DNA from: Alphaproteobacteria bacterium | GTDB taxonomy: Bacteria > Pseudomonadota > Alphaproteobacteria > Rhizobiales > Xanthobacteraceae | Length of the DNA stretch: 50,185 nt | Direction: 5' to 3' | Assembly (NCBI GenBank): GCA_021325315.1 | Contig: JAJPHK010000113.1 | Span: forward strand, 1 to 50,185 | Shown here: in pieces, positions 1-50,185 of the stretch | Layout: each line of letters begins with the position of its first letter | Position numbering within the stretch: the first letter of the stretch is position 1 | Notes under the pieces: generated by a model | Told to the model about the DNA's origin: nothing | Database searches by the model: none | Seen by the model: only the letters and a program-made list of their open reading frames with translations | Translations under genes and position numbers: made by a program

Positions 1-651
1 GAGCGCGTCGCGGTCGTAGGCCCCTCGGGCGCGGGCAAGAGCACGCTCTTTCATCTCCTCCTGCGCTATTACGATCCGGCGCAGGGAAGGATTTTGCTCG
101 ACGGCGTGAATTTGCGCGAGGCGGATCCCGCCGAAATCCGGAGGCGCATCGCGCTCGTGCCGCAGGAGCCGGTGATTTTCGCGGCGTCAGTCCGCGACAA
201 TATCCGTCTCGGGCGGCCGGAGGCGAGCGACGCGGAAGTGGAGAAAGCAGGCGCGCTCGCGCTCGTCGACGAATTCGTGCGCGGGATGAGCAAGGGCTAC
301 GATTCCGAGATCGGCGAACGCGGCGTCACGCTTTCCGGCGGACAGCGGCAGCGGATCGCAATCGCGCGGGCGATCCTGCGCGACGCACCTTTGCTGCTCC
401 TCGACGAGGCCACTTCCGCGCTCGACGCCGAGAGCGAGCGGCTGGTGCAGCAGGCGTTGGAGCGCTCGATGCAAGGCCGCACGTCGCTCGTGATCGCGCA
501 CCGGCTCGCCACCGTGCAGAGCGCGGAGCGCATTCTGGTGATGGAACAGGGGCGGATTGTGGAGGAGGGTACGCACGCGAGCCTCGTCGCCAGAGGCGGG
601 CTCTATGCACGGCTCGCGGAGTTGCAGTTCGGGGCGGCTACGGCGAAGTAA
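1..651 (+). CDS. ABC transporter ATP-binding protein, C-terminal part (truncated by window edge; MsbA/ABC-exporter-like)
   Basis: Frame is open from base 1 ([16 protein letters not shown] = Walker A); signature motif [15 protein letters not shown], Walker [14 protein letters not shown]-loop VIAHRLATV. Confidence 0.93.
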
Positions 652-667
652 GCAGAGTCTATCAACT

Positions 668-821
668 CATCATGCCCGGCTTTGTGCCGGGTATCCACGT
701 CTTAACGGCGTATCAGCAAGAAAGGCGTGGATGGCACGCGAACTCGGGCTTGCCCGAGTTCGCTAGATTTAAAAAGCCCAAGTCGGGTAAACCCGACTTG
801 GGTGACAAGCCCGGCCATGAC
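668..821. repeat. Composite palindromic intergenic repeat (CATGCCCGG...CCGGGTATCCACGTCTT...AAGGCGTGGAT...AAGCCCGGCCATGA) with nested palindromes
   Basis: Outer arms catgcccggc / gcccggccatga; inner perfect palindromes cgaactcgggcttgcccgagttcg and cccaagtcgggtaaacccgacttggg. Confidence 0.75.
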
Positions 822-831
822 GAAGGAGAAG

Positions 832-1281
832 TTATGGTTTCCATTCGCAACGATAGGTCGGCTTGCCCGAGATAGGGTTTTTGCCCTCGCCAATGCGGAC
901 GAATCCCTCGCGCTCGTAGAATCGCAGGGCGCGTGGGTTGGACTGGTTCACATCGAGGATGACGCTCTGCGGACAGATCCGTTTCGCCTCGTCGAGCAGG
1001 CGTTTCGCTGCGTCGCTTCCCCAGAATTTCGGATCGACGACGATCTGGTCGAGATAGCCGGATTCTTTGTTGATGACGACGAAGCCGATCTGCTCGCCGT
1101 CCGCCTCGGCGACGATCACTTCGTTGTTCGGCACAAGCTCCCTGGTCCAGCGGTCCCGCCACCAGCTCATGCGCGCGGAGAATTCGATCTCCGGCATCGC
1201 CGCATCCCAGGCGCGGCGCCAGAGGCCGAGCGCGGGCTCCAAATCTTCCGCGCGATAGGGGCGAAGCAGAAGTTCGCCCAT
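832..1281 (-). CDS. GNAT family N-acetyltransferase
   Basis: MGELLLRPYRAEDLEPALGLWRRAW...SVILDVNQSNPRALRFYEREGFVRIGEG is typical of GNAT; start overlaps the upstream stop (ATGA at 1281). Confidence 0.85.
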   Translation of the reverse strand: MGELLLRPYRAEDLEPALGLWRRAWDAAMPEIEFSARMSWWRDRWTRELVPNNEVIVAEADGEQIGFVVINKESGYLDQIVVDPKFWGSDAAKRLLDEAKRICPQSVILDVNQSNPRALRFYEREGFVRIGEGKNPISGKPTYRCEWKP

Positions 1282-2279
1282 CAGCGTTCCGTCAGCTTGA
1301 ACTCGATCCTGCGGTTTCGCCGATAGGCATCCTCGTTCTTGCCCGGGTCGATCGGCTGGAATTCGCCGAAGCCGGCGGCCGCAAGATGCTCCGGCGAGAA
1401 GCCCTTCGAGATCAGGTATTGCACGACGGAGGTCGCGCGCGCCGAGGAAAGCTCCCAGTTCGACGGAAATTGCGCGGTGGCGATCGGCCGGATGTCGGTA
1501 TGGCCGTCGATCCGGAGAATCCACGGGATGTCTTTCGGGATTTTTTGCTGAATCTCGGCGAGCGCCGAGGCGAGCTTGTCGAGCTCGGGGTAGCCTTCCG
1601 GCTTTAATTGCGCGGAGCCCGCGTCGAACAGGATTTCCGACTGGAACACGAAGCGGTCGCCGACGATGCGGATGTCCGGCCGGTTGCCCAAAATCTCACG
1701 CAAGCGGCCGAAAAATTCCGAGCGGTAGCGCGCAAGCTCCTGGACGCGCTGGGCGAGCGCCACGTTCAGGCGCTGGCTCAAATCGGTGATTTTTGTTTGG
1801 CTATCCTTGTTCTTCTTCTCGGAGGCATCGAGCGCCTCTTCCAGCGCCGCGAGCTGGCGGCGCAGCGCCGCGATCTGCAGGTTCAAGATCTCGATCTGCG
1901 AGGCGGCGCGCTGATTCAAGTCCTTTTGGTTTTCGAGATCGGCCGTCAGCGCCTTCGTGTCGGCGCTGCCGCCTTCGCCGCGCAGCTTGTCGCGCTCGGC
2001 TTCGGTGGTCTTCAGCGTGGCGCGGAGCGCGGCGAGCTGATCTTCCAATGACGAGGAGTTCGAGCGCTCGAGCGAAAGCAGCTCAGACAACTGCTTGAGT
2101 TGCGTCTGCAGGCGCGAGAGCGCCGATTCCTTGCCGGTGATTTCCTGCGTCAGGAAGAACTGCGCGACGACGAAAACCGTGAGCAGAAACGTGAAGACGA
2201 GAAGGAGCGTCGACAGCGCGTCGACGAAGCCCGGCCAGTAGTTGATCGCGCGTTCGCGCCCGCGCCGACCGAGCGCCAT
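1281..2279 (-). CDS. MotB/OmpA-type peptidoglycan-binding protein (N-terminal TM, coiled coil, C-terminal OmpA domain)
   Basis: GFVDALSTLLLVFTFLLTVFVVAQ TM with an acidic residue; long heptad region; C-terminal IDGHTDIRPI...NWELSSARATSVVQYLISKGFSPEHLAAAGFGEFQPI...NRRIEFKL. Confidence 0.88.
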   Translation of the reverse strand: MALGRRGRERAINYWPGFVDALSTLLLVFTFLLTVFVVAQFFLTQEITGKESALSRLQTQLKQLSELLSLERSNSSSLEDQLAALRATLKTTEAERDKLRGEGGSADTKALTADLENQKDLNQRAASQIEILNLQIAALRRQLAALEEALDASEKKNKDSQTKITDLSQRLNVALAQRVQELARYRSEFFGRLREILGNRPDIRIVGDRFVFQSEILFDAGSAQLKPEGYPELDKLASALAEIQQKIPKDIPWILRIDGHTDIRPIATAQFPSNWELSSARATSVVQYLISKGFSPEHLAAAGFGEFQPIDPGKNEDAYRRNRRIEFKLTER

Positions 2280-3304
2280 CAGCGCCTCTTTTCCGCCGCC
2301 GGCGCGGGGACGCGCGACAGGCGCTCAAGCAATTTGCGGATTTCGGTTTGCTGCTCGCCTTGGTCTTCCACCCAGTCGCGTACCATCTGCTGCTCCTGCC
2401 GCATGTGCTGCACGAGCATTTTCAGATGATCGGCAAGTTGCGCGGTCGCCTTGTACCCTTCTTGCGATCCATTCCGTTCGATCGCCTTTTCGAGCCGCTC
2501 GACCGCGGCGGTGAATTCCGCGAGCATCTTGGCGGAAGGTCCCGCGGCAATCTTTCCGTCCACGCTTTCGACGCCGAGATCGCGCACGGTGGTGGAGAGC
2601 CAGTCTTCCAGATCCGTATAGAAGCGGTTCTGCGCCTGCCCCGCCTGCAAATCGAGAAAGCCGAGGACAAGCGAGCCGGCGAGACCAAAGAGCGAGGACG
2701 AAAACGAAATGCCCATGCCGCTCAAGGGCGCGGCGAGGCCGTTCTTTAAATTCTCGAAGGTGGTCGCGGTTTCGCTGGAAATCTCGAGCGACTGAATGAC
2801 CTTGCCGATCGAGCCCACAGTTTCGAGCAAGCCCCAGAAGGTGCCCAGGAGGCCGAGAAAGACCAGAAGGCCGGTGAGGTAACGGGCGATATCGCGCGAT
2901 TCATCGAGCCGCGTGCCGATGGAATCGAGTATGCCGCGCATGGTGCTCTGCGAGATCGCCATGCGCCCCGTGCGGTCGCGCAACAGCGCCGCCATGGGCG
3001 CAAGCAAGACCGGCGGGCGGGCGACGGCGAGGCCGGGGTCGCCAATGCGGAAATTGTTGACCCAGCGCACCTCGGGAAAGAGCCGCAACACCTGGCGGGT
3101 CGCAAGCAGAATGCCGATCAGGAGCGCGCCGACGATCAGCCCGTTGAGGCCCGGATTGTGCAGAAACGACGTCCAGAGCTGGCGGTATAAAATGACCGCG
3201 ATCAGTGCGCACAAAGTAAGAAACACCAGCATCCGGACGAGAAAAATCCGGGGCGACGAAATTTTCACAGGGCTATCAATTTTCCGCACCATGATCTGCC
3301 TCAA
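2279..3304 (-). CDS. MotA/TolQ/ExbB proton-channel family protein
   Basis: Multiple TMs, TGLLVFLGLLGTFWGLLETVGSI and LAAPLSGMGISFSSSLFGLAGSLVLGFLDLQ motifs; directly upstream of and overlapping the OmpA/MotB-like gene. Confidence 0.85.
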   Translation of the reverse strand: MRQIMVRKIDSPVKISSPRIFLVRMLVFLTLCALIAVILYRQLWTSFLHNPGLNGLIVGALLIGILLATRQVLRLFPEVRWVNNFRIGDPGLAVARPPVLLAPMAALLRDRTGRMAISQSTMRGILDSIGTRLDESRDIARYLTGLLVFLGLLGTFWGLLETVGSIGKVIQSLEISSETATTFENLKNGLAAPLSGMGISFSSSLFGLAGSLVLGFLDLQAGQAQNRFYTDLEDWLSTTVRDLGVESVDGKIAAGPSAKMLAEFTAAVERLEKAIERNGSQEGYKATAQLADHLKMLVQHMRQEQQMVRDWVEDQGEQQTEIRKLLERLSRVPAPAAEKRR

Positions 3305-3435
3305 AAGTTTCGCCCCGCAAGCTTATCACTGAAATAAGTGACGGGAAGGCGCGGCGAAATCAGGGCGAGTCTCATCTTTCTGTCACCGGGCCGCAGTCTC
3401 GCGAGCGAAGCTCGCCGGGCGTGCGAGTTGCGCCA

Positions 3436-4224
3436 TCAGGCGGCTTTGATGGCAGAAAGCAGTGACGCGTGGATGTATTCGTTGCCGGCGAGCACCGTGC
3501 CCTTTTCGAGCACTTGGGTATCGCCGTCGAGGTCGGTCACGAGGCCGCCTGCCTCGCGGACGAGCAGCATGCCGGCGGCAAGATCCCACGGCGAGAGCGC
3601 ACGCTCCCAGAAGCCGTCGAAGCGTCCGGCGGCGACCCAGGCGAGATCGAGGGCGGCCGCGCCGGTGCGCCGCACACCCGCGACGCGGCCTTGCACAGCG
3701 GCAAGTTCCTTGCGGAATCGCTCGGCATTGCCGCGGCCGGAATGCGGAACGCCGCAGCAGACAACGCTATTCGAAAGGTCGCGGCGGCCCGCGACGCGCA
3801 GGCGGCGTTCGTTCAGAAATCCGCCCCGGCCGCGCTCGGCGACGAACATTTCATCCGCTACCGGATTGTAGACGAGGCCCGCGATCACGGCATTGTCCTT
3901 CATTGCCGCGATCGAAATCGCGAATTGCGGAATGCCGTGCAGGAAATTGGTGGTGCCGTCCAGAGGATCGACGATCCATGTTTGCGAGGCGTCGGCGCCT
4001 TTGACCTCGCCGCGCTCTTCCATGAGAAAGCCGAAGGCGGGCCGCGCTTTCGAGAGCTCCTTGAACAGTATCTCCTCGGCGCGGCGGTCGGCGGAGGAGA
4101 CGAAATCCGAAGGTCCCTTGAGGGAGACCTGCAGATTTTCCACTTCCCCGAAATCGCGCACCAAGGAGCGCGCCGCCTTGCGGGCGGCGGCGATCATCAC
4201 AGTGATGAGGGGGGAGCGGAGCAT
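3436..4224 (-). CDS. suhB: Inositol monophosphatase family protein
   Basis: WIVDPLDGTTNFLHGIPQFAISIA and PWDLAAGMLLVREAGG motifs. Confidence 0.92.
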   Translation of the reverse strand: MLRSPLITVMIAAARKAARSLVRDFGEVENLQVSLKGPSDFVSSADRRAEEILFKELSKARPAFGFLMEERGEVKGADASQTWIVDPLDGTTNFLHGIPQFAISIAAMKDNAVIAGLVYNPVADEMFVAERGRGGFLNERRLRVAGRRDLSNSVVCCGVPHSGRGNAERFRKELAAVQGRVAGVRRTGAAALDLAWVAAGRFDGFWERALSPWDLAAGMLLVREAGGLVTDLDGDTQVLEKGTVLAGNEYIHASLLSAIKAA

Positions 4225-4788
4225 TTACTCCGCGCGTCGGACGTAAGTGGTCTCGTTGGTATCGACGACGATCTTCTCGCCGACGCCGATGAAGGGCGGC
4301 ACGAGGACGCGGAGACCGTTTTCGAGCTTCGCCGGCTTGTAGGACGAGGCGGCGGTCTGGCCCTTCACGACCGCGTCGGCTTCGACGACTTCGAGCGTCA
4401 CTTGCGTCGGTAGCCGAATGCCGATCGGTTTGTCCTCGTACATCTCCAGCGCGACGGTCATGCCGTCCTGCAAGAATGCGGCGCGATCCCCCACGAATTC
4501 GGTGTTGAGCTCGAGCTGCTCGTAGGTATCGGTATCCATGAAGACGAGATTGTCGTCCTGCTTGTAGAGGAACTGATAGTCCTTCACCTCGACGCGCGCC
4601 TGTTCCACGCGCTCGTCGGAGCCGAAGCGGTTGTTGAGCTTGCGGCCGTCGACGATATTCTTGAGCTCGACCTGATTGTAAGCGGGGCCCTTGCCCGGCT
4701 TCACGGCAACTGCCTTCACCGCGACCCACAGCCCGCCCTCATATTCGATCATCATGCCGGGGCGAATTTCGTTACCGTTAATTTTCAT
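4225..4788 (-). CDS. efp: Elongation factor P
   Basis: [45 protein letters not shown]...[10 protein letters not shown]-like, ...[37 protein letters not shown]. Confidence 0.97.
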
Positions 4789-4850
4789 AGGTGTCCTTCA
4801 GGAAGAAGCGTCTTCAAGCGCGATCAGGTGCCAGTCCGGACCGTGACCCG

Positions 4851-5834
4851 TCAAGTGCGGGGCAGCGGCCCGCCGGTTTCCCATGCCTGGAGTATTTTTT
4901 GCGCGGTATCGCGCTCGCTTTCCGGAAGCTTCGAGAACATTTCGTCGAGCACGGGGCTCGAATCCCCGCGTGCGCGGGCATAAAGGTGCCAGGCCATTCC
5001 GTGGACGGGGTCTTTCGCGAAACCGCCCATGCCGTTTGCCAGGAGATAGGCGAGGCGGTTCTGGGCGATCGGATTGCCGAAAAGCGCTGCGAGCCGGAAC
5101 CACTTGCCGCCCGCCGCCTCGTCCTTCGGCACGCCCCAGCCGTTGTAGACGGCGAAGGCATATTCGGTCATCGAGGGCGGGTGCCGCAGCATCGCCGCCC
5201 GCGCGAGCCAGCGCGCGGCTTCCGCAAGGTCCTTCGGAACGCCTTCGCCTTCCTTGTAGAGTGTCGCGAGCGCCTGCTGCGCGTCGGGCACGTCCTGCTC
5301 GGCGGCGACGCGAAACCATTTCGCGGCAACGGCGAAATCTTTCTGGAAAACCTGTCCTTCGAGATAGAGGAGCGCGAGATTGTAGGCGGCGGTCGCGTTT
5401 CCCTTTTCGGCCGCGGCCTTGAATTGCTGCGCGGCTTCCTCGCGGTTCGGAATCACGCCGCGGCCCTGCAAATAGAAGAGGCCGAGCGCCGCCATCGCCT
5501 CGCGGTCGCCGCGCTCGGCGGCCTGCCGGTACCAGTTGAAGGCGATCTCGTCGTCCTGCTTGACGCCCCAGCCGCCGGCATAGAGTTCGCCCAAAAGCGT
5601 CATTGCCTTCGGATCCTGCTCCTGCTCGACGCGGCGTTTCGCTTCATTGAAAGCGTAAAGATAGTAACCGCGCTGATAGGCGCCGTAGGCGAGATCGGGT
5701 GCAGGGGCCGGTTGTCCGGCGGGCAGCGCCGCTTCCTTCGGCGCGGGTTTCGATTTTTGCTGCGCCGGGCTGCCGCCCGGTGCGACGAGAAATCCGGCGG
5801 CAACCAGGCCAGCGATCGCAAGCCACATTCTCAT
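4851..5834 (-). CDS. Sel1-like / tetratricopeptide repeat secreted protein
   Basis: Signal-peptide-like N-terminus and repeated A..LG.LY..G.GV..D...A..W...AA..G motifs. Confidence 0.88.
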   Translation of the reverse strand: MRMWLAIAGLVAAGFLVAPGGSPAQQKSKPAPKEAALPAGQPAPAPDLAYGAYQRGYYLYAFNEAKRRVEQEQDPKAMTLLGELYAGGWGVKQDDEIAFNWYRQAAERGDREAMAALGLFYLQGRGVIPNREEAAQQFKAAAEKGNATAAYNLALLYLEGQVFQKDFAVAAKWFRVAAEQDVPDAQQALATLYKEGEGVPKDLAEAARWLARAAMLRHPPSMTEYAFAVYNGWGVPKDEAAGGKWFRLAALFGNPIAQNRLAYLLANGMGGFAKDPVHGMAWHLYARARGDSSPVLDEMFSKLPESERDTAQKILQAWETGGPLPRT

Positions 5835-6463
5835 CCGGCGCGCTCGAGTTCGAGATGGGCGGCTGCCTGGGCGAGCGCGCCGATCGGAGCCTCGCTCTGC
5901 CAGACCGCTTCATCCAGCGCGATAAAATCCGCTCCCGCATGAACGAGCGCGGGAATCTCCTCGATCGAGGCCGCGTAAGCGACGCAGGGCACCTCGAAAA
6001 TCTCGGCCCACCATGCGACGCGTTCGACGATCGCTTCGAACGAAGGCCGTTTTCCTTTCGCGGGTTCGCCGAACATCACGTAATCTGCGCCTGCTTCTCC
6101 GGCTATCATCGCGTCGTGGCGTGAGGCGAGACCGCCCGCGCCCGCGATATATCGCGGCTTCAGCGATTTGAAGAGCGCCGGCTGTTCGGGAAAATTTGCA
6201 AGATGCGCGCCGTCGGCTTTCGTTTTCTCGACGAGATCGGCGCGGTCTTCGAGGAGAAGCACGGCCCCCGTTTTGCCAGTGACGGTCCAGAACGCTTCGG
6301 CGCTGGAAAGAACTTCGCGCTCTTCGATCTCGCCTGTGCGGAGAATGACGGAGGCGATGTCGGCTGTTTCGCAGGCTTCCGCGATCAAAGCGCTCGCGCG
6401 TTGTATTTCGCCGGAGGGCGAAAACAGAACCAGGCGCGGGTCGGGGATGTCGCGACGATTCAT
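5831..6463 (-). CDS. Thiamine phosphate synthase (ThiE-like)
   Basis: MNRRDIPDPRLVLFSPSGEIQ...GAVLLLEDRADLVEKTKADGAHL...GADYVMFGEP; internal Met chosen within ORF 5831..6580; overlaps the Sel1 gene by ATGA. Confidence 0.75.
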   Translation of the reverse strand: MNRRDIPDPRLVLFSPSGEIQRASALIAEACETADIASVILRTGEIEEREVLSSAEAFWTVTGKTGAVLLLEDRADLVEKTKADGAHLANFPEQPALFKSLKPRYIAGAGGLASRHDAMIAGEAGADYVMFGEPAKGKRPSFEAIVERVAWWAEIFEVPCVAYAASIEEIPALVHAGADFIALDEAVWQSEAPIGALAQAAAHLELERAG

Positions 6464-6530
6464 CTTCGATCGTTCGCGCAGGATGCTGGCAAAAGCGGGG
6501 CCTGCCCGGCGCGCGGCAGGCCCCGGAACT

Positions 6531-7556
6531 TTACGCGGCTTTCTTTTCGAGATCGGGCGACCAGCGGCCTTCGCAGGCAAGCCCGTTCATGCGGGCGCGA
6601 TGGGCAAAGGCGCTTTGCGCGGCCTTCACGTTCTCGGTTTTACCGGACCACGCCTTTTGGGGCGCAGCCTGCAGTGCGCGGCCATAGGAGAAGGTGAGCT
6701 TCCACGGCAATCCGCCGATCTTGTTCATGGCATCGAGATGCGCCGTCGCTTCTTCGTCGCTCTGGCCGCCGGAGAGGAAGGCGATGCCGGGCACGGCGGC
6801 GGGGACGCAATTCTTGAGGAGGCGAACCGTCTTCTCGGCGACTTCCTGCACGGAAGCCTTCTTCGCGCTCTTCTTGCCGGGGATCGCCATGTTCGGCTTC
6901 AGGATCATGCCTTCGAGCGCGACGCGGTTGAAATAGAGTTCCTGAAAGGTCTCCTTCAGTACCCATTCGGTGACCTGATAGCAGCGATCGATATCGTGAT
7001 CGCCGTCCATCAGCACCTCCGGTTCGACGATCGGAACGAGATTGTGTTCCTGGCAAAGCGCGGCGTAACGCGCCAGCGCATGCGCATTCGCGTGCACGGC
7101 GGTATGCGATGGAATGCCCGCTCCGATATCAATCACCGCGCGCCATTTCGCGAAGCGCGCGCCTTGCTCGTAGTATTTCGGCAGGCGGTCGGCGAGCTTG
7201 TCGAGGCCGACGGTGATCAGTTCGCCCGGGCAACCGGGGAGGGGTTTCGTCCCTTCATCGACCTTGATGCCGGGGATGGAACCTGCCTTCTTGATGATCT
7301 CGACCAAGGGCGTGCCGTTCTTGCACTTCTGCCAAATGGTCTCGTCGTAGAGGATCACGCCGGAGATGTGGTTCTTCATCGCGTCGGTCGCGCTGAAGAG
7401 GAGCTCGCGATAGTCGCGGCGGTTATCCTCGGTGCATTCCACCTTGATCGCGTCGAAGCGTTTTTTGATCGTGCCGGAGGATTCGTCGGCGGCGAGAATG
7501 CCTTTGCCGGGCTGAACCATGGCAACGGCAATTTTGTTCAGCTCAGTGAGGTTCAT
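6531..7556 (-). CDS. Class I fructose-bisphosphate aldolase
   Basis: MVQPGKGILAADESSGTIKKRF, GIKVDEGTKPLPG, LVPIVEPEVLMDGDHDI, AFLSGGQSDEEAT; internal Met chosen. Confidence 0.95.
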   Translation of the reverse strand: MNLTELNKIAVAMVQPGKGILAADESSGTIKKRFDAIKVECTEDNRRDYRELLFSATDAMKNHISGVILYDETIWQKCKNGTPLVEIIKKAGSIPGIKVDEGTKPLPGCPGELITVGLDKLADRLPKYYEQGARFAKWRAVIDIGAGIPSHTAVHANAHALARYAALCQEHNLVPIVEPEVLMDGDHDIDRCYQVTEWVLKETFQELYFNRVALEGMILKPNMAIPGKKSAKKASVQEVAEKTVRLLKNCVPAAVPGIAFLSGGQSDEEATAHLDAMNKIGGLPWKLTFSYGRALQAAPQKAWSGKTENVKAAQSAFAHRARMNGLACEGRWSPDLEKKAA

Positions 7557-7600
7557 CAGACTCTCCCAAGTATTCTCGACTATTTTATCCGAAAGTTTGG

Positions 7601-8794
7601 CTATTTTATCCGCAAAGCCTCGACGCCGGGCAAGGGCTTTCCTTCCAGCCATTCCAGGAAAGCGCCGCCCGCGGTGGAAACATAACTGAACTGGTCGAGG
7701 ACGCCCGCGTGCTGAAGGGCGGCGAGCGTATCGCCGCCGCCGGCGAAGGAACTCAAAAGCCCTTGGCCTGTGAGTTTCGCGACTTCGCGGGCGAGTGTCA
7801 CAGTCCCCGCATCGAAGGGGGAGACTTCGAAAGCGCCCATCGGGCCGTTCCAGACAATGGTGCGGGTTCCGGCGAGCCGCGCCGCGTTAAGCGCGACCGA
7901 TTGCAGGCCGATGTCCAGAATCATCTCATCGGGGCCGACGGCATCGATCATGACCGAGCGCGAGGGCGTGTTCGGCTCAAGCTTCTTCGCGACCGCGGCG
8001 TCGACGGGCAGCACGATGTCGCAATTCTTGGCCTTCGCCTCTTCGAGAATCTTTTTCGCGGTGTCGATCAGATCGGGCTCGCTCAGGGATTTGCCGATAT
8101 TCTTGCCCTGGGCCGCGAGGAACGTGTTCGCCATGGCGCCGCCGATCACCAGAAGATCGACTTTCGCCAAGAGGTTCGACAAAAGCGCGAGCTTCGACGA
8201 AATCTTCGCGCCGCCGACGACAGCGGCGAGCGGCTTCACCGGCGAGGTGAGCGCACGGGTGAGCGCCGAGAGTTCCGCCTGCATGGCACGGCCGGCATAG
8301 GCTGGAAGTTTATGCGCGATGCCTTCGGTGGAAGCATGCGCGCGGTGGGCGGCGGAGAAGGCATCGTTGACATAAAGATCGCCGAGCTTCGCGAGCGCCG
8401 CGACGAATTCCGGATCGTTCTTCTCCTCGCCTTTATGGAAGCGGGTGTTTTCGAGAAGCAGCACGCAGCCGGGATTCAACGCCGCGACGGCTTTTTCGGC
8501 TTCCGGGCCGATGCAGTCCTTGGCGAATTGCACGGGCTTGCCGAGGAGGCCCGAGAGCACCGGGACGACCGGCGCAAGCGATTGCGATTCGTCGTGGCCC
8601 TTCGGTCGGCCGAAATGCGAAAGCAAAATCGCCTTGCCGCCTTTTTCGGTGACGGCGGCGATCGTCGGGATCACCGTGCGGATGCGCGTGTTGTCGGTGA
8701 TGCGCCCACCTTCCATCGGGACGTTCAGGTCGACGCGGATGAGGACGCGTTTGTCTTTTACATCCGCCTGATCGAGCGTTCGAAAAGCCGTCAT
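7601..8794 (-). CDS. pgk: Phosphoglycerate kinase
   Basis: RVLIRVDLNVPMEGGRITDNTRI, LLSHFGRPKG, NDAFSAAHRAHAST, GGGDTLAAL. Confidence 0.98.
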   Translation of the reverse strand: MTAFRTLDQADVKDKRVLIRVDLNVPMEGGRITDNTRIRTVIPTIAAVTEKGGKAILLSHFGRPKGHDESQSLAPVVPVLSGLLGKPVQFAKDCIGPEAEKAVAALNPGCVLLLENTRFHKGEEKNDPEFVAALAKLGDLYVNDAFSAAHRAHASTEGIAHKLPAYAGRAMQAELSALTRALTSPVKPLAAVVGGAKISSKLALLSNLLAKVDLLVIGGAMANTFLAAQGKNIGKSLSEPDLIDTAKKILEEAKAKNCDIVLPVDAAVAKKLEPNTPSRSVMIDAVGPDEMILDIGLQSVALNAARLAGTRTIVWNGPMGAFEVSPFDAGTVTLAREVAKLTGQGLLSSFAGGGDTLAALQHAGVLDQFSYVSTAGGAFLEWLEGKPLPGVEALRIK

Positions 8795-8797
8795 CGA

Positions 8798-9805
8798 TCA
8801 GTCGAGCTTGCCCATCACGACGGCCGTGTCCGCCATGCGGTTGGAGAAGCCCCACTCGTTGTCGTACCAGGACATCACACGCACGAGCGTGCCGTCCATG
8901 ACCTTGGTCTGATCCATGTGGAAGACCGACGAATGCGGATCGTGGTTGAAGTCGATCGAGACGTTCGGCTGCGTGGTGAAGCCGAGGATGCCCTTCAACT
9001 GCTGCTCGGAGGCGCGCTTGATCGCGGCATTCACTTCATCCTTGTCGGTCTTGCGCTTGGCGATGAACTTCAGGTCCACGACCGAGACGTTCGGCGTCGG
9101 CACGCGGATCGCGACACCATCGAGCTTGCCGGCGAGTTCCGGCAGCACGAGGCCGACCGCCTTCGCCGCGCCCGTCGAGGTCGGGATCATGGAGAGCGCC
9201 GCCGCGCGCGCGCGGTACATGTCCTTGTGCACCTGATCGAGCGAGGGCTGGTCGTTGGTGTAGGCGTGCACCGTGGTCATGAAACCTTTTTCGATGCCGA
9301 TCGCGTCGTTGAGCACTTTCGCGACCGGCGCGAGGCAGTTCGTGGTGCAGGAAGCGTTCGAAACGACCTTGTGATCCTTGCCGAGCTTGTCGTGATTGAC
9401 GCCATAGACCACGGTGAGATCGGCTCCTTCGGCGGGAGCCGAGACCAGCACGCGCTTCGCGCCGGCGGTGAGGTGGGCCGAGGCCTTCTCCTTCGAGGTG
9501 AAGATACCGGTGCATTCCATCGCAATGTCGACCTTGAGTTCCTTGTGCGGGAGCTCGGCCGGATTCTTGATCGCGGTCACCTTGATCGGCCCGCGGCCGA
9601 CGTCGATCGTATCGCCGGAGACTTTCACGTCGTTCGGAAAGCGGCCGTGGACAGAGTCGAAGCGGAGGAGATGCGCGTTGGTTTCGACCGGCGCGAGATC
9701 GTTGATCGCGACGACCTCGATATCCTTGCGGCCGGACTCGATGATCGCGCGCAAGACGTTGCGGCCGATACGTCCGAAACCGTTGATAGCGACACGTACA
9801 GTCAT
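8798..9805 (-). CDS. gap: Glyceraldehyde-3-phosphate dehydrogenase, type I
   Basis: [46 protein letters not shown]. Confidence 0.98.
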
Positions 9806-11820
9806 GCTCTCTCCTTGCGCGGCGTTCCGCGCCCTTCTCCTAATGCAGCCGCGGCAGCCGCGACAATCGCTTCCGCAGTAATTCCAAAACGACGGTAAAG
9901 GTCTTTGTAAGGCGCGCTCGCGCCGAAACCGGTCATTCCAACGAAAATTCCGCCGGTGCCGATGATTTCGTCCCAGCCCATGCGGATCGCCGCCTCGCAG
10001 CCGATCTTTACCGGCGCGTCGCCGATGATCGAGGCGCGGTAGTTCGCGTCCTGCTCAAAGAAGAGATCGAGCGAGGGAGCCGAAACCACGCGCGTCGCGA
10101 TGCCCTGTTTTTCGAGCTCGGCCTTCGCGGCCATGCAAAGCGATACTTCCGAGCCGGAAGCGAAGAGCGAGACTTGCGCCTTGCCTTTCGCGGGCGAAAG
10201 CTCGTAGGCGCCGCGCGCGGACAAGTTTTTCTCTTCAAACGCGGTGCGGAGCGCCGGCAAATTCTGGCGCGTGAGCGCGAGCACGCTCGGGCCTTCGGCG
10301 TTTTCGACCGCAAGCTGCCAGCATTCGGCGGTTTCGGTGAGATCGGCGGGGCGGAGCACCGTCAGATTCGGAATCGCGCGCAGCGCCGCGAGATGCTCGA
10401 CCGGCTGATGCGTCGGGCCGTCTTCGCCGAGGCCGATGGAGTCGTGCGTCATGACATGGATCGCGCGAACGCCCATCAACGCCGCAAGCCGGATGGACGG
10501 GCGGCAGTAGTCGGAGAACACAAGGAACGTGCCCGAGAAGGGGATCACGCCGCCATGCAGCGCCATGCCGTTCATGGCGGCGGCCATGCCGTGTTCGCGG
10601 ATGCCCCAGTGCAGGAACTGGCCCTTGTAATTGCCGGGGCAAATCACCGGCATCGATTTCGTCTTGGTGTTGTTGGAGCCGGTAAGATCGGCGGAGCCGC
10701 CAACCATTTCGGGCGCGGCGGCGACAATCGCGCCGAGCACTTCTTCCGACGCCTTGCGGGTCGCGACTTCCTTCGGGTTCTTTGCCGCGTTCTCCTTCAC
10801 CGCGCGAACCGCGCCGGCGAAAGCGGGCGAGAGCTTTCCGGCGAGGCGGCGTTCGAACTCGGCGCGTTTGTCGGCGGGAAGCGCCTTCACGCGCTCGTTC
10901 CATTGCTTGCGCGCGTCAGCCGAGCGCGAGCCCGCCTTGCGCCATTCGGCAAGAATGTGGGCGGGGATTTCGAACGGCGGATGATTCCAGCCGAGCTTCT
11001 CGCGCGCGCCTTTAATTTCGTCGGCGCCGAGCGGCGAGCCGTGTGCGTCGGCGGTGCCCGCCTTCTTCGGCGCGCCGAAGCCGATCGTGGTGCGGCACGC
11101 AATCATCGTCGGCTTGTCGGATTTTTGCGCGCTCGCAATCGCCTTTTCGATCGCTTCCGGATCGTGGCCGTCGATGCGCATTGCATTCCAGCCTGACGCC
11201 TGGAAGCGCGCGACCTGGTCGGTTGAGTCTGCAAGCGAAAGGCTGCCGTCGATGGTGATGCGGTTGTCGTCGAACAGCACGATCAGCTTCGAAAGCTTCA
11301 AATGTCCCGCAAGCGAAATCGCCTCCTGGCTTACGCCTTCCATCAGGTCGCCGTCGGAGCAGAGCGCATAGGTGAAATGATTGACCGCGCCGTCGCCGAA
11401 CTCGGCATTCATGATCCGCTCGGCGAGCGCCATGCCGACGGCATTACCGATGCCCTGACCCAGCGGGCCGGTGGTGGTTTCGACGCCTTCGGTGATGAAA
11501 TTCTCGGGATGTCCCGGCGTCTTGGAATCGAGCTGGCGGAACCGCTTGATCTCCTCGATCGTCATCTTCGGATAGCCGGTGAGATAGAGGAGCGCGTACA
11601 AGAGCATCGAGCCGTGACCCGCGGACAGCACGAAACGGTCGCGGTCGGGCCACTTCGGATCGGCGGGATCGAATTTCAGGAACTTCGTGAAGAGCACCGT
11701 CGCGATGTCGGCGGCGCCCATCGGCAGGCCGGGATGGCCGGATTTCGCCGCCTCGACCGCGTCCATGGCTAAGGCGCGAATGGCGTTGGCCATACGGTCG
11801 TGGTTCGCGCGGGATGTCAC
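9802..11820 (-). CDS. tkt: Transketolase
   Basis: [48 protein letters not shown], thiamine-diphosphate motif, [20 protein letters not shown] start proposed at 11820. Confidence 0.96.
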
Positions 11821-12066
11821 TGGCTGTTTTCTCTCTCGGGGCCTCAAGTGGGTCGGCGAAGGCCGAGGCTAAATCCACAAGGCCATCTCGATCCCAGCGG
11901 GATCGAGGCCGCGGATGGATAACACGCAAGGCCCCGGAGTCAATGTTTGCAAGCCTTTCCGAGGGGTGAAATGCCACGACGATTTTGCATGTCTGGTCAT
12001 AACTTCGCTCCTTCCGTTGACGCAGGATGTTAGCGGACCTTTACTAGCGAGTAGGAGTGAATCGAC

Positions 12067-12339
12067 GTGAGTGCGATGGACGGGGCCCTGCAGCGGCTGG
12101 AAGCCGCCCTCGATGCGCTGGAATCGGCGGTCGGCCAGTCCGCGGCCGATAGCCGGCAGCGTGAGCAACTGGAGAGCCAGTTGCAGGCCTTCGGTCAGGA
12201 CCGCGCTCGACTTTCGGCTGATCTCGAACGCGCGTGCGCGCGGGCCGAGGATCTTGAGGCGACGAACCAGGAAGTCTCCCGGCGACTTGAGCGGGCGGCC
12301 GAAACTATCCGCACCGTTCTGGCTTCGCAGGAACGCTGA
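12067..12339 (+). CDS. DUF4164 domain small coiled-coil protein (GTG start)
   Basis: Short heptad-rich ORF immediately upstream of zapA, arrangement typical of Rhizobiales. Confidence 0.75.
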   Translation: MSAMDGALQRLEAALDALESAVGQSAADSRQREQLESQLQAFGQDRARLSADLERACARAEDLEATNQEVSRRLERAAETIRTVLASQER

Positions 12340-12341
12340 AT

Positions 12342-12725
12342 ATGGCCCAGGTGAGCGTTACAATCGGCGGTCGGACCTACCGGATGGCATGCGACGACGG
12401 CCAGGAAGACCATCTGATCAGGCTCGCGCGCGAACTCGACGAAAAAATCGCGCGGCTGCGCGAGGCCTTCGGCGAAGTCGGCGACACTCGCCTCACGGTG
12501 ATGGCTGCGATCACGATCTCGGACGACCTTTCCGAGTGCAAGCGCCGCATTCGCGGGCTTGAGCAGGAGATCGAAGGATTGAAGGAAGCGCGCATCGCGT
12601 CGGTCGAGCGTGTGGACGCGATCGAGCGCGAAAGCGCCCGCGGGCTCGAACAGGCCGCCGAGCGGATCGAGCGGCTCGCGCATGCGCTGAACGGCGGCGC
12701 GCCGGCGAAGCGCGCCGCGCAATAA
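12342..12725 (+). CDS. zapA: Cell division protein ZapA
   Basis: MAQVSVTIGGRTYRMACDDGQEDHLIRLARELDEKIARLRE...DTRLTVMAAITISDDL. Confidence 0.93.
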   Translation: MAQVSVTIGGRTYRMACDDGQEDHLIRLARELDEKIARLREAFGEVGDTRLTVMAAITISDDLSECKRRIRGLEQEIEGLKEARIASVERVDAIERESARGLEQAAERIERLAHALNGGAPAKRAAQ

Positions 12726-12766
12726 ATCGGGACTGGCAGCGCGCCTACAAGAAGCCTAGAGTGATC

Positions 12767-12930
12767 GGGCGAGGCTGCGCGGTTCGTCAGGAACTCTTAA
12801 TTCCTGGGGCCTTATCGATCTCAACGGGAGCTGTCCCTGACCTTGCCCGTGGGCTCGGTCATTACGGCGCCCACCTACTTCGTAGGTTTCCCGGGATCGT
12901 TGCTTCCAACGGCCAATCGTGGCCTCGCGC
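12767..12930 (+). ncRNA. ssrS: 6S RNA
   Basis: Lies between zapA and the 5-formyl-THF cyclo-ligase gene (classical 6S RNA locus); closing stem gcgaggc (12769-12775) pairs with gcctcgc (12922-12928); contains long irregular-helix segments such as ccuggggccuuauc...gggagcugucccug. Confidence 0.85.
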
Positions 12931-12962
12931 CTTGAATTATTTTTTCGAGATTGTGATCCAGA

Positions 12963-13553
12963 ATGCCTTCCGACATCGCCGAATTGAAACGCTCGCTCCG
13001 CAACGAAGCGCTCGCGCGCCGCGATGCGCTCGATGCGGACTATCGCCAGCGCGCCGCCGAGGCCATCGCCAATTTTCCGTTTCCCGTGCCGGTGCCGAAG
13101 GGTGCGATCGTTTCCGGCTTCTTTCCGATGAAGACCGAGCTCAGCCTGTTGCCGCTGATGCGTGCGCTTGAGAAGAACGGTGCGCAGATCGCGCTTCCGC
13201 GCATTGTCGGGCGCGGCCATCCGCTTTCCATGCGTGCGTGGAAATTCGGCGATCCGCTGGTGCCGGGACAGTGGGGCATTCGCGAGCCCGCGCCGGACGC
13301 GAAGGAAGTCGCGCCGGATATTTTGATGGTGCCGTTCGCCGCCTTCGACCGGCGCGGTTATCGCGTTGGCTATGGCGCGGGCTACTACGACATGACGATT
13401 GTCGGTCTGAAGGCGAAAAAGAACGTCGTGACTGTCGGTTTCGGCTTCGAAGCCCAGGAGATCGATCAATGTCCCGTCGAAGCGCATGACCAGAAGCTCG
13501 ATTTCCTGATGACCGAGAAGGGCTTGCGCGTCGGCCAGCCGGAGCGCGTTTGA
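12963..13553 (+). CDS. 5-formyltetrahydrofolate cyclo-ligase
   Basis: KRSLRNEALARRDAL, SGFFPMKTELSLLPLM, PDILMVPFAAFDRRGYRVGYGAGYYD. Confidence 0.95.
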   Translation: MPSDIAELKRSLRNEALARRDALDADYRQRAAEAIANFPFPVPVPKGAIVSGFFPMKTELSLLPLMRALEKNGAQIALPRIVGRGHPLSMRAWKFGDPLVPGQWGIREPAPDAKEVAPDILMVPFAAFDRRGYRVGYGAGYYDMTIVGLKAKKNVVTVGFGFEAQEIDQCPVEAHDQKLDFLMTEKGLRVGQPERV

Positions 13554-14371
13554 TGCGCTTTTTGTTCCTTGGCGACGTGGTCGGGCGGCCGGGACGGGAG
13601 GCGGTGACGCGGCTCCTTCCCAAGCTGCGCGACGTATGGAAGCTCGATTTTGTCGCAATCAACGGCGAGAACGCGGCCGGCGGCTTCGGCATCACCGAGG
13701 CGATTTACGGAGAGCTCACCGATGCGGGCGTGGACGCGATCACGCTCGGCAATCATGCCTGGGATCAGCGCGAGGCGCTGGTCTTCATCGAACGTGCGCC
13801 GAAATTGATCCGCCCGCTCAACTATCCGCAGAAGGCGCCGGGCCGGGGCGCGGCGCTCTTCGAAGCGAAGAACGGTCAGCGTGTTCTCATCATCAATGCG
13901 ATGGGACGCGTTTTCATGGACGACCTCGACGATCCGTTCAAGGCGGTGGAGCGGGAAATTTCGGCTTGCGGCTTAGGCGAAGGCTGCGATGCCGCGGTTT
14001 GCGATTTTCATGCCGAGGCGACGAGCGAGAAGCAATCGTTCGGCTATTATTTCGACGGGCGGTTTTCGCTCATCGTCGGCACACACACGCATGCGCCGAC
14101 CTCGGATCACCGTGTGCTCCCCGGCGGCACGGCGTATGTCTCCGACATCGGCATGTGCGGCGACTACGACAGCGTGCTCGGCATGAACAAGGACGAGCCG
14201 ATCCGCCGCTTTCTCACGAAAATTCCGTCGGGGCGTTTCGAGCCCGCGACCGGCGAAGGCACGCTTTGCGGTGTCGCGGTGGAGATCAATAGGGATGGAT
14301 TGGCCGAGCGCATCGCCGCGGTGCGGCTCGGCGGCGTGCTGGAAGAGGCGAGACCCGCGTTCTGGGAATAA
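13550..14371 (+). CDS. TIGR00282/YmdB-type metallophosphoesterase
   Basis: MRFLFLGDVVGRPGREAV, VAINGENAAGGFGIT, ITLGNHAWDQRE, VGTHTHAPTSDHRVLPGGTAYVSDIGMCG. Confidence 0.93.
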   Translation: MMRFLFLGDVVGRPGREAVTRLLPKLRDVWKLDFVAINGENAAGGFGITEAIYGELTDAGVDAITLGNHAWDQREALVFIERAPKLIRPLNYPQKAPGRGAALFEAKNGQRVLIINAMGRVFMDDLDDPFKAVEREISACGLGEGCDAAVCDFHAEATSEKQSFGYYFDGRFSLIVGTHTHAPTSDHRVLPGGTAYVSDIGMCGDYDSVLGMNKDEPIRRFLTKIPSGRFEPATGEGTLCGVAVEINRDGLAERIAAVRLGGVLEEARPAFWE

Positions 14372-14388
14372 AGCTGGGGGAACTGCCG

Positions 14389-15030
14389 ATGCGTTTTCTT
14401 GCTTTTCTGGCCGCCGCGCTTTTCATCACGCCTGTGCAAGCGCAGACGCTCAGCAAGAATCCGGCCGCTACCGGCGCGGTTACGCCCGACGACATGACCA
14501 AGCGGCTCGAAGAGACCGCCGAGCGCATCAAGAAGATAAGTCCCTCCGGCGCGCCACGCGCAGCGCAGTTCGATTTCGCCTGGGCGCAGGACGAGGACGA
14601 ATACAAGGCGCTCGCGAAATATGCCGTCGTGCTGGTGAGCGTCGTCAGCAAGGACGAAAATGAGCTGCCGCTGAAACGCGTTTACATCCGCAACAAGTGG
14701 AATCACGAGACGGAGCTGGAGCGGATTTCGAGCGAACGCCGCGACGTACCGAAAGATTCGCTCACCTATTCCGTGATCGGCGCTTATCGCGAGGACAGCT
14801 TTTATCTCGCGCCGGCCGGGCTCATGAAAAGCGAAGGGGATGTGGTCGCCGATTTCGCCGCGAACAGAACCGGGTTCCGGCTTTATAATCTGCCCGGTGC
14901 GCCGCCCGATTTCATCGAGGCGGATCGGCATGCAATGCCCGCGAAGGACGCAAAGCCCGATCCGAAGGCGCTGAAAGCCATGCTGGAGCGGGAATATTCC
15001 GGCTTCAAGCTTCCGGCCGGGTTGCAGTAA
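14389..15030 (+). CDS. Hypothetical secreted protein
   Basis: Signal peptide MRFLAFLAAALFITPVQAQ; no motif recognised. Confidence 0.7.
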   Translation: MRFLAFLAAALFITPVQAQTLSKNPAATGAVTPDDMTKRLEETAERIKKISPSGAPRAAQFDFAWAQDEDEYKALAKYAVVLVSVVSKDENELPLKRVYIRNKWNHETELERISSERRDVPKDSLTYSVIGAYREDSFYLAPAGLMKSEGDVVADFAANRTGFRLYNLPGAPPDFIEADRHAMPAKDAKPDPKALKAMLEREYSGFKLPAGLQ

Positions 15031-15077
15031 ACGCGGACGGCGACTTATAAGCCTCGCGCTTATCTCGCGGAGAACTC

Positions 15078-15824
15078 ATGGCCGGGCATTCCCAGTTCAA
15101 GAATATCATGCACAAGAAAGGCCGCGCCGACGCGGCCCGCGCGAAGCTATTTTCCAAACTTGCGCGCGAAATCACGGTGGCGGCGAAATCCGGCCTGCCC
15201 GATCCCGCCATGAATCCGCGTCTGCGTGCGGCGGTGCTGGCCGCCCGCGCCGAAAACATGCCGAAGGACAATATCGAGCGCGCGATCAAGAAATCGCAGG
15301 GCGGCGAGGGCGAGAATTACGAGCAGATCCGCTACGAGGGCTATGCGCCGGGCGGTGTCGCGCTGATCGTGGAAGCGCTCACCGACAACCGAAACCGCAC
15401 CGCGGGCGAAGTGCGCGCCTCCTTCACCAAGCACGGCGGTAGCCTCGCCGAGACGGGCGCCGTGTCGTTCATGTTCAACCATGTAGGCGTCGTGCAATAC
15501 GACGCCGACAAGGCTTCGAACGACGCGATGCTGGAAGCCGCGATCGAGGCGGGCGCCGACGACGTGGTTTCCTCGGCGAGCGGCCACGAAATCATCGCGA
15601 GCTCCGATGCGCTGCACGAAGTCGCGAAGAAAATGGAAGCGAAGTTCGGCGAGCCGAAAAAATCCGGGCTCACCTGGCGGCCGCAAAACTACGTTTCGGT
15701 CGACGACGAGACCGGCGAAAAAATCCTGAAGCTGATCGAAGCCCTCGAAGATAATGACGACGTACAAAACGTCTACGCCAATTTCGAGATTTCCGACGCG
15801 CTGATGCAGAAGCTGAGCGCGTAA
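15078..15824 (+). CDS. YebC/PmpR family DNA-binding/translation regulatory protein
   Basis: [32 protein letters not shown]...; C-terminal [14 protein letters not shown]. Confidence 0.97.
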
Positions 15825-15828
15825 ACGG

Positions 15829-16743
15829 GTGGACAAGGAACGCAAGTCGCGCCTGATCGGCTATCTGGCGCTCACAGTCACGATCCTGATCTGGAGCGCG
15901 TGGATCGTTTACACGCGCCAGGGCGTGACGCATGCGATGCCGCTTTCGGTATTGATCCTGGTGCGGATGCTGGTGCCGGCCGTGTTGCTCGCGCCGGTGA
16001 TCTGGCGCACGGGGGTTCTCGGCGGCGGCCGCCCGCCAATTCCTCTGTTCCTGATCCTGAGCGCCGGCGTGCCGCACATCTGGCTTTCGGCGGTGGGTCT
16101 TACGCATGCGCCATCGTCCGACTACGCGGCGCTTGTGCCGGGCACGATGCCGGTGTTCGTAGCCGTGCTTGCAGCGCTCTTTTTCGGAGAGAAACTGGGC
16201 TGGCTGCGCACGCTGGGGCTTGTCTGCAGTTTTCTCGGCGTCATCGCCATCACATGGCGAAGTTTCAGCGCCGCCGATGCGAACGCCAATTTCGGCCATC
16301 TGGTCTTTCTGACGGCGGGATTGAATTACGCGGTGTTCACGCTCGCTTTTCGCAAGAGCGACTTCACGCCGATCGAATCAGCCGGCTTCGTTTCATTTTG
16401 GTCGCTGCTGATGGTGCTGCCGTTCGGCTTGATGCCGCTCATCGAACACGCGCGCGCCGGCTATGGCTGCGACATCGTCTTCCAGGCGGTTTTACAAGGC
16501 GTGCTGTCGAACCTTGTCGCTCTCGTCACCTATAGCGAAGGCGTGCGGCGGCTGGGGCCGTCGAAAGCGGCGGCATTCGCCGCGCTGGTTCCGGTGGTGG
16601 CGACGCTCTTGGCGATCCCGGTGCTTGGCGAATGGCCCGACTCATCGGCCGTCGCAGGCGTGATCCTTGCGAGCTTCGGTGTGTTGCTAGCGAGCGGCGT
16701 GCTCGCGTTCAGCGAAAAAAACGGTCGAATACCGGTAGGCTGA
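15829..16743 (+). CDS. DMT/EamA family transporter (GTG start)
   Basis: About ten hydrophobic segments; FFGEKLGWLRTLGLVCSFLGVIAI. Confidence 0.88.
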   Translation: MDKERKSRLIGYLALTVTILIWSAWIVYTRQGVTHAMPLSVLILVRMLVPAVLLAPVIWRTGVLGGGRPPIPLFLILSAGVPHIWLSAVGLTHAPSSDYAALVPGTMPVFVAVLAALFFGEKLGWLRTLGLVCSFLGVIAITWRSFSAADANANFGHLVFLTAGLNYAVFTLAFRKSDFTPIESAGFVSFWSLLMVLPFGLMPLIEHARAGYGCDIVFQAVLQGVLSNLVALVTYSEGVRRLGPSKAAAFAALVPVVATLLAIPVLGEWPDSSAVAGVILASFGVLLASGVLAFSEKNGRIPVG

Positions 16744-17488
16744 CAACGCCGGCGAAGGCGATCACGCCGTAGCAAATCCAGCGATAGATTTCTTCCGAGG
16801 CGCGGCGAAACGAAAGCACGCCGGTGAGAAAAAACAGCGTGAAGGGAATGCCGAGCAAGATCACCAGCGCGAGCACTTCTTTTGTGTAGAGCCCTTCGAC
16901 GAAATAATTGATGCAGGAAGCAACACCGAGCACGGCGAAGAACACGAACATGTTCGCGCGCGCGACCGGGGCTTTGAGCGCGCCGCCGAGCCAGTAGAGC
17001 GCAACCGGCGGCCCCGCGATTTGTGCAACGCCACTCGCGATCCCGGCCACGATGCCGACGCCAACCGTAATCGGGAGCCGCGGTTTTCCGTGATAGCGCC
17101 AGCCGCTCGCCAAAATCGGCACCGCGAACAGGACGAAGAAGCAGATGAACCAGCGCAGCCAGACCGGGTCGACGGCGAGCAGGAGATAGGTGCCGAGCGG
17201 CAGCGCCAGGAGCGCCGCAGCGGTCAACGGCGCCACATTCCGCCACTCGGATTTCGGAAAGGCCCTGATGCCATAGGGAACGCCGGTAAAGACGTCGATC
17301 AGGATGACGCTCGCGGCGGCGGCCTTGGGCTCATACAGCATGCTGATGAGCGGGATATAGATGAGCGAGGAGCCGAAGCCCGAAAAGCCGCGCGCCGCGC
17401 CAGCGGCGGCCGCAATCGCCACAGCCGGCCAAAACCGCCGTTCCGAGAGCAGCGCGGCAAAGGTGGAACTGTCCGGGAGGTCTATCAT
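16709..17488 (-). CDS. TauE/SafE family sulfite exporter-like membrane protein
   Basis: AGAARGFSGFGSSLIYIPLISMLYEPKAAAASVILIDVF and a second repeat GIASGVAQIAGPPVALYWL. Confidence 0.88.
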   Translation of the reverse strand: MIDLPDSSTFAALLSERRFWPAVAIAAAAGAARGFSGFGSSLIYIPLISMLYEPKAAAASVILIDVFTGVPYGIRAFPKSEWRNVAPLTAAALLALPLGTYLLLAVDPVWLRWFICFFVLFAVPILASGWRYHGKPRLPITVGVGIVAGIASGVAQIAGPPVALYWLGGALKAPVARANMFVFFAVLGVASCINYFVEGLYTKEVLALVILLGIPFTLFFLTGVLSFRRASEEIYRWICYGVIAFAGVVSLPVFDRFFR

Positions 17489-17550
17489 CGCGGGCGATTT
17501 GGAGCCTAAATCTCCTTGGGTTTTAGGGGCGATTCGCCGGGCGAAACAGT

Positions 17551-18087
17551 ATGAGCCGGTCTATTCGCAGCATCGGACGGTCTATCCGCATCCTCGGGCT
17601 CGATCCGGGGCTTCGCCGCACCGGCTGGGGGATCGTCGACTGTGAGGGCAACCGGCTTACTTATGTAGCTTGCGGCTCTGTGGAGACGAGCGAACGCGAG
17701 AGCCTCGCGGCACGCCTTTCCGCGTTGCACGCGGGCCTGGCTGCAGTGATCGCGTCGCACGGGCCGCATGAGGCGGCGGTGGAGGAAACTTTTGTGAATG
17801 CGGATCCCCGCTCGGCCTTGAAACTGGGACAAGCGCGCGGGATCGTGCTCTTGGCCCCCGCGCAGGCGGGGCTTGTGGTGGCGGAATATGCGCCGAACCT
17901 CGTGAAGAAGTCGGTGGTGGGCGCCGGGCGGGCGGAGAAAGGGCAAGTGCGGAAGATGATCGCGGTATTGCTGCCGAAAGCCGCGCCGGAATCGGACGAC
18001 GCGTGCGATGCGCTCGCGCTCGCGATCACACACGCGCATCATCGCAGCGCGCCGGCGATCCGGCTCGCGGCGGGAGGTCGGCGATGA
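17551..18087 (+). CDS. ruvC: Crossover junction endodeoxyribonuclease RuvC
   Basis: [62 protein letters not shown]. Confidence 0.97.
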
Positions 18088-18701
18088 TCGGCAAGCTGCG
18101 CGGAGTGATCGACAGCTACGGCGAGGACACAGTGGTCGTGGACGTGCACGGCGTCGGCTATCTCGTGCATTGCTCGGCGCGCACGCTGCAATCGCTTCCC
18201 TCCCCGGGCGAGGCGGCGACCATCTCTATCGAGACGTGGGTGCGGGAGGATCAGATCCGGCTATACGGCTTCGCGAGCGACTTGGAGCGCGAGTGGTTCC
18301 GGATTCTCACCGGCGTGCAGGGCGTGGGCGCGAAGGTGGCGCTTGCGATTCTGGGCACGCTGAAGGTTTCAGATTTGGCGAATGCGATTGCACTCGGGGA
18401 TAAAGCACAGATTTCGCGCACGCCCGGCGTCGGTCCGAAGCTCGCGCAGCGGATCGTGACGGAGCTGAAGGACAAGGCGCCGGCTTTCGCGAGCGTGGAT
18501 CCCGCCGTGGTGAAATTGCAGGACGAGCTTTCCGAGCGGCGTGCCTCGACACCGGTAAGCGAAGCGGTCTCCGCGCTCATCAATCTCGGCTATGGGGAAA
18601 TTCAGGCGAGTGCTGCGGTTGCCGCCGCCGTGCGGGCGGCGGGGGATAAAGCCAAGACGGAAGAGCTCATTCGGCACGGTTTGAAGGAGCTCGCGCGATG
18701 A
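18084..18701 (+). CDS. ruvA: Holliday junction helicase subunit RuvA
   Basis: [61 protein letters not shown]; internal Met chosen. Confidence 0.97.
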
Positions 18702-19738
18702 GCCGCAGCGTCGTCTCGCCCGAACGCCGCGAGGAAGACCTCGCCGAGGGCTCGCTGCGGCCGCAGCAGCTCTCCGAATTCATCGGGCAGGAAAAAGCCT
18801 GCGCCAACCTGAAAGTGTTCATCGAAGCCGCGCGGGCGCGTAAGGAAGCGCTCGATCATGTGCTCCTGGTCGGCCCGCCGGGCCTCGGCAAGACCACTCT
18901 CGCGCAGATCATCGCGCGCGAGCTCGGTGTGAATTTCCGCGCCACTTCCGGCCCGGTGATCGCGAAAGCGGGCGATCTCGCCGCACTCCTCACCAACCTC
19001 GAAGACCGCGATGTGCTGTTCATTGATGAGATTCACCGCCTCAATCCTGCGATCGAGGAAGTGCTCTATCCCGCGATGGAGGATTACCAGCTCGATCTCA
19101 TCATCGGCGAGGGGCCCGCGGCGCGTTCGGTGAAAATTGATTTGTCCCGCTTCACGCTTGTCGGCGCGACGACACGTTCAGGCCTCCTCACGACGCCCTT
19201 GCGCGACCGTTTCGGCATTCCCGTGCGCCTCGGCTTCTATGAAGTCTCGGAGCTTGAGACCATCGTGAGGCGCGGCGCACGTTTGTTGAATCTCGCGATC
19301 AGCGCCGACGGCGCGCAGGAGATCGCGCGGCGCGCGCGCGGCACGCCGCGCATCGCGGGGCGCCTGCTCAAGCGCGTGCGCGACTTCGCGATGGTGGAGG
19401 GCAAGCAATCGGTTGATCGCGCGAGCGCCGACCGGGCGCTTTCGCATCTCGAAGTGGACGCCGCCGGTCTCGACGCGATGGATCGCCGCTACCTCACGCT
19501 GATCGCAAAGCACTATGGCGGCGGACCGGTCGGCGTCGAGACGATCTCGGCCGCGCTCTCCGAGCCGCGCGACGCGATCGAGGACATCATCGAGCCGTAT
19601 TTGATCCAGAAAGGCTTCGTCCAGCGCACGCCGCGCGGGCGAATGCTTACCTCGCACGCCTTCAAGCATCTCGGTCTTGCCGAACCCGCGCGCGATGCGG
19701 CACAGATGCCGCTGTTCGATCAGGGTGACGACGCTTGA
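18698..19738 (+). CDS. ruvB: Holliday junction helicase ATPase RuvB
   Basis: [61 protein letters not shown]. Confidence 0.98.
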
Positions 19739-20226
19739 ACAGACCGAAGCCGGGACAGGATACATCGACCGAACTCGCCGGCCGCCTAATCGAGGGCGGC
19801 CACACGATGCAGGTGCGCGTCTATTACGAGGACACGGACTTCACCGGCATCGTCTATCACGCGAATTATTTGCGCTTCATGGAGCGCGGGCGCACGAACT
19901 ATTTGCGGCTCGTCGGGGCGAACCACCGCAAGCTGTTCGAGGCGACCGAAAAGGAAGCGCCGAGCTTCGCCTTTGTCGTCCGCTCAATGAAGATCGACTT
20001 CCTTAAGCCCGCTTATATGGACGACCTGCTGGAAATCCGGAGCCTCTCCAAGGAGGTCTCGGGCGCCTCGATCACGCTGCACCAAAAAGTGATGCGCGGC
20101 GAAGAGGTGATGGTGGAAGCCGAGGTGCGGGTCGCCTTTGTTTCGGAAGGAAAGCCCCGCCGGATTCCGGAACCTTTGCGCAAGGCCATGGGCGCCGACG
20201 CCGAGAACTACCCGAACGCTAACTAG
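19735..20226 (+). CDS. ybgC: Tol-Pal-associated acyl-CoA thioesterase
   Basis: [28 protein letters not shown] hotdog thioesterase motif; immediately upstream of tolQ. Confidence 0.94.
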
Positions 20227-20468
20227 ACATTAACCACGCCAGGCGCTCTTTATAGCGGCCGGACGGGCGCGATACGCCCAAGTTTGGACAGATTCCACAG
20301 TACTCAACCGATGGGGGTAGGCGCCGGCCCAGCCGAATTGCCAGGTCACATCACCGATCCTGATGTTTTGCCGGTGCAAATGATCGCCGAATCCATCTTC
20401 CGAAGCAGGGAAGGGCAGGCCGGCCGCCGGACCGGGATGCCGAAGACGATTACAAGGAATGAATTTCG

Positions 20469-21173
20469 ATGAATCCTTCTGACATTGCGCCGGTCGCGCC
20501 TGTTGCCTCGGTGTCGTTGTGGGCGCTGTTCATCCAGGCGCATATCGTCGTCAAGATTGTGATGATCGGGCTGATGGTCGCGTCGGTCTGGGTATGGGCG
20601 ATCGTGGTCGACAAGACCATTCTGTATGCGCGCACGCAGCGCTCGATCGACCGTTTCGAGCAGGTGTTCTGGTCAGGGCAGAATCTCGAGGAGCTGTATC
20701 AGACCCTTTCCACCCGCCCCAATCACGCAATCGCCGCGCTCTTTGTCGCTGCCATGCGCGAATGGAAGCGCACTTACGAGGGCGGGGCGAAGACGCTCGC
20801 GGGCCTCACCGAGCGGGTCGAGAAGGTCATGGATGTCACCATCTCGCGCGAGGTGGAGCGGCTGGAAAGGCGGCTTCTGGTGCTTGCGACCGTGGGTTCC
20901 GCGGGGCCTTTCGTGGGCCTGTTCGGCACCGTCTGGGGCATTATGACGAGCTTCCAGTCGATTGCCGCCTCCAAGAATACGAGCCTTGCGGTGGTGGCCC
21001 CGGGCATCGCGGAAGCCCTATTTGCAACGGCTTTGGGGCTGGTTGCCGCCATACCGGCGACGATTTTCTATAACAAGTTTTCGAGCCAAGTGAGCCGGAT
21101 CGCCCAGCGACTGGAGGGGTTCGCCGACGAATTCTCGGCCATCCTGTCGCGCCAGGTGGACGAGCGCTCATGA
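20469..21173 (+). CDS. tolQ: TolQ proton channel subunit
   Basis: LATVGSAGPFVGLFGTVWGIMTSFQSIAASKNTSLAVVAPGIAEALFATALGLVAAIPA. Confidence 0.97.
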   Translation: MNPSDIAPVAPVASVSLWALFIQAHIVVKIVMIGLMVASVWVWAIVVDKTILYARTQRSIDRFEQVFWSGQNLEELYQTLSTRPNHAIAALFVAAMREWKRTYEGGAKTLAGLTERVEKVMDVTISREVERLERRLLVLATVGSAGPFVGLFGTVWGIMTSFQSIAASKNTSLAVVAPGIAEALFATALGLVAAIPATIFYNKFSSQVSRIAQRLEGFADEFSAILSRQVDERS

Positions 21174-21196
21174 GGATCCGAGGGTAAGGGCAAGAC

Positions 21197-21649
21197 ATGG
21201 CCGCGAACGCAGCTGGCAAGGGCGCATGGCAAAGTCGGCGCAGCCGTCTTCGGCGCGCGCATGTGATGAGCGAGATCAACGTCACGCCGATGGTCGACGT
21301 GATGCTGGTGCTGCTCATCATCTTCATGGTGGCGGCGCCGTTGCTCACCGCCGGCGTGCCGCTCGACCTCCCGCAGACGCAGGCGAAGGCGCTCGAACAG
21401 AATAAAGAGCCGCTCACGATTTCGGTGAACGACAAAGGCCAGGTCTATCTGATGAATAGCGAGATCAAGATGGACGAGCTCATGCCGAAGCTGGAAGCGA
21501 TCACCAAAAATCGCGGCGGCGGAGTGGATGAGCGTATCTTTGTGCGCGGTGACAAGAAAGTGGACTACGGCACGGTCATGAAGGTGATGGGCCGCCTGTC
21601 GCAGGCGGGCTATCGCAAGGTCGCATTGATCACGGAAACCGAACAGTAG
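21197..21649 (+). CDS. tolR: TolR
   Basis: MSEINVTPMVDVMLVLLIIFMVAAPLLTAGVPLDLP. Confidence 0.97.
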   Translation: MAANAAGKGAWQSRRSRLRRAHVMSEINVTPMVDVMLVLLIIFMVAAPLLTAGVPLDLPQTQAKALEQNKEPLTISVNDKGQVYLMNSEIKMDELMPKLEAITKNRGGGVDERIFVRGDKKVDYGTVMKVMGRLSQAGYRKVALITETEQ

Positions 21650-21653
21650 GGAT

Positions 21654-22553
21654 TTGATGGAAGCCCGTCCGGGACTCGCAGTTTCTTCCGTCGCCCACGC
21701 CCTTATCCTCGGCTGGGGCCTGCTCTGGTTTACGCCGAAAACGCTCGAGTCGAAGCCGGTGGAATCCATGCCGATCGACATCGTGTCCATTTCCGATATC
21801 ACGCAGAGTAAGGCGGGCGCGAAGACGCCGGAGAAGCCGGACCCGAAGCCGCTCGTCGAAAAGCAGGCCGATCCGAAAGAGCTGAAAGAGCTCGTCGAGA
21901 AAGTCTCCAAGCAGCCGGAGATCAAGCAGGCCTCCGCGCCTCCGCCGCCCTCGGAAGAGATGAAGAAAGAAGCGGCGAAGCCGGAAGAAAAGCCCGAGCC
22001 AAAGCCGGAGCCGAAGAAGGCCGAGACGCCGAAAAAGCCCGAGCCGCCGAAAAAGCCGCCGGAAAAGCCGAAGGACGAGGCGAAATCCTCGCCGACGAAA
22101 ATGAAGGCGGCGCCGACCAAGCACGAGTTCGACCCGAACAAGATCGCGGCCCTCCTCGACCGGCGCACACCGCAGCGGCAGGAAATGACGAGCCTGCAGA
22201 ATCCGACCCGGCCGTCGCCCGGTTACGTGAACGGCCAGGCCGCGATGCTCTCTCAAACCGAGATCGACGCGCTTCGTCGCCGTCTCGCGCAATGCTGGAA
22301 CCCGCCCGCGGGCGCTGCCGACGCCGGCAAGATCAAGGTCGTGCTCCGCGTTCTGTTCCGGCGCGACGGCTCGGTCGCGGCACCCCCGGAACTCGTCGCC
22401 GGCACACCGTCCGCGCTTGGCCCCGCAATGGCAGAAAGCGCGAAACGCGCGATTTTGAGCTGCCAGCCCTTCACGATGCTGAACCCTGCGCATTACGAGC
22501 AGTGGCGCGACATGGAAATTAATTTTGACCCGAGCGAGATGCTCGGCGGCTAA
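21654..22553 (+). CDS. tolA: TolA-like cell envelope protein (Pro/Lys/Glu-rich)
   Basis: N-terminal TM, EKPEPKPEPKKAETPKKPEPPKKPPEKPKDE spacer, C-terminal domain; between tolR and tolB. Confidence 0.9.
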   Translation: MMEARPGLAVSSVAHALILGWGLLWFTPKTLESKPVESMPIDIVSISDITQSKAGAKTPEKPDPKPLVEKQADPKELKELVEKVSKQPEIKQASAPPPPSEEMKKEAAKPEEKPEPKPEPKKAETPKKPEPPKKPPEKPKDEAKSSPTKMKAAPTKHEFDPNKIAALLDRRTPQRQEMTSLQNPTRPSPGYVNGQAAMLSQTEIDALRRRLAQCWNPPAGAADAGKIKVVLRVLFRRDGSVAAPPELVAGTPSALGPAMAESAKRAILSCQPFTMLNPAHYEQWRDMEINFDPSEMLGG

Positions 22554-22571
22554 TCAGGAAAATTCGGTCTC

Positions 22572-23927
22572 ATGAGGATTATTTCCGGACTCGATCGCAA
22601 GAACCATTTGTCGCGCCGCGGTTTGCTCGCGGCGGCGGGCGGCATCGCAGCGGGATCGCTCCTGCTGCCGCGAAGCGCGCGCGCCGTGCTCCGGCTCGAC
22701 ATCACGCAAGGCACGCCGCAACCGATCCCGATCGCGATTCCCGAATTCATGGGCGGCCAGGGCGGCGGCTCCGATGTCGGCAGGCTGCTCACTTCCGTCA
22801 TCACCAACAATCTCAAGCGCTCGGGCCTGTTCCTGCCGCTCGATCCCGCCTCGTTCATCGAGCGCGTGCAGGCTTTCGACGCCGCGCCGCGGTTTCAGGA
22901 TTGGCGCGTGATCAACGCGCAGGCGCTCGTCGTCGGCCGCGTTTCGCGCGAGGGCGACGGCCGCTTCCGCACCGAATTCCGGCTGTGGGACGTCTTCGCC
23001 GGCACGCAGCTTTACGGCCAGCAATATTTCACCCAGCCCGATCAGATCCGCCGCATCGGGCACATCATCTCCGACGCGATCTACGAGCGCATCACCGGCG
23101 ACAAGGGCTATTTCGACACCAAAATCGTCTACGTCTCCGAGAGCGGCGCGAAGGAACGGCGCACCAAGCGGCTCGCGATCATGGATCAGGACGGCGCGAA
23201 CAACCGCTACCTCACCTCGGGCGATGCGCTTGTGCTTACGCCGCGCTTCAACCCGTCGAGCCAGGAAATTACCTTCATGTCCTATGGCCGCGCCGAGCCG
23301 CAGGTGCTCCTGATGAACGTCGAGACCGGCCAGCGGGAAGTGATCGGCGAATTCCCCGGCATGACCTTCGCGCCGCGCTTTTCGCCCGAGGGCCAGCGCA
23401 TCATCTTCAGCCTGCAAAAGGAAGCAAACTCCAACATTTACGTGATGGACCTGCGCTCGCGCCGCACCACGCGGCTCACGGACACGGCCGCGATCGACAC
23501 GTCGCCTTCCTATTCGCCGGACGGCCGCTCGATCGTGTTCGAGTCGGACCGCGGCGGCGCCCAGCAGATTTTCGTGATGAACGCGGACGGCTCCAACCAG
23601 CGCCGCATTTCGTTTGGTCAGGGCCGTTATTCGACGCCGGTGTGGTCGCCGCGCGGCGACGTGATCGCCTTCACCAAGCAAAGTCCGGGCAGCTTCGCGA
23701 TCGGCGTGATGAAGACCGACGGCTCCGGCGAGCGCATCCTCACCGAAGGCTTCCACAACGAGGGCCCGACCTGGGCGCCGAACGGCCGCGTGTTGATGTT
23801 TTTCCGCGATCCGGGCGGCAATGCCGGGCCGCAACTCTATACGATCGACCTCACCGGCTATAACGAGCAGCGGGTTCCGACGCCGGGCTACGCTTCCGAC
23901 CCAGCATGGTCGCCACTTTTGTCGTGA
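22572..23927 (+). CDS. tolB: Tol-Pal system beta-propeller protein TolB
   Basis: Repeated WSPDG/FSPEG propeller motifs, [34 protein letters not shown]. Confidence 0.97.
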
Positions 23928-24142
23928 GACGTCCGCGCGGCCCCAATATGGCCGTTTTGCCGAAGCAATGGTCGATCAATCATTCATTAACCATGCTTTC
24001 CGCTTTTCGGGTCGGGCGCGGCAAAAAGCTAAGATTTTCGGCATTCGGCCAAGGTTCCATCAAGGTAAATGAAGCATTCGATTAACCCCGGCACGGTTAG
24101 ATCGCCCCGATTTCCGATGAGATGTAGAGGGAGCCACCGGCC

Positions 24143-24634
24143 ATGGTAAATTTCATTCGGCTATTTCGGGGAACGCGTTTTGCGATGATCGCCGCGGCGA
24201 TGCTGGTCGCCGCCTGCGCGAACAACCCGAACGATCCGAACGCCGCCGGCGGCTCGGCCTCGACGCCGGGCAGCGCGCAGGATTTCGTCGTCAATGTCGG
24301 CGACCGCGTGTTCTTCGACAGCGATTCCTCCGAGCTCTCCTCGCAGGCGCGTGCGACCCTCGACAAGCAGGCGCAGTGGCTCAACCAGTACAGCCGTTAT
24401 AGCTTCACCATCGAGGGCCATGCCGACGAGCGCGGCACCCGCGAATACAACATCGCGCTCGGCGCCCGCCGCGCCCAGGCAACGCGCGACTATCTGGTCT
24501 CCCGCGGCGTCGCGGCGAACCGTATGCGCACGATCTCCTACGGCAAGGAACGGCCGGTCGCGGTCTGCAACGACATCTCCTGCTGGTCGCAGAACCGCCG
24601 CGCCGTGACGGTGCTGAACGCGGGCGGAGTCTAA
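24143..24634 (+). CDS. pal: Peptidoglycan-associated lipoprotein Pal
   Basis: Lipobox LVAAC; VFFDSDSSELSSQARATLDKQAQWL, TIEGHADERGTREYNIALGARRAQAT. Confidence 0.97.
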   Translation: MVNFIRLFRGTRFAMIAAAMLVAACANNPNDPNAAGGSASTPGSAQDFVVNVGDRVFFDSDSSELSSQARATLDKQAQWLNQYSRYSFTIEGHADERGTREYNIALGARRAQATRDYLVSRGVAANRMRTISYGKERPVAVCNDISCWSQNRRAVTVLNAGGV

Positions 24635-24735
24635 AGTCCGCTTGCGGCTGTCGTATTTTGGACGCACTCGCAGCCGTATGCTAAGAGAGTGCTAGCGCTC
24701 GGGGGTGCGGCAAGCCGTTCCCTTTGGTTATTTCT

Positions 24736-25776
24736 ATGACGATGAAATCCGCGATTGTTCGTTCATTCGCGTTCGCCTGTTCGCTCACGCTCGTGGCGGG
24801 AACCGCGAGCGCGCAGGGGTGGTTCGGCCAGCGGAACAACGACGAGGCGAGCGATCTCACGGTGCGCATCCAGAAGCTGGAAGCGCAGGTCCGCGAGCTC
24901 ACCGGCCGGAATGAAGAGCTGCAGCACGAGAACAATGTTCTGCAACAACAATTGAATCAGGCGCGCGGCGGCCAGCCGCAGGGAAACTACGGTCAGCCGC
25001 CGATGACACGCGCCGGAAATCCTTCGGGCCCGGTGGGCGGTCCCGGCATGACGCAAGGCTCGCTCACGCAACCGCCGCTCGCCCAGCCGCCCTACGAGCC
25101 GCGCGAGCAACAGCAATACGGCGGCCCGCCGCCGGCGCAGCCGGTCTACGGGCAGCAACCCTATGATAACCGGCCGCCTTATGATGCGACGCCGTCGCAG
25201 GCGTCCGCCCGCCCAAGCGGGCGGGGTGACGCGTTCGATCCGACGCTGAATCCGAACGCGCCCGGCGCGCCGCGTCCGCTTGGCGCGCCGCTCGATATGG
25301 GCGCAGTCGCAGGCCGCGGGCCGCAGAGCAGTCCGCCGCCGGTCAACGAGCGCGCGCCGCAACAACAACAAATGGCGGTGCTGCCGCCGTCCAACAACCC
25401 GAAGGACGAATACGATCTCGCCTACGGCTACATCCTGCGCCGCGATTATGCGCTCGCGGATCAGGCTTTCCGCGTGTTTCTGCAAAGCCATCCGGACGAC
25501 CGCTTGGTACCGGACGCAACCTACTGGCTCGGCGAGAGCCTGTATCAGCGCCAGCAATATAACGACGCGGCGCAGACCTTCCTTGACGTCTATAACAAAT
25601 ATCCGAAGAGCGCGAAGGCGCCGGATGCGCTCTTGCGACTCGGGCAATCGCTTGCCGCGACCGGCCAGCAGGAAGCGGCCTGCGCCTCGCTCGGCGCGGT
25701 GCTGAAGAAATATCCGAAGGCGTCGCCGCAGGTGAAGAGCCAGGTCACCGCGGAACAGAAGCGTGCGCGCTGCTGA
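24736..25776 (+). CDS. cpoB: Tol-Pal system protein CpoB/YbgF
   Basis: Signal peptide, coiled coil QKLEAQVRELTGRNEELQHEN, Q/P-rich linker, C-terminal TPR (DEYDLAYGYILRRDYALADQAFRVFLQSHPDD); internal ATG chosen. Confidence 0.93.
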   Translation: MTMKSAIVRSFAFACSLTLVAGTASAQGWFGQRNNDEASDLTVRIQKLEAQVRELTGRNEELQHENNVLQQQLNQARGGQPQGNYGQPPMTRAGNPSGPVGGPGMTQGSLTQPPLAQPPYEPREQQQYGGPPPAQPVYGQQPYDNRPPYDATPSQASARPSGRGDAFDPTLNPNAPGAPRPLGAPLDMGAVAGRGPQSSPPPVNERAPQQQQMAVLPPSNNPKDEYDLAYGYILRRDYALADQAFRVFLQSHPDDRLVPDATYWLGESLYQRQQYNDAAQTFLDVYNKYPKSAKAPDALLRLGQSLAATGQQEAACASLGAVLKKYPKASPQVKSQVTAEQKRARC

Positions 25777-26818
25777 TTTTCGCAACGGCCCGATCGGCCG
25801 CGGCGAGCTCGACGCGCTGTTTCAGGATTTTTCCGGTTACACCCGTATTTTGCTCGCGGTTTCGGGCGGGCCGGATTCGACCGCGCTGATGTGCCTTGCA
25901 GCGCGCTGGCGGGACAAGAAAAAGAATGCGCCGGTACTGGCTGCGGCAACAGTCGATCATGGTCTGCGGAAAGAATCGAAAGCGGAAGCGGCTTCGGTCG
26001 CGAAGCTCGCGAGGAGATTGAAGATTCCACACCACATTCTTTCCTGGCGCGGCAAGAAGCCGAAAAGCGGCTTGCAGGAGGCGGCGCGAGCGGCGCGCTA
26101 TGACCTTCTGGTTTCGCTTGCGCGCGAGATCAAAGCGGACGCGATCGTCACCGCGCATACGCGCGACGATCAGGCGGAAACCGTGCTGCACCGGATCGGC
26201 CGCGGCTCCGGCGTGACGGGACTCTCCGGCATCCGCCCGAAAAGCGAGCGGGAAGGAATCGCGATCCTGCGGCCGCTCTTGGGTGTTCCAAAAACGCGCT
26301 GCGAGGCGACGCTGCGCAAGGAGAAAGTCTCTTATGCGGTCGACCCGACGAACCGGGATCCCAACTATCTCCGTCCGCGCTTGCGGGCGCTCGCGCCGCT
26401 TCTCGCCAAGGAAGGCATCGACGCCGAGCGGCTCGCGCTCCTGGCCCGCCGGGTCGCCCGCGCGGAAGCCGCGATCGAAGCTGCGGTCGCAGAAGCGCTG
26501 CCGCAGGCAAGGATTCGCGCGGACGAAAACCTGATCGAAGAATATGACACGCGGGCTCTGTTTGCGCTTCCGGACGAGATCGCTCTTCGCCTGGTCGCGC
26601 GCGCGGTCAACCGCCTCGGCCATGAAGGCCCGGCGGAACTCGGCAAGCTGGAAACGCTGTATGTGGCGCTGCAGGACGCTCGCCGCAGGAATCTGCCGCT
26701 TCGGCGGACACTCGCGGGCGCGCTGGTGGAGCTTTCAGAAGCTCGTCTAAAGGTCGAACCCGCGCCCCCGCGCCGGAGGCTTAAAAAACATCCAAAGCGG
26801 CCCGGAAAACGCGGCTAA
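25763..26818 (+). CDS. tilS: tRNA(Ile)-lysidine synthase
   Basis: ILLAVSGGPDSTALMCLAARW PP-loop; ARYDLLVSLAREIKADAIVTAHTRDDQAETVLHRI; GTG start overlapping cpoB stop. Confidence 0.95.
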   Translation: MRAADFRNGPIGRGELDALFQDFSGYTRILLAVSGGPDSTALMCLAARWRDKKKNAPVLAAATVDHGLRKESKAEAASVAKLARRLKIPHHILSWRGKKPKSGLQEAARAARYDLLVSLAREIKADAIVTAHTRDDQAETVLHRIGRGSGVTGLSGIRPKSEREGIAILRPLLGVPKTRCEATLRKEKVSYAVDPTNRDPNYLRPRLRALAPLLAKEGIDAERLALLARRVARAEAAIEAAVAEALPQARIRADENLIEEYDTRALFALPDEIALRLVARAVNRLGHEGPAELGKLETLYVALQDARRRNLPLRRTLAGALVELSEARLKVEPAPPRRRLKKHPKRPGKRG

Positions 26819-26858
26819 GTCGATATACCGAAAAAGCGCCATGCCAAAGCCCAGTTCC

Positions 26859-26888
26859 CTTGTTTCAAGGGGGTACGGAGCCTATTTT
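26859..26888 (+). promoter_or_regulatory. Sigma-32 (RpoH)-type promoter upstream of ftsH: CTTG-N18-CCTATTTT
   Basis: CTTG 26859-26862, 18-nt spacer, CCTATTTT 26881-26888; resembles alphaproteobacterial RpoH promoters; ftsH start at 26961. Confidence 0.55.
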
Positions 26889-26960
26889 AACCAGGTACCG
26901 ATATACTCGCGGCCGTTGGACCCTCGGCTTGCGGAGGCGCGAGCTCCCGAAAGGTAGGAA

Positions 26961-28874
<1,914 letters not shown>

Positions 28875-28880
28875 AAATCA

Positions 28881-28906
28881 AACGCCCGCCTTCCGGCGGG
28901 CGTTTT
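28881..28906 (+). terminator. Rho-independent terminator after ftsH
   Basis: aacgcccgcc-ttc-cggcgggcgtttt hairpin with T-run just after the stop codon. Confidence 0.85.
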
Positions 28907-29048
28907 CGTTTGAGTCGCCTGGAAATTAACGTTTTTGTGCTCTGCTTCGCGCGGTAACGAACGAACACATTTCTTGAAGCTTTCGCCGGGCGCGGCATCG
29001 TAGTATCAAGGCCGCTCCTCACAACATGAAAGCGGCAAGGGCGTAGAG

Positions 29049-30392
<1,344 letters not shown>

Positions 30393-30413
30393 GTTAACGG
30401 GGCGGCGCGCCGT

Positions 30414-30428
30414 TTAACCCGCCGTTAA
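30414..30428. promoter_or_regulatory. CtrA-type box TTAA-CCCGCCG-TTAA
   Basis: Perfect TTAA-N7-TTAA spacing; one of two such boxes upstream of the porin gene. Confidence 0.5.
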
Positions 30429-30569
30429 AGTCCTTTAATCCGCCTTCACCTCGATTACCGCGCGGTTAAATTTTCGTGCGGACGGCATGGGGATTCATTC
30501 CTTTGCAGGCAGGCGCGCGCAATTCCGCGACAAAATTATCAGATGAACGGTTGTGGTTAACGGTTAACC

Positions 30570-30584
30570 TTAAGCGGCTCTTAA
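30570..30584. promoter_or_regulatory. CtrA-type box TTAA-GCGGCTC-TTAA(G), preceded by further TTAA(C) half-sites
   Basis: Perfect TTAA-N7-TTAA in the context ggTTAAcggTTAAccTTAAgcggctcTTAAg, about 80 bp upstream of the porin ATG. Confidence 0.6.
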
Positions 30585-30663
30585 GTTTTCGGTGCGAGCT
30601 TCCCTCCATCGGTCACCTTGCGCATCGCCGAACGGCACGCGCGAAAGAGGGAAGGAATTGATT

Positions 30664-31470
30664 ATGGCGTACCTTCGGAAACTGGCGCTCGCGGGCGCGG
30701 CTGCGCTCGGCCTTGCGCCCACTTTGACAAACGCGGCGGACATGCCGATGCCGCCGATGCCGGCCCCGGTCGAATTCGGCGGCTGGTACCTGCGCGGCGA
30801 TATCGGGATCACGAACCAGGCGGTGAAGAAGCTCGACAGTCCGGCGTTTACGCCCGCTGTCACCGTCCTGGAAAAAGGCTTCGACAGCTCGGGCTCGTTC
30901 GGCGTCGGTGTGGGCTATCAGTTTAACAGCTGGCTTCGTTCGGATATCACCGGCGAATATCGTTCCAAGGCGAACTTCAACGGCCTCGACTTCGTTTCGA
31001 CGAACGGTCAAACCAATCAGTATCGCGGCGACAAGTCCGAGTGGTTGTTCCTCTGGAACGTCTACGCGGATCTTGGCACGTGGTACGGCATTACGCCGTT
31101 CGTCGGTGCGGGCGTCGGGTTCGATCGCCTGACGATCGGAAACTTTACCGACACCAATATCGGACTTAACGGCAACAACCCAGCACTCGGCTTCTCGACA
31201 GACAATTCCAAATGGAATTTCGCCTGGGCCTTGCACGCGGGCGCTGCCTATCACGTGACGCCGAATTTCACGATCGAGCTTTCGTATCGTTACGTGAATC
31301 TCGGCAACGGTGCGACGAAGGACCTGCTTGCTCCGGACGGCAGCAACCCGACTTTTAATCCGATCAATTTCAAGAATGTCTATTCCAACGACATTCGTCT
31401 GGGCGTGCGCTGGATGTTCGCGAGCGGCGGTTACGCGCCGTACGAGGAGCCGCTTATCCGCAAATACTGA
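30664..31470 (+). CDS. Outer membrane beta-barrel protein (Omp25/Omp31-like porin family)
   Basis: Signal peptide; GGWYLRGDIGITNQAV, SFGVGVGYQFNSWLRSDITGEYRS, C-terminal NDIRLGVRWMF; internal Met chosen. Confidence 0.9.
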   Translation: MAYLRKLALAGAAALGLAPTLTNAADMPMPPMPAPVEFGGWYLRGDIGITNQAVKKLDSPAFTPAVTVLEKGFDSSGSFGVGVGYQFNSWLRSDITGEYRSKANFNGLDFVSTNGQTNQYRGDKSEWLFLWNVYADLGTWYGITPFVGAGVGFDRLTIGNFTDTNIGLNGNNPALGFSTDNSKWNFAWALHAGAAYHVTPNFTIELSYRYVNLGNGATKDLLAPDGSNPTFNPINFKNVYSNDIRLGVRWMFASGGYAPYEEPLIRKY

Positions 31471-31531
31471 GCGGCCAAGCATCCAAAATTTAGCGGCGCG
31501 GGGTGATTCCCGCGCCGTTTTTGTTTTTGCT

Positions 31532-31656
31532 TCCCTCTCCCCGTTTTTACGGGGAGAGGGTGGCGAGCGTAGCGAGCCGGGTGAGGGGCGAGGGTGCCGC
31601 ATGCATCGCGCCTGCCCCTCACTCCGACCCTCTCCCCGCAAGCGGGGAGAGGGAGA
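31532..31656. repeat. Inverted pair of palindromic repeat units (CCCTCTCCCCG..CGGGGAGAGGG / GGCGAGCGTAGCGAGCCGGGTGAGGGG)
   Basis: Stem 31533-31560 and second stem 31628-31653 in opposite orientation, with gtgaggggc / gcccctcac between them. Confidence 0.8.
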
Positions 31657-31722
31657 AGAGCAAGCACCGGCCCTTCGGGCAGGCGACTTTCGCCGCACTT
31701 GACGCCGAACCCGACTTCCGTC

Positions 31723-31777
31723 ATTCCCGTCCGTGGGACACCTCCCCCCAACGGGAGGCAGCTATCTGGAAGGATAG
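31723..31777 (+). promoter_or_regulatory. serC-motif RNA leader (alphaproteobacterial serC 5' UTR element)
   Basis: Consecutive hairpins TCCCgtccgtGGGA, CCTCCCcccaacGGGAGG and CTATCtggaagGATAG directly in front of the serC ATG at 31781, the last placing the SD-like GGAAGG in its loop; matches the architecture I recall for the serC motif. Confidence 0.75.
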
Positions 31778-31780
31778 ATC

Positions 31781-32950
31781 ATGACGACGAAGCCGAATGC
31801 GCGGCCGCATACGCCGCATTTCTCCTCCGGACCTTGCGCCAAACGGCCGGGCTGGAAATTCGAAAATCTCAAAAACGCTCTTTTGGGCCGCTCGCACCGC
31901 TCGAAAGCGGGCAAGGCGCGGCTGAAACGCGCGATTGACCTTACGCGCGAAGTGCTCGGCGTGCCCGCGAATTACAAAATCGGCATCGTACCTGCCTCCG
32001 ACACGGGCGCCGTGGAAATGGCGCTCTGGTCGCTCCTCGGCGCGCGGCCCGTTGACATGCTCTCCTGGGAAAGCTTCGGCGAGGGCTGGGTCACGGACGT
32101 GATCAAGCAGCTGAAGCTCAAAGACGCGCGCGTCCTCAAAGCGCCTTACGGCGAGCTGCCGGACCTGAAGCAGGTCGATTTCTCGCATGACGTCGTCTTC
32201 ACCTGGAACGGCACCACCTCCGGCGTGCGCGTCCCGAATGGGGACTGGATCAAGACCGACCGCCAGGGCCTCACGATCTGCGACGCGACCTCGGCCGCGT
32301 TCGTGCAGGCGCTTCCGTTCGACAAGCTCGATGTCGCGACCTTCTCCTGGCAGAAGGCGCTCGGCGGCGAGGCGGCGCACGGCATGCTGATTTTGTCGCC
32401 GCGCGCGGTGGAGCGGCTCGAGAGCTACGTGCCCGCGTGGCCGCTGCCGAAGATTTTCCGCATGACCAAGGGCGGCAAGCTCAACGAAGGCATTTTCGAA
32501 GGCGAGACGATCAACACGCCGTCGATGCTCTGCGTCGAGGACTATATCGACGCGCTCGAATGGGCGAAGTCGCTCGGCGGACAGGCGGCGCTGATGAGCC
32601 GCGCGAACAAGAATCTCGCTGCGGTCGAGCAGTGGGTTGCGAAGACGCCGTGGGCTGAATTCCTCGCGCGCGACAAAAACACGCGCTCCAATACCTCGAT
32701 CTGCATCGCGGTGGTCGATCCCGCCGTGGAAGCGCTTCAAGCCGACGCGAAGTTCAATTTCATCCGCGGCATGGCGGCGATGCTGGAAAAAGAAGAGGCG
32801 GCCTATGACGTCGCCGGCCATCGCGACGCGCCGCCGCATATCCGCGTCTGGGGCGGAGCGACGGTGGAGACCTCGGACATCGAAGCGCTCCTGCCGTGGC
32901 TGGAATGGGCGTTTGCGGAATCGAAAGCAGCGCTTTCGAAGGCGGCCTAG
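31781..32950 (+). CDS. serC: Phosphoserine aminotransferase
   Basis: [59 protein letters not shown]. Confidence 0.97.
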
Positions 32951-32952
32951 TC

Positions 32953-34539
32953 ATGGCACCGAAAGTTCTGATTTCCGACGCGCTCTCGCCCGCGGCCGTT
33001 CAGATTTTCAAGGATCGCGGCATTGAGGTGGATTTCCAACCGAACCTCGGCAAGGACAAGGAAAAACTGGCCGCCGTCATCGGCGGCTATGAGGGACTCG
33101 CAATCCGCTCGGCGACGAAAGTTTCGCCGAAGATCCTCGCGAACGCGAACAAGCTGAAGGTGATCGGCCGCGCCGGCATCGGCGTCGACAACGTCGACAT
33201 TCCCGCCGCGACCGCGAAGGGCATCATCGTGATGAACACGCCGTTCGGCAATTCGATCACGACCGCCGAGCATGCCATCACGCTCATGCTCGCGCTTGCC
33301 CGCCAGATCCCGCAGGCCGACGCCTCGACGCAAGCGGGGAAGTGGGAAAAGAACCGCTTCATGGGCGTCGAAATCACCGGCAAGACTCTCGGCATCGTCG
33401 GTTGCGGCAATATCGGCACGATCGTCGCCGACCGTGCGCACGGTCTGCATATGAAGGTGATCGCCTACGATCCGTTTCTTTCGCCCGACCGGGCGCTCGA
33501 TCTCGGCGTGGAGAAGGTCGAATTCGACGAGCTTTTGAAACGCGCCGATTTCATCTCGTTTCACACGCCGCTCACCGAAAAGACCAAGAACATTCTCGAC
33601 GCGAACGCGATCAACAAGACGAAAAAGGGCGTGCGCATCATCAACTGCGCGCGCGGCGGGCTCGTGGATGAAGCCGCGCTCAGGGTCGCGCTCGATTCGG
33701 GCCATGTCGCGGGCGCGGCCTTCGACGTGTTCTCAACTGAACCTGCGAACGAAAACCCTTTGTTCGGGCATCCGAACGTCGTTTGCACGCCGCATCTGGG
33801 CGCGGCGACCAGCGAGGCGCAAGAAAACGTCGCGCTGCAGGTCGCGGAGCAGATGTCGGACTATCTCTTGCGCGGCGCGATTTCGAACGCGGTGAACTTC
33901 CCCTCGATCACGGCGGAGGAAGCGCCGAAACTTCGGCCCTTCATTGAGCTCGCCGAAAAGCTCGGCTCGTTCGCAGGACAGCTCACCGAAACCGGGCTGA
34001 AATCCGTCCGCATCTCCTACGAGGGGGCGGTTTCGCAAATGAAGACGAGGGCGCTTACCTCTTCGGCGGTGGCCGGGCTGCTGCGGCCGATGCTGCAAGA
34101 CGTCAACGTTGTCTCCGCACCGCACGTCGCGGAGCAGCGCGGCATCATGGTCGAGGAAGTCACGCGCGAGGCGGCGGGCGACTACGAAAGCCTGATCACC
34201 GTATCGGTCACGACCGACCGGCAGACGCGCTGGGTTTCCGGCACGGTGTTCGCCGATGGCCGTCCGCGGATCGTCAACATCAAGGGCATCCGCATGGATG
34301 CCGAGTTCGGTCCGTCGATGGTCTATGTGACCAATTACGACAAGCCGGGCTTCATCGGAAAATTCTCGTCGATCCTGGGCGATGCCGACATCAACATCGC
34401 AACCTTCCATGTCGGCCGCGAGGCGCCCGGCGGCAACGCTATCGCGCTGATCGAAGTCGACGGGGACGTGCCGCCTGAGGTGCTGGCGAAGGTGCAGGCA
34501 CTGCCGCAGGTGCAACAGGCGAAGCCGCTGAAATTCTAA
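32953..34539 (+). CDS. serA: D-3-phosphoglycerate dehydrogenase
   Basis: VLISDALSPAAVQIFKDRGIEVDF, GRAGIGVDNVDIPAAT, LGIVGCGNIGTIVADRA, C-terminal ACT domain; internal Met chosen. Confidence 0.98.
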   Translation: MAPKVLISDALSPAAVQIFKDRGIEVDFQPNLGKDKEKLAAVIGGYEGLAIRSATKVSPKILANANKLKVIGRAGIGVDNVDIPAATAKGIIVMNTPFGNSITTAEHAITLMLALARQIPQADASTQAGKWEKNRFMGVEITGKTLGIVGCGNIGTIVADRAHGLHMKVIAYDPFLSPDRALDLGVEKVEFDELLKRADFISFHTPLTEKTKNILDANAINKTKKGVRIINCARGGLVDEAALRVALDSGHVAGAAFDVFSTEPANENPLFGHPNVVCTPHLGAATSEAQENVALQVAEQMSDYLLRGAISNAVNFPSITAEEAPKLRPFIELAEKLGSFAGQLTETGLKSVRISYEGAVSQMKTRALTSSAVAGLLRPMLQDVNVVSAPHVAEQRGIMVEEVTREAAGDYESLITVSVTTDRQTRWVSGTVFADGRPRIVNIKGIRMDAEFGPSMVYVTNYDKPGFIGKFSSILGDADINIATFHVGREAPGGNAIALIEVDGDVPPEVLAKVQALPQVQQAKPLKF

Positions 34540-35449
34540 GCGGCTTCGTCATCGTCGCGATCGCGACTCCGATCAGAATCAGCGCGTAACCGGTTGCGTG
34601 ATAGGGCTCCGGGCGCTCGCCGAGAAATAGAATCGCGAGCGCCGAGCCGAACAGCGGAATCAGGTGATAGAAGGGGGCCGCGCGGTTCGGCCCGATCAGC
34701 TCGACGCCGCGGTTGTAGAACAAGTAGGCAAGAAGCGACGGAAACACAACGATATAAGCGAGCGTCGCGAAGGACGCCGTGTCCCAGACCGCGTGGTAGC
34801 CCGCCGCCATCTCGACGAAAAGAAGCGGCGTCACCATCGCGGCGCCCCAGCCGATCGTGACGAGGGCGAAGCTGAAGGGATGAATCTTCGGTCGCTTGCT
34901 GAGTAGCGCGGTATAGAACGCGTACACGACCTGCGCGATGAAAAACAAAACGTCGCCGATATTGAGCTTCAGGTGATGCAGCACGTCGATGTCGCCATGC
35001 GCGATGACGACGACCGCGCCAGTGAGCGAAACGAAGACGCCGATTACCTCCCGCAGCGTCGGCTTCTCGCGATAGAGGATGAATGTGACCGCCGCGACCA
35101 GAAGCGGCCCGGTCGAGACGATCAAAAGCGCGTTGATCGCCTGCGTGTATTGCAGGGCGTAGTAGCTGATCGTGTTGTAGATGCCGATGCCGAGGAGCGT
35201 AATCAGCGTGAGAATGCCGAAGCTCGCCTTGATCGTGCTCCAGTCGCGGCGCGCATAGGGCAGCGCGAAGCCGAGAAAAAGAAGAAAGGCGCCCGTCCAG
35301 CGCACCCATGAAAGCATCACCGGCGGCACGTGCCCGGCGATGAAGCGGCCGAGCACGATGTTGCCCGCCCAGAAAAGCGAGACGAGCGTCAGGAGCAGGC
35401 GAGGGCTGTCGAACAAAAAGCCGCCGAAGCGGCCGAAGGAGGCGGGCAT
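34439..35449 (-). CDS. DMT/EamA family transporter with Pro/Ala-rich C-terminal tail
   Basis: LVSLFWAGNIVLGRFIAGHVPPVMLSWVRWTGAFLLFLGFALPYARRDW; ten TMs; overlaps the serA 3' end by about 100 bp antisense. Confidence 0.88.
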   Translation of the reverse strand: MPASFGRFGGFLFDSPRLLLTLVSLFWAGNIVLGRFIAGHVPPVMLSWVRWTGAFLLFLGFALPYARRDWSTIKASFGILTLITLLGIGIYNTISYYALQYTQAINALLIVSTGPLLVAAVTFILYREKPTLREVIGVFVSLTGAVVVIAHGDIDVLHHLKLNIGDVLFFIAQVVYAFYTALLSKRPKIHPFSFALVTIGWGAAMVTPLLFVEMAAGYHAVWDTASFATLAYIVVFPSLLAYLFYNRGVELIGPNRAAPFYHLIPLFGSALAILFLGERPEPYHATGYALILIGVAIATMTKPLRISAASPVAPAAVPAPSPAPQAARPRRLRSAR

Positions 35450-35503
35450 GGAATCTTTCGCGTGGAGCTGGAAGCTCGGTTCTAAAGGCCGCTTTCCCTT
35501 CGA

Positions 35504-36364
35504 TCAATCACGCGGGCGCATAGGTGCTATGCGAATTTTCGTCCGCCAGGGATCGAGGAGCGTAAAATCGTCACTATCGCCGGCGGTTCGAACGCCGGCG
35601 GCTTCGATCCGCTTTTTCGCCTCAATGATTTCAGCGGGCGGCAACTCAAGCGCGAATTCGACAAGCCCGGCCATATTCGGCGGCGGGGGCGGGGCGTTCC
35701 GGCTGTCCCAGATATTGGTTGCAACGTGGTGATGATAACCGCCCGCGGCAACGAACAGCGCGCCAGGCATGGTTGCCGTTTTCGCGAAGCCGAGAACGCT
35801 CGTATAAAATTTCTCCGCTTGCGCGAGGTCGCCGACCTGCAAATGCACGTGGCCGATCCTTGTCCCGATCGGCACATGCTCGTCGGGCTCTTCCTTGCCG
35901 CCTTCGGCGAGAACGCCTTCGAAATCGAGCGGTTTGTTCGCCATCTGAACGAGGCCGCCCCTCCACGGCCATTCCTCGCGCGGGCGGTCGCGATAGATTT
36001 CGAGGCCGTTGCCGTCCGCATCGTAAAGATAGATCGCTTCGCTGACATTATGATCGGCGGCGGCAAGCTCGATGCCCGCATCCGCGAGCCGCGAAATGGC
36101 GCTGCCGAGCGCCGCGCGGTCGGGCAGAAGAATCGCGACATGATAGAGGCCCGTCAGTCCGCGGCGCGGGCGCGGCTCCGCGTCCGGTGCGATTTCGAGA
36201 AACAGAAATGGTGCACCGCCCGCGCCGAGGGCGATCCTGCCATTATCGCGGGCTGTGACTTTCAGTCCGATGATGTCCCGGTAGAGCGCGAGCGAGCGTT
36301 TTTCGTCCGCGACCCGCAAGGTCGCGGAACCGATGGCAGTATTGGCCGGAAACGCTGCAATCAT
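35504..36364 (-). CDS. VOC family (glyoxalase/catechol 2,3-dioxygenase-like) protein
   Basis: Two VOC half-domains: ATLRVADEKRSLALYRDIIGLKVTARD and IGHVHLQVGDLAQAEKFYTSVLGFAKT; internal Met chosen. Confidence 0.88.
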   Translation of the reverse strand: MIAAFPANTAIGSATLRVADEKRSLALYRDIIGLKVTARDNGRIALGAGGAPFLFLEIAPDAEPRPRRGLTGLYHVAILLPDRAALGSAISRLADAGIELAAADHNVSEAIYLYDADGNGLEIYRDRPREEWPWRGGLVQMANKPLDFEGVLAEGGKEEPDEHVPIGTRIGHVHLQVGDLAQAEKFYTSVLGFAKTATMPGALFVAAGGYHHHVATNIWDSRNAPPPPPNMAGLVEFALELPPAEIIEAKKRIEAAGVRTAGDSDDFTLLDPWRTKIRIAPMRPRD

Positions 36365-36517
36365 GCCATTAGCCCTCTGCGATTTACGCCGTTCGGCGAA
36401 GACCGCCGCGCCTATCCACAGGCGAAGGAGGAACGGCGGGTATACGCTTGCTTCACTATAAGCCCTGCTTGCTGCAAATTCTTGCCACACGCGATACGTT
36501 CCGCTACGACAAATAGG

Positions 36518-36542
36518 CCCCGGCCGTCAGCGCCGGGTTTTT
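36518..36542 (+). terminator. Terminator-like hairpin just upstream of purA
   Basis: cccggc-cgtcagc-gccggg followed by ttttt, about 30 bp before the purA ATG. Confidence 0.6.
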
Positions 36543-36572
36543 CGTGTCGGCATCTTTTATGGAGAGGCTTCG

Positions 36573-37862
36573 ATGCCGAATGTCGTGGTCGTCGGCGCCC
36601 AGTGGGGCGATGAGGGAAAAGGCAAGATCGTTGACTGGCTGAGCGAGCAGGCGGACGTCGTGGTCCGCTTCCAGGGCGGCCATAATGCGGGGCATACTCT
36701 CGTCATCAACGGCAAGACCTACAAGCTGTCGCTGCTTCCCTCCGGCATCGTCCGGCCGGGAAAACTCTCGGTGATCGGAAACGGCGTCGTGCTCGATCCG
36801 CATGCGCTGGTCGCCGAGATCGAGAAGATCGCGGCGCAAGGCGTTACGGTCACACGGGACAATCTCAGGATCGCCGACAACTGCTCGCTCATTCTTTCGG
36901 TCCATCGTGAGCTCGATGTCGCGCGCGAGAGCGTCGCGGGCTTGAAGATCGGCACTACCGGCCGCGGCATCGGGCCGGCTTATGAAGACAAAGTGGGCCG
37001 CCGGGCGATCCGCCTGATGGACCTCGCCGAGGACGGCGCGCTCGACGACAAGATCGTGCGGCTCTTGGCGCATCACAACGCACTTCGCCGCGGACTCGGG
37101 CTCGCCGAGGTTCCGGCTGAAACCATCCGGAAGGAACTCTCCGAGGTCGCGCCGAAGGTTCTACCCTTCATGGATCGCGTGTGGGCGCTCCTTGATCGCT
37201 GCCGCCGCGACGATCACCGTATTCTGTTCGAAGGCGCGCAAGGCATCATGCTCGACGTGGACCACGGCACCTATCCCTTTGTCACCTCGTCGAACACCGT
37301 CGCCGCGAATGCCGCGACCGGAAGCGGCAGCGGACCGCGTGCGATCAATTACGTGCTCGGCATCACCAAGGCTTACACGACGCGGGTGGGCGAGGGACCG
37401 TTTCCCACCGAGCTCAAGGATGAAACCGGAAAATTGCTGGGCGAGCGCGGCAAGGAATTCGGCGTCGTCACCGGGCGCCCGCGCCGCTGCGGCTGGTTTG
37501 ACGCTGCGCTCGTGCGGCAAACCGTCCTTACGTCGGGAATCGACGGAATCGCGTTCACCAAACTCGACGTGCTGGACGGCCTCGATCCGCTCAAGGTTTG
37601 CGTGGGCTACCGGCTCGACGGAAAAGAAATCGATCATATTCCAGCGAGTCAGGGAGCGCAGGCGAGGCTTGTGCCGGTTTACGAAGAAATCGAAGGCTGG
37701 AAAGAATCGACGCAAGGCGCGCGAAGCTGGGCGGATTTGCCCGCGGCCGCGATCAAGTATGTGCGCCGCGTTGAGGAATTGATTGGCTGCCCAGTCGCGC
37801 TACTATCCACCAGTCCGGAGCGGGATGACACAATTCTTGTCCACAATCCGTTCCAGACATAG
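36573..37862 (+). CDS. purA: Adenylosuccinate synthase
   Basis: [41 protein letters not shown]. Confidence 0.98.
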
Positions 37863-37889
37863 CGTTCGGAAGGCCGGGTAACTGTACCG

Positions 37890-39548
37890 ATGACCGATTA
37901 TCAGCCCCTTTTGGCGCGCGCGCTTAAGGGTCTCGACCGCAATACCAGCGAGGCACGGCGGGCTGTTTACGATCGCGCGCGGCAGGCGCTCCTGAATCAG
38001 CTTCGAAGCGCCACGCCGCCGATGGCGGACGCGGATATCACGCGCGAGCGGCTCGCGCTCGAGGACGCGATCCGGAAAACCGAAACGGAAGCCGTTCTTG
38101 CCGAACCGCATACGGTGCGGCCGCCGTCGGCGGCGCGCATGCCGGGCGCACCGCGAGCACCTGTTTCTTCTCCAGTGTCCCCGGCCGCCCGGCCGTCCGC
38201 TTCTTCGCCGCGTATTCCGCTCGGGAACAATGCACAGCCGCGCATACCCACGCCTCCGCCGTACGCCCCGCAACCGCCGAAAGCGGCACCGCCGCCGCCA
38301 TCCGAGTCTCGCGCGCATGCGCTCGAAGCGGACGAGGAAAAAGCCGCATCGGAGCCCGGCGATACTCCTGCGCCAGATACGCTAAGCGCTTCCGTGCCAA
38401 GCACTCCTCCGCCGGCCGCATCTGCGCCGCGCGCGCCGTTGCCTTCATCTCACCCGCTGCGCACACGCGCCACGATGCCCGGAAACGGTCCTCGGTCTCC
38501 CCGGGAACCGCATCCGGAAAATGTACCCGAGTCGCGGCCGGCTGGATTGCCGTCGCCGGAACAACTCGAAGAATTGAAGGCCGATCTCGCATCTTCGCCG
38601 TCGCCGCTCTCGCCGCCCGCGCGGCGTTTCGAGCGGCCGCGCCGTGCAGGCTACGGCGAAAGGGCGGGAGATTTCCCGCAGGCGCCACCGCCACCTCCGC
38701 CCCCGGGTATGAGGCCGCGTCCGCGTCCACCGGGTCCGGGGCGAGGCGCGCCGGCAGCCAAGGTGAAACCGCCGAAAAGCAATCTCTGGAAATTTATTCT
38801 CGCGGGTGTCGCGGTGCTCCTGATCGTGGCGGCGGGCGTGTTTGCCTTCACCCTGCGCGGGCGCTCGCCGGGTTCGAATACGGCGCAGGCTCCGGCTTCC
38901 GATTCCGATGCGGGGAAGACTTCCGAGCGCATCACGCAAAGCCAGGACGGCGGCCGGACGAGCACGCCTTCGAACCTCGATCCGGCGGTGGCGCAGCGCG
39001 CCGTTCTTTATGAGGAAAATCCCGGCGGCGGACAGCAATTCCAGAATTTCGTCGGCACTGCGGTGTGGAAGACCGAAGCCGTGAACGCGCCGGGCCGCGC
39101 GCCCGATCTCGGCTTGCGGATCGAATCCGAAATTCCGGAGCGCAAGATCAACGTTACGCTGAAAATGCGCCGGAACACCGATCCGTCCTTCCCGGCGAGC
39201 CACACGATCGAGGTGATTTTCGACGTGCCGCCGGGCGACGCCTTCGGCGGCGTCGCCGACATGCGCGGCATCCGCGCGAAGGGCGGCGAGACCGCGCAAG
39301 GCACGCCGCTCGCGGCGGAAGTGCAGAAAGTGAAAGAGGGTTACTTCCTGCTCGCGCTCCCCAAGATGCAGGAAGACGCCAACCTCTCGATGCTGCGCGA
39401 TCGCGACTGGCTCGATATTCCTTTCGTTTACGCGAACGGCCGCCGCGCCGTGCTCACCTTCCAGAAGGGAACGCCGGGCGAGCGAGCGCTCCGCGAAGTC
39501 CTCAATTCATGGGGACAAGGACAGGGGCAGCAGACCGGAAGCCAGTAA
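37890..39548 (+). CDS. Hypothetical Pro/Ala-rich single-TM protein
   Basis: MTDYQPLLARALKGLDRNTSEARRAVYDRARQALLNQL N-terminal domain, about 220-aa low-complexity Pro-rich linker, TM FILAGVAVLLIVAAGVFAF, folded C-terminus. Confidence 0.85.
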   Translation: MTDYQPLLARALKGLDRNTSEARRAVYDRARQALLNQLRSATPPMADADITRERLALEDAIRKTETEAVLAEPHTVRPPSAARMPGAPRAPVSSPVSPAARPSASSPRIPLGNNAQPRIPTPPPYAPQPPKAAPPPPSESRAHALEADEEKAASEPGDTPAPDTLSASVPSTPPPAASAPRAPLPSSHPLRTRATMPGNGPRSPREPHPENVPESRPAGLPSPEQLEELKADLASSPSPLSPPARRFERPRRAGYGERAGDFPQAPPPPPPPGMRPRPRPPGPGRGAPAAKVKPPKSNLWKFILAGVAVLLIVAAGVFAFTLRGRSPGSNTAQAPASDSDAGKTSERITQSQDGGRTSTPSNLDPAVAQRAVLYEENPGGGQQFQNFVGTAVWKTEAVNAPGRAPDLGLRIESEIPERKINVTLKMRRNTDPSFPASHTIEVIFDVPPGDAFGGVADMRGIRAKGGETAQGTPLAAEVQKVKEGYFLLALPKMQEDANLSMLRDRDWLDIPFVYANGRRAVLTFQKGTPGERALREVLNSWGQGQGQQTGSQ

Positions 39549-39558
39549 GCTTCGAGCG

Positions 39559-40461
39559 TTACCGGGCCGGCAGGGCCGCCGGGGTTTCCGCCGCTTTGAC
39601 GCGGCTCACGACGGCCTGCTGCACTTTCTCGAACGCGCGCACTTCGATCTGACGCACGCGCTCGCGCGACACGCCGAACTCTTCCGCGAGCTCTTCGAGC
39701 GTGACCGGGTTTTCCGACAGGCGGCGCGCCTCGAAGATGCGGCGTTCGCGGTCGTTCAGGACATCCAGCGCCTGACCGAGCGCGCGCTTGCGGTTCTCCA
39801 GTTCTTCAGTTTCCGCAAGCTGCGACTCCTGGTCGAGGTGCTCGTCCACGAGCCAGTCCTGCCATTCGCCGGATTCGTTCTCGCTGGCGCGAATCGGCGC
39901 GTTCAGCGACGCGTCGCCGCCGAGGCGGCGGTTCATGTCGATCACTTCCTTTTCGGTCACACCGAAGCGGTTCGCGATCGATTTCACCTGCTCGGGCCGG
40001 AGATCTCCTTCCTCGAGCGCGGAAATCTGGCTCTTCGCCTTCCTGAGGTTGAAGAACAGCCGCTTTTGCGCCGCCGTGGTGCCGAGCTTCACCAGCGACC
40101 AGGAGCGCAGGATGTACTCTTGAATCGAAGCGCGGATCCACCACATGGCATAGGTCGCGAGCCGGAAGCCTTTGTCGGGCTCGAAGCGCTTGACGGCCTG
40201 CATGAGGCCGACATTGCCTTCGGAGATGACCTCGCCGATCGGGAGGCCATAGCCGCGATAGCCCATGGCGATCTTCGCCACCAGGCGAAGATGCGAGGTG
40301 ATGAGCTTGTGCGCGGCGTCGGCATCGCCATGCTCGCGCCAGCGCTTGCCGAGCATGTACTCCTCCTGCGGTTCCAGCATGGGGAACTTGCGGATCTCGG
40401 CGAGGTAGTGGGAAAGGCCGCCTTCTGCGGAGAAGACGGGTAGTCTAGTCGTCTGGGCCAT
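39559..40461 (-). CDS. rpoH: RNA polymerase sigma-32 factor
   Basis: GLSHYLAEIRKFPMLEPQEEYMLGKRW, GYGLPIGEVISEGNVGLMQAVKRFEPDKGFRLATYAMWWIRASIQEYILRSWSLVKLGTTAAQKRLFFNLRK. Confidence 0.97.
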   Translation of the reverse strand: MAQTTRLPVFSAEGGLSHYLAEIRKFPMLEPQEEYMLGKRWREHGDADAAHKLITSHLRLVAKIAMGYRGYGLPIGEVISEGNVGLMQAVKRFEPDKGFRLATYAMWWIRASIQEYILRSWSLVKLGTTAAQKRLFFNLRKAKSQISALEEGDLRPEQVKSIANRFGVTEKEVIDMNRRLGGDASLNAPIRASENESGEWQDWLVDEHLDQESQLAETEELENRKRALGQALDVLNDRERRIFEARRLSENPVTLEELAEEFGVSRERVRQIEVRAFEKVQQAVVSRVKAAETPAALPAR

Positions 40462-40503
40462 TCAGCCCTCCATGTTCCGACCCCCAAAAGCGGCGGGTCT
40501 GAT

Positions 40504-40532
40504 GTTGCGGCTGCTAACAAGCCAACCGCAAC
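40504..40532 (-). promoter_or_regulatory. 10-bp-stem hairpin in the rpoH upstream region/leader
   Basis: Minus strand GUUGCGGUUG-gcuuguuag-CAGCCGCAAC, 43-71 nt upstream of the rpoH ATG. Confidence 0.5.
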
Positions 40533-40576
40533 TCGTTCATATATGTTCCTTTTCAGGCGGCGCAATGGCCGAATGG

Positions 40577-41578
40577 TCACCCCTTTGTGAGCGCGCCGAT
40601 TAAATTCGCCAATGTTTTCGGGGGGTTACTTTCGAAGCGCAGTCCCTTTCCGCTCGCCGGGTGCATGAATCCGAGCAGGTATGCATGCAGCGCCTGCCGC
40701 CCAAGGACTTTGAGCGCTTCCCGGGCGGCGGGCGAAAGGCGGCTCGCGCGGGACTGGAAGCCTTTACCGTAGGTTTCATCGCCCAGCAGCGGGTGGCCAA
40801 TCTTGGCGAGATGCACTCGGATCTGGTGCGTGCGGCCGGTCTCCAGCTCGCATTCGAGAAGGGAAGCGACCGGCTTGCCATCCTTGCCCTTGAAGATTTT
40901 CCGCACCTTGTAATGGGTGACCGCCCGGCGGCCGCCCGTGCGCACGCTCATTTTTACGCGCGAGCGCGGATCGCGGCCGATCGGCTTGTCGATCGTGCCT
41001 TGCAGCGGCGAGGGGACGCCCCACACCAGCGCGAGATAACGGCGCTGCAAGCCGCCGGACTTTCCGTGGTCGGCGAACTGAGCGGCGAGCGAACGGTGGG
41101 CGCGGTCGTTCTTCGCGACGACGAGGAGCCCGCTTGTCTCCTTGTCGAGACGATGCACGATGCCGGGACGCTTTTCGCCGCCGATGCCGGAGAGGCTTTT
41201 CCCGCAGTGGGCGATCAGCGCGTTGACCAGCGTGCCGGCGGCGTTGCCCGGCGCGGGATGCACGACGAGGCCTGCGGGTTTGTCGATCACGATCACGTCC
41301 TTGTCTTCATGGATAACGTCGAGCGGAATTTTTTCGGCCTTTGGCCTCGCCGCACGCAGCGGCGGCACGCGTACTTCGACGCTTTCACCCGGTTTGACCC
41401 GGTATTCGGGGTCTTTTATCGTCCCGCCGCTTGTCGTGACTTCGCCCGCGAGAATGAGCGCCTTGAGCCGCGTGCGGCTCAACTGCGGAAGTTTCTGCGC
41501 GAGGAAACGATCGAGCCGGGCGCCCTTGTCGTCCGCGTCCGCCACCGCCGTTTCGATTTTCTCATTCGCTTTAGGCAT
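40577..41578 (-). CDS. rluD: RluA/RluD-family 23S rRNA pseudouridine synthase
   Basis: S4 domain GARLDRFLAQKLPQLSRTRLKALI; HRLDKETSGLLVVAKNDRAHRSL; ELETGRTHQIRVHLAKIGHPLLGDETYG. Confidence 0.95.
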   Translation of the reverse strand: MPKANEKIETAVADADDKGARLDRFLAQKLPQLSRTRLKALILAGEVTTSGGTIKDPEYRVKPGESVEVRVPPLRAARPKAEKIPLDVIHEDKDVIVIDKPAGLVVHPAPGNAAGTLVNALIAHCGKSLSGIGGEKRPGIVHRLDKETSGLLVVAKNDRAHRSLAAQFADHGKSGGLQRRYLALVWGVPSPLQGTIDKPIGRDPRSRVKMSVRTGGRRAVTHYKVRKIFKGKDGKPVASLLECELETGRTHQIRVHLAKIGHPLLGDETYGKGFQSRASRLSPAAREALKVLGRQALHAYLLGFMHPASGKGLRFESNPPKTLANLIGALTKG

Positions 41579-41589
41579 TCCATAGTCCG

Positions 41590-41925
41590 ATGAGCCGCAA
41601 GAAAGACGAAGAGCTCACCCCCGAACAGGCGCAACTCATCGCGCGGGTGAAGAGGCTGATGGCCCTGCCGCTCCTCATCATGGCCGCCGGCTTTCTTACC
41701 GTATTCGGCGTGATTGGGTACCGGCTTTATTTCAAGACACCGCAACGCGCGAGCCCGCCGATCGAGCGGGTGATGAATCTGCCGCGCGGAGCAAAGGTGA
41801 TTTCGGTCACGGTGAGCGACGGCAAGATCGCCGTGACGGTGGAGACCGGTGGCGTGACGGAAGTGCTGCTCTATGACCAGACAACCATGCAGCCGGCGGG
41901 GCGGTTTATTATCAAGACGCCGTAA
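41590..41925 (+). CDS. Small single-TM protein (DUF6476-like)
   Basis: MSRKKDEELTPEQAQLIARVKRLMALPLLIMAAGFLTVFGVIGYRLY. Confidence 0.75.
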   Translation: MSRKKDEELTPEQAQLIARVKRLMALPLLIMAAGFLTVFGVIGYRLYFKTPQRASPPIERVMNLPRGAKVISVTVSDGKIAVTVETGGVTEVLLYDQTTMQPAGRFIIKTP

Positions 41926-41989
41926 CCCCACCCTTAATCCCTCCCCCGCAATTGCGGGGGAGGGAGGCGAGCGTAGCGAGCGGGTGGGG
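41926..41989. repeat. Palindromic intergenic repeat related to the 31.5-kb repeat
   Basis: cccctccccc-type stem ccctcccccgcaattgcgggggaggg followed by ggcgagcgtagcgagcgggtgggg; ccccaccc at the left pairs with gggtgggg at the right. Confidence 0.8.
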
Positions 41990-41991
41990 AA

Positions 41992-43194
41992 TTACTCCGC
42001 CGGCTGCACCGCGAGATCGCGCCCGCGCAGCGTCACCACGCTCAGCAGGAACGCGCCGATGGCACAGAGCGCCATGGTAACCACCATCGGCAGCGGCGTG
42101 CCGTTGAAGAAGTAGCCGACGATCGCGATCATCACGCCGCCCGTGACCATCTGCAGCGTGCCGCCGAGCGCCGACGCCATGCCGGCAATCGGCCCGTGGT
42201 CGTCGAGCGCAAGCACCATGACGGTGGGGATGACGACGCCCATCGACGCGAAGCCGAAGAACAGAAGCGCCATCAGCACCCAGAGCTTATCGGCGCCGGC
42301 GAGGGTGAGGCCGAGAAGGACGAGCAAGAACGCGGCATAGATCGTGACGGCGGCGAGCACCATGCGCGCCATGCCGTAACGCGCGCCAAGATGAGCGGCG
42401 AATTGCGAGGCGCCGATGAAGCCGATCGCGTTCATGGAGAAGGCGAAGCTGAACTCAGTCGGCGTCAGCCCGAAGTGCTCGATATAGATGAAGGACGAAC
42501 TCGCCAGAAACGTGAAGAAGCTCGCCATGCCGAGGCCGCCGATGAAGGTGAGGCCGAGAAAGCGCGCGTGGCACAGGAGCTGCCCGAAGCCGCCGAGCAC
42601 GTTTTTGACGCTGACCTTGATACGATCCTTTGGGAGATGCGTTTCGCGCAGAGAAAAGGCGGTGAGCAGGAAGCCGAGGATCGCGACAATGGTGACCGCC
42701 ACGAACACTGCGCGCCAGCCGAAGGGCACAATGAGTGCGCTCCCGGTGAGCGGCGCAAGAATCGGCGAGACGCTCAGAACCAGCATGCAAAGCGACATCA
42801 GGCGCGTCGCTTCGACGCCGGTGTGGAGGTCGCGGATGATCGCGCGCGGGATCACCATGACGGACGCAGCGCCCACGCCCTGCACGAAGCGGAAGAAGAT
42901 CAGCCATTCGATCGAAGGCGAAAGGCCGCAGCCGATCGAGCCGATGGTGAAGAGCGCAAGCCCGAAATAGAGCGGCGGCTTGCGGCCGACCATGTCGGAG
43001 ACAGGGCCATAAGCGATCTGGCAGACGCCGAAGGCGATGAAGAACGACATCAGCGTCGCCTGCGTCGCCGGGACGGAGGCGTTGAGATCCGAGGCGATCG
43101 TCGGCAGCGCCGGGAGATACATATCGATCGCGAACGGTCCGACAGCGCAGAGCAAGCCGAGGATGATCGCGTTCTTCGCGAAAGTGGAGAGCAT
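41992..43194 (-). CDS. Bcr/CflA-type MFS multidrug efflux transporter
   Basis: GPFAIDMYLPALPTIASDLNASVPATQATLMSFFIAFGVCQIAYGPVSDMVGRKPPLYFGLALF. Confidence 0.92.
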   Translation of the reverse strand: MLSTFAKNAIILGLLCAVGPFAIDMYLPALPTIASDLNASVPATQATLMSFFIAFGVCQIAYGPVSDMVGRKPPLYFGLALFTIGSIGCGLSPSIEWLIFFRFVQGVGAASVMVIPRAIIRDLHTGVEATRLMSLCMLVLSVSPILAPLTGSALIVPFGWRAVFVAVTIVAILGFLLTAFSLRETHLPKDRIKVSVKNVLGGFGQLLCHARFLGLTFIGGLGMASFFTFLASSSFIYIEHFGLTPTEFSFAFSMNAIGFIGASQFAAHLGARYGMARMVLAAVTIYAAFLLVLLGLTLAGADKLWVLMALLFFGFASMGVVIPTVMVLALDDHGPIAGMASALGGTLQMVTGGVMIAIVGYFFNGTPLPMVVTMALCAIGAFLLSVVTLRGRDLAVQPAE

Positions 43195-43280
43195 GATAAT
43201 TCCGGTCTTTTGAAAGCGAGAGCGGCCGGATCGCTCCGGCCGCGGCTGGGGTTGTGCGCGGCGAAAGTGACGGCTCTATG

Positions 43281-43817
43281 TCACTCCGCTGCCTGGAGGT
43301 TTTTTTGCTCGGAGAGTTTTTTTAGGTCGGCGAGGCCTTGCTCAAATTGCTTGCCGACCATCTTCTCGCAATTAACGAAAACGCTCATCAATTTTCCGAG
43401 ATAAGGCTGCGGCCCACTCATCGTCCAGGTGACCTCGGTCGAATTCCCCTGCGGCACGAAGCCAAATTCGATCCGGTTGTCGCACCACATCGGTTTCGTC
43501 ATCTGCAGGCGCATCACGACTTTCGATGCCGGGCGGGAGTCCGTGATCGAGAGCGTGCCCGCGCAGCTTCCGTCAAAATCGACGCGAGCGCCGGTGCCGG
43601 AGGATGGATTGCCGACGCGGTTGTTCAGCTTCGGATCGCGCGCGAAGGGCGACCATTTCGGATGGTCGGCGAGATCGTTCACGAACGGAAAGATCCGCGA
43701 GGGCGGCGCGTCAATGCTCGCCGACCGGCTGATGCTGAACGTATTCGGCTTCATCGCGGCGTAAATCAGGATTGCAGCGACGATGGCGGCGACGATAAGG
43801 AGAATTGTCGTAATCAT
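43281..43817 (-). CDS. SRPBCC family (polyketide cyclase-like) protein
   Basis: N-terminal TM; SISRSASIDAPPSRIFPFVNDLADHPKWSPF...MWCDNRIEFGFVPQGNSTEVTWTMSG. Confidence 0.88.
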   Translation of the reverse strand: MITTILLIVAAIVAAILIYAAMKPNTFSISRSASIDAPPSRIFPFVNDLADHPKWSPFARDPKLNNRVGNPSSGTGARVDFDGSCAGTLSITDSRPASKVVMRLQMTKPMWCDNRIEFGFVPQGNSTEVTWTMSGPQPYLGKLMSVFVNCEKMVGKQFEQGLADLKKLSEQKNLQAAE

Positions 43818-44218
43818 GGGCGTTCCTCGGTGATGATCATCCAGGGGATATCGAAGCGGTCGGTCAGCATGCCGAATTTTTTTGCGAAGAAGGTTTTATC
43901 GAGCTGCATGTCGACTTTGCCCCCTTCCGAGAACGCCTTGAAGATGCGCTCGGCGTCGGCAACGCTATCGACATGCAGCACGACGCGCATTCCTTGCGGC
44001 GCCTTGTAGCCGGGGGCATCGGAGCCGAGGATGAAGTGGTTTGGGCCGATCGGCAGATGCGCGTGCAGAACTTTATCGCCCCAGCCCGGCGGGTAATGTG
44101 CTTCCGCGGGCGAGCCCGCGACCTTCATTACTTCGGGTTTGGAGCCGATCGTCTTGCCGTAGAATTCAAAGGCCTCCTCGCAATTGCCGTTGAAAAAGAG
44201 ATAGGGACTGCTTTTCAT
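43814..44218 (-). CDS. VOC family protein (PhnB-like)
   Basis: MKSSPYLFFNGNCEEAFEFYGKTIGSKPEVM...VDSVADAERIFKAFSEGGKVDMQLDKTFFAKKFGMLTDRFDIPWMI. Confidence 0.9.
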   Translation of the reverse strand: MKSSPYLFFNGNCEEAFEFYGKTIGSKPEVMKVAGSPAEAHYPPGWGDKVLHAHLPIGPNHFILGSDAPGYKAPQGMRVVLHVDSVADAERIFKAFSEGGKVDMQLDKTFFAKKFGMLTDRFDIPWMIITEERP

Positions 44219-44240
44219 TACTTACTCCTTGTACGTTGGT

Positions 44241-44714
44241 TCAGGCGGCTTCGTAGGCGCGCCGGAGCGCCGCGATGTCGAGCTTCTTCATCTTCATCAT
44301 CGCCTGCATGACGGCGGCGGCTTTTTTCGGATTCCTGTCTTTGTGCATTTCCATGAGGCCGTCCGGGACGATCTGCCAGGTCACGCCGAACTTGTCGGTG
44401 AGCCAGCCGCACGCCATGACCTCGCCGTCGGCGGTGAGCTTGTCCCAGTAGGCGTCGACTTCGGCCTGGTCCTCGCAGACGACGAACATCGAAGTCGCGG
44501 GCGTGAATTTGTAATTTGGACCGGCGTTCAGTGCGATGATTTCGTGGCCCTTGATCTCGAGTGTCAAGGCGAGCACCGCTCCCTTCGGGCCGGGCCCGGC
44601 ATCGCCGTAGTACATCGTGTCGATGATCCTCGCGTCCTTGAACACGGAGGCATAGAACTTCGTCGCTTCCTCAGCGTTGCCGTCGAACCACAGACATGTG
44701 CTGAATTTTTTCAC
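44241..44714 (-). CDS. VOC family protein (PhnB / 3-demethylubiquinone methyltransferase-like fold)
   Basis: FSTCLWFDGNAEEATKFYASVFKDARI...YWDKLTADGEVMACGWLTDKFGVTWQIVP. Confidence 0.92.
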   Translation of the reverse strand: MKKFSTCLWFDGNAEEATKFYASVFKDARIIDTMYYGDAGPGPKGAVLALTLEIKGHEIIALNAGPNYKFTPATSMFVVCEDQAEVDAYWDKLTADGEVMACGWLTDKFGVTWQIVPDGLMEMHKDRNPKKAAAVMQAMMKMKKLDIAALRRAYEAA

Positions 44715-44741
44715 CGTTTACTCCCTTCACTGTGTTTTTCT

Positions 44742-45386
44742 TCAGGCGGCTTCCTTGAAGTCACCGAGCTGCGCATCGAGCGCGCGCTTGAACGCGGGCC
44801 TCGCAGTGCAGCGTTCGATGTAAGCCGCGAGGCGCTTGTCGCTCGTGACGATGTCGGTGTGCCTGAGGAACCGAAGCGTCGTCGTCATCATCAGATCGCC
44901 TGCCGTGAAGCGGTCGCCGTCGAGATAGGGCTTGTCGCCAAGCGATTTGGAAAGCGCCGAAAGCCGCCGCTCGACGAACTGTACCGCGCCGGGCCGGCGC
45001 AACTTCGCCCATTCTTCGTTCGCATAAAAGACGTCGATCAAGACGACGTTCATAATGAAAGGTTCGATCGAGTTGAGCGCAGCAATCAGCCATTGCACGG
45101 CGCGCGCGCGGGCGGCCGGATCTTTCGGAAGAAGCGCTTCGCTGCGCTCGCCGATGTGGAGCACGATGGCGCCGGACTCGAAGAGCGTGAGATTGCCTTC
45201 TTGAAAGATCGGCACCTGCCCGAAGGGCTGCAATGCGCGATAGTCGTCCTTGTCCTGGTCGCCCTGCGTAATAAGGCGGGTGCGATAAGGCAAGCCTGCC
45301 TCTTCCAGCGCCCAGCGCACGCGCAAATCGCGGACAATCCCGCGGGCGAAATCGGGAACCCATTTGAAAGCGGAAATTGTGATCAT
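44742..45386 (-). CDS. Glutathione S-transferase family protein
   Basis: VRWALEEAGLPYRTRLI, FGQVPIFQEGNLTLFESGAIVLHIGE, C-terminal FTAGDLMMTTTLRF. Confidence 0.92.
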   Translation of the reverse strand: MITISAFKWVPDFARGIVRDLRVRWALEEAGLPYRTRLITQGDQDKDDYRALQPFGQVPIFQEGNLTLFESGAIVLHIGERSEALLPKDPAARARAVQWLIAALNSIEPFIMNVVLIDVFYANEEWAKLRRPGAVQFVERRLSALSKSLGDKPYLDGDRFTAGDLMMTTTLRFLRHTDIVTSDKRLAAYIERCTARPAFKRALDAQLGDFKEAA

Positions 45387-45419
45387 GTCGTCTACTCCCT
45401 TTACGATTCTACAGTTGGT

Positions 45420-46148
45420 TCAGGCGCAGCAGGATTTCGGCTGCGCGTCCGTTTCGTATTCGTCGTGGCGCTTGACCCAGTCCATGATGCCGTTCTTCTC
45501 GTTTCTGCCGAGCGGCGTCATGTCGAGCCACATAAAGGCGCCGATAGTTTCCTCGTTGCCGCGTCCGTAGGACGAATAGGTGTGGAAGATTTCACCCTTC
45601 TCGTTCTTGTAGAAGACGCTGAAGCCGGGAAGTTCTTCTTCCTTGGCGTTGTCGATGGTCGTGTAGTTGTATTCGACCTTGCCGCGCTTGAGCTCTTCCG
45701 GCGTGAACGAGACGTGATAGTCGAAATTGAAGTCGCTGCCGCCCGAAGAGACAAAATCGAACTTCCAGCCCATGCGCTTCTTGTAAGCGTCTAACTTGGC
45801 GAGAGGCGCGCGTGCGATGGCGACATATTTCACGTCATGATGTTCAAAGTGCTGTCTCGCGCCGTCGACGTGATCGGCGTTGAAGGAGCAGCCGTCGCAG
45901 CCCGCATCCCATGACGGTGCAAACATGAAGTGCTGCACAATGAGCTGGCTGCGGCCGTCGAACAGATCGGCGAGCGTCTTCTTTCCCTGCGGCGTGTCGA
46001 AAACGTAATTCTTCTCGACCTTGACCCAGGGCAGGGCGCGGCGTTCGGCGGTGAGCTTGTCGCGCAACTTCGTGTATTCCTTTTCGCGCAGAAGATGCTC
46101 CTTGCGCGCCTTCAGCCATTCCGCTCGCGATACGACTCTGTGCTGCAA
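45420..46148 (-). CDS. DUF899 family thioredoxin-like protein (proposed TTG start at 46148)
   Basis: VVSRAEWLKARKEHLLREKEYTKLRDKLTAERRALPWVKVEKNYVFDTPQGKKTLADLFDGRSQLIVQHFMFAPSWDAGCDGCSFNADHVDG. Confidence 0.88.
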   Translation of the reverse strand: MQHRVVSRAEWLKARKEHLLREKEYTKLRDKLTAERRALPWVKVEKNYVFDTPQGKKTLADLFDGRSQLIVQHFMFAPSWDAGCDGCSFNADHVDGARQHFEHHDVKYVAIARAPLAKLDAYKKRMGWKFDFVSSGGSDFNFDYHVSFTPEELKRGKVEYNYTTIDNAKEEELPGFSVFYKNEKGEIFHTYSSYGRGNEETIGAFMWLDMTPLGRNEKNGIMDWVKRHDEYETDAQPKSCCA

Positions 46149-46174
46149 CTCGGCTACTCCCTGCTTACGATGGA

Positions 46175-46537
46175 TCAGATTTTGACGATGGCTTTGAAGC
46201 CGCCATAGATCATGCGTTTCATGTCGAAGGGTACGTCGTTCTTGTTGTTCATCATCCTGGCGAGGCGAGGATCCTTCATCACTTTGGCGTTGATGCGGTC
46301 GCGCTCCGCGCGGGAGCGGTAGATGATGAAGGAAAAAACGACAGTTTCGCTGGGTTTCAGCTTCACGCTGCGCGGGAAAGACGTTCGTTTTCCAAACGAA
46401 ACATCGTCGGCGGCGCATTCGTAGAAGGCGGTGGCGCCGAACTCGCGCCAGATCTTGCCGGCCTTTGCCGCCATGCGCTTGTAGGCGGAGAGCTTTTTCT
46501 TGGGCACGGGGACCACGAAGCCATCGACGTAACTCAT
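46175..46537 (-). CDS. DUF1428 family protein
   Basis: MSYVDGFVVPVPKKKLSAYKRMAAKAGKIWREFGATAFYECAADDV; internal Met chosen. Confidence 0.9.
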   Translation of the reverse strand: MSYVDGFVVPVPKKKLSAYKRMAAKAGKIWREFGATAFYECAADDVSFGKRTSFPRSVKLKPSETVVFSFIIYRSRAERDRINAKVMKDPRLARMMNNKNDVPFDMKRMIYGGFKAIVKI

Positions 46538-46577
46538 TGGATTTCCTCCCATTGCGCGGGTTCCCGCGCTCTTGACA

Positions 46578-46599
46578 ATTACGTTGATATCAACATAAT
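46578..46599. promoter_or_regulatory. MarR-type operator ATTACGTTGATATCAACATAAT, flanked by a plus-strand TTGACA (-35) and overlapping CATAAT (-10)
   Basis: GTTGATATCAAC perfect 12-bp palindrome with extended ATTA/TAAT arms in the divergent DUF1428/MarR gap; TTGACA 46572-46577, CATAAT 46594-46599 (16-bp spacing). Confidence 0.7.
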
Positions 46600-46605
46600 T
46601 AAGGC

Positions 46606-47052
46606 ATGTCAATTCCCCCGGACGATTTTTTTAATTTTACCCTGCATGTGCGCGACAACTGTCTCTGTCTGCATGTGCAGCGGGCGGCGCGGGCGCTCGC
46701 ACGCCGCTTCGACGAAGCGTTCCGATCGCTCGGGATCACGCACGGGCAATTCTCGCTCCTGAATGCGCTGAATCGGCCGCAGCCGGCGAGCATGACGAGC
46801 GTTTCAACATTGCTCGCAATGGACCGCACCACATTGACTGCGAATCTGAAAGTGCTGGAGCGGAAGGGGCTCGTGAAAATCGCGGTCGACACAGAGGACC
46901 GCCGCAGCCGGAAGCTTTCGCTTACCCCCGGGGGCAGGACGCTTTTGCAGGCCGCCGCGCCGATCTGGAAAAAGGAGCACGCGGCGATCGAGCGGATGCT
47001 GGAGAGGCCGAATGCCGATCAACTGCGAAGCGGGCTGGTGACGTTGTCCTAA
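46606..47052 (+). CDS. MarR family winged-helix transcriptional regulator
   Basis: ITHGQFSLLNALNRPQPASMTSVSTLLAMDRTTLTANLKVLERKGLVKIAVDTEDRRSRKLSLTPGGRTLL. Confidence 0.92.
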   Translation: MSIPPDDFFNFTLHVRDNCLCLHVQRAARALARRFDEAFRSLGITHGQFSLLNALNRPQPASMTSVSTLLAMDRTTLTANLKVLERKGLVKIAVDTEDRRSRKLSLTPGGRTLLQAAAPIWKKEHAAIERMLERPNADQLRSGLVTLS

Positions 47053-47059
47053 GATGTTC

Positions 47060-47163
47060 GTCATTCCGGGGCGCACGCGTAAGCGTGCGAGCCGGAATCC
47101 AGAGGCGCTCGTATATGTATGCGGATTCCGGATAGCCTCGCTTTGCGAGGCTTCCGGAATGAC
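47060..47163. repeat. Palindromic intergenic repeat (GTCATTCCGGGGCGCACGCGTAAGCGTGCGAGCCGGAATCC ... GGATTCCGGATAGCCTCGCTTTGCGAGGCTTCCGGAATGAC)
   Basis: Terminal arms gtcattccgg / ccggaatgac, internal gccggaatcc / ggattccgg, each half with its own stem-loop. Confidence 0.85.
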
Positions 47164-47168
47164 TTTCT

Positions 47169-47672
47169 TTAGCTCTTGTTCTTCGCCAAATAGGCCTCGA
47201 GCTGGTCGAAGGTTCCGCTGTAACCCTGATTCATCGAATCGAAGAAGCCTTCGAAAGCTTCGCGTTCCTCCTTGGCCGGGTTGATGGGGGTGCTGCGCAC
47301 CGTGATTTTCGTCTTTCCACCGGCATCCTCGAACGTCACGACGTTCAGGACTTCAAGCGGCCAGTTTTCGTTGAACGGCGCGCGGGTGACGCCCGCATTC
47401 TCGTCGGAAAAAGAAGTGACGAAGACGAGCCGTTCGGGCGGCACCATCTCGCGATAAACGAAGCGGCCCCACATGATCGAACCGCCCGACCACTCCATGC
47501 CGTAGTGGAAAATTCCGCCAGGGCGAAAATCTAGACTGACGATCTTGAGCTTGCAGCCCTTCGGTCCCCACCAGTGCGCCAGACGCTCGGCCTCGCTGTA
47601 GGCTTTCCATACCAATTCGCGCGGCGCGTCGAAGGTGCGGGTAATGACAAAGTCTTTGGCTTGTCCGGTCAC
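47169..47672 (-). CDS. SRPBCC/AHSA1 domain protein (GTG start)
   Basis: DFVITRTFDAPRELVWKAYSEAERLAHWWGPKGCKLKIVSLDFRPGGIFHYGM; cotranscribed with ArsR regulator. Confidence 0.92.
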   Translation of the reverse strand: MTGQAKDFVITRTFDAPRELVWKAYSEAERLAHWWGPKGCKLKIVSLDFRPGGIFHYGMEWSGGSIMWGRFVYREMVPPERLVFVTSFSDENAGVTRAPFNENWPLEVLNVVTFEDAGGKTKITVRSTPINPAKEEREAFEGFFDSMNQGYSGTFDQLEAYLAKNKS

Positions 47673-47709
47673 TGCGTACTCCTTGTTTCGGTTGCTGGGG
47701 TGCTGAGAA

Positions 47710-48069
47710 TTATTTTTTTCGCGCGCGCATTTTCTCGTTCGGCTTCTTGCCTTGCAGACCGCGCAGATACTCGCCGAGCCGGTCGAACCGTTGCTCCCAG
47801 AGCGCGCGGTAATGCTCGAGCCACTCGTCGACATTTTTGAGGGCGGCGGGTTCCAGCTTGCACGGGCGCCATTGCGCGTCGCGCCCGCGCGTGATCAGCC
47901 CGGCGTTTTCCAGCACCTTGAGATGCTTGGAGACGGCGGGGCCGCTCATGTCAAAGGGCTTGGCGAGTTCGGTTACCGTTGCTTCGCCGCGGGCGAGGCG
48001 GGCGAGGATCGCGCGCCGGGTCGGATCGGCAAGCGCGGAGAAGGTGAGGCTGAGCCTGTCGGACGGCAT
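47710..48069 (-). CDS. ArsR family (SdpR-like) helix-turn-helix regulator
   Basis: LTFSALADPTRRAILARLARGEATVTELAKPFDMSGPAVSKHLKVLENAGLITRGRDAQWRPCKLEPAALKNVDEWLEHYR. Confidence 0.94.
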   Translation of the reverse strand: MPSDRLSLTFSALADPTRRAILARLARGEATVTELAKPFDMSGPAVSKHLKVLENAGLITRGRDAQWRPCKLEPAALKNVDEWLEHYRALWEQRFDRLGEYLRGLQGKKPNEKMRARKK

Positions 48070-48075
48070 TCTATC

Positions 48076-48089
48076 TAACCTATAGGTTA
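48076..48089. promoter_or_regulatory. Candidate ArsR operator TAACCTATAGGTTA
   Basis: Perfect 14-bp palindrome 7 nt upstream of the ArsR ATG (48069), within a tatataacctataggttagata AT-rich context. Confidence 0.6.
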
Positions 48090-48307
48090 TATAACTCATC
48101 GGTTTAATACAGCGGGCGGCTGCATTCGTCAAATGCCTGTGGATGAAAACGCGGGCCCGGAAAGCAGCGGTTTTGCGAGGGAAACAATTCTGGGAGATAA
48201 ATCACTGTAAAATTTTGTTATTCATTATAATTAATCACTTTTATTTGTTGAATTAATCGATTTAAATGATTAGCGTGAGTTCCGCTTTCAAAACGAAGGG
48301 GTTTGTC

Positions 48308-49780
48308 ATGGCGACGGCAACAAATTCATTCGAACGGACGCGCGAGGGACGCGTCGTTCTGAACGAGGACTGGCTCTCGCTCGCGATCGGGCTGTTCATT
48401 TTCGCGATTGCGATCGCCGGTCTCTCCGGCATCGATTTTCTCGGCTGGGCGGTGAGCACGTCAGTGTGGAAGGATTTCTCCACCGCACTCAATCCGGTCT
48501 CCAAAGTCTACGCATCGCTCGGCGGTTTCGGCGCGCTGATCGCGACCTATGTCGCGCTTCTCGTCGTGCTTTCGATCGGCGTGTCGTTCCTGCAAGCCGA
48601 CGTAAAGCGTTTCGCGCTCGCCTTCACCGGCGTGTTCGCGATCGCCTATGCGTGCTGGATCGTCGGCAACAACGCGCATCTCGCGGCGGTGACGCCCGCC
48701 GACCTGCAGAAATTCGGCATCGGCTGGTCGCTCAAGCTTACCAATGAGGGCGGCTTCGTCGTCGCGCTCATCGTCGGCCTGGTGATCGCGAATTTCTTTC
48801 CGCGCGTCGCCGAATGGCTCAACGAAGCGGTCCGGCCCGAGCTCTACATCAAGATCGCGATCGTGATTCTCGGCGGCTTCCTCGCGCTTACCTTTGCGTC
48901 GAAGCTCAGCCTCGCGGGTTCGCTCCTGTTCCGCGGGCTCGCCGCGATCGCGGAAGCCTATCTCATCTACTGGGCGGTGGTGTATTTCATCGCGCGCAAA
49001 TATTTCGGCTTCAACCGCGAATGGGCGGCGCCGCTCGCATCGGGCATTTCCATCTGCGGCGTGTCGGCGGCGATCGCGACGGGCGCCGCCATCCGCTCGC
49101 GCCCGGCGATTCCGATTCTCGTCTCCTCGCTGGTCGTGATCTTCGCGGTGGTGGAGGTTCTGATCCTGCCGTGGATCGCGAACAATTTTCTCGCGCACGA
49201 GCCGCTCGTGGCGGGCGCCTGGATGGGTCTCGCGGTAAAAACCGACGGCGCGGCGGTTGCGGCAGGCGGCATCACCGAGGCGCTGATCCTCGCGCAGAAC
49301 GCATCGCAAGGCGTACGCTATCAGCCGGGCTGGATCCTCGGCACCACGGCGGCGGTGAAGGTGTTTATCGATATCTTCATCGGCGTGTGGGCGTTCCTGC
49401 TCGCCTATATCTGGACGAACTACATCACCGTCACGGGCGAAAAGGCGCGGGCGGCGGAGATCTGGCACCGCTTCCCGAAATTCATCATCGGCTTCGTGCT
49501 GACCTTCCTGATCGGGCTCTATTTCGCGCTCGGGACGTCGGCCGCGACGCTGCAGAAGGTGACGCCGCTGGTCGGCGAAGCGAACAACTTCCGCGTGATC
49601 TTCTTCGTGCTCACCTTCTTCTCGATCGGCGTGCTCTCGAACTTCCGCAAGCTCTGGCAGGAAGGCTTCGGCAAGCTCGCCGTGGTCTATTTCGTGAGCC
49701 TATTCGGCTTCGTGATCTGGGTGGGTCTGTTGATCTCGTGGCTGTTCTTCAGCGGCGTGAAGCCGCCGCTCGCAAGCTAA
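48308..49780 (+). CDS. YeiH-like putative sulfate exporter family transporter (long form, about 490 aa)
   Basis: GISICGVSAAIATGAAIRSRP and AGAWMGLAVKTDGAAVAAGGITEAL motifs of the YeiH/UPF0324 family; many TMs; internal Met chosen at 48308. Confidence 0.78.
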   Translation: MATATNSFERTREGRVVLNEDWLSLAIGLFIFAIAIAGLSGIDFLGWAVSTSVWKDFSTALNPVSKVYASLGGFGALIATYVALLVVLSIGVSFLQADVKRFALAFTGVFAIAYACWIVGNNAHLAAVTPADLQKFGIGWSLKLTNEGGFVVALIVGLVIANFFPRVAEWLNEAVRPELYIKIAIVILGGFLALTFASKLSLAGSLLFRGLAAIAEAYLIYWAVVYFIARKYFGFNREWAAPLASGISICGVSAAIATGAAIRSRPAIPILVSSLVVIFAVVEVLILPWIANNFLAHEPLVAGAWMGLAVKTDGAAVAAGGITEALILAQNASQGVRYQPGWILGTTAAVKVFIDIFIGVWAFLLAYIWTNYITVTGEKARAAEIWHRFPKFIIGFVLTFLIGLYFALGTSAATLQKVTPLVGEANNFRVIFFVLTFFSIGVLSNFRKLWQEGFGKLAVVYFVSLFGFVIWVGLLISWLFFSGVKPPLAS

Positions 49781-49791
49781 GGGAGGCAAAC

Positions 49792-49941
49792 ATGGCGAAA
49801 ACCGAAATCCAAAGGGAACTGGAGAAGGCGCAGGCCGAGCCGCTACTCCCGATCGAAAAGACGCTGATTGTCTGGAGCCTGGGGATCGGAATCACGCTCC
49901 TCGTGATCCTTGCGCTCTTCAACAAATATTTCCCCATTTGA
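49792..49941 (+). CDS. 49-aa single-TM small protein downstream of the YeiH-like gene
   Basis: gggaggcaaacATG with a strong SD 11 nt after the transporter stop; MAKTEIQRELEKAQAEPLLPIEKTLIVWSLGIGITLLVILALFNKYFPI; appears in the ORF track only as the tail of 48814..49941. Confidence 0.78.
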   Translation: MAKTEIQRELEKAQAEPLLPIEKTLIVWSLGIGITLLVILALFNKYFPI

Positions 49942-50013
49942 AAGTTTCCCGGGCGCGTCTTCGGACGCGCCCGGTGATCCCCCGGTGGCGTTCTCTCCCC
50001 TGACCGGCAACTC

Positions 50014-50042
50014 GCGCCGGCCGAAAGGCTGGCGCTTTTTTT
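50014..50042 (+). terminator. Rho-independent terminator downstream of the YeiH-like operon
   Basis: gcgccggcc-gaaa-ggctggcgc followed by ttttttt. Confidence 0.85.
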
Positions 50043-50109
50043 CGTGACACGGGCCGCCCTTGATCGCGGACGGCCTTCGGCTTAAGGCTTTTCCCGCGCG
50101 GATGCGCTT

Positions 50110-50185
50110 GCTCCCTTCGTCTAGCGGTCCAGGACGTCGCCCTCTCACGGCGAAAACACGGGTTCGAGTCCCGTAGGGAGCGCCA
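50110..50185 (+). tRNA. tRNA-Glu (anticodon CTC)
   Basis: Acceptor GCTCCCT/AGGGAGC, anticodon loop cCTCac between tcgcc/ggcga, T-arm cgggTTCGAgtcccg, encoded CCA at 50183-50185; ends at window edge. Confidence 0.95.

Follow-up and report, generated by a model that had tools for sequence, protein, structure and literature searches.

The locus described here raises two questions: whether a 49-aa ORF lying directly behind the gene of a secondary transporter is a gene, and what so small a protein might do for the transporter. Both reading frames are near the right end of the window, i.e. the whole 50,185-nt stretch of alphaproteobacterial DNA that was analysed. The questions bear on a wider one, since, as far as the literature searched goes, it is not settled how sulfite passes across the inner membrane of sulfite-respiring organisms.

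The transporter gene and the small ORF downstream

The transporter gene (48308–49780, + strand; 490 aa) is preceded by a Shine-Dalgarno-like AAGGGG (48296–48301, + strand), read directly in the sequence, and its start is that of the same-genus orthologue (L004/L134). Against the profile of the PSE family, PF03601, its product scored 71.7 bits (cut-off 24.5; E = 6.6e-20), but it reached only 28.8 bits against TIGR00698, the YeiH subfamily model (cut-off 232.6). The first-pass annotation had seen YeiH-family signatures; kinship holds at the level of PF03601, whereas the score far below the TIGR00698 cut-off makes the protein a divergent relative of YeiH and not a member of its subfamily. Orthologues from several phyla share 56–76% identity. 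In an AF2 model of moderate quality (mean pLDDT 70), the helix pattern suggests about 11 transmembrane (TM) helices plus re-entrant pairs or broken helices, and would be compatible with the layout published for PSE proteins (9 or 11 TM helices together with two re-entrant ones; PMC8396727). The best Foldseek matches of this model were CPA/AT-type proteins (NHA2, CitS and NhaP), with E values of about 3e-3 and TM-scores of about 0.4 or less, which are not significant, and PDB sequence searches detected no solved relative. The length of about 490 aa, earlier considered unusual, was rejected as a novelty: with each outgroup PSE ORF counted from its furthest upstream start, lengths range from 289 to 586 aa around a median of 469 aa, and PSE proteins of the CPA/AT type exist in 9- and 11-helix forms, the latter being PSE_2 (PMC8396727).

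The small ORF (49792–49941, + strand) begins with an ATG 11 nt past the TAA of the transporter gene, on the same strand, behind a strong Shine-Dalgarno sequence, GGGAGG (49781–49786, + strand), that was read directly in the sequence; a purine-rich Shine-Dalgarno sequence also precedes most of its orthologues. It is contained in a 375-aa ATG-to-stop frame (48814–49941) and was hidden by it, as had been pointed out. The deduced protein (MAKTEIQRELEKAQAEPLLPIEKTLIVWSLGIGITLLVILALFNKYFPI, 49 aa) has a charged N-terminus (EIQRELEKAQAEPLLPIEK) and one TM helix, a layout that recurred in 27 of 27 family members, each with N-terminal charges and one hydrophobic stretch (Kyte-Doolittle 2.2–3.1); the charges lie mostly in the N-terminal arm. 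The family motif is EPL[LMN]xxE[KR]x[LM]IxxxxxxG, and E9, E16, P17, L18, E22, L25, I26, G33 and L36 are invariant in an alignment of 15 rows. Scanning 15 members against Pfam and NCBIfam gave nothing near cut-off, including TorE/NapE, CydX and KdpF, and profile matches of the small protein to PsbL (E = 0.2 and worse) were rejected as chance. The gene is assigned to a new family, its product being a predicted accessory subunit. Searches of the 2.94-Mb assembly of the window's genome revealed no further credible copy of the transporter gene or of the small gene, a second small-protein match there (E = 0.52) being ascribed to chance.

Two hairpins follow on the + strand. The one just 3' of the small ORF (49947–49977) is strong and G+C-rich (-27 kcal/mol, z = -5.3) with no T run. 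The other (50014–50035; z of the RNA fold -2.2), with a 9-bp stem and a T7 tail, is predicted to be the intrinsic terminator (50014–50042) at which this two-gene unit ends; because the scan for terminator-like sites found 3 against 3.0 expected in shuffles and is by itself not significant, this call, which agrees with the first-pass annotation, relies on position and the T7 tail. A tRNA-Glu gene (50110–50185) comes after the terminator. The other neighbours, judged by eye, look like ArsR, SRPBCC and MarR genes, of which ArsR and SRPBCC were rejected as co-regulated partners because they were not seen at the same-genus locus L134. An adjacent YeiE-type LysR regulator gene is a common, though not strict, feature and is present at the YeiH loci of Salmonella and Hyphomicrobium; inspection by eye revealed none beside the window pair. 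An imperfect inverted repeat at 47059–47165, which starts with GTCATTCCGGGGCGCACGCG and ends with GGAATGAC, resembles a palindromic intergenic repeat unit.

Conservation of the pair and coding status of the small ORF

Transporter homologues gathered from named genome contigs, relatives and five genome samples had bimodal scores, with an ingroup mostly at 750–900 bits (contig-cut members score lower) and outgroup PSE transporters at about 100–160 bits; a single intermediate, L113, scored 451 bits. The ingroup comprises 29 genomes which, as titled or sampled, belong to Pseudomonadota, Acidobacteriota, Zixibacteria, one Actinomycetota MAG and one Phycisphaerae MAG. Directly downstream of the transporter gene, the small ORF is intact in 27 of these genomes and damaged but recognisable in two (an NN at the junction in L018 and a frameshift in L021). 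The distance between the two genes is -4 to +28 nt at 24 of the 27 loci, including one ATGA overlap, and 47, 84 and 246 nt at the remaining three. By contrast, none of 69 outgroup loci (three with less than 150 nt of downstream sequence) has this small gene behind the transporter. Compared with the outgroup, the orthologous loci that could be assessed (27 of 27 with the small ORF) give a Fisher p of about 1e-24 (computed with 71 outgroup loci), a value to be read with the shared descent of the loci in mind, which makes them not independent.

Co-occurrence is strict. Small-protein searches gave one strong match per genome; 299 Acidobacteria searched separately with the small-protein and transporter profiles yielded the identical 6 genomes; and in these and the other small-protein searches no genome was found with the small gene but without the transporter. 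The search of 27 further genomes (26 of the outgroup and G956, which carries L113) gave no credible copy of the small protein, and a plasmid search returned distant PSE matches only. The two genes are a conserved pair, although conserved adjacency by itself does not prove that their products form a complex.

Two results had been named beforehand as counting against the small ORF, namely a lack of conservation alongside the long transporter and near-neutral substitution ratios, and neither was found. For five phylogenetically independent pairs of close relatives, Nei-Gojobori omega was 0.185 (window/L004), 0.14 (L012/L017), 0.16 (L019/L022), 0.18 (L057/L058) and 0.016 (L087/L091), i.e. 0.02–0.19; summed over the pairs, there were about 59 synonymous changes in 170 S sites versus 33 nonsynonymous changes in 578 N sites. 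The small ORF is a coding gene under purifying selection. Adjacency, co-occurrence and selection support the proposal of the first-pass annotation, a two-gene operon that includes a conserved micro-protein.

In the transporter tree, the ingroup forms one side of a branch with support of 100/96 and a long stem, with the tree program warning of long branches, L113 above all. The divergences of transporter and small protein are correlated (Mantel r = 0.82, 25 pairs), as expected from joint inheritance, so that contact does not follow from this correlation alone. L113 is an intermediate long PSE transporter outside the clade, encoded in the DsrK-bearing planctomycete-group genome G956, and the small gene was found neither at its locus nor elsewhere in that genome. 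This suggests a single gain of the small gene on the stem, or else its loss in L113, which possibly represents the state before acquisition; it also means that a transporter of this type can exist without the small partner.

Genomic context and proposed function

In 8 of 12 acidobacterial genomes, a dsrMKJOP operon has the pair at its 3' end, after dsrP and on the same strand. The pair ends a dsrLC-MKJOP run, and several of the loci then carry genes for a uroporphyrinogen-III methyltransferase and a CbiA/DsrN-like protein. At L139, the order is DsrL-like, DsrM, DsrK, DsrJ, DsrO, DsrP (6894–8051), transporter (8082–9587), small ORF, methyltransferase (9771–10586) and CbiA-like gene (10707–12257); DsrM, K, J, O and P all scored above the NCBIfam equivalog cut-offs there, and homology to this set identified the remaining seven loci. 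Hausmann et al. 2018 (PMC6018796) show four unnamed conserved genes (1–4) in acidobacterial dsr loci, and these may include the transporter and small genes. DsrK above cut-off was detected in 17 of 29 pair genomes versus 2 of 50 controls, all of them acidobacterial and thus matched for that phylum only (Fisher p = 3e-5, computed for the sampled 5 of 6 pair genomes). All 8 Zixibacteria tested and the actinobacterial genome have DsrK, on contigs other than that of the pair. DsrK was not found in the window's genome or in the tested proteobacterial genomes, its nearest pair-bearing relatives, and ten pair-bearing genomes, the window's included, gave no DsrK match at all. Two Acidobacteria (G375 and G417) have DsrK without the pair, which shows that dsr can do without it. 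Two other acidobacterial pairs (L144 and L145, in G362 and G363) are located away from dsr, near genes judged by eye to be of sugar-nucleotide/polysaccharide type, and their genomes have a DsrK homologue below cut-off only.

The proteobacterial context of the pair is variable. At L135, from the window's own family, it has a sulfite reductase alpha gene on one side and, on the other, the genes for a NasA/C-like (nitrate-reductase-like) molybdoenzyme and the siroheme synthase CysG, a row (L135:2–7390) that is possibly a mixed sulfite/nitrite assimilation cluster. TauE/SafE-family genes occur near the pair in three genomes (L142:10206–11141, L149:262–1407 and L153:1759–2796).

We consider it somewhat probable that the pair encodes a two-component sulfite transporter, in which one message would be translated into a long permease of the PSE family and its obligate single-TM subunit of 48–60 aa. 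Sulfite, or a close oxyanion, is the most likely substrate because of the dsr contexts, the DsrK association, the L135 neighbours, the nearby TauE/SafE genes and the sulfite-linked PSE relatives; a CPA/AT-type mechanism would carry it over the inner membrane. Where Acidobacteria, Zixibacteria and others bear dsr, the transporter would manage sulfite handled by DsrAB, with uptake as electron acceptor and release of excess both possible, while in the proteobacterial branch with the window, where DsrK was not found, export of toxic sulfite seems most likely. The small protein is probably oriented N-in/C-out, although its positive-inside signal is weak because the N-terminal arm is rich in both signs. 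Its helix probably packs on the permease and stabilises or gates it, the charged, presumably cytoplasmic N-terminus serving as an anchor or regulatory arm. The earlier proposal of an accessory subunit or regulator fits all the data, the small gene being conserved only with this transporter clade, and stands as a predicted role. A joined-chain AF2 model of L010, with the TAA read as Gln (mean pLDDT 68), was dropped: it says nothing on docking because of its low confidence and because the linker joins the probably periplasmic C-terminus of the transporter to a probably cytoplasmic N-terminus. More tentatively, and with the odds rather against so full a picture, the pair could be a dedicated two-component sulfite permease whose obligate mini-subunit was overlooked through its shortness. 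Such a permease would supply or relieve DsrAB in Acidobacteria, Zixibacteria and others that respire sulfite/sulfate, and would also be used as a sulfite exporter by dsr-less proteobacteria.

Transport of another anion (nitrite/nitrate, sulfate or an organosulfonate) by the same two components appears unlikely but deserves some weight. Nitrite is made possible by the nitrate-reductase-like neighbour at L135, where CysG also flanks the pair; the family was originally named for sulfate export (PMC11582611); and the lack of DsrK in the window's genome, with the variable proteobacterial context, makes the substrate less certain for the window itself. However, sulfite is indicated by the location in eight dsr operons and by the strong association with DsrK, and a characterised PSE relative works in sulfite stress (PMC12880088). 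It is less probable again that the small protein, rather than being a structural subunit, acts separately as a regulator of the AcrZ/MgrB kind, e.g. as a sulfite-sensing or protease-recruiting membrane peptide that controls how much permease is present or how active it is. The conserved charged N-terminus adjoining one TM helix would suit such a peptide, but an obligate subunit would account at least equally well for the strict one-to-one co-occurrence and the nearly constant adjacency, and solo copies of the small gene were not found in the genomes searched. A role of the small protein for the DsrMKJOP membrane complex, with the transporter merely a neighbour, is suggested by the position directly after dsrP at eight loci; it is very improbable given the ten pair genomes without any DsrK match and the failure to find a genome with the small gene alone. 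A chance ORF or non-coding conservation, conceivable for so short a frame, is refuted by the predominance of synonymous changes summed over the five pairs and by conservation of the protein across phyla, and can practically be dismissed.

Relation to known systems

A transporter clade syntenic with dsrMKJOP, with its obligate 49-aa partner, offers a concrete and cheap target for the sulfite-transport question. In many soil and sediment bacteria the pair lies within or beside the sulfite-respiration system, which suggests a testable two-part sulfite transporter, and the small protein adds a new small-protein family for annotation. The transporter family and its long forms were already known; what is chiefly added here is the dsr context. 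No paper describing the pair, or a small partner of PSE transporters, was found in the literature searched.

The closest known system is the PSE family itself (TC 2.A.98; PF03601), which includes enterobacterial and Hyphomicrobium YeiH and Paracoccus SuyZ. YeiH protects Salmonella against sulfite (PMC12880088), the Hyphomicrobium YeiH gene is the most thiosulfate-induced gene (526-fold), and this YeiH, like SuyZ, is thought to export sulfite (PMC11582611, PMC12423496). The window transporter shares with these proteins a PF03601 score above cut-off and a context of sulfur metabolism, and its predicted helix pattern appears compatible with theirs, but falls below the YeiH cut-off, forms its own long-stem clade and has an obligate small partner lacking at the 69 other PSE loci. 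The TauE/SafE (TSUP) sulfite exporters, encoded near three of the pairs, likely have the same substrate but belong to a different Pfam family, and kinship with them was not found.

For the small protein, the likeness to AcrZ with AcrB, a small single-TM protein with a large transporter, is one of analogy only. To our knowledge, AcrZ is not encoded beside the AcrB gene, whereas the small protein described here is encoded beside its transporter and belongs to a family without a Pfam or NCBIfam match. AcrZ is a modulator of the transporter AcrB (PMC7267776). The TorE/NapE 'crutch' proteins of respiratory systems (PMC6134056) are likewise small, have a single TM helix and have their genes next to that of the membrane component that they support, but there is no family match and their partners are NapC/TorC cytochromes, whereas the partner here is a PSE transporter.
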